A stretch of DNA of 64,000 nt, from contig CP137320.1 of assembly GCA_033182465.1 (NCBI GenBank), forward strand, positions 744,001 to 808,000. Direction: 5' to 3'. Under the pieces are notes generated by a model that saw only the letters and a list, made by a program, of their open reading frames with translations, made no database searches and was not told the origin of the DNA. The DNA is from Sanghuangporus weigelae. Taxonomy: Eukaryota > Basidiomycota > Agaricomycetes > Hymenochaetales > Hymenochaetaceae. A program made the translations under genes and the position numbers. Of this stretch, positions 1 through 64,000 are shown in pieces (position 1 is the first letter of the stretch; every line of letters starts with the position of its first letter).

Positions 1-751
1 TGATGAAGACGTCGTGGTCTTCAATCCTGAGGAAGGTTGGGATGACCAGACTGATCCACATGGCGTTGTCCTGGACTTTGCTACTGCTCAGGAGGTTCAG
101 CGACGTGCGTTATTTCTATTCCGCCTTTTGTTTACTGTGATCTGAGTCTTGTTCAGGACTGGCATTCACGGCGAAGATGTTGACTCCGAGAGCGGCAGCC
201 GACAGTGCTTTCTTATATCAGAAGGTATTCGGTGATGGCGAGTTCATTGCAGCTGGCCAATTGATCCTCCCTGTTGGCGGGAAGAAACCTAGTAAAGGGA
301 CGAAGGATAATACCTATGTGAGTCGTCCAGTATTCTTCAGCGATAAGCAACGTTTACGGATATGTAATTATAGATTTTCTACATCATCGAGGGAGCTATC
401 AATCTCAAAGTACACCGAACAAGTTTTGTATTGGCGACAGGGGCGATGTTTCTCGTCCCGCGAGGGAACATCTACTATATGGAAAACGTCTCTCAGCGGC
501 CGTCGAAACTTTTCTTCGCTCAAGCTCGAAAAGTCAGTACAGATGATGAGCCACCTCAGGAGATTGTTCATGCACCTCCACCTGGTGCTGGAGCCGCTGG
601 AAGAACAATGTCTGTTGATCCGGCAGGACCGAGACATCCGTCAGGGAAGGGAGGCAGTTTACAGAGGTCATCAAGTCTTGCTGCTGCTGCGTCGGCTGAT
701 AGGCTTAACCTTGGGGATAAGAGGTCTGCAAAACGGGCTGTGTCGAAATGA
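1..751 (+). CDS. MIF2: CENP-C/Mif2-type kinetochore protein, C-terminal cupin region (5' partial)
   Basis: Inner-kinetochore protein that binds the centromeric CENP-A nucleosome; the conserved C-terminal cupin fold makes it a dimer. Three exons are visible: 1-104, 157-317 and 374-751, joined in one frame. The protein runs from an acidic stretch with GWDDQTDPHG, through QEVQRRLAFTAKMLTPR and a GEFIAAGQL...GGKKPSKGTKDNTY segment, to the cupin core with IIEGAINLKVHRTSF and FLVPRGNIYYMENV. It ends in an Ala/Pro/Ser-rich tail of about 60 residues. The N-terminal part, including any CENP-C motif, lies left of the window. The cupin block with its PRGN turn is typical of the Mif2/CENP-C family, so the call is fairly firm; the exact start is unknown. 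Confidence 0.85.
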
Positions 752-1127
752 AATTTGATTCTTTTACCCTCTACTCTTCGTCTTTTTCTTTTCGCCTTCG
801 AGATATTCGTGCCTTTCATTCACACTTGTAGCATACAATTTTATCGCCGCTCTCGTCTTTACATTCTTCCTTTTTGTCTCATTTTCCTTTCCTTATTTTC
901 CTTTCCTTAATTATAATCTTTGCTCCTTTCCTTTTGCAGTCTTTCAATGTATAATATCTGGAATACGGCTGTCAAATAACGGGTCTGTCTATGCTGATCA
1001 ATTACCTTGAAGAGCATTGAAAGTCGCGTGACCGACGCGCTCATACGCGACTGTCGACTTCTCCTTCGTGTGGATCATTGTATTCTCGAATTCTTACCAT
1101 ACGCATCATTTCATTCCTATAAAGACC
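752..1127. other. Intergenic: MIF2 3' region and APC15 promoter
   Basis: 376 bp between two genes on the same strand. The first half is pyrimidine-rich (repeated TTTTCTT and CCTTT runs) and looks like 3' UTR plus terminator. The part near 1018-1060 is rich in CGCG. No credible gene was seen; the short reading frames here are too short and compositionally odd. Confidence 0.6.
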
Positions 1128-1767
1128 ATGTCAACAGTAACACCGACGCTCATACCCCGGCTTCCAGCAATCCCGCTCTTCCTGCCAAAGATGCCAACAC
1201 CGCATCCGACACCGTTGCCTCCACGAGCGCCGGACGGCGGAGGGATGCACGCTCGTAGGAACTTACGCGTTGAGATGGAAGAGCTATCGGAGGAAGAGGA
1301 GGAGGTCGAGACTCAGGTGCGGATCGTTTTTGTGGTTTACTTGACCATGAACGGTGAATGCATTACTGACTGATTATTTGTGTGATTGTAGTGGAAGGAA
1401 GCGGTTCAGAGTCGTGGATTTGCGCATTTACGAGTTATTGGGAGACTTCTCACTCGGCAGGAGGAAAAGAACGACGTATGCCCTGCATTCGCTAGTATAG
1501 ATTCGTGTAACTAACCTTATGGCACAGCAAGCAGAAAGCGAATCGGACGAATCCGCCTCGGCACACTCAGGGGACCAGATGTCCGCTGCGAACGACGGGG
1601 AAAACATCTCTGAACCAGAACAAGACCAATTGGAAGAGACGGAAGATCAAGAGCAGGACCTCGACGCGAGCATGGAAGACTTGGATGAAGAAGGGCGGAA
1701 TAACGAAACGTTTGATGGGGACGAGGATGGCGAGGATGGGGATGCTGATGAGGATGTGGAATTATAG
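1128..1767 (+). CDS. APC15: Anaphase-promoting complex subunit 15 (Mnd2-like)
   Basis: Small accessory subunit of the APC/C ubiquitin ligase that promotes turnover of the mitotic checkpoint complex. Three exons (1128-1316, 1392-1475, 1528-1767) give a 170-aa protein. The start MSTVTPTLIPRL resembles the family N-terminus MSTLFPSLFPR. It is followed by a Pro-rich stretch, an acidic ELSEEEEEVE run, a WKEAVQSRGFAHLRVIGR segment matching the conserved tryptophan block, and a long acidic tail rich in Glu, Asp and Gln that ends in DVEL. Acidic C-termini are usual for APC15. Low-complexity tails are weak evidence; the call rests on the N-terminus and the tryptophan block. The gene converges on the MTHFR gene, 141 bp apart. 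Confidence 0.72.
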
Positions 1768-1908
1768 GATCATATGCCTGAAGAACGTGTCGAAGGTATC
1801 ATCTAACGCCTCATCTGCATTGCATCAATGTAAGTATACAAGATCTTATGTTCTATGTACTTTTAATCCTAATCCAATAGTTATATGCATATTACTCATA
1901 TCCATGTC

Positions 1909-4285
1909 CTAGTCATTCAAGATGAACGTCCATAGCTGTGATGGTTCCTTATAATTATGGTGGACCACACTGACAAGCCACCGTTCCTTCCTCACGGAGT
2001 CGAGGAGTCGACGTTCTTGCGAGTCTGGTGGATATAATAACGACCATTGTTCCCATATTGAGAATGCTTCCTCCTACGAAGGAAAATTGGATAAGATTAT
2101 CAACGACGGGATGGTCAGGGCGAGACATACCTTCCACGAGAGGAAAGAATCCTGTTCAATGATTGTTGATTGAGCGATTTCTTGACCTGGAAAGACGCCC
2201 CAAGTCACAGCATTTCGCCCACCTTCCGGGACGTTGGTTCGCAGGTCGCCCTTCAAAGAAGATTGTCAACCACAAGGGGCGTGGAGGATGCAATAAATCT
2301 GAAATACAAACCACTTCGTTCGCAGCGAAGAAATCTACCCATCCACCCCCTCTATTTAGTATCTTATCCTCTAAACGATCCACGTCCTCTTGCTCTGCAA
2401 AGAACTCGACGAATCCCTTCTGAAAGACATATCCGTCAGGCGGTCCCCAACCATGAATCTCATCATCGGATTTGACACCGTCGATGGCAGGTTGAGAGAA
2501 GAGTGTCCACCAGCCTCTACGGGTGAGACGCTCGAGGTAAGGGAGGATGAGCTGAGATTCTGGGGAGAGCGGGTAAGGCGAGAACGGCGTAGAAGTGACT
2601 TTTGAGTGAAGGTGAGCTAGGAAGAGATCGGTGAGATCTGATGCGTCTTTTGGACTTCCCCACTGTGCTAATGCTTCAGCTCTCTATATGCATTTCAGCA
2701 TTTGTTGTTCACAAGATGAAACTGATTTATTTTACCGATACGCCGAGTATGTTAGCCGCGCCTGAATTCCACGGATCCGACTGAAGGCCAAACGCAGGGC
2801 TCTTGAAGTCACCAAACCGCCCGTTCGGAAATTCATCCCAGGTCGATGCGCTGACGACTTCTCCTTTACCCGGTTCGGGTACCTCAGGTAGAGGAATGGT
2901 CTTCAACTTGTCCGTAAAGGTGTTCGCAGCGTCTGCAGGATTTATGACGAATTCTGGAGGTCCGTGCGGTGTTACGTCTCCATCCTGTTCCAAAATTAAT
3001 ATACAGGATTTTAGAAGTAGGGAAAAGAACACGAACGATTATCAGTCGATTGGTGATTCTTGGAGAGCCTCCAACCCATTGAAGACCTTCAAGGACTTTT
3101 CGGACGCTTCGTTCCAAGTTTAGCGTGCAAAAATGAACTCCTTTAACATCTCCGTCATTAACGAGTTTCTGTATCATCTCCATCGCTAAGGTCACCCCGT
3201 AATCCTTTACTTTTTGGTCATCGTGCTAGAGTATCTGAATAAGTAAATGAAAGGCAGAAACCATTATGTCCTCGTTCGCTTACTCGAATGGGTTCGAGAT
3301 CGAGATTCAGTTGCGAAGGAATTTTGGTCCCACACAGTTTTGTCAGCCGCTGGAAGGTTGCGTAACTTTGTAAAGGCATGATTCCAGGTATCACAGGAAC
3401 ATGAATTCCTAAAATATAGCTCAGATGGATAAAAGGTCTCATATGCTGTACCCGCACCTTTTGCTCTTACTTTTCTTAGCCAATTCAGAAATCCGTCGAC
3501 ATCGTAGAAGAGCTGAGTGATGATAAATTCAGCTCCAGCATCAATCTTCTCCTTGAGATACTCCAGTTCAGTATCTTCATCGACATCGGAATCAATATGT
3601 CCGTCAGGATACGCTGAGTCAATAGAAAATCAGCATGGTGGTTCAATACCGTAAATGAATGATCATTGCCTGCGACTCCGACGCAGAAACTAGAGGAGAA
3701 TTCTGGAGTTGACTTGATATACTTGACAAGATCAATAGCGTGCGTGAATCTTGGGTCGGTCGGTATCCAATACTCGTCTCCTCGGGGCGGGTCTAGAGAA
3801 GTACTGGTTTATCCTGCCGACCACATTTTCAACATAAGGAGAAATTCAAACCTCCTCGCAGAGCCAAGATATTCCCAATTCCCTTCTCCTTAGCTTTCTG
3901 GGACGAATCAGTAATATAATCCAGACGGAAGCAAAGGCAACTCACTCTTAGGACATCGTCCACCAGGCCCTGCTCCATATTCGTGCAGGTGAGATGCAGA
4001 ATTGTATCGAGGCCATGCTCGGTCTGAGTAACTTCGGCAAGATCAAGACTCCTTTCTCGAGTGGAACCACCTGCGCCCCATGTAACGGTGACAGCAATCG
4101 GGTTTAGCTCAGACAATCTCGATATACGAGAGAGTAGATTTGCAAAGCCCTGAGGAAATTTTAGTTTCACTCATGAACATCGATTGTGTATTCGAACGTA
4201 CCACATCTGTTCGCGGTGGAAAAAACTCAAGTGAAAAGAATGGGCGCAACGAGCTGTGTGCTGCTATCTTTTGTGAGAGCTTCAT
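1909..4285 (-). CDS. MTHFR: Methylenetetrahydrofolate reductase
   Basis: Reduces 5,10-methylene-THF to 5-methyl-THF, which supplies methyl groups for methionine and S-adenosylmethionine. Eleven exons, read from 4285 down to 1909, give 609 aa: 4285-4202, 4149-3946, 3897-3852, 3792-3670, 3613-3458, 3408-3284, 3225-3037, 2984-2736, 2683-2315, 2250-2131 and 2073-1909. The catalytic half shows FFSLEFFPPRTD, VTVTWGAGGSTRERS, ILALRGDPPRGDEYW and QLFYDVDGFLNW. The C-terminal regulatory half shows GWGPPDGYVFQKGF and NAVTWGVFPGQEI, then an acidic Trp-rich end. The intron after 3670 appears to use a GC donor. The gene is head-to-head with TAP42, 120 bp apart. Yeast has two paralogues (MET12, MET13) and I cannot say which this matches better. 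Confidence 0.95.
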
Positions 4286-4405
4286 GGTGGTACAACGCAA
4301 CACAGAACGAAATAAACACGCATTCCCAGTGTGCGCGTAATCTATATCCGAGGTCGCGTAAGATGTATGCGGTCTCGTGAACTCGGTCTTTCTCACTGAA
4401 CCATC

Positions 4406-5814
4406 ATGTCCTCTGAAGCCTCTATTCCTCTTCAAGCTCTTTATTCGCGCGGTCTCAAGGCGGCTTCAAAAGCATCTTCTCTTCCAACAATTGAGGATGA
4501 GACTCAGGTCTGCGGCCTTTCTGGCTGAGCTCGGTCTCACCATAATCAACGCTTTTTGCCTCTCAGAAACTCGTAGAATCTGCCTTGGAAGACCTCAACC
4601 TCCTATCGTCCCGCATACAAGATTTGGGCTTGTTCAGTCCAAACGAAAGCCTAGATGAAGTCACGACGAGGGACTTGGTGTATATGACAGTACCATTTGT
4701 TCTTGGGGAATTGGAGTCGAATGCAAGAGCGACTGAACGGGACGACCGGCTTAGGCGCTTGCGAAGCTCTCAGGTATGATCATCACTAAATAACTGTCTG
4801 TATCATGCTCAATTGGAGGATAGGCTCATTTCAGAGCGTACGTATCATTGTTAGGTAGCTATAACGTTATTCCGGAAGAGGAGAAGAAGTTGTACGGACA
4901 GAAGGCGTCAGCCGTCTCCGACGCTTTGAAACGCAGAGAGGTCAAGATTGCCCAGTTCAAGAAGGAGAAAGAGATAAAGAACAGGATCAGTGTGAGTCCT
5001 CTTCTCTTCGTGGCGGCAGTACTTATTATATAGTTTCGTAGGCCCTAAGATCCAGTCGCCGACTTCCTGAAGTCGATACATCAAACGTTTACGATCTCGT
5101 CGATTCGATCCTTACCACATCAACGGGTCAAGAGGAGGATAGTGAAGATGCAATACGTGAAACTATACTTTTGCTCTTGAGACTCCAGTGGGCGCAGACG
5201 GCGGCGCACATTGAAAGTATGAATCAGGAACTCGAGCTTCTTGCGAAAGCTCCACGAGAGGAACGTGAAGAACGGACTGTGTCGGAGAAGAGCTCCGAGG
5301 ACGAGATTTGGAGACTTGAAGCGCCGTCTACCTCACTTCTGAACAAGCAAGGCCCTTTGTTAGATGTTCATGGCAAAGTGGAGTTCTTTCAAGAATTCTC
5401 TGGGTTCTTTTAACTGATAATTTATACAATAGCCACTTCGACCATTTACCATCCTCCCTGCCAGTGCCGGGGAACGTGCGCACCTGGAAAGTGAAGTGTT
5501 CCGTCCAGATCATCGACTGCCAACTATGACCATTGACCAATACCTGGAGGAAGAAGGTCGTAGAGGAAATATCATAAGCGGCGGAGGGTGCGTCAAACTC
5601 AGAACGCTGATACCGAGGCATGCTAAATTTTCCGGGCAGGCCACAGTCTGCTGCAGGTCCGACGAGGAAAGAGCAATTAGCTATCAACGCAGAGATGGAA
5701 GGGTCACGCTTCGGCGAAGAGAAGGCGGAAGAGAAGAGACTTGAGGATGAACGATGGGCTCAGTTCACAGATAGGCATCCTCGCGGCGCTGGAAACACGA
5801 TGAACCGTGGGTGA
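4406..5814 (+). CDS. TAP42: TAP42-like type 2A phosphatase-associated protein
   Basis: Binds PP2A-family catalytic subunits and carries TOR signals; animal homologue alpha4/IGBP1. Six exons (4406-4507, 4567-4773, 4824-4991, 5042-5377, 5433-5587, 5640-5814) give 380 aa. The N-terminal helical domain is all-alpha with many charged residues. The C-terminal half holds the family block PLRPFTILPASAGERAHLES, then EVFRPDHRLPTMTIDQYLEE and GNIISGGGPQSAAGP. The protein ends in a charged segment with DRHPRGAGNTMNRG. All phases agree. It converges with YPT6 (133 bp between stops). Confidence 0.93.
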
Positions 5815-5947
5815 GAAAGGTGCAATGGCAATGTCTGGACGCCAAGGTGTCGCACTTTTTGGTCGTGTGGTATCCGATACATATAACAATAGGAAGAGAT
5901 GTACTATAATCAGGAAAAACGTGCATGTACTAGCATATAAACTCCAT

Positions 5948-6895
<948 letters not shown>

Positions 6896-7303
6896 TCTCG
6901 GTGCTCGCTCTCAAGTTCTTCTGAAATTCGATATGCGATATTATTTCTCTGTATCGCCCTGCGTTACACAGCTAATAATCTCCAAGCCAGTTGAGCAGAA
7001 AAAAGGCGAGCTTGAGAGAGGAAAATATATGGTTGTTCTATGAGACGGGATGTGGTGAGTAATAAGCCGTACGTGTTGCGCGTTGCTTGCACTGGACAGT
7101 TGTCGCGGCTTGTCTAATCAGGAAAACCAAGCAATAAATTGAACGCGTTACACAGACAAAATCGTGGTTGTAAAAATACATATTTCTAAGAAACATTTGC
7201 ACGGATACAGCAAGAGCAAGCAAGAAAGCAGGGATCAGAATCGGCTTCAAGAAAAAAGTAACATCGAAAATACAGATTAGAAATACTAAGTCATGTTCCA
7301 TGA
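6896..7303. other. Intergenic: YPT6 promoter and 3' region of the next gene
   Basis: 408 bp between two minus-strand genes. It holds the YPT6 5' region (around 6896-7040) and A-rich 3' sequence of the neighbour, including an AAGAAAAAAG stretch near 7250. No RNA gene or conserved reading frame was recognised. Confidence 0.55.
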
Positions 7304-9069
7304 TCAATAATCAGAGTCGTCAGAGTCGTAATCATCGGTTGGAGGACGCAAACCACCGCTAAAGACAGGTAGCGGATGTTGAGGCTTGTTTCGGTCGACG
7401 ACGATATCGTTTGGATCGAATTCTTCGTCTGAGTCATGGTCCGCGAGACCGGTGTTACTGGACTCGACTGGGACAGGCGCGGCAGCGAACGCCCTTGAGG
7501 ATGACCTTTCGGTATGCTGTTCGTCGATGGCCTTACCCGAAGCCATGCTCCTCCACGCCTCGATGAGAAGGCTGTACAGAGATTAGCATGGTTACACGCT
7601 TCCAAATAGACAGAGCATACTGGGATTCATTTCCGTTATGGTCTTTAGGAATGCCCAAACGAGCAGCCAAATCATGAAGACCTTTGACACCTCCAGGAGC
7701 AAATCTACTCACGGCAAGGAAGAGAGAGAGCACGTCAATGACGTAGACCTTGGTCGGAGGAGAGTCTGCTTCTTCGCCATCTTCAACTTCGTCGTCATCT
7801 TCAGGCTCTTCTTCCTTCTTCACTGCATGGTAGGGTTTAGAGTCGGCATCACGGATGGACAGAGGCGACCTGGACCGGTGAGGGTAAGAAGTATGACGCT
7901 TGGGTGAACGGGAGCGTGCGCGATATTCCTCCGCGAAGAACGGTTTCGCACCCCAAGTGCTCGAATACGGGGGAACTTCCTTTTCCTCTTCTTGCTTTGG
8001 ACCTTGCCCATAAAGCAGCGCCCCTATGCCCATCTGATATTGACTGACATCAACTCCCAGTTTCTTCAGGGAGCCAAGAGTTTGCTCTGCGTCATAAACG
8101 AGTAACAAGGCCTGCTTCGAGTCGATGGACGCAAAGAAATCGTTCAAGCGTCTCCCGAGTTCTGCAGCCCTGACTACTTCTAAAGAAGTGTCGCTTCTAG
8201 ACTAGGATGTAAGAGATTAAAAGAAAGTACTCCTATGAATGAGTAATGAATAAGTACCGTGGAGGGACCATTTGCCATGAGTGAATGCTCTTTGATTTTC
8301 ACTCGAATTGAGTGCGATATCTTGCTCGCATAATCATCCCGCTCAAATGCAATGCATGTGACAGATGCAAGTTCAAGCAAAAGTATTGTAGGATCTTTCC
8401 TTCGTTTTGCAATTGACTCTTTCTGCCAGATCTCGGTCGTGAGAGAAACAAAGGAGGTGGATGCAATCCATGTGGGAAGTTCGCATAGTCCAAATTTATT
8501 GATATCAATCGGACTCTGTATCGCATACCAGAGCACCCTGTGATATAAAGTCGAGAGAAGTCAACACGCAGTTGCTGCGGAAGGTCTATCGCATACCTTT
8601 GATGCTCAAAGTACGCTCGAGCTGAATTATACTGATTGAACATTTTATTTGCCTGCGATGTATCTTGGCCTTGCGCCCTTCCAGATTTCTTCTTCCTGGC
8701 GTTCTGATCATAAGTTTTGAGTTTTGCATAAAGTTCTGCAGAGGAGCGAAATGTGATGGGAGAAAGGGACGCATAGTGTGATGCATGGCGCGGAGCCCAA
8801 GGCCTCGCAAGGTTTCGGAAACGAATAATCGTCTTCATGTGCGAGTCAGTAACAAGTAAGTAGGATGCTCCTGTATCCACGATCCCGAGAACCAGCTCGA
8901 CTTCATTCTTCTTCGTTTGAGCGGATAACGCAGAGAAAACGCATTCGGCGAGTGCACTCGTATCATAGCGGAACCTGAAGCAATTGATTAGAGTCGAAAT
9001 TCATGAGTCATAATTTACGTACCAATGATATGTATGAGAGTTCAGTCCGCCCACTTGATAAAAGTACAT
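7304..9069 (-). CDS. Uncharacterised protein with RNase H-fold/Gfd2-like C-terminal segment
   Basis: Not firmly recognised. Five exons (9069-9023, 8974-8597, 8537-8258, 8201-7612, 7571-7304) give 520 aa. The segment with ALLLVYDAEQTLGSLKKLGVD, then VYVIDVLSLFLAVSR, LHDLAARLGIP and HNGNESQYALLL, resembles the later motifs of Gfd2/YDR514C-type DnaQ-like exonuclease domains, where a helix carrying an H-N-x-G-N-D pattern is usual. Here Glu-Ser replaces Asp and I could not find the first D-x-E motif, so activity is doubtful. An RS-like basic insert (RSRSPKRHTSYPHRSRSP) and an acidic run lie between those motifs. The C-terminus ends DYDSDDSDY. The start ATG (9069) is only a best guess. The gene is divergent from POT1 (134 bp). 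Confidence 0.6.
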
Positions 9070-9203
9070 GTGAGCGCTACAGATAAAGATCAAGTTACTC
9101 ACTCATGAAAGCGTGACAGAAACGCGCCGTGTCACACCCTGTGTTTCACTTCACATAGTGTGACTCTCCGAAAGGTCTGAGACTCCACGCTTTCTAAGAA
9201 TCT

Positions 9204-12200
9204 ATGGTGGCAAGATCAATGGTTCAAGCAGACAGCGGTAGTCCCGAAGGACAAATGCAGATCTCGTGGACCGATTACTTCGATGATCAGTCGAGGGAAG
9301 TTCGGTGGTCAGATATCGAACGGATCGTAGAGAACGAGGGCGAGAACACAGAACCAGGGTGGATATCTGGCGTCGTTTTCATGGTCTTTGCAAGCAAACA
9401 GAAAAGCGAGGCGCAGATCAAGGCTAGGGATGGCCAACTCAAGATATCCGTCTCAGCTCCGGATTTTTATCGCTTCCAGTTCATGATTGGCCAGTCTCTA
9501 AAAATATCGTTACGAGGCGCTCGAGTAATCAAGACGAAAGCGGGAACATCTGTACCGGGATACATGCATTTCCATCTTTTATTTCATGATGGTGCCACTA
9601 TTCGATTTGTTGATGGAAGAAACGCCGAGGTTGGTACAGTCGTAGATTCTTGGCAAGGTGCTGTTCATTTCGCTGCTTTCATGGTGTCTAATTGATATGT
9701 CGCGACTTCATAAATATTTAGAGAATGCGCGGGAAGACGAGGACTGGTTCTTGTCCTCGCAAGGTACAAGCAGCGACAGACGGCGTACGCCGACCCGAGC
9801 TGATAGCGTCCAAGCTCCGAGCTCTTCATCTCACTCGTCCCCTTTCCCTGAGACTCCTAAAAGAATCGATGGCAGCGCGCTTCCAGAGTCGTCTATCACC
9901 ATCAGTCACGGGAACGATGATAACGAAGATCTTGCGATGGATGCGGACGTGCAAAATCTCAACCAGAATACGATTAACTTGACTGAGAAGCGTCCGGTAC
10001 ATACAGATGGTTCAGATAATGAATCCGCACCTGGACCTGGATCGAGGGCAAAGAAGCTGAAGAAAAGAGATACACGACACTATCGCTTACAGGAGACTGC
10101 CGCAGAATCAAGCTCAGATTCTCGGGAAGCAAAGTCTACTAAAGGACTGAGACTACCTACACGAGAAAAAAGAAAACGAAGAAGGGAACTGGCACGACAA
10201 ACTGAGCAAGTCACTCCTGAGACTGCTAAACGCAACCCTGCTCTTGATCTAATTGCCGGTCTTACAACAAGAGTACGTGTCAGTCCCCTCGTCTGTTGTT
10301 CCCTTGTCTAATTTATTCAGAGTTGCGCTTATCCGCCGCTGGAATCGATAAGAGCGAATAATTTTATCAATGTGATAGGAGTTGTTGCCGACATTGGGCT
10401 ACCCACTAGAACTCGAGCAGGCGGTGCGTCTCTTTCAAACGGAACAGAAATTGTGTTATTCAATATTGCTCAGATTTTAGTCTCACCGTCACACTCGTTG
10501 ATCCGACAAGGTTCCAAGATGGCTCAGGCTTCAAAGTGACATGTTTTATGAAACCTGGTTTTGAACATCTGTTGCCGACGTCCCTGAAGGGTCACACTCT
10601 GCTACTGCGAAATGTGAAGACGACGGATTGGCACTCGAATGTAAACGGAACATCGTATCCGGATAGACTCAGATGGGTTGGATACAATCCCGGTAACGGC
10701 AAGCTGTATTACCCCGACGCAGTCACCGACGTTCCGCAAAGTTCCTACGGTCCAGCATTCAGTGCCTCTTACCAACCAATGGAGGCCGAGATACAGTATC
10801 TCGTGCAGTTAGGCGATTGGTGGCAGGCGATAAAGGAAGAGCAGGAAAGCGGGGCGATTCATGTTGCAGACTACTCTCGTCGGCGATTGGAGCATCGTTT
10901 GATCGGAAGTTGTGACGTTGACCAATTTTTCAATGCCACGGTTGAGGTAAGCGGAGTTTCAGATCCATCGTACGGTAGTTTACCGTGGGATTTCAGATTT
11001 TAAAAATCGAGGAAGTCGAGCGAGGCCAAACTATGCTCTTCTTTTCCGACTACACTCCCCATCCGCAACGCGGTACTGAAGGTTACTATGGACAATGGGC
11101 CGTACATGCGTCAACTGACAGGATTGACCCTGCATTGCTTGATTCTATCAAGCCTGCGTCGTATTGGTCTATTAAAAACATGCGCTTGAAAATAAGCAGC
11201 CTTGGCTACGTGGAGGCGGATCTCTACGCTGCGCGCTTACATGAAGTCGAGGATGAAAATGACCTCCATCTATGCGATGTATTGAAGTGAGTTCATCATA
11301 AGGCTTTGCCTTTGCGGTCGGGTTTGACTTTTGGAAGGCGAAAACAAGCATATGTCAAGGACAATCCGCAAAACCCGGAGCAAATTGAAGTTTCGGAATG
11401 CACGATCTCAGATATCTCGACAACAGGACACTACAACATTATCGCAGAGGTGCTTTTATTCATTTATTTGAAGCTACTTGACTTGACAATATCTGTGGCA
11501 GCTTATTTACAAAGCGAAACCACGAGATGCGGTGACAGACCTATACGTGACTGACTATACGGACAATCCGAATCTATCATCTTTTACACCGGAGCGACTC
11601 AGGACGCAGCTTAATGAGTCACCCCTGACCGTCCTTCAGATCACTGCATGGGACGGTCATGAACTCGTTCGTGATATGGAGATCGGCGGCGTTTACTCCT
11701 TTAGCGATGTCCGTATTAAGGATCACCATGAGAGCGGATTAAGAGGTAACCTCAAGTTCGCGGATAAGCGCATCACGAGGATGAACGTCAAGAAAACTGA
11801 CAATGAAGCTGTTCTTGCACTGCTACAGTACGTGTTTTTCAGCCTCGGACAGAGCTTCTCCTGATTCACGATTATTTCCAGACGGAAAAAGGACTTCGCG
11901 ACTTCTGACATCATTGAGCGGCGGACCAATACACCATTGCCGAAAACGCGCGAGAATGAAGCTCCCATATTGACATCCAAGACCATTAAATCTCGGCATG
12001 CGGACCAACCGAAATCGTCAATCAGGGAGATCGTGTCCACGCAAAGGTGCCCGAACAAGTTCCGCCTGATTGCGCGTATCACAGACTTCTTCCCAATTGA
12101 CATCGTGGACTTCGCTATTCGATGGTGTACCAGTTGCAACACCAAGTAAGTGCGATAGATGTACTCACCGTGTGCCAATGCCTGAAGTTCTTTTCAGAAT

Positions 12201-12652
12201 TCCAGACGAGCGAAATGCTTGCGTGAAGTGTGAAGACTTCATGGCAGAACACGTCAAATGCATCTTCGACTTCTATTTCGTACTTGGAGATGAAGAAGGG
12301 GAGACGCTTTTGGTCAATATAGGATCTGAAGCTGTAAGTACCCGTATCTATGGTTTTAGCGAACAAGAGAAATGTGACGCTCTTTGTCGCACAGAAATAC
12401 TTCCTTCTTGGTTTGAAACCTTGCGATTTGAGAGAGAACAACGATGCTTTGTTGGCGGTGAAGCGACGATTGCGAGGCTGCCTTGGAAATTTGGTTGAGG
12501 TACACGAAGCAGCTAAGCGCGGTAATGATATCGAACCAGAGGTTGGTCCTTACTTTGACCTTGCAATCAAAAGCTGGGAAGTTAGAGACGGTGATGAGCG
12601 GAGAGTGCTGTACGCACTGACTGGCTGCGAAGCTGTCGATCCTCCGACGTAA
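9204..12652 (+). CDS. POT1: Protection of telomeres protein 1 (POT1)
   Basis: Single-strand telomeric DNA-binding protein. Ten exons (9204-9657, 9722-10272, 10321-10423, 10474-10946, 10997-11286, 11338-11449, 11502-11827, 11882-12145, 12198-12333, 12395-12652) give 988 aa. Residues 1-150 form an extra globular domain. A basic, low-complexity linker follows with KKLKKRDTRHYR and EKRKRRREL (likely nuclear signals). From about residue 336 the Telo_bind OB fold starts: NFINVIGVVADIGLPTRTRAG, DFSLTVTLVDP and LLLRNVKTTDW. The next OB fold has FFSDYTPHPQ and repeats the theme as LYVTDYTDNP. The C-terminal part carries paired cysteines (RWCTSCNT, ACVKCED) that could bind zinc. The intron at 11287-11337 replaces an apparent stop and restores VLKRKQAYVKDN. 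Confidence 0.8.
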
Positions 12653-12894
12653 AGTCGATTGCTTAAATTCCTTTCCTGTCTCGCCCTGTTATTTACGCTA
12701 CCTGTTTATACTTTCGTCGTTCAATAGGACGTGCAACACGAATCGCTGATCTGTCTTATTTATATATCTAGTATATTGTATATCAACTATTGGATTTGTT
12801 GCAAAAATCAAACATACAAGTCTATAGATTCCCACGTGCTCTCCCGGATCGACAAGCAAGACGCAGTCAACGCGGTCGTTCTCTATTCCTCACT

Positions 12895-15800
12895 ATGAGG
12901 TCTCCTCTTCCTTTAGCTCTGGTAGCTTTGTTTCACACGATCGTTTTGCATGTCTCGGTGTCGTCCTCGTTATCACATCCAACAAAGAGAGATTATGATT
13001 CGTACGACTATTTCGTGCTGGAGCATGATCCGACCGTACCTCTTCGAGACGTCCTTGATACATTGAATCTTGAACTGGTCGAACGGGCGGGCCAGCTTAG
13101 TGACCATTGGCTTCTCCGGAGACCACGACACGCTGACATTCATGGTCGAGAGGTGGAGGTGCTTGATGCACTTGTGCGGAAACGGTCTCTAGATCCAACG
13201 CTCAATAGTTACAATCCAGAAATTCTACGAATCTCGAGATCCGTCAAGCACCTTGCACGACAGACTCCTCGAAAGCGGGTTAAGCGAGATGATTCTTTGC
13301 TGAGAGAACCGCAGGCTGGTGACTGGACTAATATGACTTCAAAAGTCATCGCGGAAAGAGAAGGAATAACAGACCCGCTATTTGGTGATCAATGGCATCT
13401 CGTGAACGACGAGAATCCTGTTCATATGGTGAATGTTGCACCTGTATGGGATTTAGGCATTACGGGGGAAGGCATTATCTCTGCCTTGGTTGATGATGGA
13501 TTAGACTTTGAGAGTGATGACCTGGCGCCTAACTTCGTGAGTTATGTTGTTTCTCGTTGGAACTTCGAGTCAATTTACATTTTGCTCTATCAAGGACGTG
13601 GACAATTCGTACGACTTTAACCTCCACATTCCTTTACCAAAACCGATGTTATTTGACGATCACCACGGCACGCGCTGTGCCGGACAAATTGCCGCAGTTA
13701 AGAACGATGTCTGTGGCGTCGGAATCGCTTACGACTCCAAAGTTGCTGGAATAAGGATCTTGTACGTACAAAACAGCGAATAGTTTGATAACTTACTGTA
13801 TATCTGACGAGTTCTTAGATCTGGTCCTATTTCAGATGTGGACGAGGCTGCTGCGCTCAATTACGGATTCCAGAACACATCGATCTATAGCTGTAGTTGG
13901 GGACCATCGGATGACGGTCGTTCAATGGAGGGTCCAAGTTATCTCATTCAGAAAGCTGTAGTTAATGGTATTCTGAATGGTCGCGGAGGAAAAGGCTCAA
14001 GTATGTCTTAAGTGTACTTCAATCTTGCGGTCTCTCTTGCTGACAGAATCAAATTACAGTTTTTGTGTTCGCAAGTGGAAATGGAGCAGCTCAAGGCGAT
14101 CAATGCAACTTTGACGGATATACCAACTCGATCTATTCTGTCACTGTCTCGGCTGTTGATTTTAAGGGCCTTCATCCTTATTATTCGGAACCCTGCGCTG
14201 CGGTAAGTCCGATATTTGAACTCAAACAGTAACAGAGGTCTAATTCTTTGTAACAGAACATGGTAGTTAGCTATAGCTCAGGGAGTGGGAAGCACATTGT
14301 ATGTCCAAGCGTACATGAAATTCGCTGCTTGGCATTGAATCAAGCTTATAGGTTACCACGGACGTAGGAAAGAACAAATGCTCTCACAGTCATGGAGGTA
14401 CATCTGCTGCTGCTCCGAATGCCGTTGGGATAATTGCGTTAGCTCTGTCCATCAGGTTCGTCCATTTGTTACCGGCTGTGTGTTCAAAGTCGCTAATGTT
14501 TCGTAGACCTGACTTGACGTGGAGAGATATTCAGTATCTCTGTGTGCGAACAGCGAAAATGATCAATCCGGATGATCCTGATTGGGAGGATACCGCCTCC
14601 GACAGACGCTTTAGCTATAAGTATGGCTACGGAAGTCTTGATGCGTACGCATTTGTCACTGCGGCGCAAGATTGGGAACTTGTAAAACCTCAGGCTTGGC
14701 TGCACACAACACCCATTCAGATAAACAACGGGACAATGACGCTTGAAGGGAACATGAACGGCGGCGAACCTATTGTACCAGGTGGTGTGACCAGCAAGAC
14801 CACTGTCACGTCGGATATGCTTCAGGCGACGAATTTTGAGACGCTCGAGCATGTGACAATCAAAATCTGGATACAACACACGCGAAGAGGTGACGTTGAG
14901 GTGGAACTCACAAGCCCGAACGGTGTCAAGAGTGTTCTTGCCGCGAGGCGTAAGCTTGATGCGGACAAAAACGGCTTTCCTGGCTGGACATTTATGACAG
15001 TTAAACATTGGTAAGATATCTTCACTCAAAAACGTTGCCCGGTCTTACCTGTTCCTTGTGAAGGGAGGAAAATCCGATCGGTGATTGGACAATACGAGTG
15101 TCTGATCAGGGTACAGAAGATCAGAGCGGCAGCCTCTTAGGATGGCAAATGACCCTTTGGGGCTCCTGCGTTGATACATCACATGCAGAGACGTTTGTAC
15201 TCGCAGATCCTGATACAGCTTTCCCTCCGCCGGCAGATCCATATGATATTCCACTGCCATCTACGCCGAGTGCAACAAGGACCAAGACTCATCCTAAGCC
15301 GACCGAGCACCTCCCAGGTGATCATGGCACGGCGGAGGGTGAGGCTGATAAGCCGGCGTTCTCGAGTGCGCAGAATGACGTTGCAGAACCAACCACCAGC
15401 GCACCAGCGGAAAGCGAGACAATGGCACCGACAGCCGACGAAGGTTGGTTCCCTGGGATGTATAATCTCGTTGCAAATTCAAAATGGTTCTTCGGAGCCT
15501 TGGGTGGTGTTGTCCTCTTTGGTGCTGCTGGCGGCGCGTACTTCTTATGGCGACGACGCGCAGCTCGTCGAGCGCAATATAAAAGTATTGCAAACGACGA
15601 GATGTCTATGAGTGCATTTGATGGCAGGAGAGGACGAGCTGCGGGAACGAAGGAGCTTTACGATGCGTTTGGGGAAGTATCGGACGATGAATACGCGGAT
15701 GAGGAAACTGGACTTCGGCAGCCTTTAGCTCAGCATCCTGAGCTAGGTTTCCATTCCGGATTCTTGGATGATGACGAGCGTCCCCGGCCTCTTTATACGG

Positions 15801-15913
15801 ATGAGCCGAATGAACGAGAGCTACGACGAGAGACAGGTGCTTCAAGGAGTGCCGATGGCTCGAAGAGTCCTTCTAGCGCAGACGGCAGTTGGGAGCACGC
15901 GGATCCATCATAA
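12895..15913 (+). CDS. KEX2: Kexin, Kex2-type subtilisin-like prohormone convertase
   Basis: Late-Golgi membrane protease that cuts secretory proproteins after Lys-Arg or Arg-Arg. Eight exons (12895-13536, 13595-13761, 13819-14000, 14060-14202, 14257-14298, 14352-14455, 14507-15010, 15064-15913) give 877 aa. In order: signal peptide (residues 1-25, hydrophobic); prodomain ending at the dibasic site KRVKR, residues 127-131; catalytic Asp in ALVDDGLDFES (about 200), His in DDHHGTRCAG (about 238), Asn in FASGNGA, Ser in GGTSAAAP (about 410). A P-domain follows, then a Ser/Thr/Pro-rich stalk, one membrane segment (WFFGALGGVVLFGAAGG), an arginine stop-transfer and an acidic tail. Convergent with MCM7 (124 bp). 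Confidence 0.96.
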
Positions 15914-16037
15914 TTTATCATCAGACACTATCATGAATACACTTAATTGCATTGCATTACAACCAATATGCGAGGAATAGCAGACTCGACAGGTAAAAGA
16001 GATGGAGACAACATGATAAAAGTCCGTAGATATCTCA

Positions 16038-18811
<2,774 letters not shown>

Positions 18812-19018
18812 GGTGGTTGACGCGTCAAAAGATGGAGGAGCTGTGATCACGACGCGTCAACCAAACTGGGATTGCGGGGTTTGAACCGTGTCACTTCCGC
18901 GATCATTTCCGAGTTCAACTTGTCCTAAATTAGGGTATGATCCTGTATCTTTGTTCTTTTCCAACCACGACATCCTCTTCATGCCCCGTTTTATCAGCAT
19001 ACCTAAAAGCCGTTATCG
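18812..19018. promoter_or_regulatory. Divergent MCM7/DNMT1 promoter with two ACGCGT (MCB-like) boxes
   Basis: 207 bp separate the two start codons. ACGCGT occurs at 18820-18825, inside the 12-bp palindrome TTGACGCGTCAA (18817-18828), and again at 18852-18857 followed by CAACC. ACGCGT is the MluI cell-cycle box bound by MBF-type factors in fungi, and MCM genes are known targets. A single ACGCGT is expected about every 4 kb by chance; two copies with matching flanks within 40 bp are less likely. S-phase co-regulation of MCM7 and the methyltransferase is an inference. Confidence 0.55.
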
Positions 19019-22000
19019 ATGACCCGAAGCAAACGGAAACATAGCGTGGCTTCCGAACCACACGCTGCTCGCAAGAAACTACGTGAACGTCGATCTACCA
19101 TTTCTGGTTCTGAATCTGTATCGCAAGTGCAATATTCGAGATTGAGTTCAGTAGCGTCTAGGATCAATTCAGGATCCGCTCCAACTCGAGCCACTCCCAG
19201 CAGGAATACCTCCGACAGTGAGTCTTAGAGCCGTTTTTCCATATTCTTCGACAAGCCATAGACTTCTCGTTTGTATAGAATACATCGCCCAAAATGCCGA
19301 GGTCTCTGAAACAGATGAGCTCGGTGACTTGCTTGGAGAATCCGAACCCGACCCCGATGATCTGGAGTCGCTTCCAGTCAGAATTTTAAGTTATTTTGAT
19401 ATTTACGACTACCAAACAGATGAGCGGAGAGTCCTTCCTATGGAGATTAATTTGGACGAAGACGTAGTCTTTTTCGGAGCATCCGGCCTGGTTAGGCCGC
19501 AGGTCCAAACAGATGATGAAGACGAAGACGAAGAGTTCGATTCTCCCGACGATGATAGCATACCAGTGAAATTAACTGCGATCCGGGATGTGTGGACCGA
19601 TAAACAGTCAGTGCTTTGGACATGCTACATTGCCGATGCGGGCTGAGATGCAATAATAGTGAAATCTGGATACGAACGCAGTTCGCGTGGTATGTTTTGG
19701 AGTTCCCTTCTCATCGGTATCGCCGATATTATGAGAAGGTTCAAGTTCTGGCCAGGAACTACTCGCCTCCGAAATCTTCACGACCATCTCGGTCTCGGGA
19801 TGCTTTGGCACCATATATAACGCCTCGTGTCGGCAAGATTGCTCAAGGGCTCTTTCTTCGGTCTCTGATTATTGCCAATGAGCGCATCATCACCGACTCC
19901 GAACTCCAGAATGTCTGCGTAGCAGACATCCCTTTCGTACGGCATGTTACGAATCCCAGTAATGTGGAATGGGGGCACGAGGTTCCGGAGGTCAAGGGGT
20001 TTTACAAGTCCGTCTTCGTGGATGGAGTGGAGTATCACGTACGTTTCGATCTTTCATTCGTGAAGTTAAGTTCATATTAATATTAAAGCTCTGTTCAGAT
20101 AAATGATTTGGTAGCCGTCGCTGCACCGCAGGCATTTTCAGATGTCTCCTCGGAGGGTGTCGATGACGACAAGCTGAGCAACAAGGCTTGGTGAGCCATC
20201 TCGACTTAAAGGTCATGTTCTGTCTCACCTTCACCGGACTAGGTTTGCACAAATTTGTTACTTCTTTGATCACATGGAACGGAGATCCAGCAAAGGGTCT
20301 AGGCTCGAGAAATACTTCCATCTGAGGTGGTTCTCGCATGGTTCTCAGACTATCCTTGGCGAGACCTCAAATCCTCAGGCGCTTTTTTTACTGGATGAAT
20401 GCGATGACAATCCAGTCGAAGCGATTCTGCAGAAAATAACTGTGCGACAGCTGGGTCCTGGAGATTTAGAACCAGTTGTGATATCCGACAGAGATGTCGG
20501 TTCCTCCACGTTTCACCTCAGGTATAGATCATCTGGCTTGGAATTTTGTCCTCCCTCAGTAATATGCTCTTCTATGTTCTAGTCATAAATGGGATAAAGA
20601 TAACATGATGATGAAGGCGGTAGATCTTGAGGCCGAACAGTCTTATTCAGGCCTTGGTGACGCGCTCGCAGAGCTGCCCCAGCACAAACAATGCTACGCG
20701 TGCGCACTGCGCGAAGGAAAGGAATTACAGCGATCCTGCAACAAACTGGATCCTGATGTGCTTGAGATTTATGGGAAACAGTATCATCTTTATGATTTTG
20801 TCTACGTGAGGATGCAATCTAAGCAACGCAATTTGCTGGTCGTCGCCCAAATTGTCGACCTACTTCCCTCAATTGGAGGACCAGATCTGCAGATATCTGT
20901 TTTCGACAGGGCACAATATGTTTCCGGTGAAGAACCAAATCCCCAATTACAAGTGAGTCTTTCGATCTCAATACTCCAATTTCCAGAACTTCACAGACCT
21001 TACCATCTCCTGCATAGCGGACATTGATATACACGGGGAATGTGGAAAGAGTTTCTGCATCCCACCTGGATGGGCATTGCAACGTCGCGAGACTCTCTGA
21101 GATTGAAGATCTGGACGCATGGTTCGATGGTCTAGACAACTTCGTGATTGACCACAAAAAGCCACTAAAGCAGTGTGGACAATGCTCAGCCAATCGTGAG
21201 GCGCTACTACGAGCTGAGGAAATGGTCAGAAAGGGATCTCCGTTACGAGCTCTGGACTTGTTTGCTGGTGAGAATCTGTGATGCATTGATGATTATTCTC
21301 TCAAGTTTTTCCTGTACTTTTAGGCGCGGGAGGATTGACGATGGGAATGGACCTGTCGGGTTACATCAAGACATGCTGGGCAGTGGAACGTTGCTCCTCT
21401 GCTTGCGAAACATTGAGGTCTGTCTTGGCTTTCTATCCGATGCACTACACAAGACTCAATGGCAGGGTGTAATCCCAGAGTTAATCATGACAATTTGATT
21501 GTTTACAATCAAGACTGTAACGTGCTCCTCGAGCATGCCGCAGAAACTCAGGAAGGGAAGAACCCGTCACCTGTGCGTTCTTTGGGGAAGGAAAATGAAA
21601 ATTTGCCGCCTCTCCCTCGTCCAGGTGAAGTGGACATCATCATGGGAGGCCCTCCATGTCAACCGTTTTCCGGTATGAACCGCTTTAAGGTACGCCTGGC
21701 AAACTTATTCACCATTGCCTGCCTTATGTTGCTCCGGAGTCTTGACTTCTTTCTCGCAATCTTACGTAGCGCGTTGATGACATACGGTAAGTGTTTCTCT
21801 TTAATTCCTTCATATCTCATGGGACTCATCTCCTTCGGATTAATTTGGAAGCCAAACGTGCATCCCGACTGCCTTAAGCTACGTCGAATTCTACAGACCG
21901 ATGTATGCACTAATTGAGAACGTAACTGGTCTCTTACATTATCGTTTGAACGGTCGACAAGAAGGTAAAAAGATTGTTGGTGGAGTCGAAGCGGGAATGG

Positions 22001-23516
22001 TTAAGTTCATCATGCGAGCCTTCTCAAGTCTTGGGTGGGTTCATAACGACTGTTGTTGTCTTATTGATCATTGAGGGAATAGTGTCGTCTTACAGGTATC
22101 AATGCCAAATGAGGGTACTGAACTCTGCAGACTATGGCTCTCCGCAGCAAAGAAACCGAGTAATATTCTGGGCTTCTCGACTTGACGTAGCGCTACCAAA
22201 ATGGCCAATACCCACGCATATACCACGCTCGGGACATAACACTAAGATTCGCCGTATTGGAAAGATAGGTTTCGCACCTATTGCAGCCAGAAACGAGTTC
22301 GAAGATGGGCACGAATATGCACCATTTTATGCGGTGACCGTAAATGAAGCCATTGATGATCTGGTAAGTGTTTTTTAGATTCGATAATAACTGTATCTGC
22401 TCTGACGTAACATCAACTGTTCAGCCTTCATGGGATTGGTAGATGTTTACATTGATAGCGAGTGTATGGACGCTAACCCTTCTATTACAGGGAAAATCCT
22501 GGCATTCTCTATCCTAAAGGAAAAAAGCAACCCAAGTCGGACAAGCCAACATTCCCAGCGGACACTTTGCAATGGAAGTCGGATTCTGAAGATGCTCGGC
22601 AGGTCTCTGGCTACAATTACGACATTCTCTATGCCTCTCCACCAAGAAATCTTTACCAAGCTTTCTTGCGGAAGGGCCAATCAAAATTCGCAAGGGTGAA
22701 CCTTCATTTCACCTCCTTATTTTCAATCGGAGTGGTCGAGAGGTTGGCAATGTCTCGATTTTGTGCGTGTCCGCGTATGTCCTGATAGGCTGATGATCTA
22801 GGACGATAAATGTTCCAATGCGGCCGTCGGCAAATTTCAAAGGTTTGATTCGCTGTCTGGTATTCCCGATCATGAAGTCAATCTTCTTGCCATCTCTCCA
22901 GACCTTCCTCGGTCCCTACAAGAGTCAATGAAGGAGAAGAAAGCCAGGAACGGTACGTTAAGACATTCTTGCATCTTCCTTAGTTATTGTGCTTTTTATC
23001 ATATATTTTCGACAGATACGTTCTGGAGGCTTGACGGCAAGGGGCAGTTCAAGACTTTAATGACTCTCATCAATCCCTCTTCAAAGGGTGCATACGTAAT
23101 ACACCCCACGGTAGGCATGCTCAATTTGATCGAGAAAGTTGTCTCTGATCCGAAGAGACGAATGCTTTTTGGTGACTAGGACAAGAGGGTCTTGACATAC
23201 CGCGAGCTTGCACGAGCTCAGGGGTTTCCAGATCACTACGAGTTCTGTTCTGTAGAAGAATCGAGAAATTCACACGTCAGAGAAGTAGGCATTTATTTCG
23301 TTGCTCTGGGCAATTGCGACTGAAGTTGGTGAATGACGTTCATTCTAGATGGCGCGCCAAATTGGCAACGCCGTCCCAGTACATCTAGCATATGCTCTTG
23401 GAAGAGCTCTTGGAGAGGGATTGGTGGAAGCTCAAGTTAATCGCCGTTGGGAACAGGAAGAACGTGATTCAGCGAGTGGTTGGGATGCAAGGACCGACAG
23501 GTCGGAAGAGCTATAA
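19019..23516 (+). CDS. DNMT1: DNMT1-type DNA (cytosine-5) methyltransferase
   Basis: Transfers a methyl group from SAM to cytosine in DNA; DNMT1 types usually maintain CpG methylation. Nineteen exons join in one frame to give 1131 aa. Exon starts: 19019, 19279, 19660, 20099, 20243, 20583, 21018, 21324, 21479, 21770, 21852, 22096, 22425, 22491, 22802, 22902, 23016, 23180 and 23349. Order: basic Ser/Arg-rich N-terminus, RFD-like region (IWIRTQFAWYVLEFPS), two BAH regions (from about residues 290 and 425), catalytic domain with motif I LDLFAGAGGLTMGMDLSG, motif IV GGPPCQPFSGMNR, motif VI ALIENVTGL, motif VIII QQRNRVIFW, and motifs IX-X with RELARAQGFPD and ARQIGNAVP. Exons 10 (17 nt) and 13 (14 nt) are microexons that keep the frame between catalytic motifs. 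No CXXC finger was seen. Confidence 0.94.
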
Positions 23517-23672
23517 CCAGATGTAACAATACAACTTTATATTTCTATCCCGGATAATTTCGCTTGTTATCGGGAGACACTCCTGAGAAGTTTAAACCAA
23601 AGTAATATCTGGGTGAAGCGGCTAGGAGTTTGAAAGAAAGGAAAGAATCTGTGACCTCACCTCCATGAACTT

Positions 23673-24298
23673 TCACGTTCGATCACGCCCGTTGAGAAGC
23701 TGTTCTACTCGTGTCACTTTCCCTTCATTTCCAGTTCCAGGCGCAATGTCGCGATCCGTTCTTGTACCGATGCGGATGTCAGTTGCGATTCGCGGAGCTC
23801 CTTGAGCATGAACTGCAGCGTGGCAATCATGAATCGCCTTCATCACTTCAGACCACGGACCCTCTTGTGATGTCGGAAATAGTAAATTGTTGAACAAGGG
23901 AATGCAAGAAATTGAATACTCTTACCAAGATTCGTGCCATAGCCACTACAGACAAAAAGAACTGAGCCTGAGCCTTTATCTCTAATCATGCTCGAAACCT
24001 AGGGCTTACTGCATCTGACGAAAATTAACGCGGGACTCTCTTAGTGTTGGGCAGGAGAGGGACAGATTCACTCTCACATTGTATGTAAGACCGGTCTTCT
24101 GTAGTACGCGTTGGCATTCAGCGATGTATATGGCAACCTGAAATCGTTCAGTACGAAGTAGGATTGACTATATGCTGCATACCGAGGGCTCCCCGGTACC
24201 CATTGGAATCAGGCAGAAGTCTAAACGTAATATAAGCATGGCTTATCATCACATTTCAACTTTCTCGTACCAGCTACAGCGTACAGATCGCTAGACAT
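23673..24298 (-). CDS. UPF0045/MTH1187-family thiamine-binding-fold protein (Ecm15-like)
   Basis: Small ferredoxin-like-fold protein; relatives bind thiamine or related pyrimidines, but the yeast member ECM15 has no settled role. Six exons (24298-24271, 24220-24183, 24137-24078, 24014-24010, 23945-23926, 23863-23673) give 113 aa. Family blocks are MYAVADF-like DLYAVADFCLIPMGTGEPS, YIAECQRVLQKTGLTYNMHG, YGTNLEGPWSEVMKAIHDCH and a closing RIATDIRIGTRTDR. Exon 4 is only 5 nt (ATGCA). It is flanked by CAG and GTAAGC and supplies the Met-His of the family's MHGYGTNLEG. Without it the frame is lost. It is divergent from LEU4. Confidence 0.85.
24010..24014 (-). other. 5-nt microexon of the UPF0045 gene
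   Basis: Minus-strand order: ...TTTTCGTCAG|ATGCA|GTAAGC... with introns of 63 and 64 nt on either side. The 5 nt encode Met and two bases of His; the downstream exon starts with the completing T, giving Met-His-Gly-Tyr-Gly. Confidence 0.75.
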
Positions 24299-24395
24299 TG
24301 TAAGAGGGTAATAACTGAAATCGTAATGCACGCCTTCGGATCGGTCGGGATGAAGGTGGTGATCGGCATGATCGGCGCAAGGAACTTTTTTGAAT

Positions 24396-24402
24396 TGACT
24401 CA
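24396..24402. promoter_or_regulatory. TGACTCA box (Gcn4/Cpc1-type) upstream of LEU4
   Basis: A perfect TGACTCA lies 73 bp before the LEU4 start, in the divergent region between the UPF0045 gene and LEU4. This is the general amino-acid control element of fungi, and LEU4 is a classic target. About eight such 7-mers are expected by chance in 64 kb on both strands, so position and gene function are the only support. Confidence 0.4.
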
Positions 24403-24474
24403 TGTTAACCATGCATTTTCACCTTGCGCATTCCTTTCATTGTCTCCTTCCACTCTTATCAGAACTAGCTTAAA

Positions 24475-27090
24475 ATGTGTATGTTGTGAGTGACCTATCT
24501 GCTTGGTTTTCCCTTTTATATCTCTAACGATATCCCAGGTCTGATCCGTCGGTCAAGTATAGACCATACACGCCCTTGAAGCTTGCCGACCGACAATGGC
24601 CGTCAAAGATTCACAACAGGGTACCTATATGGTTGTCTACTGATTTGCGGGATGGAAACCAGGCTCTAGCTGTTCCTATGACTGCAGATCAGAAGCGAAT
24701 CTTCTTTCATCATTTGATCAAATGTGGATTCAAGGAAATCGAAGTATCCTATCCTGCTGCTAGCGACACGGACTTCAGTTTCACCAGGAGCCTAATCGAG
24801 AATGAAAAAATTCCGGATGATGTATGGATTCAGGTACGTGGAATGTGACTCAGGCTCTTTCATGATTTACTTATTTGCGTTGCATTAGGTCCTTACTCCT
24901 GCTCGGGAAGACCTTATTCGACGGACATTTGAGGCGGTGGCAGGCGCCAGAAACGTCATTATTCACATGTACAACGCTACGAGCCCAATGTTTCGAGATG
25001 TGGTATTCAAAAACATGAAAGCGGAGACAGTTGATTTAGCTGTCAAGCACACAAAGCTGGTTGCGCAACTGACAGACGAGTATTCGGAAAAGTACGGCAC
25101 CAAGTTCAGATACGAATACAGCCCGGAGACATTTACCCAGACAGAACCAGAGTTTGCACTCGAAATCTGTGAAGCTGTCAAGTCTGCGTGGGGGAAAGCA
25201 GGTCTCGGGATAGATCGTATCATCTTCAATCTGCCAGCGACGGTCGAGATTGCTCCGCCGAATCACTATGCTGACCAGGTGCTTTTCGATGGATCGTGGA
25301 AATCGATGACCTACTCATTTCCTTATAGATTGAATTTTTCTGCAGGAATATCTCCGAGAGGGAGAAGACCATTGTCAGTCTGCATCCTCACAATGATCGA
25401 GGTGCGTTTCAAATATATACTTGTCTATATGCGCATTATTAATGAGCTCTTAGGAACTGCGGCTGCGGCTGCAGAGCTTGCCTGCATGGCCGGGGCCGAT
25501 CGTGTGGAAGGCTGCATCTTTGGAAATGGCGAACGAACTGGGAATGTTGACCTTGTCACCCTCGCCTTGAATTTATACACCCAGGGCGTGCACCCGAAAC
25601 TGGACTTCGGCGACATTCAAGCATGCATCGACATTGTGAATCAGTGTAATGATCTCCCTGTACACCCTCGACACCCGTATGGAGGTGAACTTGTCTTCAC
25701 TGCCTTCTCGGGTTCGCATCAAGATGCAATTAAGAAGGGCTTTGAGGCCCAGGCGAAGCGACATGCAGAGGCATGTGCAAAGGGCGAGCCACTTATCTGG
25801 GACATGCCCTACTTACCGATCGACCCGATGGATATTGGATGCAATTACGAGGCAGTCATTCGCGTCAATTCGCAGTCTGGGAAGGGTGGTATAGCGTATA
25901 TTGTGAAACAACACTTGGGACTCGACATGCCTCGCAAGATGCAAATCACATTCTACAAGGTCATTCAGGAAATGTCGGACAGAGAAGCGCGCGAAATGAC
26001 TGTGGACGATATAACTACGACTTTCCGACGATCTTATCATCTCGGTGGTGCGAAATACGATGGTCGCCTTGTCTTGCGATCATTCAAAATTTCAGATGAA
26101 CCTGTCTTGAATCCAATTGACCAGACGCCATATATGGACGGTGAAGCACCCGATGAGCGGCGCCGTTTCGATGGTACCCTTTCAGTCGATGGAGTATTCA
26201 GAGTTGTACACGGAGATGGAAATGGTCCTTTATCCGCTTTCTTGGATGCATTGAAGATCCATTTGGACATTGACCTCTCCATCCGTGAATACAGCGAACA
26301 TACTATAGGAGATGGGAAGAGTGCCAAAGCTGCATCGTACGTGGAGGTAGTGGAAGCGAAGCGAGAGCCTGGGCAACGACAAGAAGGCTGGTGGGGCGCA
26401 GGTTTGGATACAGACATTGCAGGCTCAGGTTTACGAGCGGTCCTTAGCGCGGTCAACAACTACATCGGTGACCGCGCACTGCCGGAGCTGAAGCTCTCAG
26501 TTGGATTTACTACACGCTCGGGCCCTGCCGACGTCGCTTCCGTCATTCTTAATACTCTGCAACTTGATCTTCCCCGACGCCTGCAAGCACACTTCTTTGA
26601 ATCCGTTCAGCACGCTTCACCAGAGGGGACGATTGGATACGATGCGCTTACGGCTCTCTTCAAGAACACGTACGGCTTTACCATACGAGAGCTGCCGCTC
26701 CTGCTGCAAAAGTTCACGATGGAGCATCTAGGAGACGGTGAGGTGCGCTCGATAAGCGCGACGGTTTTCATCAACGGACGGGAAATGGTGATCACAGGGA
26801 AGGGTAACGGACCGTTGTCCGCCGTTCTAGCTGCATTGGCACCTTACCATGACGGCGCCTTAACAGTACGCGAATATTCAGAGCATTCCATTGGTGAGGG
26901 CGCTGGCGTAAAAGCCGCTTCCTATGTGGAGCTTGTGTACACAGTCAATGAGGGCAGTCAACCCAGAAAATTGAGCTGCTGGGGAGCAGATATTGACGAG
27001 GACATTAGTGTCTCGGGTGTAAAAGCGTTGCTTAACGCTGTTGCTTTGCATGTACCACTGCGATCGAAGCTGGTTAATGGTGCAGTATAA
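24475..27090 (+). CDS. LEU4: 2-isopropylmalate synthase with duplicated C-terminal regulatory region
   Basis: Condenses acetyl-CoA with 2-ketoisovalerate, the first committed step to leucine. Five exons (24475-24485, 24539-24833, 24889-25278, 25329-25401, 25454-27090) give 801 aa; fungal enzymes are usually about 570-620 aa. Catalytic barrel: [41 protein letters not shown] and [21 protein letters not shown] first linker plus LeuA-dimer unit follows (ends with [32 protein letters not shown]). A second, similar unit then follows ([32 protein letters not shown]). The first coding exon is 11 nt (MCM plus two bases). No obvious mitochondrial presequence. Convergent with FAN1 (140 bp). Confidence 0.95.
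25873..26467 (+). repeat. LEU4 intragenic repeat, copy 1 (linker plus LeuA-dimer domain)
   Basis: Encodes [19 protein letters not shown], then the dimer-domain block [39 protein letters not shown] and [20 protein letters not shown]. It matches copy 2 block by block; the two share YSEH[TS]IG and KAASYVE[VL]V. Confidence 0.75.
26518..27060 (+). repeat. LEU4 intragenic repeat, copy 2
   Basis: Encodes [19 protein letters not shown], then [39 protein letters not shown] and [20 protein letters not shown], parallel to copy 1. Similarity is clear at protein level but not at DNA level, so the duplication looks old. Confidence 0.75.
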
Positions 27091-27230
27091 TGGTGCATCA
27101 TATCATTTGTACGTGTTCTGGAAGGGAAAAATCCTTTGTGTAACTACAAAAGTCTGTAATGTACATAGCTATCATGGAATTTGGTATAGATAATCCACCC
27201 AATTCACAAATTCTATTTAATCTCCGTCCG

Positions 27231-30200
27231 TTACAATTCAGCAGCCGACCTACTTAGATTTTCCCTCGGATCTTCGTCCTTCAAATGCATGGTTCGTGGT
27301 TTCTTTGCCGGGTGCCTTTCAACATCGTCTTCTACCTTCTCATTAAGGAGCTCTTCCTCTGATTCTGCTTCGCACGCGCTGTCCTCATCCACGTCGATTG
27401 GAGAGCAGGCCTTTCCATCGTCAATACGATAGACTCTGATGATGCGATGTTTCTTCGGGGCGTTGCGCATGGATTGATTTTCCGTTTTCTCGCGGTCGAC
27501 CACTCGGCAGACCTCAACATCAATACCAGCTTGGCGGAGGACATCAATCCACACCTAGATGAAGACGTAAGATTGGAAGGCAGGATTAGGATGAGGGGTT
27601 TTACCTTCTGATTCTCAGACAAGTTATCTCCAGGACCTTTGACCTCAACGAATTTTGCTAGTTTGTCCTTCATGCGCCAGACAATCAAATCTGGTACGCC
27701 ACTGTGGCGGCCGCCGTAATCCTCGCAGAAGAGTCGGCAAATCACCGACAGCCCTTCTCCGCCCAGGCACTGCCGGATCGTCCAGGTCAAGTTAAGCAGA
27801 CAAAAATAGTGTTACTTACAGTGACAATCTCCACAAGGTCTTGTTTAGAGTAATCGTTCCATCGGACACCGACGCACATTGTATTGTTCTCCCTGTACTT
27901 GTCATCTGCAGAAGCTAGGATCTCCGGAGCTTTCCCATCTTTGATTTCCTGTAAACGTTCCTCGACGGCATCCTTGCGGGCGAAATAAAAGCACTCAGAT
28001 GCGATATCAAGTGGTGCCGACTGATAAGGCGTTTCAAATGCGCCCGGTACTGAGGAGAACAGGATATCCCAAAACAAAAGTCCCCAAATAGTGGAAACAA
28101 TGCTTGCTTCCGAATGGAATCTATGGGAGTTACTCAATGTCCAGCGATGAGCCAAGATCAGCCACATTGAAGCATACCCTTTATAGCCATCGAGCTCGTA
28201 ATGATGCAGAACCAATGTCTCGACGTTGACTTCCTCTCCACATTTACCATACCAGAGTGATTTTCCGGTCCACCTCTCTTTTGCGCGTTCCTTTTTCATT
28301 TGATCCAGATGTCTTCTCACAGCCTCCTCTCCTTGTATCTGTACAGACACAGGAACAACGGCCTTGTTGGCATTCTTGCTTGTCCCACCTAGACCAATAG
28401 CAGATTTACGCTGTCGAATGCGGTCTCCTGTAATTACTCTTTCGGCCGCTTTCTTCAGTCTCCCTGCACACTCGTGACGTTCCTTAAGGGGAACCTTCAG
28501 GCGCTTTTCCAACCGCGTCAAACGTCGTTCAAGAGCTTGTCTGTGCACTAGTAAGGCAAAGAAGTGAATGGTGGATGTACGTAATAACCGCTAAGGCCAA
28601 ATGACTAACCGATATGTGTATCATCATCATGAAGCCCTTCTATCACAACTTTCATGGCCTTCTGAAGCACCTTCTTTTGCTCCTCTTTGGATAAAGGTAC
28701 TTGTTCACCATCAACTTCACATTTGGTGCGCACAACATGATGCATGAGTACAAGTGCCCAACGATCATACCATGCACCGCGTTTGCCACGGCGCCAGCGT
28801 CGTTGTGCCAGCAGCTCTTGGAGCAGAGCAATTTCGCGGTCAAATTCCTTCAGCTTGCCGTATGCAGTTGCACCTGAAAAGTTGGAAGAACATGGTTAAG
28901 ATTGGAATAATGTCCAATTCGCGTATATACAGTACCTTTGTACACGATGCGCGTCAATATGTACCCTTCATCAAAGCGTTCAAGGCCGTGGGGTCGTGCT
29001 TCTTCCTCACCGCGCAGACGAACTAGTTCTTGCCAACGTGGATACACACGTTCAAACACGCTTACGACGTATTTGGCATTGGTGACAGTCTGGGATTCCT
29101 TCGTTGGAGGTGCAATAGGCTCATCGTCGAACTCCAACTTTGTTGGCACGCTCATGTTCCGACTACGCGATTGCATTGCAGAGGGCCAAGGCGCGTTTTC
29201 CTTTCCGGAGTCTCCAGCATCATCAAGAGACTCTGCCCGAGGACGTAAAGTATGCGGGGGAAGGGTATGAATGTTTGTACCTTTCTCGCGATTATGAGCC
29301 CATGCATCGATATGTTGTTCTGCAAGCTCGACATCGATGTTACCCTCCAGCATGAGATCTACCGCCGCCTCCATACGGAGCGCCTCTTCGTAAGCAATAA
29401 GAGCTTCGCGGGAAGTGAATATCTCGCGCGTTCGAACGTATGTATAAAGAGGATAATAACGCTTGCGGCATCGTCTCAGAAGAGCTGGCGTTAGGAGGGA
29501 TGTTGGATGTTCAGTTCTAAGGCAACTGATCAGACTTAATTCATAGAAGCAGTAAGGTTCGCAACTTACGAACGGAAGTAAATAATGTGAAGTCGGTGGA
29601 AAAGAGCGTTGATCGCGTCATTTACACGAATACAACTTTCTGAAAGCAATAAACATGGGCATGAGCAATACGGTCACTTTATCATTCACTTACTCAGGTT
29701 CCTCATCACCAGGCTTCTCAGAACATCCGCCTGTACCGTTGCCTTGTTCGCCGGTTTAAACGACAAACATGTTTGTTTCAGATGAATAGACTTTGCATCT
29801 CTTGCAGACTTCCTAGACTTCGAATTACCAGGGGAAGCAAAACCGCCAAGAATTGTCTGTGCAGATGCACAAGCCAAAAGTCCGTCGATGAGCGCTGCTC
29901 GCTGATGACAAGAAGATCAGGATGTGTCAAACCGTCAGGGGAAAAAATCCGTACCGTTACAAGTGCGTTTGAGAGCTTCAAAGTTTTCGCCAAACTTTTC
30001 AACTCATCGACGTTTAAGCATTTCAACAGCTCCGACAAGGAAGCATGAGATTCGTCCTCTGCACAGTAATCCAGCAGGCCAATGCAAAAAGAACCTGATT
30101 TGGTACCGGAAATATTGGAATAATATGCCTGGGAGAACGTTGAATCAATTGAAGCCTCTGCTTCGGGTAATATAATGTGGTCTTCATCATCTGATATGAG

Positions 30201-30780
30201 ATCGACCACGTTTCGAGTTTTGAGAGACCGTTTTGACGACTGTGAAGACTTGGGTGACATGCTTTTCTGAGAATCGGTCCCAGAACCTAAGATACCGCAT
30301 AGTTCTTTCATTGCCTCCATTATGCCCTCCATCCCTAACTCTGCGACATATTTGAGCTGGTCAAAACGATACCATTTTCCTGTTTTGCGAACTAGAAGCC
30401 GGGCGAGAAGATACCTTGCTTTATCTATGAAACCCTCAGCGTCAAATGCGATCGGTAATGCAAGAACTGAAGCATACACGTGAGGGTGCTGTAGGCGTTG
30501 AAGAATGACAGCTCCTCTTCAGAGAAAAGAAAACTCTCAGTTTCAAGGACTGCCCTGACCATGCCTTGGAAATGGATGAATATAGGCAATTATGACTAGC
30601 TGCCCATCAATACACACCTTCGACCAATGTCACATACATCGACTCCCTCACTTTTCCTTTCTCCTTCGTCTCGTTATCAAGATCTTGCTCTTCCTCTGCA
30701 GGCATCTCGTCCTCAAAGCCGACATCCCCATCCTCGTCCACACTTGGAGCACACCAGAAAATCAGGTCATCAGCAGACAT
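27231..30780 (-). CDS. FAN1: FAN1-like structure-specific nuclease (VRR-NUC)
   Basis: 5' flap endonuclease and exonuclease of interstrand-crosslink repair. Eleven exons (30780-30618, 30564-30478, 30424-29961, 29901-29694, 29639-29570, 29516-28936, 28873-28610, 28547-28178, 28120-27820, 27769-27605, 27554-27231) give 998 aa. A SAP-like segment (LKCLNVDELKSLAKTLKLSN) follows an acidic N-terminus. A helical TPR-like middle has MEAAVDLMLEG, LERFDEGYILTRIV and FHSEASIVSTIWGLLFWD. The VRR-NUC domain shows GGRHSGVPDLIVW, KFVEVKGPGDNLSENQ and a following VWIDVLRQAGIDVEV, which keep the PD-(D/E)-K nuclease residues. No UBZ finger was seen, as is usual in fungi. The start was chosen at MSADDLIFW, the first in-frame ATG. 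Confidence 0.93.
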
Positions 30781-31060
30781 TTTGTACAGTATCTTGCGAT
30801 CCGACACAGAAGGCAACCTAGAAAATTAAAGAAAGAGTATAAGATACAAATAGAAAGCGAGCATTCAAGAATGGATAGAAGGGCTTTTCGGTCTGCTAAC
30901 ACAAAAGCCCATAAGTTGCATCAGCAGAGAATCAGAATCCCCCGGTGGTCTCATTGACGCGCAACAAAGCACGCGTTATGTCACGTCCATTATTCCCACG
31001 ACGCGTGCCAGTTGAGACTCAGACAAAGTCTTACATACAGATAACAGTACTCTTACAACG
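30781..31060. promoter_or_regulatory. FAN1 promoter with two ACGCGT boxes; 3' flank of permease
   Basis: ACGCGT at 30971-30976 and 31001-31006, about 190 and 220 bp upstream of the FAN1 start, with a related GACGCGC at about 30956. Two boxes 30 bp apart hint at G1/S control of this repair gene. Chance matches to ACGCGT are common in this sequence, so this is only a suggestion. Confidence 0.4.
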
Positions 31061-33421
31061 CTATATATCACCAACCGCTCTTACTTCAGTAACATCATCC
31101 GCTGATGCTTTCACGGAAGATGCCATCTGCGCGTCCGTGTCGATCTTTGCCTCCTGCGAATTAGGGCTCGCGGTGCCCGATTCAAGCGTCTTCTGTGGGC
31201 CTCTAAACCAATAGACCCCGCCATACACCGGGAAGTAATAATAAGCGAGCGCCAGTAACAGAACACCTCCTAGAACCACGACCGTGTAGTTCATTCCTGC
31301 GGCGTCTGGGCTCGGCGTGGTCGGAAACATGACTACGATGGTCATGAACGACATCCAGAGCACTGCAATCAATGCGACTGCAAAGCTCTTCAGTATTCGG
31401 CGTGTGTCACATCAGCTCACTGTACTCTTGCATAGCTCGAGAAAGACTTACGAATTTGCCTAAGAAAAAGGGCCCTGGAACAAACGCATCCTTACAAAAG
31501 AAACGAGCAGCAATTGGGATCGAGTAAGCCGTATTTTGTCCTGCAACGCCCAAAGAGAACACCGCCGTAATAGCTGCTGGACCGGCGAATGCAAGGAGAC
31601 CAAGCGTAAGCGAGACAAAAGCGGCCATCCAAACACCTGTGACGGGCGTTTTCGTGTACGGGTTGATGCGGTATATGTACCTTGAGAGGGGGAGACCACC
31701 ATCTCGGGAGAAGGCGAAGGTCTGGCGAGAAGAGGCTAGAAGCTATGGAAGGTCCGGTATGAGTAGCCATAATCCATAATTTAAATTGAAAAGCTAACAA
31801 TACTTGATCCCATCATGAATTGCACTATGACAATCAACGACCATAAGGCAAGAGTTCCGCCTTTGCCAAAGCTATTGAAGAAAATCTTATAATTTATCAG
31901 GTGTGAATTATTTGAATCATTCGATATCCCAAATACCGTTGCCAAAGGCTGTTCAATCGGACTCGACATGATGTTTTCTAGGTCGGTGCCCATGTTGAAA
32001 GCAAGTACCAGATTGATTGCTGGGTGGATGCCGCTATCAGCTAATTAAAGTAACCTCAGTCCTTGGAGACTTACCCCAGCCAACAATCCCGGCAATGGCG
32101 GCGGAAGATATGATTGCAAACGGTACAGCCGTACGGGAGTTTGTTGCCTCTTCGCTGATATGGACACTGGAATCATACGCTCCTGAAACACACAGACACA
32201 TCGTCAGTAACAGCATTACAATTCTTTGGCCGGTGGCATCAATTCATGACTCACCGATCGTCCATACGGGAGCAAGGAAGCTCAGCACAAACGCGTAACC
32301 GTTTGGCCAACCATTAACTAAGTCAGTGAATCTCATAGGTCACTGCCTGGTAGATCAGGTACTAAACATTCTGGACACACTTACAGTTTACGAAACCACC
32401 TAACGCGTAGCTTGTTGTGTTCTTAAACTCCTTGGGGGTTGCAGCGGGAACTGCAATGATGACAGCAAGGCACAGTCTGCTCTTAAACGGTTAGGAAGAG
32501 AAAGCGTACGAATCGAGACAACTGACAAGAGATTCAAGGCAATGTAGAGTTTCTGCAGGCGGGCCAAGATTCTAGTTGCGAGGCTGCAGATCATCGCATG
32601 ACTGAACAAGACGGCTGTGTATACGGCACTGACGGAAGCCAGTATTAGTGAGTGTACTTAATCTATTTACTAAACAGTGACTTACAATATCTGTCCTGTC
32701 GATGCGCTGAATCGCATGTCTGAACCAATGCTGGCAGCTGCCATGACCTGGACAGCAAGACCCCAGTCCACGGACGCGACACCGGCGATGAGCCCAAGCG
32801 TATTGGCATCTGCGTATTGGCCGGTTTGTGAATCAGATGGACAGTTAATAATGATACTCACATCCCACTAGCCACGAAAGAAGACATCTCCACCGTGGCG
32901 ATGAAAAGGAGAATGTCCAGTAATATAATCCACCGGAAGTCGGCATTGCAGATCCTAGTTCCGCCATAGCCAGAGCTATGAATACAGCCAGTACAGCACA
33001 TGCTGCCCACTGTCAACTAATTGGCCTCGATGGACAAAAGGTGGATAGGTCGAATTCACTTACACCCCAGACCAAGGCTGAAGTTCCGCCGTTTGGAATA
33101 GCATAGACAAGGACAGATCTATCAAGAAGATTAGAACGGCGGATATACTTCGGATTCTTTCACCTTACGCAATAGAAGGGAGAACACCAATGATACTGAA
33201 TGAGACGCCAAAGAGCTCAATCTTGCTAAACTGACGCTTGAACTAAGCGCCGTGTTAGAAGGCGAATTGACTCTTCAAGCAAATCAAATCACCTCTTGCC
33301 TATATCCGAGTTCAGCGAGGAAGGCTTCATCCGCAGATAAGCCATTGCCTTCCTCCCGTGATGTCTTCGTTGGAACGGAGGTATCATGTACAGAAGATGA
33401 CCCTTTTTCAGCTGACGCCAT
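31061..33421 (-). CDS. Amino-acid/GABA/choline-type permease (APC superfamily)
   Basis: Twelve-helix plasma-membrane or vacuolar transporter of the APC superfamily, closest in style to fungal GABA/choline permeases (UGA4, HNM1). Twelve exons (33421-33293, 33242-33169, 33118-33064, 33009-32862, 32809-32686, 32628-32527, 32476-32385, 32317-32255, 32182-32075, 32019-31799, 31742-31452, 31387-31061) give 577 aa. Motifs: KIELFGVSFSIIGVLPSIAS, AMAELGSAMPTSGGLYYWT, GYANTLGLIAGVASVDWG, HISEEATNSRTAVPFAI and LLASSRQTFAFSRDGGLPLS. The exon 10 junction needs the GTTAGC donor at 31798 to restore GSSILLASSRQ. Substrate cannot be told from sequence; GABA, choline and polyamines are all possible. Confidence 0.9.
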
Positions 33422-33842
33422 GTTTCGACCTCTGTGTGTGTGAGGGGGGGGGAGTGGAAAGACTTCTCTGCCCCAAGTTGAAAGATAAGGTTCTTCATTT
33501 TGATTAGGATGTCGTGGGTATTGTGCGGGTTCTACATGTGCCCCGGCTGGCAAATGATTGCAACCTCTCATTCACGGAACTATTCTTAGCTCAGAAGACT
33601 TCGGTTGAAAACGAAGATAAGCCTTCCCAAAGATACGTGGATAAGAGAATTTATCGACCAGTTGATAATGTAGTTTGCTAAAGTAACCGCATCCGAGTCC
33701 TTGAACGATTAATATTAATATCCTTCTGTTTTCTGTATCTGCGATGTCTATGAGACCCAGGTCAACTGTTCGGATGTCTCCGGTCTCAGTTTTTCTTCCT
33801 CAAAACTTAATTTTCGCCATTGACTAGATTTCCTGACCAGAC
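33422..33842. other. Divergent intergenic region, permease/METTL25
   Basis: 421 bp between opposite starts. It contains a poly-G run (about 33447-33456) near the permease start and an AT-rich ATTAATATTAAT element near 33710. No gene seen. Confidence 0.55.
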
Positions 33843-35554
33843 ATGACTCCAGACGACGCAAAGTCACAGGCAATGCGCCTTCTTGAACTCATATCAAGCC
33901 AATTTACGACGGCTATTTACGACACACATCCAAATACCTTGGGCGCCTTGTTGATTGATGAGAAGTCATTTCCGATACCTCCTGAATGGGATGATTGGTG
34001 GGCATGGAGCGGTGAACGAGAAGACAGCTGGAGCGCTCTCGTGATTGCGAGCCATTCTGTTGTCGTCTCTGGTAGATATAACCCGGATATTGGAGACCAA
34101 GTCAAAAGCCAGTCTGATATTTACGGACTTCCGGAAAGTCTCTCCCGAATTCTACTTGATGCTAAGGCGCTTTCGCTTCCTCGCCAAACCGATTCGGAGT
34201 ATTCTTCACGAGGTGATTCATTTTCTATATCGCGCACTGGAATGTCTCCAAAGAAATTTCACGAAGTCTCTCGAATGACGTCCTATGTGCTGAATCTTTT
34301 GGATACTTTACGCAAGCAATACGGTTCCGAAGTACGGCATGTCGTTGACATTGGCGCAGGAAAGGTTCGATAGTATCAGCTTCGCAGCGGCTTTGACTGT
34401 TGTAGCTGAAAAACATTTATCTTTAGGGCTACTTATCCAGGGCTTTATGTAAGTCGAATATCAAATTGAACTCTGGGATCTATGATAACAAAAGGCGCTG
34501 AAGGCGATGCAAGAAACCTACATGTTCTGGCTCTCGATTCTTCTCAGAACCAGACGGAAGGTTCCTATCGCAAGTCACAAAATTCGAAATCCAATGGGAG
34601 CTTAACCCATCGGATGATCTGGCTTGGGGAAGGGCCATCTTTTGAAAGCCACCCTGGGTTCCAAGGCTCAGAAGTAGAGAACTCAAAGGGCCTAGAGAAA
34701 GTGATCGATGCATGGATGAACGGATTTAATGAAGGGGATGAGTCCTGCATCTCCGGGAACGAGAGAAAACCGACCCCCGTAGTGTTCGTCGCACTGCACG
34801 CATGCGGCTCTCTTACTCCGTCAATCTTGCAAGAAGTGTTGAGTCATCGACAGAATGCAGCTTCTGCCAACAGAAAATGGTTCGTCGCAGCAGCTGTCGT
34901 TGTTGGATGTTGCTATAATCTAATGAGGAGAGAAGGTGTGCAACATGCATATGAGTTTCAATGTTCAGCGATCTCATATTTTCTCCAGACTTTCCTCTTT
35001 CGCATACTTTGCGGGGATATCTACAAAAATGTTTTCCTCTCTTTGAGGTGTCTCCGAACCATCTCCAATTAGCGGCTCAAGTTCCGTCAACATGGTTCAG
35101 ATCCACTGAGGCAGCCTCAGCCACAGAGCTAGCTATGAAGAAAGTCCTTTATCGAGCATTGATTTCTCCTCTTCTGGATCGTTCCAACGAAACGGGGGTA
35201 TCTCAGAAGTTGGGAAAGCTTAATTCAAAAGCATACGAAAGCTTTGAAGGCTTCTTGGATATGGCCGGAAGAAAGATGGAAATAGACCTTTTATCCTCCT
35301 TCAAGGAGATCATAGCGCAAGCCTCTGCGGCTGCTGAGATTGATAAGCTCTCGAGACGAGTCAGAGCCCTTCATGCGTTACGATGCCTCCTGGGGCCGCC
35401 TGTCGAAAGTTTAATAATTCTGGATCGATATTTGTGGTTACAGGAAGAATTGGGTAGTAGCGGTGAGCGGCTGATTACTGACATTGTCAATCTATTCGAC
35501 CAGGAGACAGGCAGCAGAAGAAATGTAGCGTTAGTCTTGACCCCGTCTGCATGA
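33843..35554 (+). CDS. METTL25/RRNAD1-like methyltransferase
   Basis: Predicted SAM-dependent methyltransferase of the METTL25 family; its substrate is unclear to me. Four exons (33843-34364, 34427-34448, 34495-34935, 34989-35554) give 516 aa. The SAM-binding loop is VVDIGAGKGYLSRAL, built across the 22-nt exon 2. Later family blocks are VFVALHACGSLTPSILQE, VVVGCCYNLM and FPLSHTL. The C-terminal part has helical segments with ELAMKKVLYRALISPLL and LGPPVESLIILDRYLWLQE, which are characteristic of METTL25. All phases agree. UPF1 starts 134 bp downstream on the same strand. Confidence 0.85.
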
Positions 35555-35688
35555 GTTTTGGTAAAGGCAAGCCTCAGCATTACGTAAGCCATGTACTAGA
35601 GTCATCATATGCGCGGCACTGCTCAGCTCAGTCTCCATCCCATTCTTTCATTGCAACTTTCATCGTCTATTGCTATTTTGTCACGATT

Positions 35689-38600
35689 ATGGACTCTTTC
35701 GAAAACTTTCAATATGAATCCGGTTCGACCTATGGTGGTTTACCCATTGTAGACGACACTTCCTCCATCGTCTCCGGTTTCACAAACTCGAATCGACTCT
35801 CGGAAGACCTTGAACCACTTTCGAGTCTCTCCATCTCTGGTGAACCCAAGTCAGGAGGAAACAATGCTCCGAAAAATGGCCAAGATGAGAAGGCTGTGGC
35901 TAGAGCCAATGCCGTTGACGAAGAACTGGATGGTGTTTTGGATGATTTGAAGGATGAGAGTGCTGTGGAACTACCCCCGCATGCATGCAGGTGCGCAACC
36001 CTGATCTATATTTAGTATCCCACCTGGTGCTTACGAGCAACATCAGCTATTGTGGTATTCACAACCCAGCTTCCGTCGTGAAATGCCTAATCTGCAGCAA
36101 ATGGTTCTGCAACTCGCGTGGAAACACCTCAGCCTCGCATATTGTAAATCATCTCGTGCGCGCCAAACATAAAGAGGTCATTCTGCATGCTGAGTCACCT
36201 CTGGGCGAAACGACTCCGGAGTGCTATAACTGCGGCAGCAAGAATGTTTTTATGCTCGGCTTTATTCCTGCAAAGAGCGATACCGTTGTGGTACTGTTGT
36301 GCCGGTAAGCGCCCGTGCGTCTACTTGGTAAATGGATTCTTTATTTATTTTATTTCTTCAGACAACCATGCGCTGCAATATCAAAGGACATTTCATGGAA
36401 TTCTGCCCTTTGGGCACCACTCATTGATGATCGGTCATTCTTGTCATGGCTCGTGAAGCCACCCAGTGAAGCAGAACAATTACGTTCCCGTCAAATCTCT
36501 TTCGCTCAGATAAATCGTCTTGAAGACCTGTGGCGAGAAAATGCGAACGCGACCCTTGAAGACCTCGATAAGCCGGGTGTTGATGACGAGCCTCAGCCGA
36601 TTCTGCTTCGATACGAAGATGCTTACCAATACCAGAATATTTTTGGACCTCTAGTGAAGATCGAGGCGGACTACGACAAGCGTCTCAAAGAGAGTCAGAC
36701 GCAAACAGATGTTACCGTTCGCTGGGATATGGGTCTCAATCACAAGCGTATCGCCTGGTTTAATTTTCCGAAGCTGGAGAGTGGAGAAGTTAGGCTGGCT
36801 GTTGGTGACGAGCTGCGTTTGAGATACCAGGGTGAATTGCATAAGCCATGGGAGGGGGTGGGACACGTTCTCAAAATTCCCAATAGTGAGCTAAAATTTC
36901 TTGTGGTCTGCGGTCAATACTTATTGATCCTTAAAGACGTGTCTGACGAAGTTGGCCTTGAACTTCGCAAGAGTGAAGGTGTGCCAACGGAGTTAACGCA
37001 TAACTTCATTGTCGACTTCGTCTGGAAATCTACAAGCTTTGATCGGATGCAATTTGCCATGAAGACTTTTGCCGTTGATGAGAAGAGTGTCAGCGGATAT
37101 ATCGTAGGTCAATTCGTTGAGTTGTTTTCACCAAATTTTCTAACTTATTTTCTAGTATCATAAACTTCTTGGACACGAGCTTGAACCACAAGTTCTCAAG
37201 ACACAGATGCCGAAGCGCTTCTCCGCTCCCGGTCTGCCAGAACTGAATCACTCGCAAATGTACGCTGTGAAGAGCGTGCTGCAAAAGCCTCTCAGTCTTA
37301 TCCAGGTTAGTAATCCTTGGAAACATCCATAAAGAACAGGTCTTGACTAGCCTTTCAGGGTCCACCAGGTACCGGAAAGACGGTCACATCTGCCTCGATC
37401 GTCTATCACCTGGCCAAGATGAATCCCGGTCAAGTCCTTGTTTGCGCTCCTTCAAATGTCGCCGTCGATCAACTCACCGAGAAAATCCACGCTACTGGTC
37501 TAAAAGTCGTGCGTTTGACAGCTAAATCTCGTGAGGCGTTGGACTCTTCTATCGCATTCTTGACGTTGCACCGTCAAGTCGCCAACAACACGACGAATAT
37601 CGAGCTTCAGAAGCTTATCCAGCTGAAGAATGAACAAGGAGAACTGAGTTCTAATGACGAAAGAAAGTACAAGACGCTCATCAGACAATGTGAAAAAGAG
37701 ATATTGTCCGCGGCTGACGTGATATGCGCGACCTGCGTTGGATGTGGTGACCCGAGGTTGAGCAAGCTGAAGTTTAGGACGGTGCTGATTGACGAAGCTA
37801 CTCAAGCCGCTGAGCCTGGTGAGTAATACCTGTAAACTATCCCTGAATCCTGCTAATTATCTGTTTAGAGTGTATGATTCCTCTCGTCCTTGGATGTAAG
37901 CAAGTTGTTCTCGTCGGAGATCACCAGGTAAGCTTATACTTGTGCATTCTTTGGTGCTATACTGATGGCCATTTCATCTAGCAACTCGGGCCCGTCATCA
38001 TGAACAAGAAGGCTGCTCGTGCCGGTCTTACACAGTCCCTGTTCGAGCGTCTTGTTGTTCTCGGAAACCGGCCAATCCGTCTCCAAGTGCAGTACCGTAT
38101 GCATCCGTGCCTTTCAGAGTTCCCATCCAATATGTTCTACGAAGGGACTCTTCAGAATGGTGTGACAGCGCCTGAGCGTCTGAGAAAGAACGTCGACTTC
38201 CCTTGGCCTGTTCCCGATACACCCATGTTCTTCTATCAGAACCTTGGCCAGGAAGAAATTTCGTCTAGTGGAACGTCCTTCTTGAATAGGTATGTTCAAG
38301 ATCTAGCATCTAGGTAGATCCATTAACAAATAATTGTTCAGGACCGAAGCCTCCAATGTGGAGAAGATCGTCACAAAGTTCTTCAAGTCTGGCGTCGTTC
38401 CTGCTCAGATTGGTGTCATCACACCTTACGAAGGCCAACGCTCGTACATTGTCAGTTATATGCAATTTAGTGGCACGTTGAAGAAAGACCTCTATAAGGA
38501 AGTTGAGGTGGCTAGCGTCGATGCTTTCCAAGGCCGTGAGAAGGATTATATCATTCTGAGCTGTGTGAGGAGCAACGAGCACCAGGGCATTGGTTTCTTG

Positions 38601-39399
38601 AACGATCCGAGGCGTCTCAACGTCGCTTTGACTCGTGCGAAGTATGGCGTCGTCATCCTTGGTAATCCCAAGGTTTTGAGCAAGGTAGATTACTGTTGAT
38701 ATTCCACATTGAACAAGACTGACTCCGAGAAATTCCTAGCATCCGCTTTGGCATTATCTGCTAACGCACTACAAGGAGAAGAACTGTCTTGTCGAAGGAC
38801 CGCTGAATAATCTTCAGCCGAGTATGATTCAGTTCAGCAAGCCAAGACGTGCATTGAACAAATCGGTTGACCAGTACCGTCGTCATGAAATCAATGCCAG
38901 AGACCTCCTCGGCGCACCGAGTGGAGGACGGTCCGGTACTCCAAGCAGGTTTGATGCCAGCTTCTACCGCACGCATGATCCGCTAGGCTATATCCCATCT
39001 GATGTTCAGTCGTTACGTTCGCAAGCGACTTATTCGTCTGGTCTCCCGATGTTCGCGGCCACGAACGGACCATTCGGGGCAGGTATGCCACGCTCTGCGA
39101 ACGGTTCGAAGCGAAGTGTCTACGGTGGATATGCAAGTTCGATTATCTCGCAGGACGCCGGACCTGGCACTGACGCTGGAAGTGTCGTCGGCGGTGCAAT
39201 ACCCTCGGACCGTGCAAGCAGTATCTCGTACTCACAGTCCGATCGCCTGCGCCGTCGCGGATCGTTGTCATCTATGGCCGGTGCGTCGGATATGGGCAGC
39301 CTCTCGCAGTTCGACTATAAGAGCCAAGACGATTCCGGCGATCTCGATGATATGAAGTCTCAATACACAGGCACACAATCCGGTGTTACGGTCTTCTAG
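35689..39399 (+). CDS. UPF1: UPF1/NAM7 RNA helicase of nonsense-mediated decay
   Basis: SF1 5'-3' RNA helicase central to nonsense-mediated mRNA decay. Nine exons (35689-35990, 36047-36304, 36362-37103, 37156-37305, 37359-37818, 37869-37927, 37982-38289, 38342-38684, 38740-39399) give 1093 aa. The Cys/His-rich domain has [18 protein letters not shown] and [15 protein letters not shown]. The helicase core shows Walker [23 protein letters not shown], Walker [46 protein letters not shown] and [10 protein letters not shown]. The C-terminal tail of about 190 residues is Ser/Gly-rich and holds several SQ/TQ dipeptides. Convergent with the P4-ATPase, 946 bp between stops. Confidence 0.97.
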
Positions 39400-40345
39400 T
39401 CCATGTATATCCGCAGTCTTCGAGATCTCGATGTGCTATTCACGCGTGCATTGCTAGCGTAAAGAGGTGCGCGTGCAGAGGTGACGCGCGTCCTCAGCCG
39501 TCCAGCTTCATAGCCACGGCTTCAATACAATACGCTGCGGATCTGGATCTCCAACAATTGAAAGAATGCCAGGAGAATCCGTAGCGAATCCGGTCATCCT
39601 CACGAATGCTTGGCATTGTCTCCCTTCCCGTCGGATTGAACGTATCATTCGGCATGGTTCTTCATTCTAGCTGAACGCTCGAGAAAGCATCGCCTCGGTC
39701 CCCCTTCTTAAAAAATTAAAAATTATAGAAATAGATTACATGTTGTCGCAAGCCTTTTTCGTTGTAACCATAAACTTTGTATTTATTGGATTCATTATGC
39801 GTGAAAAAAGAAAACCAAGAACCGAAGCGACATCAAAGTCTACATAAATATACTTAAGCTGGAGTCCAATCACCCACCAAGCAAATACGAGAAGGAAGCA
39901 TACACTTTTACAACCAAGAAACTCTCCCCCCCCACAGATTGAATGGGGAAGAGAGAGAAATCCTCGTAGTTACTGATCGCCGAACTATTATGATACAATA
40001 AAGAAAGCTACAGGAAGGAGAAGGAGAAACACGAAAAGACGAACATCGAAATGGAAAATACAAAATGGAAAGTAATGAAACAACGAATCCAAACAAGTGC
40101 GAATAGTATGGGGACATGAAGTAACGAGTAAGGCATGATGATAGTAAATGTATTCGATGCAGGGTAGGGTTTGCGGGTGAGGCTGCTACTTCACAGAACT
40201 AAAAGAACAACAGGGACGGACTGGCTGGTCATGCAGACAAAGAGGATGCGGGAAAAAAGGTAGATGTATTAACCAAGCAGGCGTGAAGTGGTCGTAACGT
40301 AAATAAAACAAATGAGTAAAGGAAAAGCAGTCGACAGATGCATGG
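39400..40345. other. Convergent 3' region between UPF1 and the P4-ATPase
   Basis: 946 bp with the two 3' UTRs. It contains an A/T-rich stretch near 39708-39740 (possible polyadenylation region), a CCCCCCCC run near 39928, and A-rich sequence through 39960-40120. Reading frames here are out of frame with, or downstream of, both genes; nothing credible was seen. Confidence 0.55.
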
Positions 40346-43300
40346 TTATGAATTCGGAGGCTGCGGGTGATCGTGCTGTTGTTGTTGCGGGTGATCTGAT
40401 GATTGCGGCCTCGAATCCGATTCAGACTGCGATTGCGAGAGCGTCGATAACGCCTCAGATTTTCGTCGCGAGCGGTCCTTCCGACCAATAGAAAACAATC
40501 GCAATCGCGACCTTCCATCCTTCTTCTTCCGCTCCTCGATCTTATGCTGTCGGCGCTCCGAAAGATTGGTCTGTATGCGCTGAATCGCAACGCCTCCTTC
40601 CTCCTGCGCGAAGTCAAAGCCACGATGCGCGCTCCGGATACCGGTAGCCATGTCCGTTCGACTTCCAAGTCCCGAAGGCCGCCGTGAACTCGCCAATGCA
40701 GCAAGTCCGTGTCCCTTCGGCGGAGGCTGACCAAGCAACTGGTCGCGCGTCTTCCGACTCGGGTCGAGCTTCCGCACCCACCGGGCTTTGTCGATCTCCG
40801 TCGGCCGGACATTGAACACATACGCCTTCACAACGTATCTCGGAAGAAGCGACAGGAGAGCAACGAGCGGAAGAGAGAACCAGAATAGAGCTGAACGGAA
40901 GAGGTAATGATCATTCCCACTATGATTGTAAGTTAGTATGAATGCTCAAACAATGCTTTCGCGTAAAATGACGCACTATACAGGCACGTAAAACCAGCCG
41001 GGGGAGATGAGCGAGTAGATAGCCTGGGACGAGATGAGTATTCAACGCTGACACAAGTCCGAAGTGAGCAGCTTACAGTGTACGCCCATACAAGGACGAT
41101 ACCGAGAGATACGGCAAAGAACACCCATGCGGTCCACGCAGCCGTGTTCAGACCATTGAACAAGTTCGCAACCATGACCGTGGCAATCACCATCGCCTGC
41201 ACGAAATAGTCATGTCAATACGCCCGCGAACAGAGTTTAATGACAGCTTAATGAAGATCACGAACCGTCGACCATTCATACTGCGCTACATCATATCCAT
41301 CGGTTCTTGAAGTTGGCGAGAAGTAACTATACTGAATCAGGAAATAGATGATCACGGACTACAACATAATCATTAATATAAATTCTAACAAGCAACATGA
41401 GAAATTACCTGGACGATACCATCGAACATGTAAATCAAGAAGGTTCTGAAGTTGAACCAACGCCCCTCACGACCGTAGCGGTACAACTCAGGCAATTCCA
41501 TAAGGATATCATCATCTGCAAAACAAGAAAAATCAGCAAGAAACAAAGAATCGGAGGCGCAATTTTAACTTACCAGCCATACGGTCAAACAGACCAATAG
41601 CAATGACAGGAGCGATCGACCAGAACACGTTCCAGAACAACAGGTACGTATATTCGAAGACGTATTGTGAACTCCATCCACAGAAAATCATGAACCACCA
41701 GAGAGCGCCGATACAAATGATGTTCTTGTAGAAGAAGTTGACAATCCTATGATACCAGGTCAATGACAGTCGGAGATTGATAAGGAAGGAAGGATCTTAC
41801 ATGTTACCATTTCGCGCGTACGACCAATGCCCATGGACAAGGAGCAGGCGTTTGAGGAATCGGAACTATGCAATCTGTGAATACCTTCTTTTTAAAACAA
41901 GGATCGTGTAGACGCACTTGCGCAATAGCATAGTCGGACGAGTTCACCGCCTGCAAACCTTCTTCACCAATGATCCCAACGCCAACGTCCGCCGCCTGGA
42001 TCATGCTGACGTCATTCGCTCCGTCACCAATAGCGAGTGTCATTGCGCCAATGCCATCTTTGATCATCCTCACGACGAGCGCCTTTTGCAGAGGTGATAC
42101 TCGACAACAGATGACGGCCTCGCATTCCATAGATAGTCGGAGAAGTAGCCGCTTGCAATCCTCATCGGCGAATGCCTAAGAGACACGCCAGTAAGTAAAA
42201 ACAATCAAATGCGAAATCGGCGCGGAGACACTGACATGATTGAGAGCCGTTCCTTCAATGACAAGAATAAATCCTCCAGGTCGGTCACCATTATTCGGAC
42301 CGACGATGGACGAAACGCCCGTATTAACCCTCTTGAGCGGCAGTCCATGTGCAAGCTCCCCATTCTTCTCCGCATACCCATGCTTCTCATGGATATCAAG
42401 ACCCTCATCCTCAATAATCATCGCCTCAGGGAAGAATTGCTCGCACGCATTGTACATCTGGTCGAACACACTCAACCCATTTTGCTCGTCTCCACGCACG
42501 ACGATCAAATTGGATTCTGTTCCGATGAGGTTTGTACTATACCCGATGGCGATAGCCGTTTCGAGTTTATCGCCCGTGAGGACCCAGACTTTTATCCCTG
42601 CGAGTTTGAGGTCTGCAATCGTCTCGGGAACGCCGTCTTGCAATCTATCCTCGATAGCTGTCGCACCGAGCAAACGTAAATCCGTCTCAATTTCCTCGCA
42701 TACGGCTGAAATCTTTTCGTCACGGTCGTCCAAGGCAACGGTAGCTTGTGTGTAACGTTCTGCCCATTGCTCATAATATTCCTCTGAAAAAGAGCAAGCA
42801 CGGAAAGGTGAGCAATCAACATGTACAAAACATGTACAAACTAAATCTGAAGTTTCTTACCAGAAACGACTTTGTATGCCAACGTCAGCGTACGCAATCC
42901 CTCACTCGCGAACGCATCCAAATGTTTGCCCGTAATCTCTTTCAACTCGTCATTAACCCCGGGCTTTAACCGCTCAAAGATAACGTTATCTGCGCCCTTC
43001 GTAAGCAAGAAGATCCGGCTGTCCTCACTGTTCAATTTGCGCACGACGACGCTCATACGTTTCCGAGCACTCGTGAAATCGAGTACATTCAGCAGCTCGT
43101 ACAGCTCAATCTCTTCGGAGAAGCGTGTTTGAAGTCGGAGGATCTCCTTATCGCGTCCGCGGAATACAAATCCCATGTCCGCAGCGGCCTGGACGAGTGC
43201 AGACTCGTCGGGACTCTGAGCGCGGTACGTGATCCTGCCAGTCTGCGGGTCGACTGAGGCGATGACGGTATGGCAAAGCGAGAGAACAGTGAAGAATCCA

Positions 43301-45574
43301 TTTAACGTTCGTGCTTGCGAAGCGTTCTCCGACTCTGCTCCAGCATGAATCGTCTCCGACAAATCTTTGGCAAGCTCCTCGTTGTGGAAGTGATTCTCTA
43401 CACCTGGTGAAAGCTCCACACCCGTTGCTTCAACCGGGTCCTCCGGTATACGCTCGGGTACGATGTCGCCATCTTTCTCTTTCTTCTCCGCATCCTGACC
43501 GCTCGAGCCAGGCCTCGATGCCGATCCTTCAGCAGAAGTCGAAGTCGCAGCAGACAACCTCACATCAACCTTTTCGATCTCAGAATTATCCTCTTTCTCT
43601 TTTGCAGGCTCTTCAGAACCCTGCTCGCCATTATACACCTTCCCCCCAATCGAGCAATTACGGAAGACCATCACGTTCTGCGTAAGCGTGCCCGTCTTAT
43701 CCGAGAACACGTATTCGATCTGACCAAGATCATCCGATAAGTTCCATGAGCGTGCCAAGGTCGGCTGGTCGGTCTTTTCATACCACATCTCCTTATCAAA
43801 GTAGATAAATGCGGCTTGGATTGTTCGGACGAACTCTATGGAGATGTATAGCGAGATTGGAACGATATTTTGAAACCTAGACAAAAATAAGAACATTCAG
43901 TATGAGTTTGAGAATGTAAGTAAAAAAAAGCACAAACGTGATGAGCGCGAAGACGGCTGTAATGAGACCGTTAATGTTTGGATTATCGTCGCTTTGATTG
44001 GCGCCAATTAACCACGGCGCTCCTCTCGGATAGTATCGTCTCTCCAGGATGTGGTCAACGACACCGCAGGTGACAGCCATTGCAGCAAGGATCATGAGGT
44101 TGACGAACCTGTGATGTGAAAATAAAATAATAGAGTCAGACAAGCACAACCAGAGCAAGCGCTAAGTAAACGTACACTTGAGGGTTCATCTGTCTCTCCA
44201 CCTTGCTGCGCTTACTCGGCGTCCCACCGGCATTCAGCATGATCTTCGTGTCTTCACCCGTATACATGACGACGCCAATCACCCATTTCGTGTTCTTCAA
44301 CACCGTCCCACGAAGAAGCACCGTCTGCAGATCGATCGGCTGCTTCACTCCGTCCTTCTCGACAGCGCCGTTCAATTTGTACATATTCGGGTCCGGGCGG
44401 TCAAGCTCTATTCGGAAGTGAGTGCTGTTCGGGTCGGCGCAGTCATCAGCGGAACAAAGGTGCGTGAGCATGGGCACGGCGTTGCGAGATTTGAGGTTCG
44501 TCTCCCCGTCGAGGTTCTTCGTCTCCACGTAACACACGTTCTCCTCCTCGGATGTCGCACAAATTAGAATATCCGCTGGAAACGCCTCTTCGTTCACGAT
44601 CTTCACAAAGTCGCCCACTCGCACGTCCTCCCACGCTGTCCGTCGCCAGTGCGGCCTCGTCGGGTCGTGTCGGTGGAAGAAATGCGACCGTCGATGCAAC
44701 TCCTGCGATGGCCGGAAGTCTACGGACGGAGACAGAGGCGTTTCATGATCACGGTCGAATTCGATATCATGGAACTCCGACTCATCATGCGGTGGAGCGA
44801 CGTTCTGACCTGCAGGCGAGGCGCCACGCGGAACAAGCTCGGGATCACGATGGGGGTCCTCATCAGGCTGAGTCGTCCCTAGCGCACCCTCAGCCAAAGC
44901 CTTGGCCTTCTGTTTCTCCCTCGCATTCTTCAGCCTCGTCTTCTTGTCCAGCCCTAGCGCCTGAGTGATCTGCGCAACCGACCTCCCCTTCGCCTTGGTG
45001 ACGTTCGTGTTGCGGAAGCTCCCACCGCTGAGAATGCGTGCATGAGAGAGGTTGACCGCCCGGTCTGACTGATGTCGCTTGATGTCTTCGTATCCATCCT
45101 TACACGCTGTAATCAGGAGCACGATGAGCAGAGGCAGGATGACGAGCCCGGGCGAGATCGTGCTGAATATGCGGAAGAACTGGAGGATAGCGATGACAGC
45201 GAAGAATCTAGCATAGTCCCGACACATTAAATGAGAAATATAATACTAAGAAACGTATCAACGCACATATTCGCTATCCTTCTGAACTGCTCGAGCAAAT
45301 TTCTCGGGAGGAAGGTGACGATATTGTACTTTGAAGTGATGACCTGGTTGGAGGTGAATACATGCTCCTTCTTAATGCGTCCCTTGTGGTCGAAGTAATC
45401 GGGTGGCAAGTCCTCGTTGATGTACACCGTACGCGGTGGGCCGGGCTCTCTGCGCTTTATGAAGAGGGACTCGACCTTCCAATCGGCGAACTTGCTGTAG
45501 GCCCGTACGATGCCGCTCTTCTGAGTCTTCTTCCTCGGGCGGACATGGCGGACATCTGCTCTGTGGGCAGTCAT
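40346..45574 (-). CDS. P4-type ATPase, phospholipid flippase (Dnf1/2-like)
   Basis: Flips phospholipids to the cytosolic leaflet of plasma-membrane or endosomal membranes, normally with a CDC50-family partner. Thirteen exons (45574-45267, 45207-44176, 44108-43938, 43876-42861, 42783-42236, 42175-41918, 41865-41801, 41746-41574, 41515-41409, 41358-41266, 41196-41077, 41023-40977, 40919-40346) give 1503 aa. Motifs: [44 protein letters not shown] (phosphorylated Asp), [43 protein letters not shown] and [31 protein letters not shown] and the long acidic insert in the first loop suggest the Dnf1/2 clade. The C-terminal tail is rich in Ser, Arg, Gln and His. Confidence 0.95.
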
Positions 45575-46429
45575 GAATGGTGCGCTGCGTCGAGATGAAC
45601 GACGGCGACGGCGGCGAGGAGGAGAGGGATTCGTATGAGGTAGAAGATGAGAGAGGGAGGCGGAGGTGGGAATGGGTACAGTAAGATGTGTTGTGCCGTG
45701 CTCCGGCTGAGACCAATATTATAATATTATTATGCTTACTCGTCCTCTATGATGCACCCACCGACCGGTCTCGCAGTCATTTTTTATTCTCATTTTATTT
45801 TCATTGTTCTCAACAGTCTACACAATACTCTCTCTCTCTCTCTCGTCGAGTTCTAATCTGCTGGCACGAATCACTGTCTTTCTAGTATTTACTTTACCGA
45901 GGTACTTCACAAACGAGACAAGTCCATCGGTCTTCAACGCGCCGCTTCTCCATTTAGCCGGGACACACCGCGTACACATAAGCACATTCTTCATCAGCAT
46001 CAAAACACTTGCTCAGCCACTCACGCCCATTTCTCTTGATTCTCCATCCAACGCCGACTCGACGATACGCGAGCGCGGCGGGCGCCCAATCATGTCAGCC
46101 ATCTGACTCATCTCAGGCTTGTCTCACCGTCTCGGCAGGCTTAGGCGCGTGACTGGATTGGATTGGACCGCTCGTTCATTGATCGCCAAGTCGCTGTTGA
46201 GCGCTGCGAGGTGCTGCGCGACGAGCTGGAACGTGGTCTCCACCCATGTGTGACGTCATATTCCATCACTCGATTAACATACTGAAAGTATTGTAAATAT
46301 TAATATCGGTATCTATAGCATATCATATATAGACTATACTTCTAGTAGTTCAGAATATTAATCTTAATCTAAGGCACGTCGTCAGAGAAGCGATTTACAT
46401 TTGTAGGTGTAGACATATCACGGATGACT
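45575..46429. other. Intergenic: P4-ATPase promoter; TC microsatellite
   Basis: 855 bp upstream of the P4-ATPase and downstream of the next minus-strand gene. It holds a (TC)n tract at 45828-45844, an AATATTATTAT element near 45720 and a very AT-rich block near 46260-46370. No gene was supported; the reading frames here start in the repeat. Confidence 0.55.
45828..45844. repeat. (TC)n microsatellite
   Basis: Eight TC units in a row, 250 bp upstream of the P4-ATPase start; polypyrimidine tracts are common in fungal promoters. Confidence 0.85.
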
Positions 46430-47484
46430 TCAGATTAAAAGCAGTGCCTTGTAATGCTTGATCAGTGCACTTGCATCCGTCGCAACCTGCAAAAGCAGCG
46501 TGAGTGCGGGTAGACATTTGAGATAAACCTTCGGACTACACCACCTTTTGAGCCTCTACCCCTGCCTCCATATTCTTTCGCGCATTCTTCATCAAACGCT
46601 TGCGAGAGGCTTCACGTGCAAGCGGATGCGTCTCGACTGCAGTTCAAGTTCCAAACAACTGCTTCAAAAGATAGCTGAATTGTATAATACGCACGCATCT
46701 CGCTGGCAGCATTGACCATCTGAGCACGCTGAGGTGAAAGATCCTCAATAATTTCTGGATAAACAGAAAGTAGAGCCTGGAAAGACTCCTAGAGAAAAAT
46801 ATTCAAAATTCAGTAAATCAGGAAAACTGTATATTATAATACGCACTTCATGCGTAGACCAAAGTTGTATCGCATCCTTCATCATCTCATCCGTTGCCGT
46901 CTCTTGTGCGTGCATTTCGTCGATACGCGTCTTGCATTGCTCGCTGGATATATGCGCGCATTTGTCAAGGTTTCGCGTATTACAAGACGGGGCAGAGATA
47001 GGAGACATATAAAGGCATAGAATAAGTGGCACAATATTAAGCCTGAAGGGTAAAAAACGTACATATATGCACGCCCTTCTCGTGCCATCGTCTCTGCCTC
47101 CTTACGTGCTCCCGAGACGAGGGCATTCTTCTTAGTCTGGAAAGCAGCACTGCGAGTCGAAGTCTTCGCGTTCTTTTTCTCTAACGTTAGATACGGGTTA
47201 TGGAAAGTTGACAATGGATGAAAAGCAGTATAAGTCGCATTTGCATTTTAAATGGTGAAAGGGAGAATATTCTCCTCACTCTGAAACTCCTGCATGATAC
47301 CGATTATATCCATAACTCTATTTTGCATCGACATATTGGGTTACGTAGCCTCTCGAAAATGTAGTTAGACAGAACGAGCTCACCCATCGTCATCCTGCAC
47401 GTCTCCCACGTCGAAATCCTCAATCTCGTCCGGAGCAAAGCGAACAGGTGCTGCGGCACGAGCATGCTTTGTTCGCGTCGCCAT
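46430..47484 (-). CDS. Unrecognised 198-aa coiled-coil protein
   Basis: I do not recognise the family. Seven exons (47484-47384, 47317-47280, 47180-47063, 46943-46847, 46788-46695, 46636-46545, 46486-46430) join cleanly. The N-terminus is basic (MATRTKHARAAAPVRFAP), followed by an acidic EIEDFDVGDVQDDD. The middle is Lys/Arg/Ala-rich and helical (KKNAKTSTRSAAFQTKKNAL, then GRAYIEQCKTRIDEMHAQE). The C-terminal part, ESFQALLSVYPEIIEDL to IKHYKALLLI, is also helical. No signal peptide or membrane helix. An ACGCGT box (47587-47592) lies 103 bp upstream. A small kinetochore, spindle or chromatin adaptor would fit this composition, but that is only a guess. Confidence 0.75.
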
Positions 47485-47765
47485 AAGTATAGCACTTTAC
47501 AAGTTCGACCCTGTCAAAATATGCTGAGAGTACCCGAAATTAACGCAGTCTTTGAAGTCAGAGGAAGAGAGAACGCGAGGAATACTACGCGTCAAATGTC
47601 ACGACCCGCGTTCAATCGGAGTTCGAAACCGTGTTCTCATTGTTCACGTGCCGCGTGTAACTCAAGAATCCAAGAGCAAATAATACAGCAGTAAAATTCC
47701 ATCCACAAGCAGAGAAAAAAATCTATCTATAACTCGATGGAATGGTGGAATCCATGTAACGGCTA

Positions 47766-49220
47766 CTAGGCGGCGGACTTATTAGCGACATATTCAAAAC
47801 AGTCCGACAGAAATTGACTTACGAGATCCCCGTTATCCCTACTCAGTCTTCCTTTTTTTTCGTCTGGCTCGAGTCCTAGATATTCACTCATGAAAACTCG
47901 CATGATCAAGTTCCATCGGATCATCGTGTCCTTATCCAATGCCGACGCGTCGTCCTGCAGAATAAATGTAAATTCAGGCCAAACAAAGATGCTAGTACGG
48001 TTCGCCTGGCGAATATTACCTTCAATTTATGCCAAACCTTCGGAAAAGGATTGGTAATTATATGCAGAATGCTGACGCCGCGCTGCATGAACGGGACATG
48101 GTCGTCTGAAATAAAGCCGTAATTGTGCAGGTTATCCTTTCTCGGGACGAAGAAGCTCCTGAAGCCCTTCACATCTACATTCAAGCCTAGAGCGCCAGAA
48201 TCGGCTATTCTTTGCTCGGAAGAGATAAGCGCGTCGAAGAGCCAGGCGGTGTCGAGGAAGAATGATTGCACGCGCGGATCTTTCGCTCCGAGCAGGTCGA
48301 GTAGGATGAGATGCTCGATTGAAGCGAGTTCTGTCGTTGTTGTGGATAATCTTCGCTTTGAACGTGGAGGTAAGTACGTGGATGCCCATTTTTCTGCTAG
48401 GTGTCTGTGCAGAGCAATATCCAATTTGTTAGAGAACAAAATAAAATCATGATAGAAAGGCACTTGCACGAACCTTGCACCATACACCGAATCCGTATCT
48501 GTCCAGTCTTTGAAAGCCTCCTCTCCGTCGAAGAACACAAGCCGAAGCGTGGTATCAGCCACGTCTTCATCGTCTAATAGTCCTTCTTCAAGTTGTTCTT
48601 TCCTGCGATTTAGTAACGGATCCAAAGCTTCCGCAAGGTCCAGCATCAAAGCGCAAGGCATGGCAGAATCAGTAGCTCCTACAAACTGAGTAGACAATCT
48701 TAGCGAATAGCCTCAAGTATTATATGATGAAGTTATCTCACTTGATTCTGAGGGTATGACGAAAAGAATTTGCTGTCAAAATGCGCAGCTACAATGACTC
48801 TCCGAGGTGCCTCAGGATCTTTCGTAGCAATAACATTCGTAAAGCGTTTCGGCCCATAAGGCGTATCCGATACGAACGAATCTTCCTCCACATCCCAATC
48901 TAACCGTTTCATCACAGACACGATGTAGTTCTTCACTTGCGTATTATTCCCCGTATCCGCTAGAATAGTCAAGTTTGTTCAGAGGCTGATGTCAAGCTAA
49001 ATAAAACCTGGTACTCACGCGGTCTAGGGATGAGGATTTTGGATAAGTGAGAAGACCTATCATCTGGGTCCAGGTTCTTCAACGGATCTGGGTTGGATGC
49101 AAGGGAGGATATTTGGCCAGGCGAAAGTTCCTTGAACGCACGCTCCCCGAGCAATTGCGCGCCAAGCGTGACACGTAACCAGCTCAGAAACAAGAATGAG
49201 GTGACTAATAGCCGAACCAT
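47766..49220 (-). CDS. Glutaminyl-peptide cyclotransferase (M28-like)
   Basis: Secretory-pathway zinc enzyme that cyclises N-terminal Gln or Glu to pyroglutamate. Five exons (49220-49019, 48959-48742, 48685-48474, 48404-48020, 47954-47766) give 401 aa. The N-terminus MVRLLVTSFLFLSWLRVTLG is a signal peptide or anchor. Zinc and active-site blocks: VIVAAHFDSKFF, VGATDSAMPCALMLDLAEAL, LRLVFFDGEEAFKDW, LILLDLLGAKDP and FISDDHVPFMQRGV. Near the 3' end a GTAAGT donor (47822) and TAATAAG acceptor (47778) bound a 45-nt stretch with no stop in frame, so the tail may be 15 residues shorter. Divergent from TRS23 (179 bp). Confidence 0.92.
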
Positions 49221-49399
49221 AGATATTCCAGGTACTAGCCATGTTCGATGAGGAGAGTGAGGGACTCTGGCCATGTAACCGTCAAACTTTGAAGCAGAGA
49301 AACATCGAGTACATCTGGTGAAGAAGCTGAGTACGTGAGCAGCGTGAGATCTTGACGAACGCGTCGCGCCAAGCTTCTTCAAGTCTCCCTTTGACCAAC

Positions 49400-49978
49400 A
49401 TGGTCGTATTCGGTCTATGGGTATGTGATCCAAGGTCACTGCTCGAATGCGTTAATCAAAACTATTTGATAAGGTTATTAACAAAGCAGGAGGCTTGGTA
49501 TACCAGCGCAATTTCGCCGGTTAGACACATTATAATAGCTCAGATTGTAGACTTTGACACGCCGTTTGGCTTCGTAGATGGACTCGCTCAGCTCTCATCA
49601 AACGAATATCTCGTATTAGCGGGAACTTTACATGGCGTTCATGCCATTACGAGCAGGCTCTCTCCGACAGGTCCAAGTTCAGGAGCTCAAGTGATCGAAG
49701 CCGAGAATTTCAAGATGACCATCCTGCTTACTGCAACCGGTTCGATCCCATAATCGTTTATATTTTTCAGAATGAAACTTACGGTCCTTTTATTAGGCAC
49801 CAAATTTGTGCTACTGACATCTCTGCATGATGCAAATTCGGAGGCATTGCTTCAAAAGGTGTATGAAGCGTACGCAGACATGGGGATGAAGAACCCTTTC
49901 CATACACCAGAAATGCCCATTCGTAGCGACAAGTTTGATACTCGTATAGGAGCTCTATTGGGATCAGTGCCGACCTAA
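49400..49978 (+). CDS. TRS23: TRAPP complex subunit TRS23 (TRAPPC4)
   Basis: Longin-fold core subunit of the TRAPP complex, exchange factor for Ypt1-type Rabs. Four exons (49400-49420, 49474-49519, 49578-49739, 49797-49978) give 136 aa. The first coding exon is 21 nt (MVVFGLW). The protein continues [20 protein letters not shown], then [40 protein letters not shown], and [20 protein letters not shown] before [18 protein letters not shown]. These are the family's strongest blocks, so the call is firm. The length fits TRAPPC4. Confidence 0.96.
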
Positions 49979-50123
49979 GATTAGGCATTCTGGTCTTGCA
50001 TCCTATTCGCAGCTCTACATTCGGATTCATTCCGTTGTAATATTAGCTAAATCTGGCAGAGTTTGATGTCTTGTCGCAGTGACTCTAAAGACTATATTCT
50101 ATTTACATGACTCTCTGCTTTCT

Positions 50124-53100
50124 TCAATTATTGAGGTACTCCAAGCATTCCAATACGGTGTTCAGAGCGATGATACTGAAGCTATTCAAGCCAAATGGAT
50201 TCCTTCTAGCATCCTCTGTCGTTAACTTATCGGTGATTAGCTTCCACGATGTCCAAGCAAATTCGAGAGCCTGTGTCGCCTCCACCTTCGTCATCGTCTG
50301 TAATTTCTCGGGAATGAACTGCTCTCTGATTTCCTTCACTAGATTTGAAGCGTGCACGCGCATCCGATAGATTCGCTCGGTCCGCCAGCGATGTCGGGAG
50401 CATCGAGCAAGAATAGTTCCTATCACAACTTCCTCCTCCTTGAGCTTCGAGTCGACATGGTCTGTTAGCGTGTGTGTCGCGCAAATGTATTGCAGTTCGT
50501 TGTAATAATGGCGGAAGATTCTTCTGACTTCCTCTTCCGTGGTCTGCCGGACACGCGAATCCCGAAGCTTGGCGTCGACAGTCGCCTTGAGGGCCCTGTA
50601 AACCGGATGTTCCGAGACTTGGATATATGAGCTTTCACCACGATCATCGAAATCTGTGCACGATGCGACCTTCTCAACGCGTCGAAAGATCTCACCTACA
50701 ATCCGATTCGTCATCGAGAAATATATATCAGAAACTATTCACTTTCTGACAGACCGTGGAAGACATGAATATCAAGAAAGCTGACTCTCACCTACTGCCC
50801 GTTCAGAACGATAAAAGTCAGTGCGATGTTCATCTTCCGCCTCATTCTTCTTCCAGTCCGGCTTGAACGGGATAAGTTTCGGGGGAAGACGCGAGATATC
50901 AACCTCCATCCCGTTCTTAGGATAATCCACTGCTTGACTACAGAGTTTAGCTAGCAAAAGACAGCCCGGGTCACGAACACCATCCTACACCCATTGTTAG
51001 TTGATGAGGTAGCTCGAAGGCTCAATGCTCACCGCCGATTGGTCTATGAGGTCCTATGAGTAAATCCGTCATTGGCGCAAGACAATTCGAACTACATACC
51101 TGCTCTGATAAGATGTTCATCGCCCAGGACACCCTGGACAGGAGCACATAGTATTTTCAGGCGTTGAGTAACATACCGTAACACTTACCATAACGTCTGA
51201 GTTTATGTACTTTACCACAAAATCGCATACGAATGGGACAATCTTCTCGGGGTCTACCTTTGTCTGTCCTGTTTCTTGGTCGAATTCCTCCAGGTCGCTC
51301 AGTTCAATCTCCCACTTTGGGGGAGCAGGGAACTCGGCAGGGAAGTCATGAATGCTTCCGAAGAGAGGCTGGTATTGACATATATTGAAGATATCGCTAT
51401 AATAAATCAGTCATCCATGGTCCATGAGAACAGATAAATCACAAAACACTCACCCGTCAAGGTCTCCTCCACTGAGACAAGAAGCAAGAGACCTCTTTCC
51501 TGCAGAAGATTCGAAATCAGAATGAGAGCGATCAGTCACCAAATGATGCAAAAGCTCACCCTTGCAAGGAAACACAATGACGTTGACAAGGTTGCGGAAT
51601 GCGCAAATTTTTTCCGGCGGAGGCTTTCCAATCGCATATAGATTCTATACTGAAAAGTAAGGGCGAGGCATGCATGAGGTGAGTTGCGTCAAGACTTTCC
51701 TGACAATCACCGGGATATATAGTCGGGCTTCTGAAAACCAAGCATCGTCTTTCAAGATATATAGGTTCCGAATTCGCATTTTCCTGAATACAGACTATTG
51801 CTCGATGAGCTGCTTTGTGAAGAAGAAACGAAGGTAGTAGGACGTGCCGAAAACATCTCCTTCCCCCAATGTAAACACTTCATCTTCCCTATATTCTCCC
51901 CTTTCTATGTATGCGGGGCCTTCGTCAGCAACACCTACCAAAGTATAACTTTTAGGAACAGGGATGCGACAACGATACTGAATGTCACGAAGGACGCTTG
52001 ATATCGTGGATCCAATCAAATTATCTATGAAAGGATTCCGTAGGTTCCTTGCCGGATTTCGGGGATTTAGATCCAATCCATATACAGACAACTTCTGCAG
52101 GAGAGAGCTGACACCGAATGTCGAACCTAACCCGTGAGATTTCATGACAGTTACGAAATGGGTCACTGATTTCCGAGTTAAATGAACATCGGTTATTGCA
52201 GAATCTAAGAGTTCTAGGAATACGTCCTTTTTTACCTCGCGGTCTTCGAGAATCATGACGAGAGGACTGGGCTGATGGAGTCAACATCTGTAAATGCACG
52301 TTTCAAGTGAATGATTACCGATTGAGATACAACGAAGAAGGACCGCAGAAAGCTTTTGCGATTTCAATATCTGCGATTTCAACGTCGTGCGATGTAAACT
52401 TCCTCATGGATGGCCGGAGGTTCATCTTTATTCCTTTTAGGTTATCATCAACCACAACGACACCTTTGAAACTGAGAAAACGAATTTGATACTGGAGTCG
52501 CGTAGCTCTCAGAAATTTGTATCAACAAAATTCTCGACAGAACTTACTGCAGAAGGCTCGGCATATTGCTTTAGGTGAGGGTTCAGCCTACACTCTTCCG
52601 ACCATATAAGTCCTCCAAGCTGTCTAGAAATAGTTCCAATCCCTTGTAGCGATGAGTAACAAGAAGAAACTCCTCAAGCTGATTAACTTTACCGTCGGTA
52701 TGAAGATAAGGATCGCTCCCCAAGTCTGGTATTTCAGCCCATTGGTCTCTACTGATTTTCACAGAGGGATTTGTACCGGAGAATGCGAGCGCCAGTCTTG
52801 CTCCAAATTTCGCCGGGTATGCCAACTCAGCAGTGAGATCGCCTATCTCTCTACGGATGCTCGCCGCATTGACCAAACCATGTTCAGGATGCAAGAAGGG
52901 CGAGACGAACCAAACAGAATGTTCTCGCAACGCAGATGTCGAATATGCTAAGAACTCAAAGTGTCTTCCTCCCAGGTCAAATCCGTTTTTCAGTGTCTGG
53001 CCAACACGTTGCTCAAGGAGAGTCGTGCCATCAAGCTGGTGCTCCCAGCGAAATTGGAGACGGTCCTCGTCGCGGAAATCGACCCTCAAGAAGTGGTCAT

Positions 53101-54538
53101 GGAAGCTACTGTAACGCCTTAGGATCCGATTCGACTGGATGTCGTACGGTCCCTCAAGTAGCATACGGGTGGGAGTGAATGTGACGTGGTGGCACGCCAT
53201 CAAGCCTTCAAGCTCGTCATTACGGCTTGTTACGGTTGCAGATTCCAGAAATCCCCCGAAACGTAGCCAATTGTGGCAGAATTGCTTAAAGTGCCTAGCG
53301 ACATCAGTTGCTGTGATGCAGTTGTAGACTTCAGTTGCCAGCGTCCGGGAGAAGTCCCGAAGCAAAGTTCCAATGGTATCTTTATAAGGCTGGGCCATTT
53401 TTACGAGTTCTGGTAGAAGACCGTTCAAGAGTTGCACAGTCGTCAGAAGCCCGTTATATAAGAAACTCTCGATTTGAAACACGACCGTCCACGGTAACTC
53501 TCGAAATGCTTTGAAGGACTTTCGGACTTCTAGTAGCATTTTTTGGCTGAAGAAATCATGTCGCTCAGAGGTGATGACTGCCATCTCTGGAGTCCGAAGT
53601 CCAGCAACATCGCAAGCACGGATGAAGTCTTCTAGGTCGTTTACCGCGTAAAGACTCACGCGAATTTGATACGCATATGGACCAATGGAACGGTGATGCT
53701 CGTCGAGAGAGCTGACTCTTCGACGGATTTTTCTTGTATCAAGGAATGCTACACCCGTCTGCGTCTGATTCGTCCACTGGCTTTCAAAAATCGGTGGCGT
53801 CAACAAATCAAAGCATATATCTAATGCAATCGCAAGTCAACGTCATTTAGACAACTGAAAATCGGCAATGTACTCACAGGGCTTAAACTCGTATCCAACC
53901 CAAAAATGTTGGATATTAGAGTACTTTATAACGACATAATGGGTCTCATCGTCCGAAAAAGGGTCTCCTAGGCGTAGTCTCAACGACTTGCGGTCGTACT
54001 TGAACTCGACTTGCGCATTGCCCGCAGCCGTATAATCTTTCTCCCATTCGACAGCGAATACGCCCTGACACCCTGTTCCGCGGTGAGGTGTCGGACGGGA
54101 TATCCAGACGCCGAGTTGTAACTTGTCGATGCGCCATGAAACGCTCAATTCAAACAGGATGTTGTCCCGCTCCCGGTCTATGCTCGGGTCTTGATAGGGC
54201 AATTTGCGCAGCGTCTCGACGCGGCCTTTGTTCGGCTTCCTCTCGCTTTCTCTCATTCTTATTCGACGAGAATTGACACAAGGAAAGTCTTTGTTGTCTA
54301 TAGCGAGCTGAAGCAGCACCTGTCCGAGCTTTTTATTCGGAAGAGTGAGTGTGCCTGTTCCATCATGACGTCCGCTTTCCAACCTTCCAAGAACAATATG
54401 GAAGTTTAATGGACGGAATTCTTGTCCATTATTGCGGGTGATGAGTCTAAAGTTGTCAGAGTGGAGTATTCGAGCGAACTCCTCTTTTACATCGTACAGA
54501 TCAGCTCTGAAGCTTATGCTTATGAGTTCGATTTCCAT
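50124..54538 (-). CDS. Cellular RNA-dependent RNA polymerase (QDE-1/Rdp1 type)
   Basis: Makes double-stranded RNA from single-stranded templates for RNA silencing (quelling). About 1229 aa. Exons: 54538-53878, 53820-52693, 52612-52548, 52491-52319, 52266-51848, 51794 to about 51700, 51644-51560, 51499-51454, 51396-51189, 51133-51100, 51043-51033, 50984-50792, 50695-50124. Motifs: PSAYQIRFLSFKGVVVVDD, SLYLNRPLVMILED, LVFRSPTIYPGD, AIGKPPPEKICAFRNLVNVI, SCLSGGDLDGDIFNI (the catalytic DxDGD, split by an intron) and LLLAKLCSQAVDYPKNG. Exon 11 is 11 nt. The donor at 51847 is GC. The junction after TIYPGDCQ (51700 to 51644) has no canonical donor in the right phase, so either the splice is unusual or the frame is broken there; the 52693-52612 junction is also less sure. 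Confidence 0.9.
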
Positions 54539-55347
54539 TACTGCCGACAAACAAAGGGAATAATTGCCAGCTTATCGAACCTAGGAGGCTGAATATCCTC
54601 CCCGCAATGAGGATACTACAAGGTAAAGATGAGAACCACAAGAGACGACTCGACTATCGTAGTGGTAAGTGGCTAAAGTGTTGTCTGGCGGCGTTTATCG
54701 ATGTAAACCGCGTGTGATGATTTTTTCGATCGGAGTCTAAACATTTACATTTACAAAAGTATTGCACCACCCAATAAATACTCATAACTCCCTCGAAGCT
54801 CAACCTTTTCATATTCTGTGGAGTGTTTTGTCTGGAGGAAAGATAGGGAAAATTGAGAGAAAGAACCCCGAAATATAAAATAGGTCGATTTTCATTATTT
54901 TTTCTCGGAACAAAAAGAAGTTTATTCGTAAGAAGATCAGTCACTTTACAGAACACGGTAAGTTTTGCAGGAGTAATGATTTTTTCTTGGGTGGAGAAAT
55001 ACTTTTGTCGCTATCTGTACTCTAATTTGGCAATTGATCGATCATTGTATCCCCCTATCGAATTTGAACAGGATCGAGGCTGAAAGATGATAGACAGAAC
55101 ATTAATTTCGTAAACCCACGTTCTGAAGTGAACTCTGAACTAGTCGCACCAGCACCATACTGATCTTGCCATATACATACACTCTCCCAATCTCAAGGTG
55201 CTGTCTACACATATCTAATGTACCATATACTAGTGATCTACACACGACGCTTACAGAAAACGAACGACCGAAGAAGACAAATGACTAATCCACCAGGGCT
55301 CTACACAGTACCGCCGAAAGTCTCCTTGCAGAGTATGAATACATCGC
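54539..55347. other. Intergenic: RdRP 5' region with an imperfect inverted repeat
   Basis: 809 bp. Apart from the inverted repeat listed separately, there is only the RdRP promoter (near 54539-54650) and the 3' region of the aminotransferase (near 55200-55347). Reading frames within are the two arms translated outward and look non-coding. Confidence 0.6.
54757..55008. repeat. Imperfect inverted repeat (about 75-80-bp arms, about 100-bp loop)
   Basis: The reverse complement of 54757-54835 aligns with 54935-55008. Shared blocks are ATACTTTTGT, CTTGGGTGG/TATTGGGTGG, AGGAGTAATGA/GGGAGTTATGA, and CACTTTACAGAA/CACTCCACAGAA. I estimate roughly 70 percent identity by eye. The transcript of either strand could fold into a hairpin. 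It could be a decayed MITE-type DNA transposon, but no clear target-site duplication or terminal motif was seen. Confidence 0.6.
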
Positions 55348-58317
55348 TCAAACGTGCGGAGAGCCGACCAGGACAGCATCCGCGTCATCCAGACTCTTCT
55401 TGTAACTGTGTCCGAAGCTCTTCATGCCTTCCTTCTTAGCCTTCCTCAACACGCGGTCGATAGCGTCAATACCTGGAAAGAGTCGGCAAACAAAGAGAGG
55501 GGGGAGGGGAATCAGATATTCTTTTCAGTTCTAATTCTTTTGTGAAAGAAGATGGGCATATGAAAGACGTACCCATGTCGAGCGTTTCGAGCGGCGGTCC
55601 GAAGGAGATGCGCACAAAGTGGTGGCATGGAGAGTTGAAGAGGTTGCGACGATGCGAAGGGTTGATGTCGAAGAAGATACCCGGGATGACGATCGTCTTT
55701 TCTTTTAACAGCTCCTCGAAGAACGTCTACGTATCATGCATGACATCGAGTTTCATTTAGTTTCTTCCTTTGCTTTCTTTAAGTGAAAAAGAAAATGTGA
55801 GACGTACAAGACCATTGTTTAAAGGCGCGGGCAGTTGGTCGAGGTTGAGCCAGATATAGAACGTGCTCGTCGGGGGGACGTCCACCTTCAACCCGAGTTT
55901 CTTAAGTCGCTTCAAAACATGGTCGCGTTTCATCTTGAAGTGCTTTTGCAATGCGATCTAAGTGTAGAAGACAATCCTTTAGCGTCGTGCCTAAATGAAC
56001 GCACGCAGAATGAGATAGAAGAAACGTACTTTCTCTTGTAGACAGTGCTGAGGATCTAGTAGTGGGATGGCAGCAAGCTGCAGGCTGGCAATATGAAAGC
56101 AATATTGAACATGCCTTGCCAAGCTATGATGTCTCTGGTAATGTAACTTACGGATGGTTAGCACCTCCATCCAGGAAGGAACCTTGCGTATGAAGAGGAT
56201 GCGTCAAGTTCTACGTCAGTGAGTCTATTATTTGAACTCACCGGATTGCGAGAGTGCAGTAATGAGGTTCTTAGGACCAAGCACCCAACATACACGCCAT
56301 CCTGGAAGACGCCAGTTCTTCATTTCCATTTAAAAGTTCAAGCAGTCAATTTAGGAGACTCGCTGTCATAATCTGTCCCTTACCTTTGTCAATCCATTAA
56401 CGATGACAACAGAGTCCTGAAACACCCTGAGTATTTGCTTCTAGATCAACTTAAGCACATAGAATCATACCTCATTCACGTCTGTACGTAAACGCATTAG
56501 TAGAATGTTTCGAACAGAATGGAGAAGCCGACTTACCCTCGATGTACTCGGCGGAAGAAATCGATCTACCGAACTCCTCGCCTTTCTCGGGATAGATGTA
56601 CCACGAGTAGAACTACAGACAAAAAAAAATCTCATCAGACGAAACAATAAGACCTGGAAAGACAGGCTCGGAACTTACCTCGTCAAGAATGAGTGTAGTA
56701 TCTCGACTGAGCGCCACAAGTTCCTTCAAGTCATTTCCCCTTTGAAAATACATCACATCAATGAGGTCACGCCTGATTGCAAAACGGGAAGCAACTTACT
56801 TGATGACTTGGCCAGTCGGGTTTCGCGGGTTCGATGCGAGGATGACTGAGAGACCTTGTGCGTTGACATCTCGCTGACATTCGCAGAGATGATGAGTTAG
56901 ACACGCCGACTAAGAATCGCATAGAGACGACAAACCTTCGTCTGCTCGATATTAAGGCGATATTTGTCCTAAATCAGGCACATGAGTCAGAGAGGTACGT
57001 CAATAAATTGCATCCCTTGAAGTATATGCCTCACCTGTGCATCCAGGCTGTACGTTTACGGAAGTAAGCAATTATACTGTAGATGATCAAAAGGCCCGCT
57101 TACACGGTAGGGATTGGTACCAGGCGCCTGAACGCACCGAGAACCTGATCGTATGCGGTATAATCCGGAATTTGATATGCCTACGTTATATCCCGCCTCA
57201 GTAACAAAAGCAACCAAACAGAAGTTTATTACTGACGCAGTATACGTTGGAAATGACCGCAGCGATACGAGACAAGCCCGAACGTCCACCGGGGACGATG
57301 CAGACGTTCTCGTATGTGTACTGACTGGCCTTGCCTTGGCGGTAGCTGACGTTGTACAAGTTCGCTACGGCTTCGCGAAGATCTGCAATTCAAACATATA
57401 TAAATTTAGCAACGGAACCAAAATAGAGATAAATATAGGCGCACCCTTGACACCTGTTGTCGGGGCGTACTCCAGACTCTAAAAACAACATAGTAAGCGT
57501 GTGCTTTGTAATCACATCAAATTCACGCACGTCAAGAGGGAGATCCAGGTGCGTCGGCCGCGGTGCAGCGCCCGGGATGTCTCCAACTTCAGGCGCGCCT
57601 TGCCCGAGGTTCGCCCATTCGTGGCTCGAGCTAAGCATGCATGTCCAATTAGATGGTACAGCTAGTAAGATCAGATATTCACGCACGCATAAGTGAAACC
57701 ATTTGCCATCGCACGGTCAGAACAGTAGATCACGCCCGTCGAGCCAGGGTGCTCAATACCCGGGACAGTTTCCTGATCATCATGGATGATGACAGCGTCA
57801 AAGCGCGTGCGCGTATACATCAGTACACCAGAGTCTGCCACGTAGCACAAAAGCTTGCACGCACCTCCTCTGGGTTGACCGTCTGCGGGAATATCCCCTG
57901 GGCCTTGTGGCCCGGCGCAGCACGGAAGATCTATGCAATGCTCGTCGTTAGCCAGACCCGATCGAGAAAGAAAGCGAAGCACTCACTTGATGCGCTTCCG
58001 ATTCTTTTTCATGCTTGAAGTGCTTAATGGCTTCATGCATCTAAGGGTGCGCGTCAGCATCAGCAATACTCATGATCAAATTCACGGACTGAGAAGTGGA
58101 GATGACGACGATCCCGCCAAGCTCTCGCGTTATGCATGGAAGTTGCGGGGAAACTCAATTTAACACCGAGCCAAGCCCACTATCCCCGTCAACTTCTACT
58201 TCCGTGAAGCACAAAAAGAACACTAAACGCTTTAAAAGTCGAACTTACCAAGTCTCTAAAATGCTCCATCGGCGTACGGGGACGCGAAGGAGGCTGGGAG
58301 GGCGGATTGCTCAACAT
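55348..58317 (-). CDS. Class I/II PLP-dependent aminotransferase, 21 exons
   Basis: Fold-type I pyridoxal-phosphate aminotransferase of about 505 aa; substrate unknown. It starts at MLSNPPSQPPSRP. Early blocks are IFRAAPGHKAQGIF, YCSDRAMANGFTY and HEWANLGQGAPEVGD. The PLP site shows IVPGGRSGLSRIAA, ILASNPRNPTGQVI (substrate/PLP binding), TLILDEFYSWYIYP (Asp and Tyr contacts) and VNGLTKNWRLPGWR with the Schiff-base Lys. The C-terminal domain ends in SLDDADAVLVGSPHV. At least 21 exons lie in 2.97 kb, two of them tiny: 13 nt (57047-57035) and 11 nt (56481-56471). The third intron includes a stretch that can also be read open, so the exact exon 4 start (at ETVPGIEHPG) is likely but unproven. Confidence 0.87.
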
Positions 58318-58692
58318 TTTTCTATGCTATCACTTTCAAAAAAATGAAAACGGTGGAAAGCGAGTAGAAAGAAGAAGGAAAGAGAGATGTGTTGTCGAGA
58401 ACGACGACGACGAGGTATATATATAATTGCAAATGCGATGCGGTCATTCGCCTTCGCGTATTTATAGCCCCAATCAACATCTTCGCAGCATTCGAGAACG
58501 ACAGCCATAAACACGACCCGCCGCACACAGTCAGTGTGTGCGCTCATTTCGCGACATGCAAGTTTTCAGTTCAGTTCAGAAACATGAGCATTAGTGTTTG
58601 TTCTGCGAATGGCATAATGTGTACGCGAATCGGAGAAAATAGAAGCCATGTCATTTCCGCCGCATATAGCCAGCATGACATGAACGCTAGTA
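58318..58692. other. Intergenic: aminotransferase promoter, RIB3 3' flank
   Basis: 375 bp between two minus-strand genes. It is A/G-rich near 58330-58420 with a short ATATATAT run near 58418. No gene seen. Confidence 0.5.
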
Positions 58693-59602
58693 CTAGCTCT
58701 CATGCACCCTCCTCCACTCCTTCAGCATCTCCACGCTCACCATCCGTAATCCCCACCGATCCGCGAACAGACGGCAGTCATCTCTCCGCGCCATCGATCC
58801 CTCCACATTGTCGTTGACCAGCTCGCATAGGACACCGCCGAGAGCCTTGCCCGTCAACCGACACAAGTCGATACCGGCTTCTGTGTGCCCCGGCCGAGCG
58901 AGCACCCCGCCCGGGCGCGCGCGCAGGGGGACCATGTGTCCCGGTCGGGAGAAGTCGCTCGCTCGTGCGGATGGAGAGATGAGCGAGCGGACGGTAAGTG
59001 CGCGATCGTGCGCGGAAATGCCTGTCGTCGTCCCTGCCAAAAAAAAAAAATATTAAACGCGCATAAGAAAAATGTATCTTGGAGAGTGATTGGACACATA
59101 CCGTGTCTGTAGTCGACCGTGACAGTGTATGCCGTTTTGTTCCTGTCCTGGTTGTCGGGCACCATAATGGGCATGTCGAGTTCGTCGAGTCGTTCGCCCG
59201 GTAACGAAATACAGATATACCCACTTGACTCAATTCATCCATCATCAGTTTCTTTCAATCCAACTTGTACACAAAGCAAAGATGAGCGCACCTGGTATGT
59301 TTGATCATCCAGGCCAACTTCTCCGTCGTGCAGTGCTCAGCAGCCAAAATGATGTCGCCCTCGTTCTCCCTGCTCTCATCGTCCATGACTACGAGAAACT
59401 CCCCTCGTTGGAAAGCAGCAAGCGCGTCTTCCATCGAGTCGAATTGGAATTCCGACCGTGAAGGCAAGGAATCTCGGAGGACTGGATACGTCGGGTCGTT
59501 CACTGTGAATCCCGATGCGGACGCGGATGCCGATTTTTTCGGCGGGATGCCATTGCCAATACCATTGACATGTGCTGTTGCGAGTCCGTTTGGGAGCGCC
59601 AT
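58693..59602 (-). CDS. RIB3: 3,4-dihydroxy-2-butanone 4-phosphate synthase
   Basis: Converts ribulose 5-phosphate to 3,4-dihydroxy-2-butanone 4-phosphate and formate in riboflavin synthesis. Three exons (59602-59292, 59223-59102, 59033-58693) give 257 aa. Active-site blocks: [72 protein letters not shown] and [10 protein letters not shown], then [19 protein letters not shown]. An N-terminal extension of about 45 residues, rich in Gly, Ala and Ser, precedes the domain. The last part is very GC-rich (GCGCGCGCGC near 58916). An alternative upstream non-ATG start was not used. Confidence 0.95.
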
Positions 59603-60321
59603 GGAACGAAGACTCGGAGACAGAGAAAACAAGAACGAGATGGATGTATGCTGATTAGTATGTTATGTTGATATGAATATGCATGGGGTTCGGTTGTGTG
59701 TTTGTGAGAGTCCGATTGTGAAGAGGATTACGGACGGAGAGTCGGAGTCCGACACGAGACTCGCCAACACAGACTTGGCCTCTCAAGTTCCTCCCGCTGA
59801 CTCATTTCACGCTCTCCTCATTTCCGCGCAGTCCGCAAATAGTCGCAGAGCGCAGACTAGAATTATCCGGGGACAAATTTACACTCCAATGACGATCAAA
59901 ACATATGTAGCAAAGATCGCTAAAATACGTCCAACCGGGGATGTGGCGAGGGGGACAAAGCTGTCGCTAATGGCGTCGAAGTCTCATATAAGATTGCCCA
60001 TACGTGTCGTGCACATGCAAGTTCCGAAAGAGTGGTTAACGGCAGGAGGGTCCAAACAATGACAATGGCGATGGCGAATCCGATGGCGCTGGCTCTGCAC
60101 TCGTGAGCTGTTCCTCTTCCTCCGTCCTGCATCGCTTCCGTTCGATACATTCTCTGACTGTGACCCGGCCGAACGGTATATAAACCCCCTGCTGTGCCTC
60201 CTCTAGACGTCTGTTACTACGATCATCAAGACCGCTAGGACATCTTGACTTACGACGCAGACTTGCAATTTCTAATACCAATAGGACTTATCGAACGTTA
60301 CTCGTAGAGACTAACTGGAGG
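59603..60321. other. Divergent intergenic region, RIB3/arginase
   Basis: 719 bp between opposite starts. It holds a TGACTCA at 59798-59804 and a TATA box near 60177. A 129-codon open frame (59673-60062) shows no family match or splice context and overlaps an equally long frame on the other strand; I treat it as non-coding. Confidence 0.55.
60177..60184 (+). promoter_or_regulatory. TATA box (TATATAAA) of the arginase gene
   Basis: A consensus TATATAAA lies 138 bp upstream of the arginase start codon, followed by a C-run and a pyrimidine-rich stretch, a usual layout for a strong inducible fungal promoter. Confidence 0.5.
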
Positions 60322-61771
60322 ATGGCTGCTGAACACAGATTCTTGCCTATCCCGAAGACAGCTGCTGTGCGTTCTCGAATAGTCTGTAATACCGTGTGTG
60401 ATTAGGTTTTTTCTGATGTCGAGTTTGTGTGAGGACAGATTGTGGGTTGTCCGTTCAGGTCAGTTCTCTAACATTCCGTTGTCGGCCTCTGAATTGACGT
60501 ACGTTGGTTCATTCACAGTGGCGGCCAGGTACATTCAATCCTCCTCTTCCTCTCTTTCACCCACTCTAACCATCATAACTCGCAGCCCAAACTAGGCGTC
60601 GACCAAGGACCGATCCACCTCGTCAACGCAGGGCTCATCGACCAGCTCAAATCCCTCGGCTGGAAGGTCAACTTCGACGGGCACCACCAGTTCGAAGAGG
60701 TCAACGCCCAGCAGGACCCGCCGATCGGGATACTGAAGAACCCGAGGCTGGTGTCGAAGGTGTGCAAGGCCGTTGCGGATGTCGTCGGGTCCCATGTCGG
60801 GAGGGGCGAGCTGCCGGTGACGATTGGGGGAGATCATTCGTTGGTGAGCTGCAGATTCGATCCTTCTTTGTCTGGGGATTATGGGATTTGACATTCGATG
60901 CAGGCCATGGGTACGATTTCTGGGACGTTGAGGTAGGCAGTTTTGCGTGTATGGATTGATGCCTTTGCTATATGCGCTCACCACTGATATTCAGCCATCA
61001 TCCCGACGCATGTGTGATCTGGGTAGACGCGCACGCAGATTTGAATACCGTCGAAACGACGTCATCAGGTCGGTTCTTCCTTCCATCTCCTTTGTCAATG
61101 TATACTTACTTAATCTACATAATCTCCTCACTTCCGTACAGGGAACATCCACGGCATGCCCGTCTCCTTCCTCCTCGGGCTCAACAAAACCCCCATCCCC
61201 GAATACGCCTGGGTCGAACCGCGGCTCACGCCAGACCGAATCATCTACATCGGGCTGCGCGACGTCGACGCCGGCGAGAAGCGCCTGCTCAAGGAGAACG
61301 GCATCAAAGCTTTCTCGATGCACGAGGTGGACAAGTACGGCATTGGTGCCGTCGTGGAGAAGGCGCTTGACGCCGTCAACCCGAAGAGAGATAGGCCGAT
61401 CCATCTGAGCTTTGACGTCGACGCGCTCGATCCGAGTGTTGCGCCGTCCACGGGGACGCCGGTTAGTGAATCTGTTTCTTTCTAAGTACCGATTGACTGT
61501 ATCTGATTTAAACCTCTAGGTGCGTGGAGGACTGACCTTCCGCGAAGGACACTACATCTGCGAAGCGGTACACGAGACAGGACTCCTCGTCGCTTTCGAT
61601 ATCATGGAAGTCAACCCGTCCCTCGCTGACGCCGACGCTGTGCAGGCCACCGTCGCCGTCGGGTGCTCCCTTATTCGATCTGCATTAGGTACGTCGACTA
61701 GAGTTGTATCTTTCACGTCTTATAGACTGATTGGCAATAAAAACCTTGGTCTAGGAGAAACGTTGCTATAG
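60322..61771 (+). CDS. CAR1: Arginase
   Basis: Manganese enzyme that splits arginine to ornithine and urea. Exons begin at 60322 and continue with short ones after 60432, 60531 and 60586; later coding blocks are the exons around 60588-60844, 60904, 61006-61070, 61142-61462, 61521-61687 and 61753-61771. Start [20 protein letters not shown] leads into [14 protein letters not shown]. Metal and substrate motifs: [47 protein letters not shown] and [13 protein letters not shown]. The end is RSALGETLL, spliced to a 19-nt last exon. Early junctions are by motif and phase; the exact small-exon borders are slightly less sure. Convergent with ILV2 (414 bp). Confidence 0.95.
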
Positions 61772-62185
61772 AATGATAGACTGCATAGAACTAATGACCC
61801 TCTCTCTTGCTTGTGGACATCTGACTGAACGAGAACAGTTAATATAATTGACAATGAGTTTGATATTCGTGACTCTGTCTGACTCATAAAAACAATCCGC
61901 TATAGAGATCTGCTCCGTGAGTATCGCAAGCGAGATAGTGTATTTGTAAGGAGTTCTCGTTCCGAGACGAAACGGATACATGTACACGCCTGCAAACTGT
62001 GGCAAGGCTAATCGCGTATGAAGATACAAAGGAATGCGTCAGTGTAATGAAAGGTGCGCTATACCCGTACTATATCGGGTCAGCGAAAGGAAGAAACTGG
62101 CCAAGGCTACACCACGGCGTTTTTGTGTATGAAAAGAAAAGGGGAAACCGAAAAAGATAGCCTTGCATTTTTTTTATCCAAGAAA
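61772..62185. other. Convergent 3' region between arginase and ILV2
   Basis: 414 bp of two 3' UTRs; A/T-rich near 61850-61870 and T-rich near 62168. No gene or RNA element recognised. Confidence 0.5.
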
Positions 62186-64000
62186 TTACGCCTTTTCTGC
62201 TGCCTTGGCCAACAAGGGATGTAGGATCTGCTCGTGAAGAGCCTTGCCGGCAGGGACCATCGGGAAGACATGCTCGTTCGTCTCAACCAAGCACTCCATC
62301 AGCACGGGCCTCGAATTATCATACTCCAGCAGCTCCCTCATCTTCCCCGGCAGCTCCTGCGCGTTGTGCACGCGGATGGCATGCACGCCCATCGCCTGCG
62401 CGAGCTTGACGAAGTCCGGATTCTGCATCGCGGTGTGCGAGTAGCGCGCGTCGTAGAAGAGGTCCTGCCACTGCAGCACCATCCCCTGGAACTCGTTGTT
62501 CAGCACGATGACCTTCACGCCGATGTTGTACTGCGAGGCCGTCTGCAGCTCCATTGCGGTCATGCTGAAGGACGCGTCGCCGTCGACGTCGACGACGATC
62601 TTTTCCGGCGCGGCTACTTTGGCGCCTATGGATGAAGGAAGGCCGAAGCCCATTGTCTATTGAAAATGGCGATTTTAGAATCGATTACTGTGCTAGTAGG
62701 AAGTGAGCTTACACCCAGTCCGCCGGATGTAACCAGGGACCGTGGAGTCCGCCATCGGAAGAACTGAGCAGCCCACATCTGGTGCTGCCCAACACCTGTC
62801 GAAACGACGACCTTGTCCTTCTTGTCCCGGGTCTGACGGTCAAGCTCTTCAATAACCTCCTGCGGCTTCGAGCGGTCCCCGTCTTTGCTTTTCACATACG
62901 TGAACGGATATCTTTGCTTCCACTCAGCGATCTGCGCGAACCACTCTGTTCGCGGGTTGGAGGACTCGATGAGCGGGACGAGGGCCGCGAGGTTCGAGAT
63001 GACGTCGCCGAGGATGGGCACGGTCGCTTCGACGACCTTGTTGATGTTCTTCGGTTGGATCTCAAAGTGGATAATGCCTCCTTGGCCTTGGAGAGCCGCT
63101 TCTCTGGCGGTAGGCGCAAAAGCTATCGAGACAGATAAAAAATAGTCCGAGACAGTTAATATGAAACGGCGACTTACTGTCAATCTTGCCCGTTACACGG
63201 TCATCGAATCGCCCACCAAGAGCGATGATGACATCGGCGTTCTGCATCGCAAGGTTGGCGTACGCGCTCCCGTGCATACCGAGCATATGCAAGCTATGTT
63301 TCTCATCCGTCTCATCAAAGCAACCCAGACCATGCAAAGTCGTCGTCACTGGGATGTTGCCTCTTCTAGCCAACTGAGAAAGCAACTTAGGTCCGAGAGG
63401 CGACGATAAGACACCGTGACCAGCGTAGACCAACGGCTTCTTCGCATTGTTGATGAGGTTGGCAGCCTGCTGGATCAAAGGCATATCTATCGGCGGTTGC
63501 ATTGACTGGAGCGGATTGGAGGGAAGGCCTAGCGGAGAGCCAGGGGTGGTATCTTTGTAAGGGAGCGGAGTTCTTAAGATACCAGCCGTCACATCTTTTG
63601 GAAGATCAACAAGGACAGGACCAGGACGACCGGAGGTCGCGATTTTGAAGGCTTCGTTTATACGCCTTGGGAGCTCAGCAATGTCTTTTACCATGACGTT
63701 CCATTTCGTACAACTTCGTGAGATTCCGACTGTGTCTGCTTCTTGGAAAGCATCTGAGCCAATGGCCGAGGTCGCTACTTGGCCGCAGAATACGACCATT
63801 GGAATACCGTCGCTTAATGCATCTTGCATCGGCGTTACGACATTGGTCGCGCCCGGACCCGAAGTAACGAGAACAACACCAGGTTTACCGGATACACTCG
63901 CATAACCTTCGGCCATATGGCCAGCACCTTGCTCATGTCGAGGTAAGATGAAGTCAAAGTGTTTTGAGTTGTAGATAGCGTCAAAGACCGGAAGAATCGC
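62186..64000 (-). CDS. ILV2: Acetolactate synthase catalytic subunit, C-terminal part (5' truncated by window edge)
   Basis: Thiamine-diphosphate and FAD enzyme that makes 2-acetolactate (valine, leucine) and 2-aceto-2-hydroxybutyrate (isoleucine), normally mitochondrial. Three exon parts are visible: 64000-63178, 63122-62713 and 62656-62186; the N-terminus lies right of the window. Blocks: LPRHEQGAGHMAEGYAS, VTSGPGATNVVTPMQDAL, FCGQVATSAIGSDAFQEAD, ALGGRFDDRVTGKID, GVGQHQMWAAQFFRW and MGFGLPSSIGAKVAAP. The ThDP-binding motif is VDGDASFSM with downstream NNEFQGMVLQWQDLFY. All three phases agree. The stop is TAA after Glu-Lys-Ala. Confidence 0.97.

Follow-up and report, generated by a model that had tools for sequence, protein, structure and literature searches.

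Internal exons of only a few nucleotides have been described in several eukaryotes. The P450 genes of the basidiomycete Phanerochaete chrysosporium include exons encoding 2-10 residues, the shortest being 6 bp (PMC1184071), and an 8-nt exon of P. chrysosporium CYP5141A1 lies inside a conserved motif (PMC12940212). A one-nucleotide exon with RNA support is described for the Fusarium CYP621A genes in the latter paper, where exons of 2-5 bp are quoted for Arabidopsis, Drosophila and humans (PMC12940212). Arabidopsis APC11 has an exon of a single nucleotide, whose flanking introns were proposed to be recognised by intron definition and removed stepwise (PMC4674806), and 2398 plant microexons of 1-15 nt were counted in 10 species (PMC12409088). 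In C. elegans, microexons spliced independently of PRP-40 adjoin unusually short introns, down to 49 nt; an upstream intron of 58 nt abolished the PRP-40 dependence of another microexon, and when the downstream intron was exchanged, splicing failed to proceed normally in wild-type animals as well (PMC8378409). Exons so short are often missed by genome annotation (PMC12940212, PMC12409088), and in one study read mapping was run with a microexon search switched on (PMC3990503).

In a 64,000-nt stretch of a Sanghuangporus weigelae contig (the window; the source genome comprises 33.9 Mb in 13 contigs), a small gene on the minus strand (24298-23673) very probably contains an exon of 5 nt. The six exons join into an open frame with a product of 113 aa, and all five introns are of the GT-AG type and 45-64 nt long (Table 1). 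The start of exon 1 is only inferred, since further in-frame ATGs lie upstream. The genes and short introns of the window are in keeping with a fungal source. The sequence-only reading that preceded this analysis let the TACATACAAT exon end at 24078, put ATGCA at 24014-24010 between CAG and GTAAGC and let TGGCTATGG begin at 23945, and these coordinates were reproduced. By its length and its AG/GT borders, exon 4 falls within the limits used for microexons, ≤27 nt (PMC8378409) or 1-15 nt (PMC12409088). Exon 5 also lies under the 27-nt limit of PMC8378409, and exons 4 and 5 are two adjacent microexons in one gene.

Table 1. Exons and introns of the six-exon gene (window positions; features in order of transcription)
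Feature	Position	Strand	Length and sequence
Exon 1, coding part	24271..24298	-	28 nt, MSSDLYAVA(D); start inferred
Intron 1	24221..24270	-	50 nt, GTACGA...TTTAG
Exon 2	24183..24220	-	38 nt
Intron 2	24138..24182	-	45 nt, GTATGC...TTTCAG
Exon 3	24078..24137	-	60 nt, ends ...GLTYN
Intron 3	24015..24077	-	63 nt, GTGAGA...CGTCAG; branch-like CACTAAG; tandem donor GTGAAT at 24071
Exon 4 (microexon ATGCA)	24010..24014	-	5 nt; Met and first two bases of His
Intron 4	23946..24009	-	64 nt, GTAAGC...CTGTAG
Exon 5	23926..23945	-	20 nt, (H)GYGTNL
Intron 5	23864..23925	-	62 nt, GTAAGA...CACAAG
Exon 6	23673..23863	-	191 nt including stop, EGPWSEVM...TDIRIGTRTD...

The locus resembles the P. chrysosporium P450 microexons in combining a tiny internal exon with short introns in a fungus (PMC1184071, PMC12940212), but it belongs to another gene family and its exon has 5 nt. 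As in Fusarium CYP621A, what gives the exon away is that the two exons around a conserved motif do not agree in phase, and an apparent intron, of 139 nt there and 132 nt here, is split in two; the Fusarium exon, by contrast, is 1 nt long, belongs to an ascomycete P450 and is documented by 20 orthologues and RNA reads (PMC12940212), whereas the present exon is predicted from the sequence. An ultra-short internal exon is also what the gene shares with APC11 and other plant microexons, which differ in coming from plants and in being backed by constructs or RNA-seq (PMC4674806, PMC12409088). Among the open-licence papers listed in separate searches on microexons or short exons and on UPF0045, none showed such an exon for a fungal member of this protein family.

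The 113-aa product matches PF01910 with 98.1 bits (cut-off 24.9; profile positions 1-84 of 92) and TIGR00106 with 95.6 bits (cut-off 54.7; profile positions 2-83 of 97), and thus lies above the curated cut-offs over most of both profiles. Judged by this directly observed match, the fungal product belongs to the Thiamine_BP family (PF01910, UPF0045, MTH1187), for which thiamine binding is putative and taken from the family names. Among solved relatives in the same family, identity is 38% to S. cerevisiae 1LXJ (presumably the product of YBL001c), 35% to MTH1187 (1LXN) and 31% to MJ1052 (2EKY). Proteins of Halomonas and its bacterial allies are nearer to the product, at 43-55% identity over the best segments, than is the yeast 1LXJ (38%). 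Possible readings are horizontal transfer and a paralogue that has been lost.

The gene is divergent from a 2-isopropylmalate synthase gene on the plus strand (LeuA_dimer, HMGL-like). Open frames from 24528 may represent the start of the synthase, and 24299-24527 may therefore hold a shared promoter. Elsewhere in the window we noted a partial C-5 cytosine DNA methyltransferase at 21417-21914 (plus strand; PF00145, 19.6 bits, below the cut-off of 22), to which open frames beside it on the same strand may belong by eye, and a possible FAN1 nuclease at 29781-30518 (minus strand; FAN1_HTH, 20.1 bits, below the cut-off of 27), with open frames at 27335-28590 (minus strand) that by eye resemble its continuation. 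An RNA-dependent RNA polymerase domain of a type known from fungal RNA silencing is encoded at 52586-53836 (minus strand; PF05183, 154.3 bits).

The residues encoded by the microexon are conserved in the family. ATGCA gives Met-His within YN-MH-GYGTNLEGPW, and the alignment with 1LXJ runs without a gap over query residues 5-89, through the microexon residues (TLHSAGTTIEGPW against NMHGYGTNLEGPW); at the microexon 1LXJ reads TLHSAGT where the product reads NMHGYGT. Bacterial and archaeal genomes, scanned with a two-sequence alignment as query, yielded 126 relatives, the best 80 of which were analysed; Halomonas and allied genera account for 73 of these, Synechococcus for 6 and a planctomycete for 1. 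These 80 are mostly close kin of one another and hence not 80 independent witnesses. At the microexon position, 69 of these best 80 carry MH, 5 LH and 6 LG, so that the His is kept in 74, and none has a gap or an insert at residues 38-53. The relatives were found via the patterns EGPW[SD][ED]VM and [YF][AC][VL]AD[FV]C[LM][IV]; as these cover other parts of the protein, Met-His was not built into the search. Agreement of the yeast and the bacterial proteins, with MH in the 69 of 80 examined, supports the earlier proposal that the 5-nt exon supplies the Met-His of the family. Scanning of viral contigs with the protein found no relative, and the plasmid scan gave only two matches, both distant.

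The same comparison speaks to the possibility that intron 3 is kept, giving an exon 24137-24010 with a 21-residue insert and no microexon. The 63 nt of intron 3 are in frame and free of stops, so that their retention leaves the frame unbroken. Retention nevertheless lowers the match to PF01910 from 98.1 to 87.5 bits (by 10.6) and that to TIGR00106 from 95.6 to 85.1 bits (by 10.5); each of the best 80 of the 126 relatives scores better against the microexon product than against the one retaining intron 3, and the insert occurs in none of them. The stretch also has a donor, CACTAAG and a CAG. We regard it as very improbable that this stretch is exon and not intron.

The reading frame requires ATGCA: when it is omitted and 24078 is joined to 23945, the frame stops after 48 residues. 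A stwintron is an intron within another intron, with no base between the two kept in the mRNA. We rejected this reading of the gap, because the frame is lost if the 5 nt are left out of the mRNA. An intronless copy of the gene would prove the splice; a search of the same genome, in which the best candidates were scored, found none, and each of its three matches is a piece of the 24298-23673 locus.

We enumerated the alternative splicing chains while holding exons 1 and 2 and the beginning of exon 3 constant. A chain could contain no more than three GT/GC-AG introns, each 35 nt or longer, and splice sites were sought within the region's first 300 nt. The resulting 114,395 chains gave 16,404 distinct open products, which were scored against a profile built from the 80 bacterial relatives and the 3 solved ones. 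In the observed ranking, the microexon model comes first with 116.4 bits. The best chain without the 5-nt exon reaches 105.5 bits, the best in which all exons have at least 9 nt 104.7 bits, and the best that spans the gap by one splice 103.7 bits. Other places in the gap allow exons of 8, 3, 2 or 26 nt, and these gave lower scores than the microexon model; the donors of the alternative 8-nt and 2-nt exons score poorly, as does the acceptor of the 26-nt exon.

The chain with one splice shows that the sequence-only reading went too far in stating that no single GT-AG splice joins the flanking exons in frame, since an intron of 118 nt with its donor at 24063 and its acceptor at 23945 does so and gives TYN-VRVNL-GYGT. 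Its donor, GTCCCT, scores -6.2 bits against 4.7-10.2 bits in 13 reference donors, and its product loses Met-His, is three residues longer and scores 12.7 bits lower than that of the microexon model. There is hardly any likelihood that this intron replaces the microexon. Equally far-fetched is the replacement of the 5-nt exon by one of 26 nt (24035-24010), which would give TYN-SRVNFRQ-MH-GYGT: it is the best chain without an exon under 9 nt and retains Met-His, yet its acceptor at 24035 scores -8.2 bits, it would need a 42-nt intron, and its seven-residue insert is found in none of the best 80 of the 126 relatives.

The splice sites were scored against 13 introns of the same window, nine from UPF1 and four from MCM7, read against solved relatives; the scores are leave-one-out values from a small set, with the thirteenth acceptor placed by hand and the uncertain N-terminal part of MCM7 omitted. 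UPF1, the helicase of nonsense-mediated decay, lies at 35482-39396 (plus strand) and has nine introns of 50-57 nt; MCM7, at 16124-18215 (minus strand), has at least four, of 51-53 nt. Introns 3 and 4 have donors that score 2.5 and 4.3 bits, below all 13 reference donors (4.7-10.2 bits). Their acceptors (5.7 and 4.3 bits) fall between 2.2 and 8.4 bits, as do 12 of the 13 reference acceptors; the thirteenth scores -8.5. Introns 3 and 4 are also longer than all 13 reference introns (50-57 nt), and a check of intron 4 for a CTRAY branch-like site found none.

The tandem donor GTGAAT at 24071 outscores the chosen donor of intron 3, GTGAGA (3.8 against 2.5 bits). Used with the same microexon, alone or as a minor form, it would give TYN-VR-MH-GYGT and a product of 115 aa, and this chain, whose donor lies 6 nt further on, ranks second in the enumeration with 110.6 bits. 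The score is still 5.8 bits below that of the microexon model, the Val-Arg insert is present neither in 1LXJ nor in any of the best 80 of the 126 relatives, and the tandem donor lacks the G at +5 that 12 of the 13 reference donors have. Its use therefore appears unlikely, and it would leave the 5-nt exon in place.

To gauge how readily such an exon arises by chance, the 132-nt gap was put through 20,000 dinucleotide shuffles, in which the first and last 6 nt were kept and introns of at least 35 nt and exons of up to 30 nt were accepted. Some short in-frame exon with AG/GT borders occurred in 18,704 of the 20,000 shuffles and an in-frame exon of 5 nt in 7,354. An in-frame 5-nt exon coding for [ML]H occurred in 163 of the 20,000, and one coding for Met-His in 9. 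Short in-frame exons are thus cheap, and it is the Met-His content that carries the significance. The sequence YAGATGCAGTRNG occurs once in the 64 kb, with 0.01 occurrences expected.

Taken with the frame and the conservation of the two residues, both read directly from the sequences, these results make it highly likely that this is a six-exon Thiamine_BP gene in which the 5-nt exon 4 codes for the conserved Met-His before GYGTNLEGPW. Introns 3 and 4 would each be recognised across itself, by intron definition, and would leave the transcript in succession, since two splice sites separated by 5 nt are hardly able to be in use simultaneously. That the microexon is spliced, in this order and constitutively, is what we infer from the gene's structure. 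The sequence-only reading held that exons this short are rare and need special recognition. Locally they are rare, the shortest of the eight internal UPF1 exons having 59 nt, yet exons of 1 to 8 nt have been published for fungi. The demand for special recognition finds no support in the present evidence: the flanking introns are short (63 and 64 nt), and by analogy with the PRP-40-independent microexons of C. elegans, which adjoin unusually short introns (PMC8378409), such recognition may be dispensable here.

Skipping of exon 4 would join 24078 to 23945 and shift the frame, with the stop after 48 residues described above. An mRNA that skips the exon is expected to be destroyed by nonsense-mediated decay. 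As an addition compatible with the microexon model, exon 4 might be regulated, its inclusion or skipping acting as a switch through this decay. The early stop and the weak donors flanking the exon would suit such a switch, although the same could be said of many exons with a length not divisible by three, and we give the idea little credence. It is just as doubtful, if conceivable, that the weak donors make inclusion regulated, so that skipping, or retention of intron 3 with its 21 extra residues, adjusts how much of the putative thiamine-binding protein is made or which form it takes.

If exon 4 were missed in annotation, the gene would appear with a broken frame or with a false coding stretch of 14 nt or 63 nt. 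It is a clean test case for annotation software. Exons of 1 to 8 nt have already been reported in fungi, and the present exon would add another such case. Existing knowledge of splicing is unchanged by it, and the gene offers a small substrate for studying the splicing of a 5-nt exon between short introns.
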